This document shows, piece after piece, positions 1 to 64,000 of a stretch of 64,000 bases of DNA. Below the pieces are notes generated by a model that was given only the letters and a program-made list of their open reading frames with translations, made no database searches and was not told where the DNA came from. The stretch is from Linnemannia elongata (Eukaryota > Mortierellomycota > Mortierellomycetes > Mortierellales > Mortierellaceae). The stretch is taken from positions 372,001 through 436,000 of the forward strand of contig JAXBDG010000003.1 of assembly GCA_036320915.1 (NCBI GenBank), given 5' to 3'. Each line of letters opens with the position of its first letter. Position 1 is the stretch's first letter. The position numbers were made by a program, and so were the translations under genes.

Positions 1-515
1 TTAAAGTGCAAGCTCTTTTCTTCTTTCAGGAACAAAGGAACATTGACTCATGTCTTCTCTGATGCCTATTCAAGTTCGTCCCGTAAACACACAAACGTAC
101 ATGTTAGAGAAGCTTTTTCAAGGTGCATCATGTACAAGAAGTAAGAAACTATGTTATATTTGCAAAGGAAAAGGGGTCTAATAGCAAAAAAATAGTGTGT
201 TGCTTTTGTTGTTGTTGTTGTTGTTGTTGTTATTGTTGTAACGACAAATCCCTCTCCTGGGATAAAAAAACATCCCCTCCATAATCGCCCCCCTACTCAG
301 AACACACAATCAAATCATCCAAGCCTTTGGGATGGATGTGACTGCATGGTAGCCTTGACAATAACTTCCGTGTGCTGGACCAATAGGTGCTCATTATCCT
401 TTGGGACAACGTCTTGACCGTCCGCATGCTTGTAGACGTGTACACCATCCGCACATCCGCCAATATCTCGCTCGGCCTCAACAGACAATTCACAAACCCG
501 GGCTGCGACACCTTG
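1..515 (-). pseudogene. Decayed 3' fragment of the SWI1-like ARID gene
   Basis: On the minus strand this stretch is a diverged copy of the last coding bases and 3' flank of the SWI1-like gene whose stop lies at 22829. Peptides such as QPGFV-CLLR and ILADVR, and a HIHPK-LDDL stretch near 293-330, are shared. The reading frame shifts after the RTV-TL peptide, so no intact product can be made. The homology also covers non-coding DNA: the TTG run at about 209-240 and the sequence at 1-200 match 22510-22800. Homology fades near 515, and the rest of the parent gene is absent. It is best read as a segmental duplication fragment, not a gene. The fragment call is secure from side-by-side reading; percent identity was not computed. 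Confidence 0.8.
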
Positions 516-1278
516 TTCTTAGAATGTCAACTTACTAACCAGCTTGCTTGAACTTGCATTAACAGTATGGCACAGTATGGCACAGTACCCCGATGCACGA
601 TTAACAGCGCCTAACCTGGGCAAAGGACGGTATTTTGCATACGTCCAGATGTCCAAACCTGCAAGCTTTTTACTCTCTATCGGTCGATTTCGAGACGTAC
701 CTGGGAAACTATAGTCGGTGCTTTTGAGCTCTAATTCTGTTATGGCTCACATTTATCTCCACATATGAAGAAGCGCAAGCAGCGCTAGCCTTGGATGGAC
801 GGAATATGGGCCATAGGCTGGATCTTCAAGTCAGGATCTCGGACACAAACAAGGCCTCACAAGCGCTTCCCTCTGCATAGACTCCGTAAGTTATTACTTA
901 TTCTTCACGCTTATGATTGTGGTTCCACTAGTCTTCTCGCTGACTTGACGTTGCTGACTTGAACTTTCGTGACCTAGCAGATTGCACAAGGAGAGTCGAC
1001 ACGAGCTGAACGTTAAAGGGTTGGACATTGCAATATCAAAAATGAAGATCTCCGCAAGTTGGTCTCCTTGGTAAGCATGGGGTCATGTTGTATCTTGCAG
1101 TAGTAAGCGCTTTGAGATGCACTATGTTGACAATTATCTTACCTATAATATATATGCCATCTTCCGACTTTTTAGTATGCTGAGTCCGAGCATGTATATA
1201 TGCAGAGACAACCTGACGTGAAAGGAGGCACTTGGGCCAATACCAAGTTCCACACTGAGGTATACCCTCTCCGATGCA
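516..1278. other. Gap with no supported gene
   Basis: I see no coding region, RNA gene or clear element here. The composition is mixed and the reading frames are short. The stretch joins the SWI1 fragment to the diverged repeat that starts near 1279. Confidence 0.5.
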
Positions 1279-1450
1279 GTGGTGGTCGAAGTGGAGTTGT
1301 TTGGATGTGGGTATACCAGGTATCGATGTGACCGAGGATTGTGGGGACAGTGGTGGTATAAGAGTGTTATAGAATCCGACTATTGTAGAGTGGGGTGGGT
1401 AGCAGGTTGCCTTATTTCCTGCGAAGGGTGTAAGGGTGGTGGAGAAATTA
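1279..1450 (+). repeat. Diverged direct repeat, copy 1 (partner near 7224-7395)
   Basis: A G-rich stretch containing GGTATACCAGGTATCGA, AGTGTTATAGAATCCGA and TTTCCTGCGAAGGG has a clearly related copy in the same orientation near 7224-7395 (GGTACACCAGGTATCGA, AGTGTTAAAGAATCCGA, TTTCCTGCGAAGGG). The copies differ by many substitutions and small indels, so this duplication is much older than the near-identical inverted repeat between them. No convincing protein is encoded in either copy. Confidence 0.7.
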
Positions 1451-1976
1451 CGGTCCCACCTGTGTGCTGTAATATGACCGATCCAAAAAAGAATATCCAG
1501 CAGGTGTAATCTTTCAAAACTATAGCAATCTAAAAGGAGATTCCAGATCTATGTGTCGATGCCTCCATTTCCCATCATTCAAAAAAAAAAAAAAACGAAT
1601 CAAGTATCCTCTCCTCTTTTTCGCATTCCTTCTACCTGAACCTACCTTCTTCACTTCCTCCCTCCTTTCTCATGTAACCTACGATTACTTCAGTTAGTCT
1701 CCAGTCTATTTGTACCACTTACTCCAACAAACATTTGGACGGCCACACACAAGGAAGGGTGGATTGATCAACGCAAAATCTTATCAAGGTACGCAGTTTT
1801 CTGTACGCGCTATTTATTATCCTAGTAATGGGAGATACTGGATGCCACGTCACACTATGTACTGTTGTTAATGTTGACGATTGAATTTAGAGTAGATTGG
1901 GGAGGAAGGGGGGGAGGGGGGGAGCACTCTTCATTCCCATTATCTCGCTGTATTCGTGTGCATGCGTTGGACACTC

Positions 1977-2483
1977 TTAAAAGGTGTGCAAGTCATCACC
2001 GACAACGGACTTGGCAATTGACATAACTCCACTGACATAGGCAACCTTGTCGGCATATCCTCCATACTTCTTGACCAAAGTTCCAAGAGTGGTCATGGCC
2101 TCACTACCTTCGGCGACCGAGGTGAATCGGTGCTGGAATGGCTTGTAGCTGGAGTTCAGGAAGACCAAGAATCGGAAGGTCTTCTCGTTGTTTTGACCAT
2201 ACTTGAAGTCCTTGGTAACGTCGAGCTCGTAGGAAGGGAAGAGGTTTTCCCAATCATCAGGGTTGGCAGGGATCTCATGGCACAGCTTCTGGAAATCCTT
2301 GATTCTTCCAAACTCGACAGCGATGAATCCAGGGCTGTCGTCCTTGAGACACTTGAATGGAATAAAGACAAACTCGACAGCCTTTTCTTGACCGAAATCT
2401 TGAGACCACTTGACGAGCTTGCGGTCGCCGACGTACTTCTTGATGTCGTTGATTTGGATTTTGTCACCGAGCTCTGCGACCAT
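1977..2483 (-). CDS. Small protein of unknown function, copy 1
   Basis: An intronless 168-aa ORF with no family I recognise. It starts MVAELGDKIQIND and is a soluble, mixed-charge protein rich in F, Y and K. It has a single Cys near residue 44, no signal peptide and no membrane segment. The coding sequence is identical in the copy at 6172-6678, which includes its promoter. On the coding strand a TATAAATA box lies at 2622-2629, about 140 bp before the ATG. A (GA)n/(GT)n leader fills the 5' UTR at 2526-2580. A good TATA box, a clean start and retention in both arms support a real expressed gene. I assign no function. Confidence 0.7.
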   Translation of the reverse strand: MVAELGDKIQINDIKKYVGDRKLVKWSQDFGQEKAVEFVFIPFKCLKDDSPGFIAVEFGRIKDFQKLCHEIPANPDDWENLFPSYELDVTKDFKYGQNNEKTFRFLVFLNSSYKPFQHRFTSVAEGSEAMTTLGTLVKKYGGYADKVAYVSGVMSIAKSVVGDDLHTF

Positions 2484-2522
2484 TTTTGCTTGATATGTAC
2501 TTGTGTATGAGAGTGGGAGTGG

Positions 2523-2525
<3 letters not shown>

Positions 2526-2560
<35 letters not shown>

Positions 2561-2735
2561 GAGAGAGAGAGAGAGAGAGATGTTGTTGTTGAGTTTGTGG
2601 GATGGTAGCAACATTTCGTTGTATTTATACTTGTCTATGGCCAAGCGAACTTATCATGGATCGAGTCTAGATCTTGTAGATCGGGACTAGATCTTGTGGA
2701 TCGGGACTAGATCTTGTAGATCGAGATTTGTCTCT
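2526..2735. repeat. GT/GA microsatellite leader and three 23-bp tandem units
   Basis: A (GT)n run at about 2526-2554 is followed by a (GA)n run to 2580, within the 5' leader of the 168-aa gene. Upstream of its promoter, at about 2665-2735, a unit containing AGATCTTGTAGATCGGGAC occurs three times. Both features are mirrored without visible change at 5938-6130 in the other arm. Confidence 0.8.
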
Positions 2736-3326
2736 ATTTCATGGCGATTCTGTGTCCTGCAAATAAGTGTAACGTTGTTCCAAGCAAGCCTCTCGCATTT
2801 GGATCGATAAGGATAGGCGATCTGATGTGCTGTGCCTTTGAGGCGGAGTACCCCGCGGGGGGTATCACCTTGAATATGGAAACTATTAGCTCTGTGGGTC
2901 ATGTTATCTGGGGTCTGGAAGCCGCATGATATAGCAAAAGGTTGCGCATCCTGCGGAATACATTATTACCTTGGGTCTGGATCTGAAAAATATGCACTCC
3001 CTTTTTCCTCTCCCCCTCCCCGCGAGGGAAATCACAAAATTCTGATGGCTGAACACTTACATGATACATAAACTAGAGTCTAGAAGCTGTGCATCCCGCG
3101 GGGGATACCACAAAAGTCTGACAGCTGAACACCCACATGATATATAAACTAGAGTCTAAAAGCTGTGCATCTCGCGGGTTGTATTACCTTGAACTTGGCA
3201 GCCGTTGACCCATTGGCGCGAAGGGCCAAATGTTTTTTTTTTTTTTGGAGAAACTACTTCTGACTGATACCGAGCCTAATAGGACTCTCCGATAACCAGA
3301 TATTGAGGGCTCCAAAAGGTTCGCGT

Positions 3327-3698
3327 TGTTACTCAGGGGAGAGGTCCTGGCCAGAGTGATAGGACCGCTGTTAAGTCCTCAATTGGTACGGGGGGGGGAT
3401 GGAGGGGTTGTGGTAGCGTAGTAATAGTGGGATCCTAAAATAATATACGACTGCAGGGCGCCAACGAGACTCTTGTCAATTCTGCTCTTGTGTAAAAGGA
3501 CCTTGTATTAATAATATTGATGGGGGAAGGGTTAAGTACCTGCAGGGCGCCAACGAGACTCTTGTCAATTCTGCTCTTGTGTAAAAGGACAAGGAGCAGA
3601 CGAAAGAGCTCGGCGCACTACTAATACTAGTCTGCTAGGAATGACTGCTAATCTAAAGCCTCGCCGCCACTGCCTAGCCACCACATCTTTTTGTAACA
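3327..3698. mobile_element. 372-bp non-autonomous element with TGTTAC/GTAACA ends (copy 1)
   Basis: The element begins TGTTACTCAGG and ends TTTTTGTAACA, so its termini are 6-bp inverted repeats. It is flanked by GCGT on both sides (3323-3326 and 3699-3702), consistent with a 4-bp target-site duplication. The other arm of the inverted duplication keeps the uninterrupted site with a single GCGT (5329-5332), which gives an empty-site control inside the window. Internally a unit of about 51 bp starting CTGCAGGGCGCC occurs twice (3451-3502 and 3540-3590). No ORF is present, so it must be mobilised in trans. A related copy in opposite orientation is at 19301-19695. Confidence 0.85.
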
Positions 3699-3813
3699 GC
3701 GTGTACCAGATCATACAATAGGACAAGAAACGAGAGAGGAAAGAAGAAGAGAGGAATACAAGTAATAAATTTAACCCCTGGAGCAATTTTTTCGCTATAC
3801 CTGCCCATCACCC

Positions 3814-5217
3814 TTGAAGTGAAAAAAAGAAATGGTGAATTAGGACAAAGAGCTGTAAATGGTGCATTTGGATCAACCTGGGCTGTATGGTCATCTACTA
3901 TTGTACTACATACTGCAATTGAGTGTACTGCTTTGCATGCAGAGTCAAGATACAGCACGAATGCAGCAAACATTGTTCATCAAGGTGACTGAGATGACAT
4001 ATTTCTACACGCTACATGGTATGACAGCAAAACACCAAACCGACTATTAGCAGACTATCATCAGACCATGGGCAGACCATGGACAGAAAGAAGAAAGAGG
4101 AGAGAAGAAAGAAAAAAAAGAGGAGAGAAGAAAAGAAAGAAAAGAAAAGAAAGAAAAGAAAAGAAAAGAAAAGAAAAGGAAAAGCCACGCAGATTGTACC
4201 AGCAATACAGAGCCCCTCCCCAAGCTATCCTAGTACTGTGTTGGGCGAATGGATATCTTTGATACTTCCCATTCCCCCCCCCCCCCCCCCCCCCCCTTCC
4301 GCAAGCGAAGCCGCGGGGTACTGCTAGTTTGGTTACAAAGTAACAAAGTGCTGCAGAAGGGTAAACAAACAAACACTGATTTCCCACATATCCCCAGACT
4401 GGATCACGGAAGCGTTCTCCATGGCGAAACAAACGTCTTGTTATGCTTGCCTATGATCATAAATTCTAATCTCTTCGCCAACATGGCGTGTAGGATTTGA
4501 AAAACTTTGTGTGGTCCTTAGACGTCAGAGGAGCCATACGACAAGACGGACTGAGTGAAGTTCACGTACCCTGACCTAAATAAGCACATCATGGTGCCCT
4601 TCTACATCATGCTGGACCTAATATTCCACCCTGACTCGCACGGCGACGCCATCAAACAGATTCAACGACTGTTAAATAGGACACGTCCATGGGTTGGTAT
4701 GATAGTCTTTGAGATAGTGCGCAGAATGGTTAGTACTTATAGCAACAGAGGATACGTGTATGCGATTTCTCCTTGTGTTCAACAAAGGACGACTGATCCC
4801 TGTAGCTCGCGCACATTCTGCGCCAATGTGATGGACACTTCAGAATCTCTGCTTCGTGCCACAAGATTGTTAAATTTTTGGCGTATCTCGAGATTGCAAT
4901 GCTTGCGGAATCTAGACTCGGTGTAACATACTCCGCGGGATGCATTGGTTCCAGACTCAATGCCTTGGACATTAGCCCATTTCTGCTCCCTCTTAGTTTA
5001 CCTCCGATTCCTGTTTTGATGTTGATGGTATTCGTTGTTTGTCATTATAACCCAGAGTCCTTTCAATGACACATCCTCGGTCTTCTATGCACCCCAGCCG
5101 ACTAAAGACTTAAATCTAACACTCACTACAAACCGTAGTCCGCTGCCTTATCCGTCCATAAGCGCCCTTGTCCCGTTGTCCGGCTGACATATCGACAACT
5201 GCGTGCTAAAGAAGCGC
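3814..5217. other. Spacer of the inverted duplication
   Basis: This unique spacer holds a purine-only AAAGA/GAAAA tract (about 4082-4186), a run of 23 C (4274-4296) and no gene I can support. An open frame at 4555-4926 has no recognisable domain and no splice context. Short peptides over the purine tract are composition artefacts. Confidence 0.6.
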
Positions 5218-6094
5218 GGGTGATGGGCAGGCATAGCGAAAAAATTGCTCCAGGGGTTAAATTTATTGCTTGTATTCCTCTCTTCTTCTTTCCTCTCTCG
5301 TTTCTTGTCCTATTGTATGATCTGGTACACGCGAACCTTTTGGAGCCCTCAATATCTGGTTATCGGAGAGTCCTATTAGGCTCGGTATCAGTCAGAAGTA
5401 GTTTCTCCAAAAAAAAAAAAAACATTTGGCCCTTCGCGCCAATGGGTCAACGGCTGCCAAGTTCAAGGTAATACAACCCGCGAGATGCACAGCTTTTAGA
5501 CTCTAGTTTATATATCATGTGGGTGTTCAGCTGTCAGACTTTTGTGGTATCCCCCGCGGGATGCACAGCTTCTAGACTCTAGTTTATGTATCATGTAAGT
5601 GTTCAGCCATCAGAATTTTGTGATTTCCCTCGCGGGGAGGGGGAGAGGAAAAAGGGAGTGCATATTTTTCAGATCCAGACCCAAGGTAATAATGTATTCC
5701 GCAGGATGCGCAACCTTTTGCTATATCATGCGGCTTCCAGACCCCAGATAACATGACCCACAGAGCTAATAGTTTCCATATTCAAGGTGATACCCCCCGC
5801 GGGGTACTCCGCCTCAAAGGCACAGCACATCAGATCGCCTATCCTTATCGATCCAAATGCGAGAGGCTTGCTTGGAACAACGTTACACTTATTTGCAGGA
5901 CACAGAATCGCCATGAAATAGAGACAAATCTCGATCTACAAGATCTAGTCCCGATCCACAAGATCTAGTCCCGATCTACAAGATCTAGACTCGATCCATG
6001 ATAAGTTCGCTTGGCCATAGACAAGTATAAATACAACGAAATGTTGCTACCATCCCACAAACTCAACAACAACATCTCTCTCTCTCTCTCTCTC

Positions 6095-6132
<38 letters not shown>

Positions 6133-7047
6133 CCACTCCCACTCTCATACACAAGTACATATCAAGCAAAAATGGTCGCAGAGCTCGGTGACAAAATCCA
6201 AATCAACGACATCAAGAAGTACGTCGGCGACCGCAAGCTCGTCAAGTGGTCTCAAGATTTCGGTCAAGAAAAGGCTGTCGAGTTTGTCTTTATTCCATTC
6301 AAGTGTCTCAAGGACGACAGCCCTGGATTCATCGCTGTCGAGTTTGGAAGAATCAAGGATTTCCAGAAGCTGTGCCATGAGATCCCTGCCAACCCTGATG
6401 ATTGGGAAAACCTCTTCCCTTCCTACGAGCTCGACGTTACCAAGGACTTCAAGTATGGTCAAAACAACGAGAAGACCTTCCGATTCTTGGTCTTCCTGAA
6501 CTCCAGCTACAAGCCATTCCAGCACCGATTCACCTCGGTCGCCGAAGGTAGTGAGGCCATGACCACTCTTGGAACTTTGGTCAAGAAGTATGGAGGATAT
6601 GCCGACAAGGTTGCCTATGTCAGTGGAGTTATGTCAATTGCCAAGTCCGTTGTCGGTGATGACTTGCACACCTTTTAAGAGTGTCCAACGCATGCACACG
6701 AATACAGCGAGATAATGGGAATGAAGAGTGCTCCCCCCCTCCCCCCCTTCCTCCCCAATCTACTCTAAATTCAATCGTCAACATTAACAACAGTACATAG
6801 TGTGACGTGGCATCCAGTATCTCCCATTACTAGGATAATAAATAGCGCGTACAGAAAACTGCGTACCTTGATAAGATTTTGCGTTGATCAATCCACCCTT
6901 CCTTGTGTGTGGCCGTCCAAATGTTTGTTGGAGTAAGTGGTACAAATAGACTGGAGACTAACTGAAGTAATCGTAGGTTACATGAGAAAGGAGGGAGGAA
7001 GTGAAGAAGGTAGGTTCAGGTAGAAGGAATGCGAAAAAGGGAGAGGA
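5218..7047. repeat. Right arm of the large inverted duplication
   Basis: Reverse complement of 1608-3813 without the 372-bp element. The inner junction of the empty site reads TTGGAG...CGCGAACC around 5329-5345. The outer junction near 7047 falls just before the sequence that leads into the second copy of the diverged direct repeat. Confidence 0.9.
6172..6678 (+). CDS. Small protein of unknown function, copy 2
   Basis: This copy encodes the same 168-aa protein as the gene at 1977-2483, in opposite orientation. Its TATAAATA box is at 6026-6033 and its leader carries (CT)n and (CA)n tracts directly before the ATG at 6172. The two copies are transcribed away from the centre of the inverted duplication, with promoters on the inner side. 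Promoter, coding sequence and 3' flank are all duplicated, so gene dosage should be doubled unless the palindrome triggers silencing. I do not recognise the family. Confidence 0.7.
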   Translation: MVAELGDKIQINDIKKYVGDRKLVKWSQDFGQEKAVEFVFIPFKCLKDDSPGFIAVEFGRIKDFQKLCHEIPANPDDWENLFPSYELDVTKDFKYGQNNEKTFRFLVFLNSSYKPFQHRFTSVAEGSEAMTTLGTLVKKYGGYADKVAYVSGVMSIAKSVVGDDLHTF

Positions 7048-7180
7048 GGCCTAGGTCTAGGAATGCTTGGGAGAGGGTTTGGAGGAGGTTGAGAAGGTAA
7101 GGGGAGGGAGTTATGCCGATAAGGAGGAGGGTTGGGTTTGGGCGGTGGCAACCGTTGATAACTGTCTTTGGGGAGGTTGG

Positions 7181-7215
<35 letters not shown>

Positions 7216-7223
7216 GGTCTGGA

Positions 7224-7395
7224 GGAGTGGAGGTCGAGGTGAGGGTTGTTGGAGGTGGGTACACCAGGTATCGAGAATTGCGGGGACGATGGTGGTGTGG
7301 GTGGGTGGGGTAGGAGTGTTAAAGAATCCGATCATTGTTGAGTGAGGTGGGTCGCGGGTGGCTTCGTTTCCTGCGAAGGGGGTCTGGGTGGTCGC
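7224..7395 (+). repeat. Diverged direct repeat, copy 2
   Basis: Same-orientation relative of 1279-1450, preceded by a (TTG)n run at about 7188-7216. Conserved blocks include CCAGGTATCGA, AAGAATCCGA and TTTCCTGCGAAGGG. The older direct repeat therefore brackets the young inverted duplication. Confidence 0.7.
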
Positions 7396-9173
7396 GGTGA
7401 AGTAATGGGAAAGTTGGATGTGTAGGGTGAGTGGAGGGATGGTTCCAGGAGGATGATTAGCTCTGGAAATGACATTGTTGGATGGGTTAGGGGTATGTGG
7501 AAGAGAGGGTGATGAGAAGTAGGATGAGAAAGGAGATGTGGATGGAGAGGAGGAAAAAATAGAGAGGGTGGGTCATCTACGAGAAAAAAGGGAGATATTA
7601 GGTATTGGATACAAAGACAAAAGGTTGTGTTGCATATCCGTGTGAGACTTGCGCCACCAAAAAACAGCACGATTTCATCTGTGAACAACTGCAAGAACAG
7701 CTAGGGTCCAGATCCTTGGACTGCTGTCTTCAAGTCATGTGAATCGTTTTCTGATAGAGGTAGAGGGAAGGGTGTTGTGTGAGCATTTTGCTTCCAGGGA
7801 CGATCTAATAACGCCCGATTAGATTTAGGGGGGATGCGCGCCTGGAGAGATCGAGGAAAAGGACTGGGGTAGGGGGGCAAGCACTCTTTTGTTCACGCCT
7901 CTGCTTGTATGCATGTGTACATGTGTGATATCAAACAAATAGGGTTGGACGAGGGTCGGACGAGGGTCGGAGGAGGGAGACCATGTGATCGATCGAAAGC
8001 AGAAAAGGCAAAGGCCTCAGGAAAAGCAATGCAAAGCATAAATACAAGATCGAACGAAAGGCAGTGGTAAGGTGTACAAGTGGACATCCTCTTATGCATT
8101 ATATTACCTCCGTACGCCTGTCCCTGTTTATCCCCACTACCTCTTCTTTTTCTTTTCTTTCTCTTTTTTCTTTGTTTACTTCGTTTTTCCTTCTTTTTCT
8201 TCCTTCTTTTCCTTCTTTTCATCCTCCGAGATCCACCTCCTCTTTGTCACCATCAATATCTTTTCCTCTCATTCACCATCCTATTTCCTCTTCACATTCG
8301 TCTTTCGTGTTTTCGTTCGTTTGGCTCCAGCAACAGAAACCTGCTCCCTTCGCCAAAACAACTATACATCTGTCCAAAAGAGTGTACGCCTTGTCCAGCA
8401 AAACAGAGAAGCAGCGAAAATGGTTTTCACGCTCACCTCTTAAAAGATCATTCTCTAACATGCATCCGATTTCCTTTTCACAAAATATAGTCAACATATT
8501 CCCTCTCCTTCATCGCCCATAAGTGGCGAAGTTTTTTTCAAACGGAGACAAGGCCTACAACAACCCAATTGCTCCACTCCCTGGGGACTCGTACCAAATA
8601 CATAAACAAAAAGTAAGTAGTTTTTGACGATTGCCTCTGCGCCAACGACATTTAAGGCCTCGACTCATTTTTTTTTCCGCGGAACAGGTTCAATTGCTAA
8701 TGCATTGTTAACGCCATCACTCCAATTTTTGATGCATCAAAAAAGAACAAAACAAACAAAAAAATCTTTCCTCAGCATTGGCCGCCAGTCTTGTCAAAGA
8801 TCAAACAAAAAGAATTACAAACAGGAATAACAGTAGGTGCCTTGGTCTGATGGAGAGCAATCCCGTCAGAAGACTTCCTTGCATGTTGACAACACGACTT
8901 ATGGGCTGATTTCCTTGTGCCCTGTTTGATTGCGCCGTTTTCTTGCAGTACCCACTTTAGTTACTCGTCATATTTGCCACCTTCACCATCTCCGCCCTCA
9001 GTCGACCAACTCCAAATCCATCTTTGAAAGCCTCGTACACAGTTACAGGAACACCTCAAGGTACGCACTTTGAAGAACATGCATCGCCCACCTATGCCAG
9101 CCTTGCAAGCGACTGCACAATTATCATTGATTATTAACACTCATCGTCATTGTCATCCAAATCAGCTCGTAAC
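7396..9173 (+). other. Upstream region and probable 5' UTR with intron of the NLR-like gene
   Basis: No protein-coding gene is supported in this stretch. It contains a pyrimidine-rich promoter-like segment (about 8140-8300). A likely 5' UTR intron runs from GTACGC at 9061 to AAATCAG at 9165, with a TTAAC branch-like motif near 9135, and ends nine bases before the NLR start codon at 9174. A second possible donor (GTAAGT) is at 8611. Confidence 0.5.
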
Positions 9174-12100
9174 ATGCTCAAAGAACCCTCCAACCAACCA
9201 GGTCCGCATGCTGCAAGCTATGCTGGCAAAGCCAATGACGACCAAAGCGTTAGAAAGCGCGACGTGATCCGCGGGATCTTGGGCTTTTCTAAATCCAATA
9301 CTGAAAAGGCCGATGCCATAATCACCAACCAAGCAAATGGTGCTCAAATCGTTCCTCAAGCGGTAGGATCGCTAACTGCATCCTCTACCAGTGATATTCA
9401 CACCGTTATTGACCAACCTGTCACATCCAGCCTTCGTGTTGACAAGCCTCTGAATGCACATGTTGATACCAAGAAGGCCCCGAACATCTTTCTCGAGAAC
9501 CTACCCGCGCCTGTGATGAAGACTGAGTTGCCTGCGATCCAGGATCGCATTGAAGTTACCCAGCAATTGGCCTATTGCACCGCCTTGCTTCTCCATGGTT
9601 CATCTTCTCCGATAGCCACCGCTGCTCAATTTGACAAGCAAGCGTGCGATCCCATCGTAGCACTGCAGAAGAGACCAAACCTCGATAAGAAGGAACTCGA
9701 TTGGCTGGCAGAGATGGACAAGAACCCGCCTGCGAAGGAACGTATCCTCTGGCTGGGAAAACGCATGGTCGACGAGTTTGCCAAAGATCTCCTCAAAGAC
9801 TCGACCGAGATTGCCGAGATTGTCCTTCTTGGTCCTGTCTTGAACAACGAGACATACCGCAGCCTGCTGTCGTGCACCATCGCCGCATTCGAGCAGTCCG
9901 TTCTTCTGAATGTCGATCTCCTGCAAGGTCTTGTTCAGCTCGTCCAAGTGGCCCCTCCAGAGGCTCTGGTCTCTGACGACTTGGTCAAGATCCTCCGAGT
10001 CCTTAGGATTTTCTTGCAGGACACTCACCGGCAGTCTTCAGTACACCCTTTTCATCTCACGCTGGCACTGTCGCGATTTCTTGACGTGATGGCAGAGCAC
10101 AAGGTCAAGGATCTGAACCGCGTCGAGGATCATGAGCCTTTGTCTGGAATCTTGTCAGGACTGAAGGATAGCTCGGACCCGTACCTGATGTACCAGGCTT
10201 GCTATGCGTTCCAGGCACTGCAGTATGTTCCTGATGATGAGAGCGCCCTTCAGTCAGTCCTTCGACACGGGACGGGAGTTGTAAATGGCCTGATCCAGGT
10301 TTCTGGTGTGTTCAAGTTGGATCTGGGAGCAGTACTTGAGGGTCTTGACAAGCTTCAAGAAGCACTCGGTGGCATCATAGAAGTTGCCAGTGATGTCTAT
10401 ATGGGTGTGAACTCTGTGATCGAGAGCGGGCGTGGCGTTGTGGATGGTCTCAAGGAAGGATTCTCTGTAGGAAAGAAGCGGCCATGGTATGCGGCCATCC
10501 GTGTTGCTCAAGCTCTTCTCAAAGCTGGTCAGCTGAAGGATCTCAACCAATTCATCTACGAGGCACCTTGTCGCGGAGACCCCTTGTTCCAGTGGGGTAT
10601 CTGCCAACTTCTGGGAGAGATCGCATCCGATGTCATCTGGGATACCAGTGTCCGCCAGCAAGCCGTCGACCTCCTTGGAGACCTGTACAAGGACGATCCA
10701 CAGTGGGGGAAGGACGAGAGCGTCAAGACGTGGATGATTAACATTATTGGCCAACTCAGTACCGGTTCTGACCAGGCCGTCAACACCATGGCCATAGCCT
10801 TACTCAAAGGCGTCCACCAGGATCAAGGAACCACCACCCGACTTCCTTACCCGCTCAGGAGTCGTCTTCCCCTACTGCCAACATCACCTCTGCTCGCCCG
10901 TGTTTTGGCTATCCCCGATGTCGAGTACCACCTGCACAACCTGAGGTTGCAGCGACTCAAAGAGCACCGTAAGGACGTTTACATCCCTCCTCAGGCCAAA
11001 CCCAGCCTGCAGTCAGCCGACGATACGCTGTTTTCGCTCATGGAAAAAATGCTTGAGTTCTTGGCTGGTCCACGACAGGTGTTCTTAGTACTGGGAGATT
11101 CTGGTGCTGGCAAGTCGACCTTCAACCTCGAGCTTGAGCACACTCTATGGAAGGACTATAAGAAATACGGACCCATCCCTCTCTACATCAACCTACCCAC
11201 TATTGACGATCCGGCACACGACTTGATCGAAAAGCAGCTCCAGTACTACAACTTTTCGGAGGACCAGATCCGCGAGATGAAACTGCACCGCCAGTTTATT
11301 CTCATCTGCGACGGATATGACGAAAGTCAGCTCAAGGTCAACATCCACACCACCAATCAGTTCAACCAGTCAGGGCAGTGGAATGTCAAGGTGGTCATCA
11401 GTTGTCGCAGTCAGTACGTCGGACAAGACTACCGCTCTCGCTTTCAGCCTCAGTCAGTCGATAGGTACCAACGTGTTGCGACAGATCTCTTTCAGGAGGC
11501 TGTTGTCGCCGCGTTCACGAGGGATCAGATCCAGCAGTACGTTGACGAGTTTGTCAAGATACCTGCAATCGACCCTATCCAGAACAAACCGATATGGACC
11601 GTGGAGGAGTACATGGACAAGTTGGTCAACATCCCTAACCTCATGGATCTCGTCTCGAACCCCTTCCTACTTACGCTGGCACTGGATGCTCTTCCTTCTG
11701 TTGTCGCTTCTAAGGAGGACCTTTCGGCGATTCGAATCACACGCGTGCAGTTGTACGATAGTTTCGTCAAGCGGTGGCTGGAGGTGAACCGTATGCGACT
11801 GGAGCGCAGCCCTTTGAGTAGTGAGGAGCGGTCAGAACTGCACATGCTCACCGAGGACGGCTTTCTCTACCATGGTATCCACTACCAGAAGGATCTTGCT
11901 ACCGCCATCTTTATCGATCATGCAGGAAACCCCGTCGTCAAGTACACCCACCTTCGTGACAAGGACACCTGGAAGGCCGTGTTCTTTAACCCCAGTGGCC
12001 AAGCTAAGCTGCTCCGGGAGTCGAGCACGGTCAAACGATATGGCGCCTACTTTCGATTCCTTCATCGGTCTCTCCTGGAGTATTTCTATTCAAGGACCAT

Positions 12101-14783
12101 CTACGACCCGCTTGACTATGACGAGGAATTTGATGACGGTCTTGACGATCGCGAGCCGGGTCTTGACATTATGACCTGCTTGTCCCGGATGAACATTGTC
12201 ACTGAGCCATCGATTGTGCAGTTCCTGGCTGAACGAGTATCACAGGATTCATCTTTCCGGCAGCAGTTACTGGATGCCGTTGAGGTATCCAAGGCGGATG
12301 CGGCGACTGAAGTGGTCAAGCTTGCAGCGACGAATGCCATTACGACCTTGGTCAAGGCCGGCGTGACCTTCCATGGTGCCGATCTCCGCGGCGTCAAAAT
12401 CCCTGGTGCCGACCTTTCCGGTGGTCAGTTTGACCATGCGCAGTTCCAAGGAGCAGACTTGACGAAGGTCAATCTTTCGAGGAGCTGGTTGCGAAAGGCG
12501 GATATGAGCGGCGCGCAGATGGATGGTGTCCAATTTGGGGAACTCCCGTACCTGGAGCTGGAAGACCATGTGGATGCCTGTGCTTACTCGCCTGATGGAA
12601 GAACGCTTGTCGTGGGTATAACGGGTAGAGGGATCACCGTTAGCATTTACGACACCTCATCATGGACGAAGACCTATTCGTTCACAGCGCCGTCGTCGGT
12701 TCTAGTGCAAACTATGGCATTTTCACCCGACGGAACAAGGGTCGTGTTTGGAGGGAATGATGGTTTGGTTGGGCTGTGGGATTGTGCCAGCGGCCAAGAG
12801 ATGTTCATCATGGAAGGCCACAGTCTCAAGGTGAACTATGTTACCTTTTCGCCCTGTGGCAAGCATATCGCCTCATCCAGTGATGATGAAACAGTACAAG
12901 TGTGGGATTCTCAGACCGGAAAAAGTCTTTTTGTCTTGAAGGGCCACACAAGCGAGGTCTGGGGCGTCAAGTATTCTCCGAGCGGAGAGCGGCTGGTGTC
13001 GGGTGATCGAGATGGTACAATTCGACTTTGGGACTCGGAGACAGGAGAGCCAGGAGTCGTTCTGCAGTCTTCTTTGGGAGGGACGTATAACCTCGCCTTT
13101 TCTCCTGATGGACGGTGGATGGCTTCCGGTCATAAGGAGGGTGAATTGCAACTTTGGCACGCGGAGTCTGGAGAGCAAGGTCCTGTCCTGCATGGTCATA
13201 CCGGATGGGTTACTGGGATTGCGTTTTCCCCAGACAGCCGTTGGATCGCTTCTTGTAGTCGTGACGAGACTGTGAGACTATGGGACGCGTCGACAGGCAC
13301 TCCCATTAACACTCTGTCGAGCCATAAGGCAGAAGTGTACGATGTTGTCTTTTCTCCGGATGGCCTTCAAATCGCATCGGGTGGAGGTGACAGCAAGGTG
13401 CGACTATGGGATGTGGACTCTAGTTTGGCGTCGAGTGTTGAGCAGCAGGATCAACTTGGGGTTGTATGGAAGACAGTGTACTCCGCCAACGGCCAAGCCA
13501 TCCTTACAGCCAGCGACAGCAAAACCGTCAAGCAATGGAGTTCAATGACTGGAGAGTCCAGACCACCTTCGATCGAGCTATCGGAATCCCTATCAGACTG
13601 GTCCGTGTCATATTCATTGGACGGCCTCCCAACCGTGGCCGGTACTCAAGATGGGAATATTCGATTGTGGGAGCTTCAGGAAGGAGGACGAGAGACTGTT
13701 CTTGAAGGATCAACGGCAGTGCAGCGCGTTATCATGTCGCCTTGCTGTCGTTGGATCGCTTATGTTGACGAGGACAATACCGTGATGTTGTGGGACCTTG
13801 AAAGCATTCAACAAAAGCACGTAGTTATTGAGAAAGACGGAGTCGATGGCGAGGCAATCTGCAACCTGGCATTTTCCCCGACTGGACATCGGCTCGCAGT
13901 CGGTTCTTATAACGGTACCATCTGGCTCATCAATTCTCAATCGAAGCGTTTAATAACGTCCAAGTCAACAGATTGGAGTATTGAAGCGATGTCGTTTTCG
14001 CCGGACGGACATCAGCTTGCAGTCGGAACCTATCGCTCAATCTACCTTCGGGACTTACAGTCTGACGAGCGTGCTATCAAGCTGAGAGGGCACACAGAGC
14101 TAGTGAAATGCATTGCCTACTCACCTTGCGGCGATTGGATTGCTTCCGGCAGTTATGACAAAACAGTCCGACTTTGGCGCAGGCGGCGACCCCCAGGCGA
14201 TACGGAGAGCTGGTCGTGTGTCTCGACGGTTCATGGTTTCTTTGGTATGATCTTTGACATTGCTTGGAGCCCGACCGTCCCTATGGAATTAGTCACTGGC
14301 TGCGTGGATGAATCTGTCCGGGTCTGGCGAGTGTCGAACGATGGCGAAGATATCGCCGTCAAGCTACTCTGGGGTACCAATCTTACGGTTCTTCACGCTG
14401 ACGGTCTGGTGCTCGAGGGTACGACTGGTCTTGGTTCTGCGGAGCAGAAGCTGTTGGTACAGTGCGGCGCCTTTGATGGATCTTCGAAGGAAGGAGACGA
14501 GGAAGACGACTTTACGTACTCCGAAGGAGTTGAATCTGACGACAACACGGACTCCGAAGGAGTTGAATCTGACGACAACACGGACTCCGAGGGAGTTGAA
14601 TCAGACGGCGACACGGACTCCGAGGGAGTTGAATCTGACGACAACACGGACTCCGAGGGAGTTGAATCAGACGGCGACACGGACTCCGAGGGAGTTGAAT
14701 CTGCAGACGACACGGACTCCGAAGAAGTTGAATTAGACGACAACATGGATTCCGCAGGAGTTGAACCTGACGATGAGGAGTAG
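9174..14783 (+). CDS. NLR-like STAND protein: helical repeats, NACHT NTPase, pentapeptide repeats, 14 WD40 repeats, acidic repeat tail
   Basis: A single-exon ORF of 1869 aa. The first in-frame ATG after the probable 5' UTR intron is at 9174. Residues about 90-600 are all-helical ARM-like repeats. The NACHT/STAND NTPase starts with the P-loop GDSGAGKST (G641-T649) and has a Walker B-like ILICDGYDES near 709. Pentapeptide repeats (ADLRG, ADLSG, ADLTK, ADMSG) cover about 1069-1122. Fourteen WD40 repeats follow (about 1130-1720), enough for two seven-bladed propellers, with FSPDG and LWD signatures. The tail (about 1780-1869) is eight acidic 11-residue repeats. This architecture is typical of fungal NLR-like receptors, which oligomerise on ligand binding and can trigger defence or incompatibility reactions. 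No separate death-effector domain is visible at the N terminus, so the output is unknown. Confidence 0.92.
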   Translation: MLKEPSNQPGPHAASYAGKANDDQSVRKRDVIRGILGFSKSNTEKADAIITNQANGAQIVPQAVGSLTASSTSDIHTVIDQPVTSSLRVDKPLNAHVDTKKAPNIFLENLPAPVMKTELPAIQDRIEVTQQLAYCTALLLHGSSSPIATAAQFDKQACDPIVALQKRPNLDKKELDWLAEMDKNPPAKERILWLGKRMVDEFAKDLLKDSTEIAEIVLLGPVLNNETYRSLLSCTIAAFEQSVLLNVDLLQGLVQLVQVAPPEALVSDDLVKILRVLRIFLQDTHRQSSVHPFHLTLALSRFLDVMAEHKVKDLNRVEDHEPLSGILSGLKDSSDPYLMYQACYAFQALQYVPDDESALQSVLRHGTGVVNGLIQVSGVFKLDLGAVLEGLDKLQEALGGIIEVASDVYMGVNSVIESGRGVVDGLKEGFSVGKKRPWYAAIRVAQALLKAGQLKDLNQFIYEAPCRGDPLFQWGICQLLGEIASDVIWDTSVRQQAVDLLGDLYKDDPQWGKDESVKTWMINIIGQLSTGSDQAVNTMAIALLKGVHQDQGTTTRLPYPLRSRLPLLPTSPLLARVLAIPDVEYHLHNLRLQRLKEHRKDVYIPPQAKPSLQSADDTLFSLMEKMLEFLAGPRQVFLVLGDSGAGKSTFNLELEHTLWKDYKKYGPIPLYINLPTIDDPAHDLIEKQLQYYNFSEDQIREMKLHRQFILICDGYDESQLKVNIHTTNQFNQSGQWNVKVVISCRSQYVGQDYRSRFQPQSVDRYQRVATDLFQEAVVAAFTRDQIQQYVDEFVKIPAIDPIQNKPIWTVEEYMDKLVNIPNLMDLVSNPFLLTLALDALPSVVASKEDLSAIRITRVQLYDSFVKRWLEVNRMRLERSPLSSEERSELHMLTEDGFLYHGIHYQKDLATAIFIDHAGNPVVKYTHLRDKDTWKAVFFNPSGQAKLLRESSTVKRYGAYFRFLHRSLLEYFYSRTIYDPLDYDEEFDDGLDDREPGLDIMTCLSRMNIVTEPSIVQFLAERVSQDSSFRQQLLDAVEVSKADAATEVVKLAATNAITTLVKAGVTFHGADLRGVKIPGADLSGGQFDHAQFQGADLTKVNLSRSWLRKADMSGAQMDGVQFGELPYLELEDHVDACAYSPDGRTLVVGITGRGITVSIYDTSSWTKTYSFTAPSSVLVQTMAFSPDGTRVVFGGNDGLVGLWDCASGQEMFIMEGHSLKVNYVTFSPCGKHIASSSDDETVQVWDSQTGKSLFVLKGHTSEVWGVKYSPSGERLVSGDRDGTIRLWDSETGEPGVVLQSSLGGTYNLAFSPDGRWMASGHKEGELQLWHAESGEQGPVLHGHTGWVTGIAFSPDSRWIASCSRDETVRLWDASTGTPINTLSSHKAEVYDVVFSPDGLQIASGGGDSKVRLWDVDSSLASSVEQQDQLGVVWKTVYSANGQAILTASDSKTVKQWSSMTGESRPPSIELSESLSDWSVSYSLDGLPTVAGTQDGNIRLWELQEGGRETVLEGSTAVQRVIMSPCCRWIAYVDEDNTVMLWDLESIQQKHVVIEKDGVDGEAICNLAFSPTGHRLAVGSYNGTIWLINSQSKRLITSKSTDWSIEAMSFSPDGHQLAVGTYRSIYLRDLQSDERAIKLRGHTELVKCIAYSPCGDWIASGSYDKTVRLWRRRRPPGDTESWSCVSTVHGFFGMIFDIAWSPTVPMELVTGCVDESVRVWRVSNDGEDIAVKLLWGTNLTVLHADGLVLEGTTGLGSAEQKLLVQCGAFDGSSKEGDEEDDFTYSEGVESDDNTDSEGVESDDNTDSEGVESDGDTDSEGVESDDNTDSEGVESDGDTDSEGVESADDTDSEEVELDDNMDSAGVEPDDEE
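14515..14770 (+). repeat. 33-bp coding minisatellite
   Basis: Eight tandem 33-bp units encode TDSEGVESDDN-type peptides at the C terminus of the NLR-like protein. Inner units alternate between SDDN and SDGD versions and are nearly identical in DNA. The outer units have drifted (EEVELDDN, AGVEPDDEE). This is a likely site of copy-number polymorphism. Confidence 0.9.
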
Positions 14784-15742
14784 CTCGCTGGTGGAATTTC
14801 TCGTCAAAAGCGGCAGAATGCTGCCCTTTCCTTGAATAAATAACAGACATATTTGTTTTGTTTTAGTGCGTTGGCAGGGACATCTTTGAATAAAAACTGA
14901 TCAACCAAGGTGTTCCTAGATCCCCCGTTATCACATACGGTAGATGTTAAACCGTATCAAAAACTGAATGTGCGAAATCTGATAAACAAACTAAAGTACT
15001 TTGATCGATGAATAAAACTGGCAACGGAATTTTCGTGCCTGGGAATTGACCTGTGCGCAGTGGAGGTGATGACGGTCAAGGATTCCATATCAAAGGAGAG
15101 TCTGGAGAGAGATGCCTCGTTCTTCATGCATTGTTCCTTTTGTTAGTAACCGTCAAAACGTACAACTCTGCTTTCTACTTTGGCGTCCTTTAGATAGTCG
15201 ATCAGTGACGAGAAGGTACTGCCTTGGGACAGCAATGTCACAATAGAAAAAATCAAAAATCTACCACGCCAAGGCTCACTGTCTTCGAAAAAAAAATAAA
15301 AACAAAAGGCATATACTCTGACATAATCAACGATCAAGAGACTTTGGCTTGATTAACTTAAGGGCTTATGCACTGTGAGACATGGTGAATAGGCAAATGT
15401 CCGAGGGGGGGGGGGGGGGGAGTTCAGTGTAACTGGCTTGTGACAACCAAGGGTTCATAGCGATGTTGCCTTTTGATCTTTCGATGTCGACTCTTGCTTT
15501 CATACTGAGCACTCAACAGACCTTAAAAAGTCATGCCACATTTAAGTCCTCACCAAGTTTGACACACTGTCAGACTACATCAAGATGAAGACACGCATTC
15601 TGATACACTGATTGAAAGATGAAAATAAGAGATGAGGACTTGTATTATTGTTTTTGTTAGGGGCCGTAAATAGAAAATTCACATTGAGCGACCAAAACTT
15701 AATCTAATTGTGCAGGAGTGCTGGGTTGCTGAAGGAGGGATT
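14784..15742. other. Gap with no supported gene
   Basis: The gap between the NLR-like gene and the next minus-strand gene holds AT-rich DNA and a run of 16 G (15405-15420). I see no ORF with coding character and no RNA gene. Confidence 0.5.
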
Positions 15743-16117
15743 CTAATTCCACTTGATGACAAGTGAGTCATTGTCCACCGTGCAAGTGCGGGGAATGAGA
15801 CCCATCTTGTCCAAGTAATCACCGTCAGGGGAGTTGACAGTGTTCCAGAGCCAGTCCAAGGCATTGGAGCAGTCTTGGAGAGTGACAGAGGTGGAAAGTT
15901 TGGAGCGGGCCGTGCACTTGACAGTCAACCATTTGCCGCGTTTGGTTTGTGGTTCATTGATCGAGTTGGGCATGCTCCAGTCCGACTTGATTTTGCGAAT
16001 ATCAACAGCAATGTCATTGGCACCGTAGTAGTGCTCTTCTTGGCAGCCCCAGGAGAAGGCGGAGGCGGAAGCGGCCATGTATGCGACCGAGGCGACGGCA
16101 ATAGAGGTGAACTTCAT
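15743..16117 (-). CDS. Small secreted cysteine-containing protein
   Basis: A 124-aa intronless ORF. The N terminus is a clear signal peptide (charged MKFTS, Ala-rich hydrophobic core) with likely cleavage after ASASA near residue 20. The mature protein of about 104 residues has four cysteines (WGC, VKC, QDC, RTC), enough for two disulfides, and no transmembrane segment. On the coding strand an AT-rich TTTAAATA-like box lies about 85-95 bp before the ATG. I do not recognise a family. Size and secretion signal fit a small secreted or effector-like protein, but that role is inference only. Confidence 0.75.
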   Translation of the reverse strand: MKFTSIAVASVAYMAASASAFSWGCQEEHYYGANDIAVDIRKIKSDWSMPNSINEPQTKRGKWLTVKCTARSKLSTSVTLQDCSNALDWLWNTVNSPDGDYLDKMGLIPRTCTVDNDSLVIKWN

Positions 16118-16570
16118 TTTTCGTACGAGGAAAGGACTTGTGGTTGCGGATGTGACTGGAACTTGAAGGTGATAATGTTCTGGTGAGAGGGGAATTTCAG
16201 GTCTATTTAAACAAAATACATGCTTGGAAACGGTATTGCCGTACTCGCTGACGGAGCTCCAAAGAACTTACAAGGACACTACACGTAGTGATAGTAAAAA
16301 TGCTCTTAGAAGGAGCGTATATTATCGATAGAGAAGGAAAGGGGACGGTGAGACTAAGGAATAAAGAAAGAATAGGCTGCAGCATTATTATAAAAAAAAG
16401 AGTTCAGAAGCACGGGAGAAGTAAAGTCGACAGAAAAGGAAGTTATCGTAGGTGTTGCTGTTACCTCGGAATTGTAGCCGAACTGGGAGTTACACGAAAA
16501 GACGCGTGCTGTACGTGAATCGCATTAAAATTTTAACAAGGATCCTGAGATGCATAACGCTACAGCCGTA

Positions 16571-16813
16571 CCCTCCCTACAGTGCTCTTTTGCTGCAGAG
16601 TTCATTATACAGGGGAGGTTACACTATAATAGGTGTTCTACGCTGTGTAACAAAAACATGAAAAAGGATGATCCATGGTGCTGGATCATCCTTTTTCATG
16701 TTTTTGTTGAAGTATATTATAGGAGAGGGATATACCAAAGGAGATTATGCTATAGTGGGTGGGGGGAGTACGACTGTACCATGGCTTGCCTAACCTTGTC
16801 TACAGTAGGGAGG
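16571..16813. mobile_element. Candidate MITE with perfect central hairpin
   Basis: A perfect inverted repeat of 27 bp per arm (16649-16675 and 16682-16708) with a 6-nt loop is centred in this segment. The outer ends look like inverted repeats: GTAC then CCTCCCTACAGT at about 16568-16582, and ACAGTAGGGAGGTAC at about 16801-16815. GTAC at both borders could be a target-site duplication. No ORF is present. The hairpin is certain; the MITE interpretation rests on imperfect terminal similarity and only one copy in the window. Confidence 0.55.
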
Positions 16814-17120
16814 TACAAATGGTGCTGGGACAGAGTAGAATGGAACGAAGGTGAGAATTTCGGTGAGTGCAGATAGTGCGCTTGAAGTAGTGCATGAGAA
16901 TTTCTTCTACCAGCAAGGTTTACGCATATATCATAATGCTACCAATAGAGGCTGTGGATGTACCTGCTGCAGCTGCAGACCGGGTCTTAAAAACGCTTGA
17001 ACGACCCTCTGGCTGCTCAAGCCCAATTTGACGTATAGGTCCTGGTACAAAAAAAAAAAAAAAACACAGCCTCGTGTTGTCGCAGGCTCTACAGAGCAGC
17101 CTCGTGTTGTTTCGGCATCG

Positions 17121-17423
17121 ATGAAGCCGGTCCCTACAACGACGCAGCTGTTGCTCTGCCCTGTCTGCAGTCAACCCTTTAAACCAAGTAAGAACGAGAA
17201 CTCTAACTTGCGCCGTCATATAAAGAACATTCACAAAATGTCACCAACAATGCACCCCCGCAAGTGCAAATGGGACTCGATACCTGGCGGTCGCATCAAA
17301 GACGACAAGGACCGCAATGAGCGCATTCGCAAGAGCAAACGTCTTTGGGCCCGCAAGACCCGTCTCCGTCGCAAGGCCGAGGAAGCAGCCTTAGGGTTGT
17401 GCATGCTCAGTCAGGCGGTCTAA
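17121..17423 (+). CDS. Short C2H2-type zinc-finger protein, copy 1
   Basis: From the first in-frame ATG this is a 100-aa ORF. It has CPVC, then SNLRRHIKNIH, giving a Cys2-His2 arrangement (C-x2-C, then H-x4-H). A basic segment follows (IKDDKDRNERIRKSKR and LWARKTRLRRK) that looks like a nucleic-acid-binding or nuclear-localisation region. The open frame extends upstream past an A16 run without a Met, so the true start is uncertain. Copy 2 at 19892-20194 has an almost identical protein core. Two near-identical copies with shared flanks suggest carriage by a mobile element. No function beyond probable DNA/RNA binding is supported. Confidence 0.55.
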   Translation: MKPVPTTTQLLLCPVCSQPFKPSKNENSNLRRHIKNIHKMSPTMHPRKCKWDSIPGGRIKDDKDRNERIRKSKRLWARKTRLRRKAEEAALGLCMLSQAV

Positions 17424-17473
17424 GGCAAAGGTTGCCCCCTTCCACAACCAAAGCGAACGCAAAACGCTCCCCT

Positions 17474-17498
17474 CCCCCCCCCCCCCCCCCCCCCCCCC
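17474..17498. repeat. Poly-C run
   Basis: A run of 25 C just after zinc-finger copy 1. Copy 2 has only a short C run at the equivalent place, so the tract grew after duplication. Runs of this length can form i-motif/G-quadruplex structures and are prone to sequencing error. Confidence 0.9.
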
Positions 17499-17530
17499 TC
17501 CCAGTTGGCGTCAGAAAAATTATACTAATA

Positions 17531-17560
17531 ATTGGCGTCAAATAGATTAAATAAGAGAGT
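17531..17560 (-). repeat. 30-bp repeat, inverted partner of 19720-19750
   Basis: The reverse complement reads ACTCTCTTATTTAATCTA then TTGACGCCAAT and matches 19720-19750 at 28 of 30 positions. It lies 3' of zinc-finger copy 1, whereas the partner lies 5' of copy 2. Both zinc-finger copies are also followed by GTTGGCGTCAGAAAAATTAT. These repeats are candidate termini of the unit that carries the zinc-finger ORF. Confidence 0.75.
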
Positions 17561-17564
17561 ACAT

Positions 17565-17909
17565 TCAAACTATTGTATCGACTATGGCAGTAAGCTCCAC
17601 CAATGCGACGGCAGCGACGATCAGGATTTTAACATTTATACCGATGGCACCATCCGCAGCCGGAAGACAGGTTACTGTATGTATGTTTTCCGTGCCGAAA
17701 ATGAGGTGCCAGTTCAGTTCGGTCCCTGCAACCCACTAGACAACCGCTATCTATGGGAGTTTCCTGCCGGGACTGGGACAATCAAGAATCGAGCTGGAAA
17801 TATGTGCTTAGACAATAGGGGTCAGAACTTGCAGGCTGGCAACCAAATTCAAGTGTATGAATGCTTCAACGTATGGTCGGAGAGGTGGTGGATTGGTGAT
17901 ACCCCATAA
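17565..17909 (+). pseudogene. 5'-truncated ricin-B-type beta-trefoil lectin relic
   Basis: The open frame encodes a stretch with lectin-like beta-trefoil features: GKL-like turns, GYCMYV, a CLDNRG repeat start and IQVYEC...W near the C terminus, ending at TAA 17909. There is no start codon in the correct place. The frame runs back into the 30-bp repeat, so the N terminus and any signal peptide are missing. The gene appears to have been cut by insertion of the zinc-finger unit directly upstream. Only a sugar-binding domain type is implied; there is no catalytic domain. Confidence 0.55.
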
Positions 17910-17957
17910 AGAACCTTAAAGCAGATATCAACTCGTCCTTTAGCTTAGTTTAGATTA

Positions 17958-18225
17958 TCTTCCTTTCTTTCTTTCCTTTCTTTTCTTTCATTCCTTTCTT
18001 TCCTTTCTTTTCTTTCATTCCTTTCTTTCCTTTCTTTTCTTTCATTCCTTTCTTTCCTTTCTTTTCTTTCTTTCCTTTCTTTCCTTTCTTTCCTTTCTTT
18101 TCTTTCTTTTCTTTCTTTTCTTTCATTCCTTTCTTTCCTTTCTTTTCTTTCTTTCCTTTCTTTTCTTTCTTTTCTTTCTTTTCTTTCTTTTCTTTCTTTT
18201 CTTTCTTTTCTTTCTTTCCTCTCGT
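17958..18225. repeat. Long pure-pyrimidine CTTTC/CTTTT tract
   Basis: About 270 bp of T and C only (broken by a few CATTCC units), made of interleaved TTTCTTTCC and TTTCTTTTC motifs. Such homopurine-homopyrimidine mirror repeats can form triplex (H-) DNA. The lysine-rich reading frame on the opposite strand is a composition artefact. The rest of 17910-18777 holds no supported gene. Confidence 0.9.
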
Positions 18226-18777
18226 GCTCGGAAACAAATATGGTGTTCAGAGATCGAGCAGGCTAATTTTATTTTTTCAAGTCTAGTTTCTCGTAGTTTC
18301 TCGAAGGCAATCCAAAGAAAAGATTCATCACCATTCCGAACACGGTGTATGTCCTCCTTCATCACCAAATGATTAATGTATTCACCATTTTTTTTTCAAA
18401 GATCAGGAGAATGATGGGAGAGGCATTTTCACCCGAGTAAAATAGAGGGAGAGCACAGCGGCTTGCTGTTAAATGTAAGATGTCGAAGGCGCAGAGCAAA
18501 AAAAGATTAACCAGACTGTCGACGCGGTTGTTGCTCACACACAGATTTGAGGAGCATGCAAGAAAAAGCAGTGGAGGCCTCGGACCCAGCATTCACAATT
18601 GGAAGGGCGCAGATTATTGGATTTGTTGAAGTACATGGAAGTGATGCAAAAAAAAAGTGTAGGTAATAGTAGAATGTATGTCACATGATAAACACTAACT
18701 AATTGCTTTCTAAGGTATTCACGACGGTGGATCGTCGTTATCGAAACAAGCTTATGTATGCATCCCAACTTGGAGCC

Positions 18778-19164
18778 TTATTGCAATGCGCAAAAAGAAG
18801 CATCGGCCGGCTTTTCGCCTGCAAGGCAGTAGTAATCGTCATCGTAGTCTTGCCAAGACGGCGTGTTGTCGAAAATAAACTCAGGTCTGTTGAGGTCGAC
18901 AGTGATTCCAGTAGCCCTATCGGTTATATCGTCATCATAACTTCTGAAAAGTACATCGTAGTTGCAAGGTCCCTCATCACAATCGCGGTCAAGATCAACG
19001 AACTCCCCATACCGTTGAACGTAGGGATGTTTTCCTTCTCTCCGAAACCAATCACTAGGAGAGTCTGGTGGATATTCATAACCGACCGGTGAAGTATATT
19101 TATAAGAGGCTGCTAAAGCATTAGCGACTAACAAGGCCAGAGGTACCAGAACGCTTAATTGCAT
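18778..19164 (-). CDS. Small secreted acidic protein
   Basis: A 128-aa intronless ORF. A signal peptide (MQLSVLVPLALLVANALA) with cleavage near residue 18-19 precedes an acidic, Tyr/Asp-rich mature chain. It has four cysteines (RDC, GPC, YYC, SFC) and the repeated motif YDDD. There is no membrane helix after the signal. No family is recognised. It is unlike the secreted protein at 15743-16117 in sequence, although both are short, four-Cys and secreted. An apoplastic or effector-like role is possible but not shown. Confidence 0.7.
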   Translation of the reverse strand: MQLSVLVPLALLVANALAASYKYTSPVGYEYPPDSPSDWFRREGKHPYVQRYGEFVDLDRDCDEGPCNYDVLFRSYDDDITDRATGITVDLNRPEFIFDNTPSWQDYDDDYYCLAGEKPADASFCALQ

Positions 19165-19300
19165 CTTTGATGTAAGAATGTTGGAGGATGTGAAGAAATG
19201 GTGTGGAATAAGATGATCACATTGCGCATGGCATTTGTGGCTTAGCTGCTGTAGCGAAGTAGGGGTGTCTTCCGTCGTGCCCCTTGAGTAGCAGCAACAG

Positions 19301-19695
19301 TGTTACAAAAGATGTGGTGGCTAGGCGGTGGCTGCGATACTTTAGGTTAGCAGTCATATCCTTTAGTAGACATAGTATTAGTAGTGTGCCGCGCCCTCTT
19401 GTCTGCTCTTTGTCCTTTTACACATTACTTCTTGGACGAGAGCTGTATTGACAAGAGTTTCGCTGGCGCGCTGCAGGTAACAACCCGCTCCTTGATAGTA
19501 TGAATAGAAGGTCCTTTTACACATTACTTCTTGGACGAGAGCTGTATTGACAAGAGTTTCACTGGCGCGCTGCAGTATATCGTTTCGTGTGATTCTTTAG
19601 GACACTATCGTCACCACACCCCTCCCCCCCGTACCAATTGAGGACTTAACAGCGGTCCTACAATCCTGGCCTTCGACCCTCTCCCCTGAGTAACA
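19301..19695. mobile_element. Non-autonomous TGTTAC/GTAACA element, copy 2
   Basis: Begins TGTTACAAAAGATGTGGTGGCTAGG and ends CTCTCCCCTGAGTAACA, the reverse-orientation equivalent of 3327-3698. Conserved blocks run its full length (for example GTACCAATTGAGGACTTAAC and AGTATTAGTAGTG). Like copy 1 it has an internal direct duplication, here about 65 bp (19412-19476 and 19511-19575), each unit starting at GTCCTTTTACAC and ending at CTGCAG. No 4-bp target duplication is visible (ACAG against ATAA), consistent with an older insertion. Confidence 0.85.
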
Positions 19696-19719
19696 ATAAT
19701 TTGGTGATCTACGCAGGGG

Positions 19720-19750
19720 ACTCTCTTATTTAATCTAGTTGACACCAATT
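19720..19750 (+). repeat. 30-bp repeat 5' of zinc-finger copy 2
   Basis: Reads ACTCTCTTATTTAATCTAG then TTGACACCAATT and is the inverted partner of 17531-17560 (28 of 30). A (TC)n tract and the zinc-finger ORF follow. Confidence 0.75.
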
Positions 19751-19891
19751 CCACACACACAATTTCTCTCTCTCTCTCTCTCTCTCTCCCCATCTACCCT
19801 CCATAACAGCCCATCCAAACATGTCCCACTCTCAGAACAGCCTCGTGTTGTCGCAGGCCCTACAGATCAGGCTCCTGTTGTGTCGGCATCG

Positions 19892-20194
19892 ATGACGCCA
19901 GTTCCTACAACGACGCAGCTGTTGCTCTGCCCTGTCTGCAGTCAACCCTTTAAACCAAGTAAGAATGAGAACTCCAACTTGCGCCGTCATATCAAGAACA
20001 TCCACAAAATGTCACCAACAATGCACCCCCGCAAGTGCAAATGGGACTCGATACCTGGCGGTCGCATCAAAGACGACAAGGACCGCAACGAGCGCATTCG
20101 CAAGAGCAAACGTCTTTGGGCTCGCAAGACCCGTCTCCGTCGCAAGGCCGAGGAAGCAGCCTTAGGGTTGTGCATGCTCAGTCAGGCGGTCTAA
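19892..20194 (+). CDS. Short C2H2-type zinc-finger protein, copy 2
   Basis: A 100-aa ORF nearly identical to the protein at 17121-17423. The CPVC...HIKNIH finger and the whole basic tail are unchanged, while DNA differences are few and mostly silent. Upstream in-frame sequence is open but begins without ATG. An ATG at 19820 lies in another frame and stops early. Most substitutions between the copies leaving the protein unchanged hints at selection on the peptide, though the sample is small. Flanks are shared with copy 1 (see the 30-bp repeats). Confidence 0.55.
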   Translation: MTPVPTTTQLLLCPVCSQPFKPSKNENSNLRRHIKNIHKMSPTMHPRKCKWDSIPGGRIKDDKDRNERIRKSKRLWARKTRLRRKAEEAALGLCMLSQAV

Positions 20195-22828
20195 GGCAAA
20201 GGCACCCCCCCCCGTTGGCGTCAGAAAAATTATTCCTATTGTAATCTTTCTGACACAAACGTCCCGTACGAAGAGTGAGCTGTAACTCTCACAGAGTGGC
20301 AACGGCAAGCATGCAGAAAAGTGGTTGCGTTTCTACAGAGGAAGGTCCGGCTATAAAAAATAAGTCACAAGCTCTGTCAAAAGCAAAGCAATCAAAACTA
20401 CAATATGAATGAGGATATAGAACAGATGACAGAGAGGCGTTCTCATATTCATCAAGCCGCATATGACTTGGGTGAGATAAACAAGAACTTCACGTGTAAG
20501 ATAGCGCCGGAGGCGTCAAGTTATTCTACAACCGAAAACCCATAAACACTATGAATTATAGGTGAATTGTTTCTTGTTTTGAAAGGGCTGTTGCTCTCAC
20601 TACGCCTTTGTCTCCTTCCACCGAGAATTTCTCCAATGGCTCACTAACATTGGACCAGATGCAAAGCCCACTTCATGTCCCGTCCCTCCAATTCCCTGGT
20701 ATAGGTTTTCTTGCTTCTCGGTGTCCTTAAGCGGATGGTGAAGCTCTACGCTTTGTAATTTTTTGCTTTTATCTGTAGTCTTAAGATTTGCTGAGAAAAT
20801 TAAGTATTGTGCCTTTCAACCAAATGAGCATGTTCACCCGAGTCCAAAGGTCCACCATGTCTACTATCATGTTGCGACCATGTCGCACAACTACCCCGAG
20901 TCATATACGCCAGGATGAATCGAGTTATATAGCATAGGCTCAGTTCAAGGTCGCGTCAAGACGTCAGGCGAGTAGCTTATACCGTTTGTTCCTTTTTTTT
21001 AAAGTTTTCACACGGCGCCACCCAACCAAAAGAAGATTCAAAAATTTGGGCTGTTGCTTGGTAGCTACTCCGCTTGCTTTTGTTGGAATCTTCCTCTGAG
21101 GAAGGATACCTAACGGTTTTTTTTTGCGTTCCTTGCGCGCATATTTTTTTTTTTTTTTTTTTGATTTATCGTAATGCATGGTTTTCTTTTGCCAATACGA
21201 CCAAAAAAAAAAATAAAAAAAAAAAAAAATTCAAACTCTAAAACCACGACCATCGCTGCTGGTATCCAACCTGGGAGCCGGAACCATTGGATGCATACCC
21301 AAACCGTCTTCTGTGTCCTCAAAGATGCAACGAAAAAGAAATCACTCAAAAGAGGCGTCCAAATAATATGTGCAAAAATCCGAGGGAAAAAAAAAAAAAA
21401 AAAAAAAACGGCGCAAACACAAGAAAGAGAGCCCATGCATGGTTCTTGTTGCAAGATACAGTACTTGTGGTCGCTATAGAGGGTAGGTTTTGAGGGAGAA
21501 TGGTGGCAGCATGGGACAATCCACGAAGGAAAATGATGCAGAAAGAAGGTAAGCAAATTTGAAGCCACTTGTGGACAAAATAGTCCTTCATCTGGAAGAG
21601 ACTCTGTTTCTCACACACACACACATCCCTCTCCCCTCCACCCTTGTGTCCATTTGCTGAATCGTTGTAGAATATTGCACTTTTTTTTCATCAGCTTTTC
21701 ACTTTCTACTCTACTCTCCTTCTCTCGCCTTCTCCTTCACGCTCTCTTTCACCCCAACTCTGGCAAAGTCGTAGCCATGGCATCTGGTGTTGTTGACTTC
21801 ATCTAGGACGCCTGCAGAAGGACGCAACGCGGGACTGGTAGTCATGTATCCTCAGTCAAAGCAAAGCTCGTGGATCTATTGACGGCTTCCGTGGCAGGAA
21901 CCCCCCTCCCGAACAGGACATTTCCATTCGTCTAACCAATCGATCAGTAGTGGAGCAGTGTCGACACAATTATCAATATCGATATCACCGTGAGACTCCT
22001 CAACGTTGGGACCGAAGCTTGGAAAGTTGGGGTTACTGAGCAGGTGGCGCCGTCTGGAATTGTCTGAGATCCGAAGAAGCTGTTGGTCTGGACGATGAAA
22101 GAGAGAAAGTGGGGTATGGACCTCTCGAGCTAGGCTGGCACTGTTGATGGCAATCTTACCCCAGCTGACCCTTTTGTTTCTGTGGAGGATATTTTTTTAT
22201 TACTGCTGGCGAGGTTGAGTTTGAGATTGAGGCTGAGGCAGAGTTTGCGCGTAGGGTTGAAAGGGTGTGCCTTTTTTTTCACTACGCGTGAGGAAAGCGT
22301 GTTGATTGACGACCTTTCATAAACAAGGAAAAAATACCCACAAGCGGGATAGAAAGGTATGTTAAACTATGTCCGTTCTCATGGCTTTCGGTAAAATAAT
22401 AGAAAACAAAGTCATTTTGAGGCAACTTACACAACACCTTCGATCGTGATTTTTTGACATAGCGAGGAGGAATGTAGAGTAAGTAAATGACATAATCGAA
22501 TAATTTTAGTAGAGAGAGCTCCTTTTTTTTTTTCAGAAACAAGGAATAGACCGACCCATGGCCTCTCTGGTGCCTCTTCAAGTTCGTTCAAGAAAACACA
22601 AACGTTCATGTTTGAGAAAGCCTTTTCACGGTGCAGCATGTACATGTAGATCGAAGTACAAGAAATAAGAAACTATGTTTTGTTTGCAAAGAAAAAGGGC
22701 TCTAATAGTAAAGAATAGTGTGTTGCTTTTGCTTTTGTTATTGTTGTTGTTGTTGTTGTTGTTGTATCGACAAATCCCACTCCTGGGATAAAAAAAACCC
22801 TCCTCCATAACCCCATCACCCCTCTACT
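20195..22828. other. Gene-poor stretch with simple repeats and a possible small relic
   Basis: A/T homopolymer runs cluster at 21145-21240 and 21390-21410. From ATG 21777 a short frame reads nine codons to an in-frame TAG and then stays open in the same frame to about 21940. With its pyrimidine-rich upstream sequence this resembles a dead small gene, but I do not recognise it. No other gene is supported. The last 300 bases are the 3' flank of the SWI1-like gene, whose diverged copy is at 1-292. Confidence 0.4.
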
Positions 22829-25800
22829 CTACAGAACACACATCAAGTCATCCAGGACCTTGGGATGGATATGTGGCTGCATGGCAGCCTTGGCAATAAC
22901 CTCCGTGTACTGGACCAACAGGTGCTCATTATCCTTCGAGACCACCCGCAACGTCTCGACCGTCCGCATGCTCGCAGAGGTGTATGCCGGTGTCCGCACA
23001 TCCGCCAATATCACACTCAGCCTCAACAGACAACTCACAAACCCTGGCTGCAACACCATGTACCGCCGGAAATCCATCTCTGATAATGCCGCCAGGTTGT
23101 ACGCCGCCAGCATCAACGTCTCCAGATGCGCCAGTCCCGAGTGAGGCATCACCACTCCCGTCGCCTGTTGTGCCGTTACCCTCGTCAACGCCTGCGCCAG
23201 CATCGCAGAAATCGACTCAAAAAGAGGCAACAGGAATCCACCAGACTCCCATTTTTCTGGTCCATCAAAGTTCAACTGGTGGTGGTTGTGGTGACTGCGG
23301 TTACTATGGTGATGATGACTTGAAGACGACGACGACGACTTTGGATTCCGGATCGGCAACCTTCCGCCATTACGTTGTTTCACGCCTTCCATCCTCAGAT
23401 CCCGATCAACACTTGACAGCAGTAACCGGTTATCGTGGCTGATCCCAAGCTTTGCAACTGCCTCCAAGGCTAGACTGGCGTAGTACGTGTCCTGAGCTTG
23501 GAGAAAATCTAGGATCAAAATCATGATCCACTGTGCGCTGTCCGAGTCCGGTAGAATCAGGTACCCCGAAAGGTTGGCTAAAATCGTCAAGATGTCTTTC
23601 CGGTGCTCAAGGATCGTCAGAGCCCCGGTCGACGGGAGCCAGCCGTTCTTCTGATACGTCTCCTCCAGTGACCTTGACGATGACTCTTCCTCCGTCGTCG
23701 TTGTTGCAGTGCTGTTGTTGTCGTCGTCGCTACTCCGTACGGCGTTGGACTCGTTGGTATCGCTCTTACCATCCTGTGCTCCAGCACCAAACGACTGAGA
23801 AAGGCCCTTCATCTGCAATTTCAACAGCGTGCCCTTCAGTACCTGCAGGAACCGTGGATACTGCGCCAAAAACTCAAAGTTGCCTGGTGAGAACGAGAGA
23901 TTCCGGAGGAGGTTGGAGAGTGCCAAGAACTGGTCCTTGTTGGACGACCATTCCTGGAACCGAAGCGTCGTCTGTGAAGATTCTGTCTCCGTATCCGAAT
24001 CACCTTCCTGATCATCCACCAACATCCGTGAGCTTGGCTGGATTTCCATCAAGTGACAGGCTTCATCTACACTGGCCTCAAATAGCTCCTCGTAGGTATC
24101 AAAGCAAGCCTTCTGTGAGAAAATCGGTGGTGGTGGAGCGTCCGACTTTGTACATAACTCCGTGTCCATCGCGTCCTCTACCGGTTCGGCTTTAGCTGGT
24201 GCTATTTGAATGCCCTCGCCGACCTTCCAACTGTCAAACGTCTCCTCCGTCAAGTCCAGAATCGTATCCAACAGCTCCGGACACCGTGCAAGTTGCAAGT
24301 TGTCTGAATCCTGTTTCGTGAGCGTCGACAGCGTGTTCAGAGCAGTCGTCACCTCCATCTTCATTCCCGACTTTAGTGACATGATCAGCGCATGGATGTC
24401 CACCGCGCCTATACAAGAAAATAACATAGAAAAAATGCGTCAATACAAAGCAAAAGACGAGGAATAATTCAGCAAGATGACAAAGGTTGCAGCTTTACCA
24501 AGGTGTTCACGTGCTGGAACATAGTGCGGGATGTGAAACTTTTCCATGGCAAGGATATCAATGCCGCCGTAGGTGTCGACTGCTCTTGTGATGGGATGGT
24601 ATGCAACTGTCATAGGTGGCTCTTCCACGACTGGCGATGGCTCTTTCACTGGAGCAGGCACAACTTTGCTCGGTGCAGCTGGTTGTGCCGATACCTTGGC
24701 CGCATCAACGTGTCCATGAGGGGCATGTCCATGAGGCAACGAAGTTGGTAATGTGATGACCGGTACCGGGACAGCCATCATGGCTTGAGCAAATCCAAGA
24801 GTCGACTCGGGAAGTCCTGTAGAAGTTGCCGTGGGTCCTCCGGGTGCTCCTGGTCCTTGCATATTGGCAGCCGAAGCGCCGCTGACAGCAGGGACTTCGC
24901 TGCCTGGAGCTTGTTTCAATGCATTAGGATCAGCGACGACACCGCCTACTCCGGCTCCAGTTGCTCCTGCGCTTGACAGGTCCTGTCCAGATCCTTCAGC
25001 TGTGCCTTGCGCCTGCGCAGTGGGTGCTGAAGATGCGGGAAGTGCCTGCGTGTCTGTAGAGACAGGAGCCGAGACATCACCCTGTGATTCACCTTGGGAA
25101 GTGTTGGGGTCCTTGTCCTGGCCTGTAGCAGCTGGTCCAAGGTCAGGTGTCGTTCCGGCAGAGGCATCCTGGCCTGGAACAGAGGCGCCGGGGACAGATG
25201 GTACTGCTTGAGCCTGGGCTTGTGCTTGTGCTTGGGCCTGAGCTTGGGCCTGTGCCTGTGCCTGCTTCAAAAGCATGGCAGTAGGGTAAGGCGAGAATCG
25301 CGCAGACGCATTGGAGGCTGGACCCGACGAAGCCATAGGGCCAGTAGTGGGGATCCGTGCATTAGGCAAATGTGGCTGCTGTTGCGCTTGCGACTGTTGA
25401 GATTGTTGGTGCGCCTGCTGTTGAGCCTGCTGTTGCTGTAAATGCTGCTGCTGCTGCATCTGCTGTTGCTGCTGTTGTGCTTGTTGCTGCTGAAGTAACT
25501 GCTGCTGCTGAAGTTGTTGCTGCTGGAGTTGCTGTTGTTGTTGTTGGTACAGCTGGAGCTGGTGTTGTTGCAGCTGTTGCATCTGGTGTTGCTGCATCAT
25601 AGGATTAGCTGGGAACCCTTGCTGGTGGAGGAGGTGAGGGGCACCCATACCCATCTGACCCATTTGTCCCATTTGACCCATTTGCGCCATCTGACCCATC
25701 GGGTTCATTGGGTTCATCTGGTTCAGCTGGTTCAGCTGTCCCATCTGTCCCATCTGTCCCATTTGACCCATTTGCGCCGTCTGCTGAAGACCTAGGTTCA

Positions 25801-28608
25801 TATCTATGGAGGCAGTAGTAACGAGAATATTTGTCAGTACAGAGTACTTAAAACGCATGCGCTGTGTCATTTGTCCATATTAACGATCTATCAAAACATA
25901 CCTTGGTTCTCCATGGGGTCTGGCAATGGAATTACGGGCACAACACCAAGTGATGGATGGACGGTCATACCAGAATTCTTAGCAAGCGTAAGAGCCTCCT
26001 CGAAGGGGTGCAAAAGGAGAGAATAGTGTTTCCGAAGTGTTTGAGCAGCGGTTGCAAGTGTGTCCGGGATATCCAACTGACTTGCAATGCTCTTCCATGC
26101 CTTTTGCTTAGAGACCTATAATATTGCACAACGACAAAGGGAACGTAGAGGCATGTCATTAGAGTGCGTCAAATTGCTAGCCAGAACACGAGTAACGTAA
26201 ATAATAATAATAAGGACACTTACACTCTCCATTCCACCCATTGACATAGAGATGCGGAACAGCAACAAAAGGTTGATCTTCTTGCTGCCCATGCTGGGAA
26301 TCTTGGTGGGCAAAGGAGTGTTGCGGTTTTTCATAAAGTCCCGAAGCTGCTCCTCGAATTCGTCACCGGAGATCGTAGTATAATCGATGTTCAGGTTGGG
26401 GATGACGTTATGGATAATAGGCAGGCTGGCGTTGGCTGGAGATGGCGAGGACTGGGCTGAGGTGGGCTGAGATCCTTGCTGCTTCCTCGCTTTCGCTCCT
26501 GCACCGCCTGCGAGCGCATTGTTCGCGGGAATGCCGTTTACGTTCTGCATATGCTGAGCAAGTTGCTGCTGTGGCAGTTGTCCTTGTTGCTGTTGCTGTT
26601 GCTTCTGTTGTTGTTGCAACTGCTCGAGTTGTTGTCGCTGCTGAAGCATCTGCTGCTGCATTTGGGGCGTCCCTTGCAGGTGTTGCTGTCCCTGGAGGTT
26701 CATCTGCATCTGCATCTGCTGGTTCTGCGCTTGCTGCTGAGGGGTATAAGGAGGAGAGCCGAAAACACCCTGCTGATGTGCCAGGAGCTGCTGCTGCTTC
26801 TGCTGAGGGGTCTGCGCCATCATCATGTTGCCCAAAGCATTCGGAACCATCTTGGGACTCTGGTTAACGCCTTGCCCTGCTGCCGCAGCAGCCGCCGCAG
26901 CTTGTTGCTGCATGATCTGCTGTCGAAAGCCCCTCATCTGCATCTCAGTCTGGAACTGTTGTTGCTGAGCTGCTTGCTCCCGCATGTTGTCGAACTGGGA
27001 GTTCACCGTAGCAATCACTGACGCGTCTCCGTTAGCTGCGAGAAGCGCCTGCTGCTGCCGCCGCTGAATCTCCTCCAAGGTGTTCTGGTATCGTTGCCGG
27101 CTCGCTTGTTGAAGGAGGTTCATCTGCTGGCGCATTTCCATGGAGATGAAGGGCATGCCTGGGGTAATTCCATTGGGCATCTGCTGGCCTGGCTGCTGGG
27201 GCTGGCCCTGTGCCTGCTGCTGGGCCTGTTGCTGCTGAAGCTGCTGCAACTGCTGCTGTTGTGGTGAGGGCTGCATCATCATGCCAGGAGGAGTGTGGTT
27301 AATAGGGCTCATGCCATTCCGGCTCTGATTCAACTGCTGCTGCTGGAGTTGTTGCATCTGCTGCCTCTGCAAGTTCAATGCTGCTGCTGGTGTTTGCTGA
27401 TTCTGCTGATTTTGTGGAGGCTGTGAGAGTGACTGTTGAGGTTGCTGCATTTGTGCTTGTCCTGGGGTTCCTGGGAATGATGAAGGTGAGCCAGTCGCTT
27501 GGTTGAATGCAGTTCCTGCTGCCATAGAGTTCTGACCATTAGCACCACCGTTATTGGCGTTGTTGTTGTTGTTGTTGTTATTGGTGGCGTTGGTATTGAC
27601 CGTGGAGTTGTTTGCGTTGGTACTGGCGGCGTTCGCGTTATTGTTACCGGCGTTGCTGTTGTTGGTGGTAGTTGTGGTGGCTGCTGCGGACGTGCCCTCG
27701 TTTGACGCGCCACCATTTTCATCAGACGATTTTGGAGGGCTGGACTGTGACGCTGTCGTAGGAGGACCCATGTCGGTAAAGTCCACAAAGGAGTCCAGTC
27801 CAAAAAGATCGTCGTTCATATCGCCACCGGGCGTCTGACCAGTCTTTGAAGCGTCGGTGTTGGTATCCACTGTAGAGGGCTGTGGTGGTTGCTGCAATTG
27901 AAAGTTGTTTAACATCGGTGTCTGTTGTTGCTGCTGTTGCTGTTGCTGCTGCTGTTGATGCTGTTGTTGCTGCTGCTGTTGCTGTTGAAACTGTTGAAGC
28001 TGGAACTGTTGTTGTTGCTGTTGCATCATTTGCTGGTGCTGGAGTTGACGCTGTTGTTGTTGGCTCAGGGCTGCAAAGGCCGGGTTGTTGCCATTCATCT
28101 GGAAGGGAGCGCCAAGTGCTTGTCGCTGTGCAAGGGAGAAGGCTGGATTCTGCCCCGCCATTCCTGGGTTCATATTCGGCATGGCATTTGCCATCGTTGG
28201 TGTCCCGTACATGTTCCTGATCTGTGCTCCTGCAACGCCATTAGCTAGATGAGTATACGAAAAGAAACAATTGTGTAAGGAAAAGGACAATTGAAGAACG
28301 CCGAGTATTTTTTGAAGCGCACCGCGTTCCATTTTTTTTGTTTTTGTTATTTTTCTTTCTTTCATCGCCAAACTCATTTTCATCTCTCGAAACCCCTTTT
28401 CTATCCCATCAAGGAAGAGCAAAAAACAAGAACAGCAACATGATAGGGTGGTCTGAGCTCCTTCGATACAGTGTCAACTCTGTTTCCCAGGCATAAAAGA
28501 TGAAAAGAGAGAAGAAGACGACATACCATTCATCCTCCCAACCAAGCCAGCCTGCGAGAACTGCAGTTGTGGGTTGAACTGGCCGTTGTTGGGTGTTTCG
28601 TTAGACAT
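22829..28608 (-). CDS. SWI1: SWI1/ARID1-like subunit of the SWI/SNF chromatin remodeller
   Basis: Five exons: 28608-28527, 28244-26224, 26115-25902, 25803-24499 and 24408-22829. They join in frame with GT-AG introns (282, 108, 98 and 90 nt) to give 1733 aa. Residues about 1-650 are extremely Gln-rich with Asn runs. The ARID DNA-binding domain (about 655-745) spans exons 2 and 3 (EEQLRDFM, NTPLPTKIP, AWKSIASQL, HYSLLLHPFE). MGQMGQ repeats and QA repeats follow. The C-terminal 500 residues are helical and resemble the BAF250/SWI1 C-terminal region. Gln-rich segments plus ARID and this C-terminal region identify the DNA-contacting SWI1/ARID1 subunit rather than the RSC-type. Intron 1 has two in-frame acceptors 15 nt apart. 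A decayed 3' fragment lies at 1-515. Confidence 0.88.
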
Positions 28609-29683
28609 TGTATTGCGCGCGACTTTGGAGTCGGGAGGCGGTGTGAAGAGAAAGAACAAGGGGTGTCGAGTGTGTATCAAGTAGCGGTCCAATTGACGGT
28701 GCCCCGACCTTTGATGGAAATCGTCCCGGCTGGAGTAAAAACGAAAGAATAAAAAAGGTCTGTTTGTCCCCTGGAATAGTTGACAAAGAGAAAGAGAGAG
28801 AGGGAGAGAGAAGTAAACACGATGCGTCAGCTATGCGATGTTGGCCCTTTTATTATGTCGGAGGGTTTCACCCACCCCGAAAAACGACAATCAAAAACAT
28901 CAAAGCTTTCTTTTTTTTTTCCTTACTGTGAATCTGATTAGACTTCCTCTTTTTGCTTCTTTTGCTTTTTAGTTACAAGGATATTTTGCGAGCTCGAGGG
29001 GAGGGAGGGTGAAGAAGAGGCGCAAAGAAGGAGATCGCAATGCAAAAGAGGATAAACAAAAAAAACGAGATCGCGATGTGGGTGCAAGTAATGCAACGGC
29101 GAGAGGGAAAGGAAGATGAGGCGGAGGGAAAGGAGGGAAGGATGGAGATGCGGATGAAGAAAGAGGAGGGTGTTGACTGGAGTAAAGACAGAAGGAGAGA
29201 AGGTGAACCCAGGACAGAATGAGGGAGGGGATGGCGAACACAATCTCCAGTGGGAGTGAAAAAAGAGGGAGTGAGTGGAAAGTGCGCTCTGCAGCCATTG
29301 CGATGATCAGACACTTCCTGTCACGTGTACAGAGAACAATTCGCGAAGCAATGTGGAGACAAATGTTGGCGGCAAAGTGCAAGCAAGCATCGAACAAGCA
29401 ACGAAAAAGGGCCAAAGGGGTTTTGGGTTGTGTTGAAACAAAGGTTTTTTGTTTTTTTATGTAGTTATGAATGACAGTGGTAGGGAACTATGTGCAGGTG
29501 TATGTGTGTGTGAGGAAAGATACAAATGATCTTGAAGGTACTATGTTACAATGTTGAATTGAATGAGAGGGTTAAGAGAACTGGGAAAAGGGAGTAAATA
29601 AGGAGTGTTTGGTTTGTGTTTTTCCTCATACACCAGCTTGGAGACAAAGACACGCAAATAGTGCATGTTTTTGTATCCATCGC
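28609..29683. other. Intergenic: SWI1 promoter side and SAH1 3' flank
   Basis: No gene supported. Purine/pyrimidine-biased DNA, with GA-rich stretches near 28785-28815 and 29090-29220. The SWI1-like gene promoter is expected near 28609-28900 and the SAH1 3' UTR near 29480-29683. Confidence 0.5.
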
Positions 29684-31405
29684 TTAGTAGCGGTAGTGCT
29701 CGGGCTTGAAGGGACCCTCGGGAGAGAGACCGAGGTACTCGGCCTGGGTAGGGGTCAACTTAGTGAGCTTGACACCAATCTTGGCCAAGTGAGAGGCAGC
29801 GACTTCCTCATCGAGCTTCTTGGGGAGCATGTGGACGCCCAAGGGGTAAGACTCAATGTCGGTCCAGAGAGCAATCTGAGCAAGGACCTGGTTGGAGAAC
29901 GAGTTGGACATGACGAACGAAGGGTGGCCGGTGGCGCATCCCAAGTTGACCAAGCGACCCTCAGCCAAGAGGATGATGTGGTTGCCAGAGGCGACCTGGA
30001 AGCGGTCGACCTGGGGCTTGATGTTGACGTGGTTGATGGCGTTCTTCTTCAACCAGGCGACATCCAACTCGATGTCAAAGTGACCAATGTTGCAGACAAT
30101 GGAATCATCCTTCATGACAGCAAAGTGCTCGCCACGGATGATGTCACGGCAGCCAGTGGTGGTGACAAAGATGTTGCCCTCCTTGACGGCCTCCTCCATG
30201 GTGGTGACCTCGTAACCCTCCATAGCGGCCTGGAGAGCGTTGATGGGATCGATCTCGGTGACGAGAACACGGGCACCCATACCCTTCAGGGCAGCGGCGG
30301 AACCCTTTCCGACATCACCGTATCCGGCAACGACGGCGACCTTACCGGCGATCATGACGTCGGTGGCGCGTTTGATTCCATCGATCAAGGACTCGCGGCA
30401 TCCGTAGAGGTTGTCGAACTTGGACTTGGTGACGGAGTCGTTGACGTTGATGGCGGGGACCTTGAGCTTGTTGTCCTTGAGCATCTTGTACAAGTGGTGG
30501 ACACCGGTGGTGGTCTCCTCGGAGATACCCTTGATGTCGGCGAGGAGGTGGGGGTGGTTCTCGTGGATGAGAGTGGTCAAGTCGCCACCATCATCCAAGA
30601 TCAGGTTGGGGCCCTTGCCATCCTTGAAGGCGAGGAGCTGCTGCTCGAGGCACCACATGTACTCCTCATCAGTCTCACCCTTCCAGGCGAAGACCTATGT
30701 CGTTACATATAAATTCAGATCGTGGGTTAGTGCCTCTGAGTATTTTCACTTTCCATTTTGTTTGTTTCAAATATTGGCAGCTGTTGAGTAGCAGCAACTT
30801 AGTGCTATAATAATAACAAAAAACGTACGGGGACACCGGACTCGGCAATGGCGGCGGCGGCGTGGTCCTGGGTAGAGAAGATGTTGCAGGAAGTCCAGGT
30901 AACCTCGGCACCGAGGGCAGTCAAGGTCTCGATCAAGACGGCGGTCTGGATGGTCATGTGGAGGGAGCCGACAATACGGGCACCCTTGAGGATCTGCTGG
31001 GGACCATACTTCTGGCGAAGAGCCATGAGACCGGGCATCTCGTTCTCAGCGAGCTCGATCTCCTTGCGACCGAAAGCGGCGAGGCTAATATCAGCTATTG
31101 GGGAGAAGTGTGAGAAAAATAATGAAACGTTAGATGTCAAAGCGCGGCAGGATGAAAGAAATACAGGATCAAACCAGAACAGACAGAAGGAAATGCGCGA
31201 TAACGCGGTTGAGTGTTTGACAAAGTGTGTGAAAATCGCCTGAAGGTGTTCACTGTCTGCAGAGTAAACAGTGCGGCGTGTGGGGAGTATGGAGAGGAAC
31301 AGGGCGAGGAGAGACCAAGGGGACAAAAAAAAGTGTGGAGAATAGCAGAGGGGAAGTGGAGGAAGGCATATGGGGACAGATCAACTTACCGACTTTGTAG
31401 ACCAT
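29684..31405 (-). CDS. SAH1: Adenosylhomocysteinase (S-adenosyl-L-homocysteine hydrolase)
   Basis: Three exons: 31405-31390 (16 nt), 31094-30829 and 30694-29684. They give 430 aa, the usual length. The enzyme reversibly splits S-adenosylhomocysteine into adenosine and homocysteine, relieving product inhibition of methyltransferases. Seen in sequence: [13 protein letters not shown] near the N terminus, the substrate region [15 protein letters not shown] across the second junction, DDGGDLT, the NAD-binding [14 protein letters not shown]-type motifs and the conserved C terminus ending KPEHYRY. The micro-exon encodes only MVYKV plus one base and is followed by a 295-nt intron, so the start rests on a good ATG, donor GTAAGT and homology to the expected N terminus. 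The antisense open frame at 29609-30712 is a shadow. Confidence 0.97.
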
Positions 31406-32516
31406 GATGTATGTGTGTGTTGTGTTTGGAGGTTGGTGTTGAAGGGTGCGTGGGATTTGTGCAAAGGGAAAGCGCAAAGAAAAAAGGAAAGAAGAAAAAA
31501 AAGTCTAGAGGTGAAGAAAATAAACCTTTTTATACTCGTGAAAAAAAAGGGCCTGGGTCCTGGGCTTGCCAGTCACATCCTCCGCAAGCGTCAGAGCGGA
31601 AAAGAAGGAAGAAAAGCGCCCCCAATTTTCTTTTTGGTTTTTACATGGGTGACATGGAGAATGTGAATCTAACGTGGTCGTTGGGCTATTGCTCTCACCC
31701 TTGGGTTGAACCTTTTCTGGGGGGAAAAGAAGAAATGGCTCCTTGCACTGCACTTGCGTATCCTTCCTAATTCTATTCCTTCGTTCTCTTTTCCGGTCTA
31801 TCCTCTTCATGGTCTTTCATTTTCACCGCTCGTGTCGTTTGTGCTGACAAGGACCTTCCCTCCTGATCTTTCGTATTCGCCCTCTCTCCTCACCAATACA
31901 ATTGATGTACACGAAGCTATGTGTGGGGATCTTGTGTATGCGTGAACGCACAGACGCAGCGATACGACAACACCACGGTGCCTATCTCAATGGACACTAA
32001 CCCTCTCTCAAGATCGTTCCATGGAGAATATGATACGCACGGAAAGAGGGGAATGGCCCGCCTCGCCTCAATTGAACCCCCTTCTTGTCTAAAGCGATAA
32101 AGCGATCGCCTGCTTTGACGACAACGAGGACATAAAGGACAGAAACGCATTTTCGCTTGCCCTATCTTTCTTTTTGCCCCACGAAAGTGCCTGTGCTCAC
32201 GACGTCTTTCCCTACTCCGCTCGGTCGCCAATGGCAATCCATGTGACGACAGTGGCTTTGACAAAAATTCGCACGGCGAAAGTAAAGGGGTACTTGTATT
32301 GGGCGCTGAGATTAGGGCACGCTGCCAGACAGAGGGAAAGGAGGACAGTTCACACCTCACACACCACTCCTGTCAACCTGCACGTTGTGCACCTGCGCGC
32401 TGTCTGTCCGTCAAAAAGGAAAAAAGGACCCTTATCCTATACCGTACTTTACTTTACTTCCCCCACTCTCCCCATTGACTACATACCTTTTTCGCCATTT
32501 CACATAAACCGCACAA
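31406..32516. other. Divergent promoter region between SAH1 and the DENN gene
   Basis: The two genes are transcribed away from each other across about 1.1 kb. The region holds pyrimidine-rich segments before each ATG and no supported gene. Confidence 0.5.
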
Positions 32517-35132
32517 ATGGCCGACAACGACAGTGAAATCCCCACCATCGACGCCATCTTTGTCGTCCGCTTCGACACCCGCCAAGGAAACTTACTCGAG
32601 TGGAGTGACTCTACACCGGGTATGCCCTATTTTCACCGACTACTATCCCAAAGTTACTTGTTTGCTACAGGAAGCGGAAGTGAGGCTTGCGGAAAAGGAA
32701 TACAAGTACTCGTCACTGCCAGTCTAACTGTTACTGCGTTTCTATGCCGTCGTTCTGTAGGAATTCAGCTTACTGGAGTAGAGTATTCGGCGCTTCCAAG
32801 TGGACTCCACACTACCCCACAGGATGTTATGTAAGAGGAAACTTTTCGACTTTTTTTCATTTTCACTCTTAGTGAACAAGTGCGCACGCACGGCATGCTT
32901 TTCAAGTCCGAAAAATAACTCACATGTCCATCGCTTGTGGTTTTTTTTTGTTCAATCAGATATTTTCAACTGGAAGGATGCGTGGGCGTAGCTGTCTTCA
33001 AGAACACACCGGCAGACCGCGAGGAGCATCGAGGCGCAAGGATGATTTCTGTGGGAGTCCTCGTCAAACCATCGGCGGATACTGGACGTTGTGGCCAGGT
33101 CTGGCGACACATTGACTTTTTGAAGAGTCGAGCTGGGTAAAGACTATCAATGGCCTGGAAGTTAGCCAAAAACGTGGCATTGGAGACCAATAAGTTCTGA
33201 CCTTGTGTCCTCTCTTTCGACATTATTTAGGCACCATGTCATTGAAGGCTCGGACACGGCAGACTTGTCAGAGTACTTCACGACCCACAAAACACCGGCC
33301 CCTGCGGCACGACCATCATCATCATCATCCAGCAAACGGGATTCGTACAGGGCTATGAGTCGACGTAGGATCAGTCGCTCGTTCACTCTTTCAGAACCCG
33401 TTCAAGCCATCCAGCCTGCACCAGGAGGAATGCCAGAGAACTCTGATGCGGATGAAATTCCCGTAAGTCTTTGTTCATCTCACCTTTGCAACATCCTTGC
33501 TTATCACAAATACTCTAATTTCCAATCTTTACTAACGAGGTTGTTTTGTTTCTAGTTATCGCATCCTTCACATCAATTCCTTCAACTGGTCGAATCCTTC
33601 GGACCATCTGTATATACCCTTTGGAAAGCCGCCCTGTCCAGGAAACGCATCCTCATTTATACCCCACCTCCCATCGAGTCTACCTGTTTAGCCGGTAAGA
33701 TTGTTTAAGGCCACCATTTCAGATTGGCGTAAAGTGTAGTGGTTTGCCAGTGAGTGCAGGAACTGACGCTCTCTTTGATTTTTTTGCATTTATTTAGTGT
33801 ATAATATTTGCTTGATGGCAACGATACCGTCGGGAGAGATTTCGCTGGCGCAAACTAGATCAAATGAACGGCTCCAACCATTGTTCTGTGTCGGAATCCA
33901 TGATATCGACCATATGTCCAACCTCCACGGTGGATTCGTTGCATGTAAGTTTGTTTGGCGTTGACAGCGAGCAGTTGACATCTCCGAAGGTAGAAGCACT
34001 GACCTTTATTTTCATCTTGCGTTCGGTGATAGGTACGACGGAAAAGCTGTTTTTGTTCAAACTTCACCTGTTTGACCTCGTCGTCGATCTCTCAGCGTCT
34101 TCAGGAAGTGCAATTGCCTATACATCACCCAAGGAAGCACACCCACGTATCTCAATAGTCAAGGAAGTCGGTGGAGAATACGCAATGGAGGCCTCAGAAC
34201 CACACATGGTCGACCATCGTCGATACTTTGCACTTATGCAGCAGTTGGCGAGATATCAACGACGACAGGATTGGATGCAGAAGCGACTTGTGGAGGAGAT
34301 CTCTGAAGCGGAAGCCAACCGAGATGGGGGCAGCGGTGGCGATGCAAGGGTAATGGAGGACCCGGATCATCGTCGTGATGGAAGTAGCGGCAGCGATGGT
34401 CGTCGACAGGGCTCGGCATCCAGTAGCAGTAGTACTGGAGGTTTCAACATGTCGGATACTCTGGGGATGATGCTGACAGGTGGATGGTGGTGGTGGTACG
34501 GGAGTGATGATGCCGAGGCGGAGGACTATGAGCCGTTGATTCCGAACAAGTCTGTGCCGGGTCAGGGCCAACAGGATGGAGACGATCAACGTCGCAATGG
34601 GACTCGGATTCAGGTCTTGCAAATGCAAACTAGTGGCAGTTCATCTACCGAGGCTATCAGGTATGCTTCCTCTGGGTTTCGGCTGTTGTTTACTCTTGAA
34701 CATTTTTTTTATTAGTTCGTTCTTATTTATTTTATCAATTTTGGTGGCGTGTGTTGGTTTAGATGCTTCCACAATTTGACAAGGACGGTTCTCTTGGAAA
34801 TGAGTCGTCTGATCGCATTCAAAGCTACGGCGGCCATCTTTGACGATCCCATCGAGTCCTCCTTCTCCTCCGAGAGAGGGAGCGCAGACGATACAACTGT
34901 TGCCTCTGCTGCTTTTCATACCACCGCTGCACCTCTGCAGTTGAGTCGACACGATGTACAGCAATTGGGCCTGGATCCGTCGAGGGAGGGCAAGTTTGTT
35001 GAGGAACTAAGCCAGATCTACTTTAATGCAGATGTCCGAGTTCAGGATGGGTTGTTGCGTGGATGGATTCAGAGTCTTGGTAGTTGCTGTAGCTCGAACC
35101 ACACTACTTTCTGCTGTCATCTCTGCGGGTAG
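32517..35132 (+). CDS. DENN-domain protein of the DENND11/LCHN (Anr2-like, DUF2347) family
   Basis: Eight exons: 32517-32619, 32761-32830, 32960-33136, 33231-33462, 33556-33694, 33798-33944, 34033-34660 and 34763-35132. All join in frame with GT-AG introns to give 621 aa. Family features visible are the start FVVRFDTRQGN-LEW, GVEYSALPSG, a GVAVF block with ERGARM-like REEHRGARMISVGVL, FLQLVESFGPSVYTLWKAALSRKRIL-type core sequence and VACTT. The long Ser/Gly/Asp-rich insert with Trp-Trp-Trp-Trp (exon 7) is lineage-specific. DENN proteins act as exchange factors or partners of Rab GTPases in membrane traffic. The substrate here is unknown. The 57-codon stretch across exons 1-2 is the least certain join. 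Confidence 0.85.
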
Positions 35133-36144
35133 GAAGATGACGAGATATGGGGAGTGGGGAAGAGAGAAGAGTGTGAGGTAGAGGAGAACGATGAGAAAAG
35201 AAGAGTGTGGTGCTGGTGGCCCTTGTCATATGCAGACAGGCATTGTCTTGCTCATGCTTTTTTTTTTGTCGCTTTATATCCATTGTACCTTTGACAAGAA
35301 GGCGACACAATAAACAAAAACACATCTACTGCATCATCGACGATTAAAGTCAAACGGATGAAGACAAAGGAAAAAGAAAAAAGAAAAAAAAAAGCAATTA
35401 GGGGGTCAAAGAGAAAAGCAAGGAAAGAAGAGGGCAATGCAAAAAAAGGGGTAGACCTGTCACCTGTTCAATTCGCTTTCCTCTTTTTCATTTCTGCACT
35501 GCTCACTGTATGCAATTTTTTTTGCATGGGTTTTGATTGCTTCTGCTTCTGCTTGTTTCCCCTTCCCCTGATGCTGCATTTTTTTTTTGTTGCTTGCCCC
35601 TACTTCTGCGTCTCCAAAAGGATGAATAATTGAGCGAAAAAAAAGGCTAAGCTTGTTCGTAGATGTATGAACAGGAATTGTTTCTGCCCCTCTATCAGTC
35701 AGATTAGAGGAAGGGGAAGGATAAAAGGGGAGAAGAGGAGGGAACAGGGTCTTGCCATGAGGCAAGGGATGTGGTATGACAAGGAAAGACAGACAGACAC
35801 ACAAAGCATTTCATTCAACCTTACACCACTCCCTTCCCCTTTATTATTCCCATCTACAGCGCATTTAAATCACAGTTTGGTATCGGTCAAGGTAAAGAAA
35901 AAAAGGTAAAAAGGACATGTTGCACACACCGTAGGAACTGCTGTGGCTGTTGCATTCTTTTCCGGTGTTGTCGTTGCATGAAGTTCATGAAAAAGGGAGA
36001 ATGAAGAAGAGGAACAGGAGGTTGGATGGGGGTGCAATTGCTCTCGAGGAGTACGAGAAAAAAAAAAAAAAAAAAAAAAAAAAAGAGTGTATGGCGTTCT
36101 TGCTGCTCAAGGTATTTTCCAGCCTAGGGCGAAGGTCAATATTG

Positions 36145-36177
<33 letters not shown>

Positions 36178-37713
36178 CGAGCGGGTAGAGTAGATACAAG
36201 AGCAAGGGTATCACAGACAAGAAACTCCTCTTTCGTCCTTGGTAATTTTTATAAGCTCATCCGAGCCTTGTCGTGCAATGCTCCCTTTGTCCCGCTGTCT
36301 GTCCCGACGGATGTGCTATACACACACCCGCCACTGAGGGTCGGACAAGGGGAAGGAATGCTATCACTTACCATCGATAATGGATCAACGGTAACGGATA
36401 TCTCACATAAAGGCCATTCAACAATGTGGGGCAGAGCAAGCCAGAGAAGGGCAAGCCTACAACAACCACACAAACAAAACCAAGAAGTGACCATCAATGC
36501 AATCAAGAAGGCGCAGGTGTATGCCACCATTCATCCCCGACAACAACAAACAAACAACACACACCACACTCACGCACAACACAAATTGCTTCTTTGGTGC
36601 TCTCGGTTGTCGGTCGACTACTCTCTTCGTTGCTCATTCAATTCTCACAGCCATCTCTCTCTATCCCACTCTCACGCACCTACAAGTCTTTATGTATCCT
36701 ATCGCTTTTCGATCGAACAACTATCCACAGGCCTCTTTCTCTCTATTCTCCACCCCTGGCTCAAATCTTTCCTCTCTTTCAGTTGGGGTGCACATGCATC
36801 GTTAGGTTGTATCTGCAACTTATATCCTCTCGCTTCATATTACTCCTATGTACCGTTTACAATAGGCGAAAGGAGAAAATAAAAAGGGCGTTTTTTATGC
36901 AGGCAGTGTTTGTTTCTATCTTTTTATCCATTCATATTCAGTGTCCAAAGCGTTAGTCCTATTCATGCGGCAGATAAAGAAACGGAATAAAAAAAGAAAA
37001 AAGAAAAAAAAAAAAAGAAAAAAAAGAAAAAAGGGATAGTAAGAAAGCCAATGGTAATTATAACGAGAGAAATGAAAAATCAACAAAAATGCAAAAGAAG
37101 CAAAGATAGCTAAGGAAATGGAAAAGGAAGGCTAGACCACAAGATGGGGATATATAACGGTTGCTGTTGTTGTTTTCTTGTGTTTGTTGTTTTGTGGGAA
37201 GTCGGCTCTCGTATTTCTTTCTTTATTTTCTCCTTTGTGCTTTGAGAATGCATAGATGGATAGCATCAGGTATTATAATGATGGCTAATGCGAATGCTAA
37301 TGCTCCTCTACTTTTCTATGTGTCCTAACTCCGTTTTGAGTGTTCGTCGTTTCTTTCTCGTCTTTAAGTCTCCTCCTGTTTGTTTGGTTTGTCTTCAGGC
37401 CACGCAGCATTCTCACTCTTTCTATGGTTGCTGTTTATTTGCTTGTTGGTGCCTTTTGACTCGTTGTCGTGTATTTCCTCCGTTGTAAGTGTGTGCTTGT
37501 CCACCAATTGGCCAGCAGACAAAAACAGACTCACCTCCATTATGCTTTTCTCGTCTTTTTTTGTCTCTTGTGGCGATAAGCTTCTTGTATGCCTTTCTTG
37601 TTCCTGAACTGAGGAGCTGAACTAGCAAACAACACCACCTTTCGTTTTCCTTTTCTACCATTATGACTTTTCTTGCTTCTTGTCACCAAATGTTCTTATT
37701 GTTCATTGTCTTT

Positions 37714-37744
<31 letters not shown>

Positions 37745-39598
37745 AGTAACTTTTATTTTGCAATGGCTAGTCGTTGATCGATTGTGAGTAAATGAGTGGA
37801 CGACGATCGTCTACTTTCTCTCCCTCCTACCCTCTTTTTGTTCGCCTCTCCTTTGACATAGACATTGACAGCCGATTTTAAACTTTTTTTGCCACTGTAC
37901 TTCACACATACACACGCACTTTGTTTTGTTCCCTTGTGTCCTCCTGTCCCTTCTCTCTCCCTTCCTCTCTCCTCTCTTCTCTCTTCTCTCTCCTCTCGTA
38001 TTTTTTTTTTTTTATCTTTTCCTTTTTTTTTCTCTCTCTTTTTGATTTCTTCCCTTCTTCCTCCCTTCCTCCCTTTCTTCCTTCCTTCTTTCCCTTTTCT
38101 TCTCTTTGTTCATCTCCTTCGACCCACCCCGACCACACTCCTCCTTCCCTTCTCTTTCCACTTTTGTTGTTTTCTTTGCCTTTCTTATTTTGTATTTACT
38201 CGTGTGTGTTCCTCCCTTCGTTGTCCGTCTGTCTGTCTGTCCCCTTCCTCATCCTCATCCTCCCCGCCCCGCCACCCTTCCCTTTTCACCTTTTATTTTA
38301 ACTCCATCCTTCCTTCTTCATCATCACGACAAACAGTCTAACTCACTTACACTTACACACTCGCTCACGCACTCAAACGTAAGAACAAGAACCAACAACA
38401 ACAGCACTCATTAACCAACACACTCACCTACACGCACTCACTGACACTGACGCACCATATGCCTACCAACCAGTCAGTCAGTCAGTCAGTCAGTCATCCT
38501 TGCCTTGCTTTTTGTGCTGGAGTATTATTTCTGGGTTTGCAAGAGTGGGGTCGCTTTATTTATGACCTTTGTCGACACCCCCTACCTTCCCCCTCTTTCG
38601 CTCACTACTTGGACACCCTCCTTCTCCAACTGGTCACCACCCACTCCACCATACAAGCACGCACACCCCTTCCTTCTCTCACTCCTTTACTCAACTGGCC
38701 AACCACTTGACTCTATTTTACCTCATACACTCCTTCACAGTTACACTCGCCAGGGCAAAGTCGTTTGTCTCGTCCTTTTCCTTGCCTTTTTCTTATTTGT
38801 CACTCTTCTCTCTCTCTCTCTCTCTTTCTATCTATCTCACTGCCACCACTTCTTTTTCACCCTACTCCACCTTCCTTTCTCTCTCTTCCACTCTCTCATA
38901 CTTACATACTCCTCCCTTTTCCGCCGATACCCCCATCTCTCTACAATCACACCAACAGCAACGACAATCAACAATCGACCATCCTCTCATTCATCCAGCC
39001 AGCCATCCATCCGTCCATCCACCCAGCAATACCCAACTCAACCAACACAGGAACTCACATCTGTCTATATTGAGTCGTCCTCTAACACACATCTGACACT
39101 CCACTCGACACCGACACACTTCACTCACTCTATTTAGCCTGATATCTCTCTTTCTGCCTTTTATTCTTGCCTTGTCAACAACGTAAAGTCCATTCTTTCG
39201 CTTTTCTTTCCCTGCACGCTCTGCCACACTCATACATACACTCGCACATATAATTACACCTCCTCGCACTCCTGCCCTTCCTCAAAAGCCGAAGGAGAAC
39301 CCTTTGCGCGCTTTCCTACGTCTTTGTTGCTTTTTCATTTCATATTTTTCTTGTTTTTTGACTTTCATTCCTATCTTTTTGTGTCCCTATCAACAATCCA
39401 TCTCTCCTCTCCTTCCATGTTTCTCTTTGTGTATTGTACCGCAGTTTGTGGTTGTGTCTCTTCATCTACATATCTGGAATATTTGCCAGGATTCCTCTCA
39501 CTTGGATGCTGTTTTTATTATCGGCTATATTGGACAATTCACCTCCTCCAATGGGTCAATTGGTGCGATATATCGGGAGAGTACTCTTCCATAAAGAC

Positions 39599-39629
<31 letters not shown>

Positions 39630-40522
39630 ACGAGTGAACTTTCCGGTCATAACCCCGTTCAAGTGGTTAATGAGAGGGTGGGAGGGGAAAGGGCTTCTCC
39701 TCTTCTCCCGCCCAGAGACAATTACACATACGCAGGGTGCTTTTCTCCTCCCGCGGCTACAGTTCCCTCCCTTTCTTCCCTTCTTATCGTACCCCTTCCC
39801 TGCCCTTCATGCTCCTTAGCCTGGACCCGGATACCTGGTCTATCCACAGTACATTTTTTCCAGTGTGCGTTGCCAGGAGAACATTGATATCCTTGTTCTT
39901 TCATATCCACAATCGTGCGCCATACTTCCTTTTGGACAGAATTGCTCACGGCGGGGGAACTGTTTTTGTTTTATTGCGTTCTCTCCTCGTGTACGACCAA
40001 CGAGCGAAATTGGAAAAAAAAAGAAAAAAGAAAAGGATTGGATTGGATAGGATAGGACAGAAGCACAACCGGCGGTCAAGTGCGCTCTCGTCTCGTCTCG
40101 TTCATAGTCGAAGAGAGAAAGAACAAACGCATGGGCATTCCGAACTTTCTGCCACTTGCTCTGGCTCCTCCATACTCTCGCTCCTCTTCTCTCCGTGGAA
40201 CGACCATTCAATCTAGCGACTGCGACTCAATGACACGAGGTCGCTTTTTTTTCGTTGAGCTCTTTTCATCTGCTTTTTGCATCGCCTACGTCTTTTTGAC
40301 CGTGCTTAACGTTGCACTCGCTCCTCCTCTCTCTTTCTACTTCCCCACACAACATAAACATACTCACCTACACGCGAGGTCTTATGCAAAAGCCCCGAAC
40401 CCCGGCCCCCTCTCGTTCCTTTCTTTTCAAGTCAACCTTCTAACCAAAACCTGTGCCTGTTTTTTCAATTGTACCGTTATCAATCATAGGGACCAATTTC
40501 TCCTCGGTCGCCCTGAATCCTC
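35133..40522. other. 5.4-kb low-complexity gap
   Basis: No gene with coding character was found. The stretch contains A-runs at about 36060-36084, 36145-36176 and 39600-39626, (TTG)n at 37714-37743, long pyrimidine tracts (37940-38110 and 38150-38320) and many TCTC and CACTC-type short repeats. Apparent ORFs are Ser/Leu/Phe-rich frames of pyrimidine tracts. Part of it may be promoter and 5' UTR of the phosphatase gene that starts at 40523, or an unannotated non-coding transcript. Confidence 0.5.
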
Positions 40523-42661
40523 ATGTCAGGCAAGAGCAATATTACAACAAAGGAGCAAGGTAAAACTACAATTGACACAGCAAGGATGTATCATGGTTAT
40601 TGTCAATCGACTTCTCCACACACAGGAGCGGCATAATCCTTGTTTTTTATTTACTTTGTGTTCAACTAAGGAATCTTTCCTTCTCAAAGGTCTCCTATCG
40701 ATCTCCGTCTCTCAATGAACAGCACATTGGCTTTTCCTCTCCTTTTTCCCGCTTTTTTGCGACACTTTGCATGGGTTTTATGACTGACCCTTCTTGACCT
40801 TGACACACGCTTCTATCGATTGCTCTTTCGACACGCTTTTCACCCTCCCTCCCTTTTTCAATACCGGCTTCAACTATCTCCCTTTTTTTGCACACTCATG
40901 GGGTCATCCACTCGTCATCCCTCCTCTCCTTGGGTCAACCGGATATTCACCCACCCTTTTTTTGCCTCTTCTTCCCACTGACCGGCCAATAGGAGCCTCT
41001 GCCAGTCCTTTGAGTGACCTGTCAGCCGGAGCCAACACTGCCACCACCAGCAATGGCAGCAGCTCTGGACCTACCACTGCTGTTGCTCCCCCTTCAGCAA
41101 AGTCACGCAAGAACCCCATCGAGTCCAAGGCGCAAAAGCCTTCATTCTTGTCGCTGATTTTCTGCTGTGGAGCCAACTTTGTCAATGACAGCGATGCATC
41201 GGCCCTTCAGGTTGGACCGCAGACTCGTCCCCCGACTGTGAGCGTTGGAAGAGCCGCAGGCAAGAAGGCCGTGGCCGGACAGTTGGCTGATGAGAAGCCT
41301 CCTCAGGCCCAGCCGACCTTGGTGGATATCACCGCAACTGCGGTCCTGGAAGACCCGGTCGGGGTAAGTTGCTCGTTTCAACCTCAGGAGGCGTTCTATC
41401 AATGGACTCTGTACTTTCATTTCACCACCATGGATCAAGGACAGGGCTCGCCATGCATTGCACTACACCATTGGCTCTCATTCAATAGCTCTTCCCTCTC
41501 AACTTCAAACCGACATGTATATTGCGTTTCGCTGTGAGCCTCGTCATATTTTTGGGCGATACGGAATCGGAACAGGAGGATACTTTGAAAAAAAAAAAAA
41601 AAAAAAAAAAATCGAGAAAAAGAAAACCACAAGTACAGGGGAATCCCAGACAGTTGGGCTTTTTCATCCAAACACCACGCTCTCTGTCGGCCCCTGGAAC
41701 GTTTACACCCATGGATCATGCACTTGCGCTCCTGGATTATATATACAGCAGTCCTGGACCACACTTTGCACTGCTTGAGGCAAGGGTGCCTCACCCAACC
41801 GACTACAAGTGGACAAAGCATCTAACCTCTCTGGTACATGATTACAATGCTTTTGTAGACCAATTCGAACTCACAGGAGATTGAGCCACCTGGATTACTC
41901 GGACCCATCGCACCAGAACACCAGGGCAGAAAGTGCTTAGTGCTTGATCTTGATGAGACTCTTGTCCACAGTTCCTTCAAGGTACGTTTTCTACATAGAT
42001 ACTGGGCTGGCTCCGTGCATTTTTGTTTTTGTGGTGGTTAAAATTTCAACCTGCTCACAGTTGTTTATCTTTCTCTGATTTTCACAGCTCATTCCCCAAG
42101 CAGACTACGTGGTCCCTGTCGAGATTGATAACCAGTCGCACAACGTCTATGTGATCAAGAGACCCGGCGTCGACACATTCTTGCAAAAGATGGGAGAGAT
42201 CTACGAGGTTGTGATCTTTACCGCCAGTTTGTCCAAGGTATGAGCATCACGTTTTCTCTTTCCCGGTGGCTGTGTTGTAAATCTCGGTTGCATTGTGCGT
42301 TGGCAATTGATAACTAATGTTGGTAATATTTCGAACAAAATAGTATGCGGACCCTGTTCTGGACATGCTTGATATCCACAAGGTGATTAAGCACCGTCTG
42401 TTCCGAGAGTCGTGCTTCAACCACAAGGGCAACTACGTCAAGGACTTGTCCGTAATAGGCCGTGACCTGAAGAACACGATCATTATCGACAACTCTCCAG
42501 CCAGTTACATTTTCCACCAAACCAATGCGGTCCCCATCTCGTCATGGTTCAACGACCCGCATGATACCGAACTGCTGGATCTCATCCCCTTCCTTGCAGA
42601 TATGACGGTGGTGGACGACGTCAACCCCATTCTGGACATGACCAATGAGGAGCAACAATAA
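40523..42661 (+). CDS. PSR1-like CTD-type (HAD-family) phosphatase
   Basis: Five exons: 40523-40559, 40993-41363, 41877-41981, 42088-42237 and 42344-42661. They give 326 aa. The first exon codes only 12 residues and its donor GTAAAA joins the acceptor CCAATAG in frame. The catalytic domain contains the HAD motif [13 protein letters not shown] (nucleophile D160, acid/base D162), [37 protein letters not shown] and the last motif IIIDNSP. These are hallmarks of the SCP/PSR phosphatases that dephosphorylate Ser/Thr of RNA polymerase II CTD or stress-response proteins at the plasma membrane. The N-terminal region is Ser/Ala/Thr-rich with a CC pair (IFCCGA) that could be lipidated, as in yeast Psr1. 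Intron 2 (513 nt) contains a long A-run. Confidence 0.9.
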
Positions 42662-43325
42662 TACCAGGGTCTCTCTGGCGTTTGGTGTCCAGACAGCGAG
42701 ATCCCCATCCAAATATCTATTATTTTTCTATCCTTCAAATGGCTTCTGCAACATGATACCAAAATCTAATATGCCTTTTTTCCCCCTAGAGCTGCATTCG
42801 GATCGGCAGCTTGGAGATTGCAATGTCTCTTCCGCTCCTTTTTTCCCCTCATACTTTAACTCCTTTCCCCCTTTGCCTTTGCCCTTTTCCCTTCTATTCC
42901 CCCTTCCCCTATTTCCCCTTCTCCATATTCAATATCTTCAATGACCCTCACTTCCTCTGTAAGAAAAAAAAATCTAAAAGAGAAAAGGAAAAAAAAATAT
43001 GACAAGCCCCCCACTCCTCCAAAAATGAATGAATTCTACGAACGAATGAACGCAACGAACGAACGAACGAAATCGCAGTAAAAAATGACATCGCGTGGCA
43101 AATATGTTTTCCTGCAGTTAAGCAAAAAAAACCCCCCTTCTGTTGACGATTAAGATGGATGATTGATGTAGAAAAGAAAGGACTTGCTGGTATGATGACG
43201 ATACATCGACGAAGGTTTCCTCCGAATGGTGATGGATTAAGGCATGCCTTTTTTTTTATTGTTTTGTTGTAATCCTCTCCTGTGGCTCATGCTTTGCATG
43301 TGTGCATGTGTTCCTTGAGCTGCTT
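42662..43325. other. Convergent 3' flanks
   Basis: Intergenic region between the convergent phosphatase and prefoldin genes. Contains ACGAACGA-type tandem repeats at about 43035-43075 and A/T-rich 3' UTR-like DNA. No gene seen. Confidence 0.6.
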
Positions 43326-44399
43326 TCAATCCAATCCGGCGGCATCGACAGCTTCAGCCTTGGCTCTGGCGAGACGACGCTGCTTGACATCCCAGTTGTA
43401 GACACGGGCGGTGTTGACCTCCATGGTGGTGATCTGGTCTCTCAAATAGGCCAGATCCTCCTCAGTGTTCTTTAACGTCTTCAATGCCGCGGACAGCTTT
43501 GATGCCAACAGTTCTGCAGCCTCCTCGACCGGGTATTCCAGCATCACATTTGCCTGTTGGTAGGTGAGATAAAAATAGTGAAAAAATAGATGTTAGACGC
43601 TTATCGTATCAAACAAGGGCTGGTGCGTACAGGCAAGATGCCTTGCTCATCACACAAAAGGAAGAAAAGCGAGACCAAGGATCAGAAAGTACAAAAAAAA
43701 AAAAAGGTAACATACGCCGAGCCAGAGACAGACTTTTCCTGTAGGCTTGATCTTTGCGGTGGCGTATAATGTGTCGTTCAGCTCGTACATGGTCTCGATC
43801 TCCTTTGTGCCGTCGTCACCATTGTTTGCCTCGGTTTCAAGGAACTGGACCATCTCGAGGGTCTTGCGGATCTCAGGGATTTTTGCGTCGAGGTTGCGTT
43901 TGCGTGTAAGGTGGTTCATCTCCATGAACTTGTACTTGCTATGGACGGGTATTTATTAGTGGTGGGAGAGGGCGTTGCGTTAGTGTCGGTGAATGACAAG
44001 GACGGCACGCGAGTCCAGCATCAAATTTCGTCCACTTGCTGAAAGAATTCATAGCGCCTCGGTAGTGTCGTGTTGTAGCACGATCCGCGATATCGAATAT
44101 TGACACTGTAGGCGGCCTTGCCAACAAAGGCAGAGTCCCTTGGTCGTCCGATTTCTGACATCCCTGGTTCCTGAGTACACTGGGGCTGAACTGTTGTTAT
44201 AGCTCCGCTAAGTCCAGGTAAGGAGGTGTCCAGATGATGCATGGCTGCGTATGTGATGAGAGACTTACGCCGTGGCCTCCTGGAACTTCTTGAGGACAAT
44301 CTCAACAGGCTCTTGTTCGCTGACATGGTCCTCGACGTTCTCGACAAAGGGTGCCTTGGGGATTCCTCGTGGGTTGACTTCCATTTGTTGTTGCTGCAT
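43326..44399 (-). CDS. PAC10: Prefoldin subunit 3 (VBP1/Pac10)
   Basis: Three exons: 44399-44269, 43938-43716 and 43553-43326. They give 193 aa, the usual length. Prefoldin is a hexameric cytosolic co-chaperone that hands unfolded actin and tubulin to CCT; subunit 3 is an alpha-type subunit. Seen: IPKAPFVE-VE start, FQEATAKYKFME, a first coiled-coil helix (NLDAKIPEIRKTLEMVQFL), YELNDTLYATA, VCLWLGANVMLEYPVEEA across the last intron, and a C-terminal coiled coil (LKNTEEDLAYLRDQI) ending KAEAVDAAGLD. Splice phases close exactly. It is head to head with the KH-domain gene, with 338 bp between start codons. Confidence 0.94.
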
Positions 44400-44737
44400 G
44401 TTTGGTAATTAGGGTGTCCTGATCGGATCGATATGTGAGAGAGATGAAAGAAGCAAAGAAAGTTGACAGGAACTCGCTTTTGAACCACCGTTGGCAGGTT
44501 CGAACAAAACGCGCCCCTGGGGAAGGGCAAATCATCCAGCTTAAGGCACAGAGGAGTAAAAACTACGTACATCACGTGCTATGTCTATCGTGTACGTTGA
44601 CTTTTGACGACTGGCAAAAACACAACAACCTTTTTATTTTTTCGTTTGCCCCTCTTTTTCTTTGAACCTTTGTCGTCAGTCTTTATCTCTTCCTCTCTCC
44701 CTTCTTCTTACCCTCACTCTCACAAAACAACATCATC
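44400..44737. promoter_or_regulatory. Bidirectional promoter, prefoldin 3 / KH protein
   Basis: Divergent start codons are 338 bp apart with no gene between, so both promoters must lie here. A pyrimidine-rich stretch (about 44640-44710) precedes the KH gene start. No clear TATA box is seen on either side. Confidence 0.6.
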
Positions 44738-47700
44738 ATGCCTTCCGATACTCCCCAGGATGGTGCTCCCGCACCCAAGGTCGACTTCACATCCGCCCTC
44801 GCAAAGGTTAAGGCCATCGCCGCAAAGCTCGGAAGCTCAGCCTCCACCGCTGCTCCTGCCATTCCCGCTGCCGCTTCCCCTTCCACTAGCGCTCCTCCCA
44901 TGATGAAACGCCCCTACGAGGACGACTCTTATGGCCAGGGCGGTCATGGTGGTCATGGCGGCCACGATAGCCGAGGCGATGATAGCCACTACGGAAAGAG
45001 AATGGCCTACGACTCTGGTAGAGGTATGGTGCTCATCTCCATCTGCTTCTGTCGTCTTTCAAAACATCAAACTCTGTAATCAGCCTTGTGGTTTTATTTT
45101 TGCCACCGTTTTCTAACGACTCTGTATCTTACTCTTCCTCTGATCTTTGAAAAATCCTGTTGGTATATAGATTCTGGCCCAATGCACCGCCCCGGCCTCG
45201 GATCCCAGGTCTCGCACTATGCTCCTCCTATGCGCAACGAGCACCAGGTTCAGGAGGAAATGGGCGTTCCTGGAAACCTCGTTGGTTTGATCATCGGACG
45301 TGGAGGCGAGAACTTGAAGAGAATCGAGCGTGAGACTGGATGCAAAGTGCAGTTCTCCCAAGGTAACTTGTTTATGCTCGTTAGTTTTGAATCCACTGAG
45401 TAGGTCGCTTTCTTTGTATATAACATACTGACATTTAATTTTTTTGATTTCTACTGATGACTCTGTAGATGGCAACTCAAACGATCGTGAGCGCTTTGTC
45501 AACATTGTTGGACAGCCTGCCGGCATCGCTGATGCCAGACGCCAGATTCAGGAAATCATCACAAGCTCCCAGACTGGAGAGCGCCCCGGTGGATATGGCG
45601 GATTTGGAGGCGGAGGAAACTATGGCATGGGTGGTGGCGACGGATATGGCCGTGGAGGCTCATCATCGACTATCCAGATTCCCAGCACCAAGGTCGGCCT
45701 TGTCATTGGACGTCGTGGAGAGACTATCCGCGACTTGCAAGACCGCAGTGGTGCCCGCATTGCTGTTACCCCTACCCCCCAGGACCACAACTCCCCCTCA
45801 AGAACTGTTACTATTACTGGAGATGACAGCGCCATTGAGCGTGCCAAGACTTTTATCGACGAGATTGTCAACGACATGGCTCCTAGAGGCGCATACGGTG
45901 GCGGCGGATTCCAGAACACCCCTCCTGTTACCATGACCGTCCCCCAGGAGTCGATCGGTTTGGTCATCGGACGAGGTGGAGAGACCGTCAAGCAGCTTCA
46001 GATCCAGTCCCGCGCCAAGATTCAGGTCCAGCAGGTCGACCCCAGCGAACCTGCCCCTGCTGAGCGCACCATCAACCTCTTTGGACCTCCTGAGGCCGTT
46101 GAATACGCCAAGCAACTCATCATGGAGAAAGTTAACGGAGCGGTAAGTTGTAGAGACTCATTTGGGAATGTGGAAAAGAGGTGTCATTTTTTTCTCGTTG
46201 CTTTTATGCGTCGATACTTTTTTTTCATTTTTGCAATGCGATGATTTGCTTGCTGCTTGGTGCTTTGTGTGCTTGTGTGGAAAAAAATGATGTTATACGT
46301 TTTGATTCACGGGACTGTCAGCGGACATCCAGCCGTTCAGGATTTCAGGAGCTCAGTTGAAATGCGTTTGCACTCGGGATTGTATCGAAGACAGCGACAT
46401 TTGTTCATCGGAATAGTTTGCATCACCTGGACGACTTTTATTCGCCCTCGCATCCTCCAGGATACGTTTCCCGCGTCATTGTCCCCTGCACAGCGTGATA
46501 CATTCTTTTCGCATGGATCCCACACGAGGTTGCGTATGCGACATGGAATGCATTTCTGCTTATGATGTGTTTTGCCTGTGGTTTTCTGTATCCTTTTGTT
46601 ATCATACCCATGCACGGCCGCCTGGACATGGCATACACGACTGTTTTCAATTCTTTTTTTTTACTCACTGCCGAGGATCCGACCCTACCGACGCCGTTCA
46701 GACCGACGCGATCCAAGATGTGAACCTCCCTTGTCTTGCGCATTGTGTCAATGTTTGCTTTCTGGCACCATTTTCCTCGTTCATTATTTTTATCGTACAG
46801 CATGTTACATTGGGATTATTATACCGAAAAAAGGGCATTGGGAAGACGATATGGTATATATCGACGGCACAAGCATCAGGATGGCTCCAGGAGACAACTT
46901 TACCACCACAAACAAACAGCAAAACGAAATGAAGCATTGATAATCTTATTCTCTATCCTCTCTCTCTCTTTTTACTTATGCCTGTGAACCGATGTCTGTG
47001 ACAACTTTCAATGTTTCTGCCATTGCTTTATGCCTTGAACTTTGCCTCGTCTACTTCCGCCTTCGACTGTCGCTTTTGCTCTCTGCCTTCTTTTTGTCTG
47101 TTCTTGCGATTCACCCTATCGTTCAAATGACTTCTGCTGCAATTGCCTCCCTCTTTGCCTATCTTGCCATTTGAACTTTTTGTGTGCTACCTATTGTCGG
47201 ACAATCTCCTTTGCCTTTGCCTTTGCCTTTGCCTTTGCCTTTGCCTTTGCCTTTGCCGCCCTTGAATGTGCTCTTCGAATATCTGGTTTTTTCCAACCCT
47301 TAGCGCGACAACGATCGCTATGGAAGCCGTGACCAAGGGTAATGTTGCTCATTCTTCCACTGCCGTTTTCTTATTTTTGTTTAGTGGCAATTTAACCATG
47401 TTTTCTAACGCGACCTTTACTCTGCATTTGATCTCTTTGTAGAGCATATGGAGGATCGAGCGGTGGATATGGTGGTGGTGGATATGGAGGATACAGCCAG
47501 CAGCAGTCATACCAGCAGCCAGCACCATCTGCAGGAGGATACGGTCAGCAATACGGTAGCGGATATGGAGCTGCGGCTGCACCCGCTGCCACCCCTGCCG
47601 CCAGCACCTACACTCCTGAGCAGCAGGCTGCTTATGCTCAGTACTACGGCTACCAATACGGCACTGCCGCTGGTACGTTTTCTCTCTCAGTTTTTTTTTG

Positions 47701-48303
47701 GCGCTGTTGTTTTGTTTGACCTATGAAGAATTCGCAAGCTAATACCCTTTTTTATTCCTTTGATCCTGATTGACTACCCTGCTACCCATTGCCACTTTAG
47801 CTGTCCCTGGAGCTGATGCCACTGCTGCTTCGTCTGCAGCTGCCGTGCCTGCTGTCGGCGCTGATACCTCGTCCTATGGCACCTACGATTACTCTCGCTA
47901 CGGTCAATACGGCACCACTGCCGCAGCCTCGTCAGCAGCCCCCGCCACAACATCTACTGTTGCCGCCGTGGCACCTGCCTCTGTCGCTGGTGCTACCCCT
48001 ACCGGTGACGCCGCTAGCGCCTCTTCTGCCGCTGCTCCCGCTGCTGCACCAGTAGCAGGTGGTGCTGCTGCCACCGACTATTCTGCATATTATGCTCAGC
48101 AGGAGGCTTACCAGCAGTACTACAGCCAATACTATGGATACCAGGCGCCTGCTGCTGATGGCTCAGCTGCTGCTACTGGCGCTGTTACTGCCAATGGCGG
48201 TTCGGATGCTTCTTCTGCTGCTGCCCCTGCTTCTGGTTCTGATGACAAGGCGGATGCTTCTTCCTCTGACGCTGCTGCCGCCGAGTCCACCAAGGACCAG
48301 TAA
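44738..48303 (+). CDS. FUBP/KHSRP-like protein with three KH domains
   Basis: Six exons: 44738-45023, 45171-45362, 45469-46142, 47304-47338 (35 nt), 47443-47672 and 47801-48303. They give 639 aa. Three KH domains, each with its GxxG loop, begin near residues 125 (LVGLIIGRGGE), 228 (VGLVIGRRGE) and 312 (IGLVIGRGGE). They are separated by Gly-rich linkers. The C terminus is Ala/Ser-rich with Tyr motifs (YTPEQQAAYAQYYG, YSAYYAQQEAYQQYY) similar to those of far-upstream-element-binding proteins. Such proteins bind single-stranded DNA and AU-rich RNA to control transcription and mRNA decay. Intron 3 is 1161 nt, far longer than its neighbours, and the following micro-exon encodes RDNDRYGSRDQG. All phases close. 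Confidence 0.9.
47208..47256 (+). repeat. CCTTTG hexamer repeat inside intron 3 of the KH gene
   Basis: About eight tandem copies of CCTTTG lie roughly 50 nt before the acceptor of the 35-nt micro-exon. They form an extended pyrimidine-rich element that could assist or regulate its inclusion. Confidence 0.85.
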
Positions 48304-48590
48304 ACCTTGCTGTATATGTCTAGGGTCTAGGGCTTTTATCTGTTCATTTTGCTTTTCTGCGCGTTTTTCTCTCTCTTGTAATCTTTGAAAAAAATAAAAA
48401 TTCCAATCTTCTTTGAAGCAATCACGATCACGATCGGTACCTGAGCGTCACATCACCGGAAGGGGTGCAGGACAATATTGGCTGAAGCTAACCATGAAAT
48501 CTTTCCTAATATGGAATAATTTTTACTGTCAATTGACACCATAATACAATGAATTAGTCACAATAAGATCATTTGACATAATACATTTAT

Positions 48591-51500
48591 TCACTGGCAT
48601 TTTCGCCCAGCACTGCTCTCGTTCAGGCCTTTGACTCGAAGATAGGCGCTGTGTAGCAAAGCTACTGTTTCTTGGAGGTACTGTAACGAGCACTTTCGTT
48701 TCTTTTTGGCCCCGAGCGCTTGGTAAATCTTCTCAAGAAGGGCCATTAACTCTGCCTCGCCGTCCTCAAATGCTTGGGCATTCTCGGCTTCTTTGGCCAA
48801 TAAATCAGCCTGCCTCTTTGTAGCCCTCTCTCTTTGAAGTAAAAGAAGGAGCTGAGGCGAAAGCATCCTCTCCAAAGAGAAGTCAAGTTTGTTTTCATCT
48901 GTGGCCGACTCCTTTGAGAGAGTTGGTTCGCCTTCGTAACTGATCTCTATGTCGCTGTAGATCCTTGTGTCAGAGTTTCACTCTGAGATGACGACAACCT
49001 GACGCCACCAATCCTTCTCACCGCCACCAATATTCGAGATCCTTCCGTGCTTACTAATCAACCATTAACAGAAAGCTCTAGAAACCTTTACAACAGTACA
49101 AATAGTATCCACCTTCCATAGTTAGTCCCTTAGTCGAAGTTGACTCACTTTATTAAAGCATATTGTTCCCTAGCTATCTAAATCGTAGTTCCCCCATTCC
49201 CTCATTCTCTCGTTTTGTTCCCCACATTTTCAAGGCGACCGAGTAGTCGCCTTGTGACACCTTGTCACGAGATACATGTGCTTACAAGGCTCCTTGTACC
49301 GCGTGTAATCGCCGCAAGTGCAAGAGTAAAGGCATGAAAAGTCGTCATTTGTTTTGACAGAATGCGACTCACTGGACCCAGAAAAAGATCTGACTAGAAA
49401 CTACAATAGAACAGAGCGAGATTCAATAAGTTACAATAAGATCACAAAGACTATTTACCACCATTATGTACTAGAGGGATTGTTTGAAATTTACGTACCT
49501 TTTTATCATGGAAAAGCTAATCAACCATGTCCTTGGCATCAACAAATGGCAAAGCCATTGCCTTTGCTTTTCTTTTCGCGGCAGATTTTGAGAGCGTTAT
49601 GGGTTGCAATCCGCGACTGATCTTGTAGTATGTTATCCTGAAATCTATGTCCACTGATCCTTGTAACAAAAAAACAAGATCATCAGGGCGTAAATCCCTC
49701 GTATATCCCAAGTATTGGCTCTTGAAAGTCTTGTGCCAACTTTCTACCAAGTTGTTGGTATTGATATGCTGGTTATCCTAATCGCGCGAATAAAAATAAG
49801 GTGTAACTTTTAGCTGAGTTGCGCTCAACATATTCAGAGAAAAAGGGAGTAAGACGGCAATTCTCACCTCTCTAAGGTAGAGGACCCATTTAACCAGTTT
49901 GGTTGGTTCCATCCAAGTTTTGATGTAGGCGATAAGCTTTTTAGCATCTCGGAATGATACTTGAAACTTCCTCCATGCTTCCTGAAGCGTGGCCTCCGAG
50001 TCCGCTTTTCGAATGGCTCTCAAAGCAGGGCGCATCCTGTTACTATCCTCCACCTTTGTTATGGTTTTGAAGCAAAAATGATTCCAAGGTAAAACAATAT
50101 TCTCCAATCAAAAGTGAGTACAAAAGCCATATTCTGATTAAAAGGGCAAAGGATCAACTTAACCAAGTGAATACATGTCGTTGCAATACTTCATATTTCT
50201 CTTACATTGTGCAGTTCTCGCATTTTTCGCTCCCACGCTTGTCCTACATGAAAGGCGCAATAGTAAATCTCCATTGGAGGGAGCGGGAATGCTCTCTTTA
50301 ATGCTTCGGTTTCTGCAACAGAACAGTCCACCATGAACTTGGAAGCTTGTAATCCGCAATCAGTTTTTAGCCAGGTCAGCCATTCTGTTAATATGTAACT
50401 ATATTGAACAAAGTTTTAAATGAGAAGAAAAGAATAATGACAGTTAGTCTTGGTAACGCTATGTCGCAATGGAGCTGCATCAACATGCATGGCACAGGTG
50501 TACAGTACAAATGCATAGCACAGACATGGGCTTAATTGTTTGTACTCTCATTTTCGGCGTTCACAGTTATCGCCTGCTGTTTCTAGAGCATCTATTTCAC
50601 CCTTCTATCTTGAGATAATATTCTCTTTACATCTGTTTGCACCTCTTGGCATTCATCTTTTCTCTTACTCTGTATCCTTCGTGTCCCTTGTTTTATCCTT
50701 ATCATGCATCCCTCTTGCTTACACTCTCCTTCACTTCCTCTCACCCTCATCCACCTCCGGCCCTAGAGCCTGGCAGGAACAGTGGAATAAGTTTGAGCAC
50801 AATCTCACCTTGATTCCGAGTTGCACACCATAAATGCAATCGGTATACCAGTTTGGGACTTTCGATCCCTGACGAGAATTGTAAAAAGGTATGCGGAATT
50901 GAAGACTTTGTCGTCTTCTGGGCTTGGTTTCAATGATTTGACTGTTTTATGTGTTGAATCCATACACACAATGGTGGTGTTGTCCTTCATGATCTATAGA
51001 GTGATGAGCGAAAATGCAATTAGGTTTGCGTTGGAAGTATTAAAGCGCTTTACGGTGTTGCAGTGTGCATACAGACAAGCCACAAACCTTTAGCTGGAAC
51101 CTTGTACACCAAGCAAATAGATAGCGATCGTTGTCTTGCGCGGCCTCGTCCTTATACATGCTTTTACCACCTTCGTCTTTGATCTGATCAAGCCAAAGCT
51201 TCACACTGTACGAAGGACTGATCGCCTTTCGAGATATTTGCGTCCGATTGCGGTACACGACTGTTCGAACATCGTCATATAACATGTAAAGGCATGGAGG
51301 CAGCGTGTCAAGAGTTTCTTGGTCCTCAAGCTTTTGAAATGAAAGTTATAATAACTTAGAGGTCAGACACTGCAGGAATGAAACAAGGATGAACATGTTA
51401 TGTGAACAGGTGATCAAAGGGCGAGGAGGTATTAAATTACCTGGCGAAGAGACCAATTGTCTAAACGAAGACGAGCTTTTATCGACTTCCAGTCGAGGCC

Positions 51501-52019
51501 ATCTGCAGCCATCTCTTTGATCCACTCAAGCTCGATTCCACTCAGGGGCATCTTCGATCTTGCCTTGGCCGAATCGTCATGATTGTGGCGCCAACGGTAT
51601 TTCACAACTACTGCATCTTGACCCCGAAGTTTCTGCATCCTGATTTCGACTGGGCAACCGTTGCCGACAGAGGGGCGTTTGATTATCAATTGAGAAGGAG
51701 GACGATGTCTTCTGCAACAAAATCGAAAGCTCCAATCATACGCTGGTGGTCTGCCAACAGAACCCGGAGCTCTCGTATGGATTGGGAGTAGCTCGTCAGC
51801 GTTCTCCTTCTTGAGGAGGATGTGTCGAAAAGCACCCTCCGTCATTATTTGCCATTGCCTGGCAACTCGTTCGGTGTACCAAAAGGTTTTGAAATCTTCA
51901 CCGGTGAAAACCACTTTCCACTCATCCTCTTCAGAGGGAATCGCGAACGGCTGGACGAGTTTACGAGGGTCAAACTCCTCCGTAAAAAGGACGATGTCCC
52001 TAACCCTCAAACCACTCAT
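48591..52019 (-). CDS. MULE (Mutator-like) transposase with SWIM zinc finger
   Basis: Eight exons close in frame: 52019-51441, 51330-51088, 50993-50809, 50398-50206, 50053-49868, 49777-49526, 49400-49261 and 48963-48591. They give 716 aa. The N-terminal half carries a Cys/His region (SFRFCCRRHR...YRWRHNHDD) like the WRKY/FAR1-type DNA-binding part of MULE proteins. The DDE catalytic core shows VCMDSTHKT (first Asp), KFMVDCSVAETEALKRAFP (second Asp), YYCAFHVGQAWE and TNNLVESWHK (Glu). A SWIM finger CTCGDYTRYKEPCKH lies in exon 7, and a Leu-rich coiled tail in exon 8. Two donors (GTTGAT and GTGTCA) are weak, so the last two joins are less certain. No stop or frameshift is needed, so the gene may be intact. 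Terminal inverted repeats were not found. Confidence 0.75.
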
Positions 52020-52351
52020 GCTTAGGCGGGGGAATAATGGGATGAGAAGAAAGGAGAAAGGGGTATGGGAAGGGGAAAGGGGAGGAGTGAGAGGATAAAG
52101 TGAAATGCAAGAGGAAAAGGAAGAAATATTCTTCCCCCATGGTGTTAATTTGTATGCCTCTTTTCGTGTGCCTCTTTGATCCCAATTCCGTTTCTCGAAT
52201 CTCCGCCTAAATTGACTGAGAAAGTACAAACAAGTCTAAAGCAGAAATGGTAACCATGGGACAAGCATCAAGACACATGTACAATTTCTACATAATAAAA
52301 AATGTTAGTCATTCACAATGTCTTGTTGAGCTTGAAGAATTGCAGAGGTGT

Positions 52352-53605
52352 TTATTGCGCCGTGGACGGGGTCGGGTAAGCTCCCAGCTGCTTCCTTGCA
52401 ATATCAAGAAGCCTTTCAAGCTCCTTCTCCTTGGCTAACACCCTCTTCACTACTTCCAAATAAATATCCTTCTCTCGTTCAAGTAGAGCCCTTTCCTGCT
52501 TTGTCTCTGAATTGATTTCGGCAAGACGGATTGCTTTCCTGAACTCAATTTCCGCCAACTCTGCCTTGTGAATCAGATCCATCCGCCGCATTTCCGTCTC
52601 TTTCCTGTTATCCATCTGCCGTATTCCCATCTCTTTCCAGGCATCAACCTCATATCGACCCAATGCATTAGGTTCTTGGAGCAAATCACTCCTGGGGCTT
52701 TTTGGTTGTAATTTGGACCCTCCACTACGGTCCTTTTGCCCTTCGTCTTGGTCGGCTTGCGATAAGATCGTCCCTTGTGAGCCAAAAGCTGGCGTTACCC
52801 GCGTCGCTGTACGATACCGGCTCCTCTCTAAGGACTCATCCAATTCCCCTTCCGCAGCTTCCCCTGCACTATCATCCTCCGTAGCCGTAACGACGTCTAC
52901 CCATCCTTGATCACACCCAGATCTAGTATCCGCATCACTCCTCTCACCCTCGCTACTCCCATCAGAATGGCGTTGGATACTGCCAGATGAAGAAGGTCCA
53001 TCGGGTTCTCCATCGCTAATGACGTTGTTACCGGAGTTTGTGAGAGAGTCGGTACAGAGGGTAACGCCATCGTTCCATACCGAAGACCATACTGGCTCCA
53101 AAATGAAGTAGTAGGTGTATCTCTCCTTGACCGCATCCCTCCAAGTCATCTCGTCCGTTCTGCCAACGCCCGATGAATGCCGGAACCGATGCGCAACCTT
53201 GAAGTGCTGAGATATCTTGGCAATCTTGTTCTTGATCTTCATTTCATCGACCACGAATCCAGCATGCTCCTTTTGTTGATTAAACTCGGACGCAAGGTAC
53301 CGATGGACAGCCGCCTTGGTCTTGAACCGAACGCCTGGTGGAGAGGGGCTTTCCTTGCTGGCCTGCAGTGGGAAATAGATGTCCGGATCCGTGAGCCTTT
53401 TTGCCAGCCAGAGTTCTCTGCCGCCTTGGAAGAGTGTATCTTCGGCTCCAGACTTCAACTCTTTAGGAGGCGGGAGGAGTACCGGCTCAAAGAAGGTCGT
53501 TTTGCGCTTATTTCCATTGGTGATTGGGGTCAATGTGACGGGTGTCTCTGGAAAGCTGGGGGGTAATGCTGTTTTCTCTATTTCAGCCGCGGATGGGGAA
53601 GCCAT
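52352..53605 (-). CDS. 417-aa protein with possible DNA-binding region and C-terminal coiled coil
   Basis: A single-exon ORF. Residues about 55-175 (KRLTDPDIYFPL, KTKAAVHRYLASEF, KIKNKIAKISQHFKVAHRF, WRDAVKERYTYYFILEP) are helical with spaced aromatic residues. They could be a Myb/SANT- or trihelix-like DNA-binding region, though I cannot assign the family. An acidic Ser/Asp-rich linker follows. The last 110 residues form a strong charged coiled coil (EMGIRQMDNRKETEMRRMDLIHK, ALLEREKDIYLEVVKRVL). It lies between the MULE gene and the Fanzor genes, all three on this side being on the minus strand, so it may be an accessory gene of the mobile island. Its role is unknown. Confidence 0.6.
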   Translation of the reverse strand: MASPSAAEIEKTALPPSFPETPVTLTPITNGNKRKTTFFEPVLLPPPKELKSGAEDTLFQGGRELWLAKRLTDPDIYFPLQASKESPSPPGVRFKTKAAVHRYLASEFNQQKEHAGFVVDEMKIKNKIAKISQHFKVAHRFRHSSGVGRTDEMTWRDAVKERYTYYFILEPVWSSVWNDGVTLCTDSLTNSGNNVISDGEPDGPSSSGSIQRHSDGSSEGERSDADTRSGCDQGWVDVVTATEDDSAGEAAEGELDESLERSRYRTATRVTPAFGSQGTILSQADQDEGQKDRSGGSKLQPKSPRSDLLQEPNALGRYEVDAWKEMGIRQMDNRKETEMRRMDLIHKAELAEIEFRKAIRLAEINSETKQERALLEREKDIYLEVVKRVLAKEKELERLLDIARKQLGAYPTPSTAQ

Positions 53606-54183
53606 GTATGTTGATGAGTAGTTATTGTCTCTGGTTGTTGTTATATTGTTGTTGGTACTTGTTCGCGGTGACTGATGCTGTACAATGAGGTTGCTTCTGG
53701 TGCGGCTGGCAATTGGTGTTGTATTGATGATCGGTGTTAGATCGCTCTTGCGGGTGGCTGTTGTGTTGCTGTTATTGTGTGTGGAAACTTGGAGAGCTAA
53801 TGTTGGTAGGGTGGGAAGGCTTAGAGCCTTTTAGGCCTAGGAACTAATCTACCGTCTTTCACTAGAGGTAAAGACATGCCATCTAAGCTGAGCATCGAAC
53901 GGAAAAAATTTGTTACCATTCTTATCCGAAAAAGGAATCGATTGTCTACTACAAGTCATTCATGCAAGATGCATACATGGAAGATACATTCATGCAAGAT
54001 GCATGGTGGCAACAGGTGCAAAAGGTCATTGGCCATCTTAGAGTCGATTACTAACGGGTTAAAGGACAATGGACGCCATAATTACGTCACCGAAGTGTGT
54101 AATTGTAGCGCCCCCTATAACCCAAACTCGATCCATGTATTTGCTTATACACATATGGATCTAAAATTACTAAAATAGGAAAC
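53606..54183. other. Intergenic 3' flank of Fanzor gene A
   Basis: TTG/GTT-rich leader of the 417-aa protein gene (53630-53820), then a repeated CATTCATGCAAGATGCAT motif (about 53955-54003). A near-palindrome GATCCAT...ATGGATC occurs at 54130-54161, just after the gene A stop. No other gene seen. Confidence 0.5.
54055..54092 (-). promoter_or_regulatory. Conserved element 3' of Fanzor gene A
   Basis: On the gene A sense strand this reads CGGTGACGTAAT then TATGGCGTCCATTGTCC then TTTAACCCG, 92-129 nt beyond the stop codon. The same block, same orientation and similar distance, follows gene B at 63326-63367. TGACGTAA is also an ATF/CREB-type site, so an ordinary promoter element is the alternative. 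Confidence 0.6.
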
Positions 54184-57100
54184 CTATGCTACTGCTGGTC
54201 TTTTTGTTTGACTTCCATCCTCCCCCTCATCTGTTGCCTTTCGTTTGACCCCCTTCTGCCTACCAGACCCTCCGGGGCGAGGCCTAGAGCTGCGCTTGTC
54301 CTGCATCCATGGATAATGTCCATCACTGTCCTGGGGCTGGAGGTAGAGTGGCCGCTGTTGCTCGAGCAAGTGTCCTCGAACGGCATTGCAGATGTTATGG
54401 CCAGCCATGATGTCGCGGTGCATGTACTTTTGACACTTTGTACAATAAAGTCGGCGGAGGTCAACTTGGCCAACGAACTCTCTACAAGTAGGGCATTTCT
54501 TTGAGGTGTAAAACTCATTGACGCCAACGACGATGTAGCCAAGAGACCGCGCCTAAAAGTAAGGGGAAGTAGAGCAGAAAAAAAAGTTAATAAACAACTC
54601 TCCAAGCGTCAATAGCAAACACTTGGCTGTACTCTACACACTTACTTTCTGGACGAAGTACGACTGGAAGGACTCATGCAGTGATGATAATCTAGTCTTG
54701 GAAGAAAACTGTCCAAGACCCACGCCAATAACGACTTTGTTGTCTTCGTCCCTCTTGGCCCCAGTCGATCCTCCAATAAGCTGTAAGAGACGATTGGCGA
54801 TCAGTCTGTACTCTTCTGCTCGAGCCTTCCTAGCGTTCCACTTATGCTTCTTCAGAACCACATTGCCATAGAACGAGTCGAGATCGCCTTCCACTTCCTG
54901 CTCTCTCTGTATGTAATTGCTGATGCTCGTTTCTGGGCCACGGCAAGGAGGTAAACTGGTCTCGATATGGCTAATGGATGCTCCGCCCTCAACTGTCTGC
55001 TCTTTCCTACGCTCCAGCCATCGCCTGTGTTTGAAGGTAGACTGATATACAGCTTTCTGCTTGACGGCTAGGTTGAAAAACTTGGGCGACGGTTCCTTGG
55101 CCTCTTCATCCTCCTCTTTCTCGACACTCGACATCAACGACTCCCTGGTAGCACCATCAGGCTCTCGACCTTGTTCAACATTAGGCTGCTTGCGAGGGGG
55201 TAGAATTGCGCTTGCTCCGACTACAAACGCTTGGCCCAAGTCAATGCCGAGGATCTTGATGCTCTCGGGATCGCAACTCCAGTCGGGCAACATCCTGCTC
55301 GGTCGAAACGATATTCCTGATCTCGGTCAAAAAATAATCCGTGCCGCCAACGGTGGATGTCAGTCGACAAGGCAGTTTCTCCGCGGACAACCTTCTGTAC
55401 TTGACCGAATGGAGCTCATTCGACTTGAAAGCAAGCACTTGGAGCCGGAACCCGTCTGTCCGAATGGATCCTCGCAGAACGTAACCTTTCCCAGTGTAGG
55501 AGGCAGGTTCAAAGTTGTTTTCTCGGATATTCAGGAGATGACCCCTCATCTCCTCCAAGGGCATCAGAAAGGTGGATCTGGAATAGTTTTTAAGCTTTTT
55601 CCGTTGACCCTCTGAGTATCGGCCAATGTCTGTGAGTAGCCTGGTGATGAGAAGTCCGGGCGTTGTTGTTGACAGCCAAAGACCAACATCTGCTTGTGTG
55701 ACTTGATCGGAATACTGGATACTTTGAAAGTCCGGGTGGGCATACGACTGAAGCAAATGCTTCAAAGGAAGGCTCTGCCAAAAGATCTTGGATAGATCCA
55801 GCTCGGATAAAGTGATTAACTTGACATCAAAAGTCGACATTGGTACCAACGAGCGACGGCTCCCGCAAGCTCTGTTCAAGAGTATAAAATTCTCTATCGC
55901 AGATCTTTGGGGTGCAATGTAATCTCTCGCATTTAAAGGCAGAAGCTTCTTGCGCTTGAGGACTTCGATCTATTTTTTTTGGGAGAAATGTTGTGTTAAC
56001 TATTGGTCCATGGTGAAAGTTAATGGCTGAGTAGTAGTAGTTAAAGCGTTCAACTTCTTTTACCTTATTGCGGAGGTCGATCGCTCCATTCCTGTAGTGC
56101 TTTTTTAGTTCGACGGATAACTGCAACGCAGCAGATCTCAGAAACGAAGACCCAGCATACTCCTCTGTAGTTCTACCCTCAGTAAAGGCGGGCAAGAAGT
56201 CCTGCGCCTGTTCGATGAATCTTCGAACGTGCAAACCCATCCCGCTTTTTTTAGGAAGCTTGTTAGAGTATATAGCGGTAAGGAGCGACATGAGAAAAGA
56301 CAGCGCTTCGTTCTTCTTGTCGGTACTGTCGTCGACTTCTTCGAGTCCCTCGGGTTTGTCGGGCTCTTGGTCTGCTCCCTCCTTGCTGCATTCGACCAAG
56401 TCCTTGTTGGAGAAGGCAGGGCAAAGAATGTTGAGAAGTGTCCGGTCGACTTCACTAAGTATCTTGGTGGTATCGGTGGCGTTGGTTGTGTTGGTGGCAT
56501 CGTTGGTTTCGTTGTTGTCGGCGGCGTCGATGGTGTTGGTGGTATCGATGATATTAGTATCGGTGGCGTAGGTGGTGTTGGTGGTATCAATGGTGTTGTT
56601 GTTATCGGTGGGGTTGGTGGTATCGATGATGTTGTTATCGGTGGTGTTGGTGGTATCGATGATGTTGCTATCGGTGGCGTCGGGGGTGTTAGTGGTATCA
56701 AGGGTGTTGTTGCCAATGCCATCGCTGGCGTCGGTGGCATCGGCGGTGTTGCTGTTATCGTTTTCATCGATATTGTGCTCAGACAGTCGCTCGATGTATT
56801 GGCCGATGGCGCGTTGAGCGATTCGCTTTACGCGTGACGAGATCCGGGTAACGTTTCGGAGCGATGCTTTGATTTCTGTGAGATAGGTGTCTGCGTTTGC
56901 TTGGTCGATCCCATTGTTCAGAGCTCGAGTGGCGTTGGCGTTAATGGTACCGAGGTCAAGAGTCCGTGTGGGATGATCCCATTGCATCGCATCGACTAGT
57001 TCCCTTTTGTCCATCGTTTCCACATTACGCGGTGGTCTTTTGGTAGTGACTTTGGGAGGTTTGGTATTCGTTGATGGATCCAGTGGGGACTCTGGCAGCG

Positions 57101-58551
57101 ACTTCCACGGCTTCAGTTGGTATTGCTTCATGGACTCTGGAGGGTCATGCTTCTTTAGCTGAGAGCGGGTCTTGATGGCGTATCGTTGGCGGTACTTGTA
57201 CTGTCTCCCAGAATCATGGGGATTAGGTCGACGTTCCGGAGGGCGATCAACAGTCCAGTACCGGTTGAATACAGACGGTCGTTCCTCTGCCTGGTCACCA
57301 ACGAAAGATCTAAAAGGGGTTGGTTGACAATACGTTTTTGAAAGGTTAATGCCGTGCGTGATAGTACCTGGACAATGCTTGTTGTTATCAAATGATAATA
57401 CATATTCATATTTTACACTGATATTGGAGTGAGAAACCCTTACTTTTTGTTGCTCTCTAACTTGAGGCGAAGGTCCTTCAGTCTCTGGGTGATTCCCTGA
57501 GCGGCGTTATAGTTGAGTTCTTGTGGGGATGGGGCAGGATTTGTGGTGAACTCCTGAAGGACAAATATTTTTAGTGCTGCATCGAACTGGTCCTGCTTGG
57601 GGTATTTACAGGCAACGTCTTTGTGGGTCAAATAAACCCCTATCATTGCAGAGGGATCTGTGAATGTCACTAAACAAAAAGAACAGAAATTAAGAAAAGA
57701 ATGCGTTAAATGCAATGGACTTTTCACTTGTTGCAATGCTTCTACTAACAAAACAATAGGTATAGTGAGCATTTACCATCCTTTTCCAAAGACAGTATAA
57801 TCTTGAAATTGGTCGACACCCCCAGACGACTTATGTTGGAGGAGTAGTCGTTGCGACATACTACACCAAGAACTGTAAGGGCGGTCCTTGATATCTCCAA
57901 GTGTCTCAGCACCGTGGGCATATCGTACACGAGGTAACGGCCTCGTCCCAAAGGCCTCCATATAGTTTCAATAGAGGAATAGACGAGACTGTCGCTGTCT
58001 CCCGTGATAACAACATCGTGGGCTCCGCAATCGCTGGCAATTGCAATGTCTGCCTCTGAAACACATTCGACAACGCTCCATCCAAGTCCCTGCAAGAACT
58101 GAGCCAGGGCCCTTCGAGAGTCCATTAACCATACAAAGGAAGCGTTGAGGTGCTTGGCCAACTTCCTGAAATGTGGTTTCCGAAGTCTTCCTCCACTTCT
58201 GAAGATGTTCTCCATGTCGTTGATTGATGCCTCTGCTTTTGCCAAAGCATCTGCCCGTTTCATGTCCCGTAAGTCCCGAGTCCTACGCTTTTCCTCCGGT
58301 GATGGACCATCCACATAGAGAACAGCCGACGCTTGTGGAAACCCGCAGGATGCCAAGTGCTGCGCGACAATGGTGTTCGCCGTTGACGAATCATGGTTAC
58401 TGTAGGCACGACGGATGATTGAAAAGAATGATGCGAGAATATCCACGCGATAAAACGCATTCGAGGGAAGAGGATCTTGAGGGAACCGAGATAGTAGAGG
58501 GGCCTCGTACCCTTTGTCCCGGACGAAGGGCCATAGGTATGGAATGCCCAT
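54184..58551 (-). CDS. XPG/FEN1-Fanzor fusion nuclease, copy A (one frameshift)
   Basis: Five exons: 58551-57777, 57669-57444, 57309-56064, 55969-54646 and 54552-54184. All junctions close except for one internal frameshift in exon 4, near 55270-55300; about 1312 codons. The N-terminal module is a FEN1/XPG nuclease: MGIPYLWPF start, catalytic-type D37, D81 (LYVDG-P--K), E166/D168 (SEADIA), D185/D187 (GDSDSL) and a helix-3-turn-helix NDYSSNISRLG. The C-terminal module is Fanzor/TnpB-like: RTDGFRLQVL, RuvC-I GIDLGQAF, GVGLGQF, VNEFYTSKKCPTC...CTKC zinc ribbon, RuvC-III HRDIMAGHN and a basic KRK tail. Between them lies an Asp/Thr/Asn repeat insert (56470-56770) absent in copy B. The shift falls between EIRNI and RuvC-I. 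Compared with copy B this segment is 5 nt shorter. Either a pseudogene or a sequencing error. Confidence 0.85.
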
Positions 58552-59023
58552 CAGGGCTGAGGGACAACGCGCAGTTGGTATAAGAGTATAGGAGTGGTAT
58601 TGCGAGAAAGAAGGGTGAAAAAATGACGAAGAAGAGGGATGGGAGGAAAGAAGGATGGACTATTGATAAAGAGGAGGGGGTTGGGAGGTGAGAAGGGCGG
58701 AACAACGTTGATCTTGTTGGTGATAGCCCTGTCAGACCTACCGCATATTTATATAAAGTTGTTGGATGATGTGTTGCGATTCCCACCCCTCTTCTATTGT
58801 CTTGGTTACTGTTAGTTTGTGATTCTCCCTCTTCCATTGTCCTTGTTGCTACTAGTTTGTGATTCTCTCTTCTATTGTTGCTGTTAGTAAGGATAGGGAA
58901 GAATGGGCGCATAAACTCAATTTGGATGGATTTAAAGGGACAAGACAATGAGCATAAGTTTCCCACCCTTTCAACTTTATACATCTCCCAAACTGCTTTG
59001 ACTACTCATACCTTCTATCAGTC
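58552..59023. promoter_or_regulatory. Shared intergenic region of the head-to-head Fanzor genes
   Basis: The start codons of copies A and B are 472 bp apart. On the gene A side TATATAAATA (on the minus strand, about 58745-58756) is a good TATA box. On the gene B side CTTTATACA (about 58974) is a weaker one. Between them three imperfect tandem units of about 40 bp (58774-58890), each with TTCTATTGT or TTCCATTGT and GTTACTGTTAG-type sequence, form a candidate shared control element. Confidence 0.6.
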
Positions 59024-62000
59024 ATGGGGTGCCGATCCCTGTGGCGCTTTCTCAGCAAGAAGAAGCACAAACCTCCTCTCCGTTACCTTCGGTCACAACG
59101 AGATGAAGGAACATCCAACCAGTTTCGTGTCGACGTCCAAGCATGTCTCTTCTCAACGATTCGATACGCCTATACTGCTTCTCACTCCCTGGAAGCGGCC
59201 CACTCGGTCGTCGAAAAACGCATTAAGAAACTCGTCAAGAATCGCACGACTGCGGTGCTTTACTTTGATGGTGCCCCGGCATTGGAGAAACAACACACTC
59301 ATCGGCAGCGACAAGAGCTTCGGACCAAGGCCCTGGATAACACCAACAAGGCTGTCGATAACTTTGTCGAACGCGTCAACAACAACCAACGAATACGCAA
59401 GCAGCACTTCATTACTATCAACAAAAATCTCGCAACGGCATTTCGATGGGATCCGGTGGCAAAACAATCGCTAATAGCTTATCTCAGGGAGCGAGGATGG
59501 GACGTCGTTGAGTGCCCAACTGAGGCGGACACCAAGATCGCCGAGGATTGCCATCCTGGGGATGTCGTTATATCCTCCGACAGCGACTCCCTTGTCTACA
59601 GGAACATCTCGGTTGTCTGGCGCCCAATATCAGGAGGACGATTCTTGGTATACAACATCGACGAGGTCTTGTCAACGCTTAGTCTGAACAGGAATTAGTT
59701 GACTGTACTTGGCATAGTCTCCTACAACGATTACAACAAAAATATCTACGGTTTGGGATGCGCAACAAATTATGGAATCATCAAAGGCTTTACGGAAGAA
59801 GGTATATCAATTACGTTATCTACATTGCTAAGAATTTACTATTTATTACTTATATTAATTCTCATATCTCTTTTTAATTAGGAATGGAGGTGCCGCCCAT
59901 GGTGGAAGCGTATCCGACTGACAGTCGCGTCGAATTCAAGAACAGGGACAAGCTAAACTTCGCCACGTCGATCCAAGTCTTTGTTGGTGGAAGGCAAACA
60001 CCAGTTTCATTTACAACAAACAACAGCTCTGATGATCCGGGTATACTGACGGTAGAGAAGGTCAAGGCACGTTTTGCAGAGGCCCGTTCGATGTACAAGC
60101 AAAGAAAGAGCGAAGAGGAAATGGCCAGACAAGCGAGCAAAAGGTATAGATCAAAGTTGCAGTAGTCTTTACAGCCACCACACATGCCATACCCTACAGT
60201 TGATTCTAATAATCATTCTTTTGAAAATAGGTCTTCTTCGGACACGTCTACGCAAAGACACAAACCATCACAGCGCTTCAACAGATACCGGACTATCGAC
60301 CGGCCTCCGCCCGTGGAGCACAAGGATATCACGGATACTACAAAACGGAAGCACTCAACAGCCTTCGTTCATCGGCCCCGGTTTTCGGTCAAAGCCCGAA
60401 CAAGGAAAATCAAGCATGAGCCTCCGCCTGCCATGAAGCAGTATTCCTGGAAATCATGGAAAAAGAAGCCAGAAAGTCCAGCTGTCGACGCGATCGAAGC
60501 CAAACCCAAGCCTGAAGAGTTTGCCAAGTCGCCTTCTTTCAAGTCTCCGCGTCCTCTTGGACCCATGGACAAAAATCAGATCGTCCAAGAACTCGGAAGG
60601 GAACACCCCATGGCAATGCTCCGTGTTGGGACGCTGGCTAAGAACGTCAAGAGTGCACTGAAGGACGATGTCGCCATTGCCAAGGAAGCCATTGGTTGTT
60701 TGCAGGAAGCGGTTCATGAGGCATACGAGGTGAAGAGGCGGGCACAGAGGCTTGTAGGGATGTTTGTTGAGAGGATGGGCGCCGGTGACCTCCTTCCTAC
60801 TGACCGTGAGTATCTAGATCTTCTCTGCCCAAGGATCGTACCTGAAGAGTCCAACAAGAATGAAAACGTTGCACATGCCAACCCGGACGATGATGACGAC
60901 ATCAAAAACGATCGCCAGCAACATTTCCTGCTCGCGTTCTTGCGCTTCCTATACTCGGGTAACTATCCACGTGAACAAGGTGTCGGCCGATCCGTCAACG
61001 GATTCATTCAACGGTTGAAGGGATTGGGTTTGTTCGATCGTTTACGGCAGTCTCCTTTGCGCGACAGGTCGGCTTTACGCGAGACTACGACTTTTCCGCC
61101 CAACGAACTTGTGCGATCAGTATCTTCCCACCTGACGGTCGAACTCAAGAAGATGTACAATAATGGAACGCGAGAGATACAAAAGCAGGTACGAGTAAGC
61201 CCTATTGCCTTTGAAGACATTGCTTGTTTGGAACGTTCTGAAAGCAAATCTTTAACGTTATGTGTCCAATATTTCTACCCCTTTTCATCATAGCTGAAGG
61301 ATCAAAAGGTCAAGGACGAAGACTCGTTGAAAGGATATGACCTGGAGATTCATCAAGAGAAGACAGCTGTTGAGAACTTTCTTGAGTTTAACAGGATGAG
61401 TGGAAACACGCGCCGGATTGCCCCTATATCGTCGAGCAAGGATGGTTTTGTTTCGTTTTCGGAACGAGAGATTATCGGTTTGTTCTGGAAGAGACCCATG
61501 ATCAAGGCCAAGATTCTGGAGTTGGTAACGCCCGTGTTTCCTGGCTGTCTGGCATTGGACGATGTGACGACGATTTGGTTGCGCGACCAAGAACCAGGGT
61601 TCGTGATCAAGAGCCTGCTTTGTGATGTTGCTCCTGTTGGTCTGACGAGTCGACAGAGGGGCAAAGCAGGATATCGGGCCGCGATCAAGTTGATGACTAT
61701 TCCTGAAATCAAGGACCATCTCTCGACCATCCGCCAGCCAGACTTCGACCCAGGATCCTATGCCACGAAAGGATATCTTCTCCGAGGGTCTATTCGGACT
61801 AATGGCTTCAGTATTCAGCTAGCGGCTTTCAAGCTGAAGGAACTTCAAGCCGTTCGGTACAGGAGATTTCCAGAGGATCGTCTGCCATCTCGGTTGACGA
61901 CCACAGTGGGCGGATTGGACTATTGCTTGATGGAGATTCGGAATATTGCTCGGACCAAGGAAGACGTCATGGAATTGTGGCCAAATTGTGCGCCCGATCA

Positions 62001-63217
62001 GATCAAGATTTTATCTGTGGACTTAGGTCAAGCCTACGTTGTGGGAGCCTACGCCTCATTGCCGAATTCGACATGCGATACCATCAAGGGAACGAGCCAG
62101 AACGCCTTGACTGCCATGGATATATCGACCGTCTCGAATCTGGCCCCTGTGACCATGCTAAGCAGCTCACCTCAGCCTCAAGTGTTCTATAACCTGTCAG
62201 TCAAACAGAAGGCCGTCTCTCAACCAACTTTCAAGTTCCGGAGATGGACGGAGGATCAAAAGAAACTTGTTCCTGCGGGCGCGGCCAAGTCGGTACAGGA
62301 TATTGAGTCGGATTTGCCCCCTCTCCGAGGTCAGGATGCCAGTGTAGTGGATTATGTTGAGGAGATCCAAGTAGTGGAGGACCAATTGCAGGAATTCTAC
62401 AACGGCAGCAACATGCGATACCAGCGCCATAGTTTCGATGCCAGTCGCGCCCGTGAGGAAGAGTTCCGGACAATCGCGGATCGTCTGTTGAGTATGATTG
62501 GAGGTTCGGTCGGTGCAAAGAGAAGCGAGGACGACATGGTGGTCATTGCAATTGGGTTGGGGCAATTTGCGAGTCGGTCGGGACTATCTTCATTGCATGG
62601 AACTTTCTTTGCCTTCTTTGTGTGCCTGGTAGGTGCTTCATCATAACAGCATAGTCTTTTAGGAAAGGGCTTATTTCATTTATTAACTTGCCAAACATAT
62701 CATTACTATGTCTTTTTAGGCCCGTTCGCTTGGGTATATCGTTGTCGGAGTTAATGAATATTACTCTTCAAAGAAGTGTCCTCGCTGCCAGGCCTTTGTG
62801 GCGCAGGTTACAATCCGGAGATTGTTCTGCAAGGCCTGTAGTATGTACTTTCACAGGGACGAGATGGCCGCACATAACATGGCGAATGCAGTTCGCGGCC
62901 ACCTTCTGGACCAACAACGACCAGACTATTTGCACCCCATCGATGCTCAAGGCCGGTACCCTTGGAAGGAGGACCTCAGCAGCAGTGCAGATGGAGTTGG
63001 AAGCAGCACCAGCACCAGCACCCGACCCGACACCGATGCCAAGCCCAAGTCAACTCCAACCCGACAGCCCAGGAAGCGCAAGGCCACCGACAACACGCAA
63101 CCTCAATCAAGTTCAGCTCGACAGCCCAGGAAGCGCAAGGCGATCGATACCGCACAGCCTCTAGCAAATCCCACCCGGCAGTCCAGGAAGCGCAAGGCCG
63201 TGGAGGAGGCGGACTAA
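59024..63217 (+). CDS. XPG/FEN1-Fanzor fusion nuclease, copy B (one in-frame TAG)
   Basis: Five exons: 59024-59801, 59882-60143, 60231-61188, 61294-62628 and 62720-63217. They close to 1277 codons with intron positions matching copy A. Codon 225 (59696-59698) is TAG, inside the XPG module directly before LTVLG and the NDYNKNIYGLG motif. XPG residues are all present: D37, D82, E167/D169 and D186/D188. The Fanzor module has RTNGFSIQL, RuvC-I SVDLGQAY (D909), IGLGQF, VNEYYSSKKCPRC (E1124, C1131, C1134), CKAC (C1148, C1151) and RuvC-III HRDEMAAHN (D1158). The tail carries RQPRKRKA-type nuclear-localisation repeats three times. Translation would stop after a 224-residue XPG fragment unless the TAG is read through, an error, or polymorphic. 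The fused organisation is inferred from matching intron phases and from copy A. Confidence 0.85.
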
Positions 63218-63325
63218 GGGAGGATTGAGATTGGAACCAGCAACAGACTAGTTTTCATTTTTTTGAGTGTTGCACCCACTCTACACATTGTTGATTGAGG
63301 GCAGTAGGTGCCTCTAGGTTGCGTC

Positions 63326-63367
63326 CGGTGACGTAATTTATGCGCCCATTGTTCCTCTTTCCACCCG
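63326..63367 (+). promoter_or_regulatory. Conserved element 3' of Fanzor gene B / upstream of NDUFA13
   Basis: Reads CGGTGACGTAAT then TTATGCGCCCATTGTTCC then TCTTTCCACCCG, 109-150 nt after the gene B stop and 91-132 nt before the NDUFA13 ATG. The matching block after gene A is at 54055-54092. It may be the shared right end of a Fanzor unit or a promoter with an ATF/CREB-like site. Confidence 0.6.
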
Positions 63368-63457
63368 AATTGAGTTCAGCTTTTTCGTATTTCGGACCTA
63401 CCTCCCCAGCATCCCGCATCACCCAGCAACCTCTCACATCATCCATTATTTCTAACC

Positions 63458-63627
63458 ATGTCGGCTGTTCCTCAACAAGAGCTGCCCCGCCCCGGTGGGT
63501 TCCCCGAGATCAGATATAAGCGTTATGTCCCCAAGATCGGCCCCTCGGGTCTCGCCCTCTTCTCGGGTATCACCCTCATGTGCACGCTTGGACTTTACAG
63601 AACCGGCCAGGGCAACCTTGAGCGCAG
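63458..63627 (+). CDS. NDUFA13: NDUFA13/GRIM-19, complex I subunit (first exon, gene runs off the window)
   Basis: Exon 1 encodes MSAVPQQELPRPGGFPE, then YKRYVPK-GPSGLALFSGITLMCTLGLYRTGQGNLER, and ends with donor GTAATA at 63628. The PGG, YKR, GPSG and GLY-GQGN-ER motifs with the single membrane helix are diagnostic for the B16.6/GRIM-19 accessory subunit of mitochondrial NADH:ubiquinone oxidoreductase. The next exon was not found before 64000: the two candidate acceptors near 63918 and 63966 do not continue the expected RELRRE sequence. The stretch 63628-64000 is therefore read as intron, unusually long, with no other gene seen. Confidence 0.88.
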
Positions 63628-64000
63628 GTAATAAACATCCGATCACGAAAATCGACCTACAGGACAAAGGGATGAAGACAACGACTTGATGCGGAGGGGG
63701 AGGTTGTGGAGGAAATGGGAGTAGAGTAAACTAGCATGCGACGCTTGTTACTCTATTGTGACGGGATCCGGAAGAAGCATCGTGGTTTCAGGACAGGAAG
63801 GGATTGCGGGGGTGGACCCGCCGGGGGTCGGATCTGGCGATCAGTTTGGTTTATGCTGTCTGTGCGGCGGTGTAGGGAGTCATTCGCAGTCGATCAGGAA
63901 TACTTTTTTTTTTTGCAGTGGGCAACTGGATCGGCTATTTCTCGTCGCGGGGGGGTTCCTTTTGCAGACAATAGCCGCAGTTAGCACCCTGTACACGGAT

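Follow-up and report, generated by a model that had tools for sequence, protein, structure and literature searches.

A DNA transposon family of Mortierella-type fungi rather probably encodes one protein in which an XPG/FEN1-type nuclease is joined through a basic linker to a Fanzor1-type nuclease, acting by the mechanism set out below. Fanzors are eukaryotic RNA-guided DNA nucleases. Our computational analysis established the architecture in many copies and two families, the catalytic residues, the terminal inverted repeats (TIRs) with their 8-bp duplications, the motif ACGTCAC, and the right end of the element. Two copies, A and B, lie in a 64,000-nucleotide stretch of Linnemannia elongata DNA (contig JAXBDG010000003.1, positions 372,001 to 436,000), hereafter the window.

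Two decayed copies in the window

Copies A and B are arranged head-to-head, are about 34% identical, and have five matching exons each, with XPG-like exons 1 and 2 followed by a long linker, a Fanzor module, and a zinc ribbon in the last exon (Table 1). A preliminary description of this DNA had proposed two genes that each join an XPG part to a Fanzor part, with exon joins that close in matching phases, and both points are borne out: intron phases are 1, 2, 0, and 0 in A and B alike, apart from the frameshift in A. That the two genes are whole, however, is excluded by damage that it did not report. Copy A loses its frame in exon 4, around 55281 and thus ahead of the RuvC-I Asp, and copy B has an in-frame TAG in exon 1 (59696-59698). 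The window pair are decayed copies, and neither encodes a full protein. An intronic position of the TAG was considered and rejected, as the spliced aligner chose no such intron and conserved XPG residues would be removed with it. The full acidic set and helix-3-turn-helix (H3TH) described for both genes hold for copy A but not for copy B, in which the last XPG Asp and the H3TH region lie beyond the TAG.

Profile searches agreed in part with the XPG assignment: copy B alone passed the Pfam cut-off for XPG_N (3.3e-6 for the segment ahead of the TAG), and XPG_I fell below its own in both copies (about 4e-4). The assignment of the C-terminal half to the Fanzor/TnpB group was confirmed by Pfam Cas12f1-like_TNB, over its cut-off in both last exons; the middle exons of A and B gave no Pfam match above a cut-off.

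Table 1. Features of copies A and B, in window positions
Feature	Position	Strand	Content	Basis
Copy A exon 1	57777..58551	-	N-terminal and I regions of XPG; H3TH begins	spliced model
Copy A exon 2	57444..57669	-	XPG part ends here	spliced model
Copy A exon 3	56064..57309	-	basic linker, low-complexity stretch, Fanzor fold begins	spliced model
Copy A exon 4	54646..55969	-	Fanzor REC/WED/RuvC part, frameshift near 55281	spliced model
Copy A exon 5	54184..54552	-	RuvC Glu, zinc ribbon (TNB), RuvC Asp, tail	passes PF07282 cut-off, E 6.2e-12
Hairpin TGTAT/ATACA	54136..54151	-	3' noncoding part of copy A	
Conserved right-end motif, copy A	54079..54092	-	CGGTGACGTAATTA	right-end comparison
Right TIR, copy A element	54056..54077	-		TIR pattern match C23:426060
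Element with copy B	58891..63362	+	left end GGATAGGG	similarity limits and end sequences; right limit by eye
Copy B exon 1	59024..59801	+	XPG domain, in-frame TAG at 59696-59698	spliced model
Copy B exon 2	59882..60143	+	XPG part ends here	spliced model
Copy B exon 3	60231..61188	+	linker, then start of Fanzor fold	spliced model
Copy B exon 4	61294..62628	+	Fanzor REC/WED/RuvC part, open	spliced model
Copy B exon 5	62720..63217	+	RuvC Glu, zinc ribbon (TNB), RuvC Asp, basic tail, stop	passes PF07282 cut-off, E 1.1e-10
Hairpin GAGTG/CACTC	63265..63281	+	candidate omega-RNA, 3' noncoding part of copy B	
Conserved right-end motif, copy B	63326..63350	+	CGGTGACGTAATTT.TGCGCC	right-end comparison

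The left end of the copy A element was not located. The copy B element has a near-twin, C1:1161892, with 97.6% identity. Because each of the two carries a stop in XPG and their XPG dN/dS appears relaxed (1.37, from few changes, versus 0.16 to 0.29 elsewhere), the XPG half may be dispensable or supplied in trans.

Evidence for one gene across the genome and in related fungi

At 34 of the 39 XPG-like loci of this genome, a TNB match lies 2.9 to 4.3 kb downstream on the same strand, a recurrence that excludes chance or an artefact of the first reading. The 32 copies examined include 21 that are fully covered, 11 of which are open throughout. Introns 2 to 4 have phases 2, 0, and 0 at all 21 loci; the aligner split exon 3 by an extra intron at nine loci and exon 4 at one, which was taken as artefactual, and P0040, the one public model traced to this assembly, reads through the extra intron of copy C31:2476477. 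The XPG part has a dN/dS of 0.12 to 0.18 in three of five pairs excluding copy B (the only three for which it was computable), and the block of exon 3 ahead of its first ATG is likewise conserved (0.19 to 0.61 in four pairs). Purifying selection on both halves, as estimated from these substitutions, supports a single polypeptide.

The domain pair that the preliminary description reported from two copies is thus found at 34 loci of this genome, in models from other species, and in a second family. In other species, P0001, P0004, P0005, P0007, P0011, and P0013 run as single-protein models through exons 1 to 5. The second, divergent family has a colinear domain order (E 7.6e-52 over 995 columns) and intron phases matching those of family 1; for intron 3 of L072 a lower-scoring donor was chosen for its fit to the family 1 position, and the best-scoring candidate has the same phase. 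Since intron phases, purifying selection, public models, and the second family agree, the prediction of one gene with an XPG/FEN1-type nuclease and a Fanzor in one polypeptide is supported.

Fanzor elements lacking XPG were rejected as a natural class, as L070 and L071 look truncated where about 2.5 kb upstream was checked: L070 runs upstream into a long retrotransposon-like ORF, and L071 showed neither XPG nor a left end within about 2.5 kb. No XPG was recognised by eye at the subtelomeric loci L077 and L078, and none of 43 pattern matches in viral contigs was confirmed as a relative.

Two predicted nuclease folds

Structure prediction supported both assignments of the preliminary description. 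The N-terminal model (AF2) reached a pLDDT of 89.1, and the 50 matches listed by Foldseek were all FEN1, EXO1, XPG, Rad2, GEN1, or T5 D15 (best E 2.5e-7). Profile matches in the PDB were to Rad2, FEN1, and XPG (E 2e-6 to 2.5e-3), with about 15% identity between the XPG half and solved structures. The seven XPG acidic residues are found in family 1, where D81, E166, D168, D185, D187, and D235 (copy A numbering) vary little or not at all across 21 rows; the first XPG Asp is present in copy A and falls outside several N-terminally incomplete rows. In family 2, Gln replaces the first Glu, so that the seven-residue set is incomplete. According to these models, the N and I regions are predicted to adopt the XPG/FEN1 (Rad2) fold.

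The C-terminal half matches the Fanzor pattern D-X(125,275)-[TS]-[TS]-X-X-[C4 zinc finger]-X(5,50)-RD, represented in P0005 by D969, T1215 and S1216, C1219, C1222, C1236 and C1239, and R1245 and D1246; these residues are mostly invariant in 11 rows, with single cysteines missing in a few other rows. The model of this module is of low confidence (pLDDT 60.5). Foldseek placed Cas12f in the first rows, with Fanzor1 structures aligning over more of the module, and structure alignment recovered the Fanzor1 fold (REC, WED, RuvC, and TNB). The first 190 or so residues of the model, which correspond to exon 3, lie inside the aligned range of Fanzor1 structures. The modeled C-terminal module is nearest to Fanzor1.

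Element ends, target site, and candidate guide RNA

The TIRs are about 20 bp long, and 7 of the 10 copies with both ends are flanked by a perfect 8-bp target duplication; one more shows a duplication after a 1-base shift and two have none. One case of nested copies was seen (C31:21973/24921). Two bases to the left of the 8-bp duplication, at -20, ACGTCAC occurs exactly in 9 of 21 left flanks and with at least five of seven bases in 14 (shuffles: mean 0.3, maximum 4 in 2000), and seven of the 21 lack it at this exact place. These flanks exclude A, B, C1:1161892, and elements without a located left end, and were counted after removal of spurious pattern hits (C1_1161892 position 5937 and C8_302353 position 671). 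None of 15 right flanks checked carried the motif. By eye, it is absent from the left flank of copy B, and that of C1:1161892 has ACGTCAT with the spacing of the family. ACGTCAC thus occupies the position expected of a Fanzor target motif, which is suggestive.

Among 12 representatives, the right-end motif is conserved in 10 and the hairpin is present in 8, the other 4 failing a strict hairpin test; single-sequence folding energy was not significant in the 12 (z -1.86 to +0.61). The right end, which also carries TGACGTMA, similar to ACGTCAC, is a candidate guide (omega) RNA. In four elements, no further long ORF could be recognised on the coding strand. Some copies have internal deletions or consist of ends only (L067/L076 and L068), L076 being an internally deleted relative, and for the TIR-like matches L074 and L075 no transposase-bearing parent was recognised.

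Proposed mechanism and alternatives

In the mechanism that we favour, the right end would be transcribed as an omega-RNA whose guide consists of the duplicated 8 bp and the right flank. The Fanzor half would take ACGTCACNN as its target-adjacent motif (TAM) and cut empty sites, after which repair would copy or keep the element. Tethered at the cut, the XPG half would remove 5' flaps or open branched ends arising from the R-loop, a staggered cut, or element excision. A stronger version, which we regard as unlikely, is a self-contained two-nuclease RNA-guided transposon working without a DDE transposase, in which ACGTCAC sites are cut under the guidance of an RNA carrying the 8-bp duplication and flank, branched ends are processed by the protein itself, and the element is copied in; because its right end has TGACGTMA, similar to ACGTCAC, copies could then target one another and nest, as in the case at C31:21973/24921.

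The insertion features may have another origin. TIRs and 8-bp duplications are typical of DDE transposases, and such an enzyme acting in trans could have produced both ACGTCAC and the duplication, leaving the fusion protein a role in retention or elsewhere, with a different TAM. We consider this a possibility of some weight. Internally deleted and end-only copies fit it, as do transposase-less MuDr-like elements with Fanzor1 in Rhizopus, Phycomyces, and Mucor (PMC3627910) and the known Fanzor1 TAMs, which at 3 to 4 nt (PMC11423790) are much shorter than ACGTCAC. It is countered by the one-sided occurrence of ACGTCAC at the place expected of a TAM and by the lack of a recognised matching transposase in L074 and L075.

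That the transposon instead holds two separate genes, XPG-like and then Fanzor, joined by introns that were wrongly predicted or belong to a minor splice variant, is very unlikely in our view. P0040 does end in intron 3, after exon 3 (731 aa), and at least P0046 and P0048, together with the partial P0043, terminate near the end of exon 3; P0040 nonetheless joins XPG to exon 3, the start of the Fanzor fold, and the constant phases, the conservation ahead of the first ATG of exon 3, the models spanning exons 1 to 5, and the order and phases shared by the second family all argue for a fusion. It is similarly improbable that the XPG half has lost its catalysis and serves only to bind DNA structures, helping the Fanzor reach branched DNA: the Gln of family 2 and the stops tolerated by the B-type pair would agree with this, whereas the near-invariance of the six acidic positions in family 1 speaks against it.

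A natural fusion that is repeatedly amplified, evolves under selection, and recurs in two divergent families points to processing of DNA ends after RNA-guided cutting, a step made testable by mutating each active site. The one-sided ACGTCAC is a concrete TAM prediction, and the fusion a possible two-activity scaffold for genome editing.

Comparison with known systems

The preliminary description knew of no XPG-Fanzor fusion, and a two-nuclease protein joining XPG, FEN1, or Rad2 to a Fanzor was likewise not found described in the openly readable literature searched. The transposon setting reported here, with TIRs, 8-bp duplications, the ACGTCAC target motif, and a candidate guide RNA, adds to the preliminary description. 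Compared with the Fanzor1 proteins SpuFz1, GtFz1, and PpFz1, the fungal fusion adds an N-terminal XPG domain and a long linker, giving 1200 to 1370 aa; in PpFz1 the aligned part begins at residue 128, which leaves too little room ahead for an XPG domain. The Mucorales MuDr-like elements ROr-4, PBl-3, and MCi-4 resemble the XPG-Fanzor elements in having a Fanzor gene inside inverted repeats, no transposase gene, and a duplication of similar length (9 bp versus 8 bp); the available part of PMC3627910 mentions no XPG fusion, the comparison being one of published descriptions. The XPG half shares with FEN1, EXO1, and XPG (Rad2) the fold, the PDB profile match, the acidic residues, and the H3TH, but sits in a transposon protein fused to a Fanzor. 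The Fanzor module has RuvC and TNB in common with Cas12f and TnpB, yet is much larger, eukaryotic, and intron-bearing.

Two XPG-Fanzor genes in the window and their relatives

Two related genes, copy A and copy B, lie head to head at 54184-63217 of the window. The preliminary description had presented them as paralogous fusions of a FEN1/XPG-type flap nuclease (XPG) to a Fanzor. Their matching five-exon structures, with XPG and zinc-ribbon exons, are consistent with this architecture. By BLASTP, the products are ~34% identical in two aligned stretches, corresponding to the XPG part up to the linker and to the front of the Fanzor part. In profile searches, the last exons encode a TnpB/Cas12f-type zinc ribbon (TNB) above the Pfam cut-off (6.2e-12 in copy A and 1.1e-10 in copy B), whereas the first exons are weak matches to the XPG family: XPG_N exceeded the cut-off in copy B only, and XPG_I, at ~4e-4, stayed under it in both. 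The middle exons of both copies gave no Pfam match above the cut-off. However, both genes are broken, which the preliminary description had missed: copy B carries an in-frame TAG at 59696, upstream of the helix-3-turn-helix region, and copy A a frame change at ~55281, just ahead of the RuvC-I aspartate. Fully open relatives are present elsewhere in the genome.

Coordinates of the window genes, a shared 8-bp word and the second-family loci
Feature	Coordinates	Strand	Remarks
Copy A exons	58551-57777, 57669-57444, 57309-56064, 55969-54646, 54552-54184	-	spliced model; exons match those of copy B
Copy B exons	59024-59801, 59882-60143, 60231-61188, 61294-62628, 62720-63217	+	exon joins in phases 1, 2, 0, 0
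GTTAGTAA occurrences	54046-54058 and 58883-58898 of the window		not accounted for as a normal duplication
Second-family locus L072	C9:872535-876399		
Second-family locus L073	C11:31504-35392		
Second-family locus	C12:1850125-1854094		
Second-family locus	C12:1106959-1112020		

Used as queries against the window's genome (51.1 Mb, 32 contigs), the Fanzor and XPG exons gave 68 and 40 match rows, respectively, and merging two rows from one locus left 39 XPG loci. At 34 of these 39, a TNB match follows on the same strand 2.9-4.3 kb downstream, which uses 34 of the 54 TNB matches; five XPG loci (two of them weak matches) have no downstream TNB, and 20 TNB matches have no XPG. Thirty-two loci were spliced against copy B. 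The gene was covered in 21, the remaining 11 being only partly covered or truncated, and 11 of the 21 contain neither stop nor frameshift, one of them without the first 29 residues. Since copies of one subfamily are up to 99.96% identical across 4.7 kb, amplification was recent. Seven of the 20 XPG-less TNB matches lie within ~15 kb of a contig end (C2:8289, C3:12111, C6:6338, C32:6152, C9:1447301, C27:2931583, and C31:2724596). Two XPG-less matches near contig ends, L077 and L078, adjoin long leucine-rich ORFs, and no XPG was recognised there.

Support for a single polypeptide

The exon joins on which the fusion had been proposed close in the same phases in copies A and B, and phases 2, 0, 0 of introns 2-4 hold in all 21 complete loci. 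Intron 1 is in phase 1 in 17 of the 21; the aligner put it in phase 0 in one subfamily of four, for which P0040, a public gene model traced to this assembly, has the phase-1 join. Upstream of its first ATG, exon 3 starts with a conserved block that includes NRYRTxESP and RYSFKxR, with dN/dS values of 0.61, 0.46, 0.28, and 0.19 in four pairs. Of five pairs that exclude copy B, three gave ratios of 0.17, 0.18, and 0.12 for the XPG exons (the other two being saturated and not computable); the main Fanzor exon gave 0.10-0.57. In addition, public gene models from other species hold both parts within one protein. Two of them, P0004 and P0008, are annotated with both PF00867 and PF07282, XPG_I of P0004 falling slightly under the cut-off when rescanned. 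A strict regular expression, which overlooks some proteins whose motif residues vary, among them P0001 and P0011, found both motifs in 11 of 50 fetched proteins, many of the others being partial or shorter. The intron phases, the exon-3 block, the dN/dS values, and the public models support one polypeptide. Against it, P0040 (the contig 31 copy) is identical to one open copy over exons 1-3, then ends inside intron 3 at 731 aa, and P0046 and P0048 end close to the same place. Even so, P0040 links XPG to the beginning of the Fanzor fold.

A second XPG-Fanzor family

At the loci of a second family in the same genome, four weak XPG matches (C9:875866, C11:34799, C12:1853642, and C12:1106959) each have a TNB match 3.3-4.3 kb downstream. 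The C9 locus has an open model of 1374 aa with phases 0, 2, 0, 0, the last three matching family 1, and 10 homologues belong to Linnemannia, Entomortierella, Dissophora, and Podila. The profile of 11 family-1 proteins aligns colinearly with that of 7 family-2 proteins from the XPG part through the Fanzor part (probability 100, E 7.6e-52, 995 columns, 19% identity); the first, catalytic Glu of the XPG I region is Gln in family 2. Because the domain order is colinear in both, the architecture appears to be older than the split of the families. All proteins from the three homologue searches, each of which scored only ~8000 candidates, carry Mortierella-type fungal names. The domain pair, which the preliminary description had proposed to look for in such fungi, is present there in public single-protein models and in this second family.

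Some Linnemannia hyalina models differ. P0031 and P0032 are listed with a piggyBac transposase domain before a family-2 Fanzor, only partly covered in P0031, and could reflect insertion, merged gene models, or a genuine fusion. In P0024, a Crinkler N-terminal domain comes after a TNB, and P0021 has an N-terminus other than XPG ahead of the Fanzor part; these are possibly gene models merged after insertion.

Element ends, target motif, and candidate omega-RNA

Similarity among copies stops sharply at GGSTGCAGGACAATGGACGCC on the left and GGCGCCAATTGTCCTGCAGCC on the right in the best-represented subfamilies. An identical 8-bp target-site duplication was found in 7 of the 10 copies with both ends and in one more after a one-base shift, and none was found in two. 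Comparison of 21 left flanks (18 from elements plus loci L067-L069) revealed ACGTCAC two bases ahead of the duplication, at -20 to -14 relative to TGCAGG. It is exact in nine flanks, and at least five of its seven bases are present in 14, compared to a mean of 0.3 and a maximum of 4 in 2000 trials with shuffled flanks; as the consensus was derived from the tested flanks, this shows that they are non-random, not that the exact word had been predicted beforehand. Seven flanks fall short of five bases at the exact place, one of which (L068) has the exact motif one base off, and comparable conservation was absent from 15 right flanks. If the guide consists of the duplication and the right flank, ACGTCAC would occupy the position of a target-adjacent motif (TAM). 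The Fanzor1 TAMs named in a published study (CATA, TTAA, and ATN; PMC11423790) are shorter.

Near the right end, CGGTGACGTNRTTT occurs in 10 of 12 representatives with at most two mismatches, and all 12 carry GGTGAC without variation. The right-end motif includes TGACGTCA in three and mostly TGACGTAA in the others, both similar to the target motif, and the copy at C31:24921 is inserted in the right end of a neighbouring element at regular spacing. In eight representatives, a perfect 5-bp hairpin with a 6- to 8-nt loop starts 57-62 nt upstream of the motif; it has five different stems among the eight, and shuffled versions of those eight yield a hairpin in 4-17% of trials. Of the four that fail this criterion, inspection by eye shows a longer hairpin closer to the end in two, and in the other two one that is shorter or displaced. 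The folding energy of the right ends was not significant (z -1.86 to +0.61). Motif and hairpin together are a candidate for the omega-RNA, the guide RNA of a Fanzor, as a lead rather than proof.

Elements in tandem occur at two places: at C31:20473-25700, the copy at C31:24921 sits in its neighbour's right end with the usual motif spacing, and at C4:909802-915965, one lies directly behind the end of its neighbour. In the window, the 8 bp GTTAGTAA is found to the right of copy A's right end, in the direction of A, and immediately left of copy B's left end.

Mobilisation and proposed mechanism

Four elements were inspected on the coding strand, and in none was a further long ORF recognised. Since Fanzor1 is described in MuDr-like elements of Rhizopus, Phycomyces, and Mucor without their own transposase (PMC3627910), the elements here may likewise be mobilised in trans. 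Two copies, C1:4505672 (L067/L076) and C9:207584 (L068), have the usual left end and ACGTCAC flank with no detectable XPG gene, which suggests mobilisation in trans. L067/L076 has an internal deletion that left a zinc-ribbon remnant.

A search of the open-licence literature found no paper treating Fanzor together with XPG, and XPG-Fanzor proteins are already in public databases, mostly annotated as hypothetical. Fanzor transposon proteins themselves are known; what appears to be new is a second, structure-specific nuclease domain predicted on one. The protein domains and residues, the transposon frame, and the target motif were established computationally. In the mechanism that we consider most likely, the fusion protein would bind RNA made from the element's right end and recognise ACGTCACNN. 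RuvC would cut matching empty sites, repair would then keep or spread the element, and the XPG half could remove flaps or open branched ends at the cut site. Copy B and its 97.6% identical relative at C1:1161892 carry a different stop in each XPG part. The XPG dN/dS of this pair, 1.37 from few changes, looks relaxed, and that of the other parts is 0.16-0.29; XPG may be dispensable, or supplied in trans, in at least one lineage.
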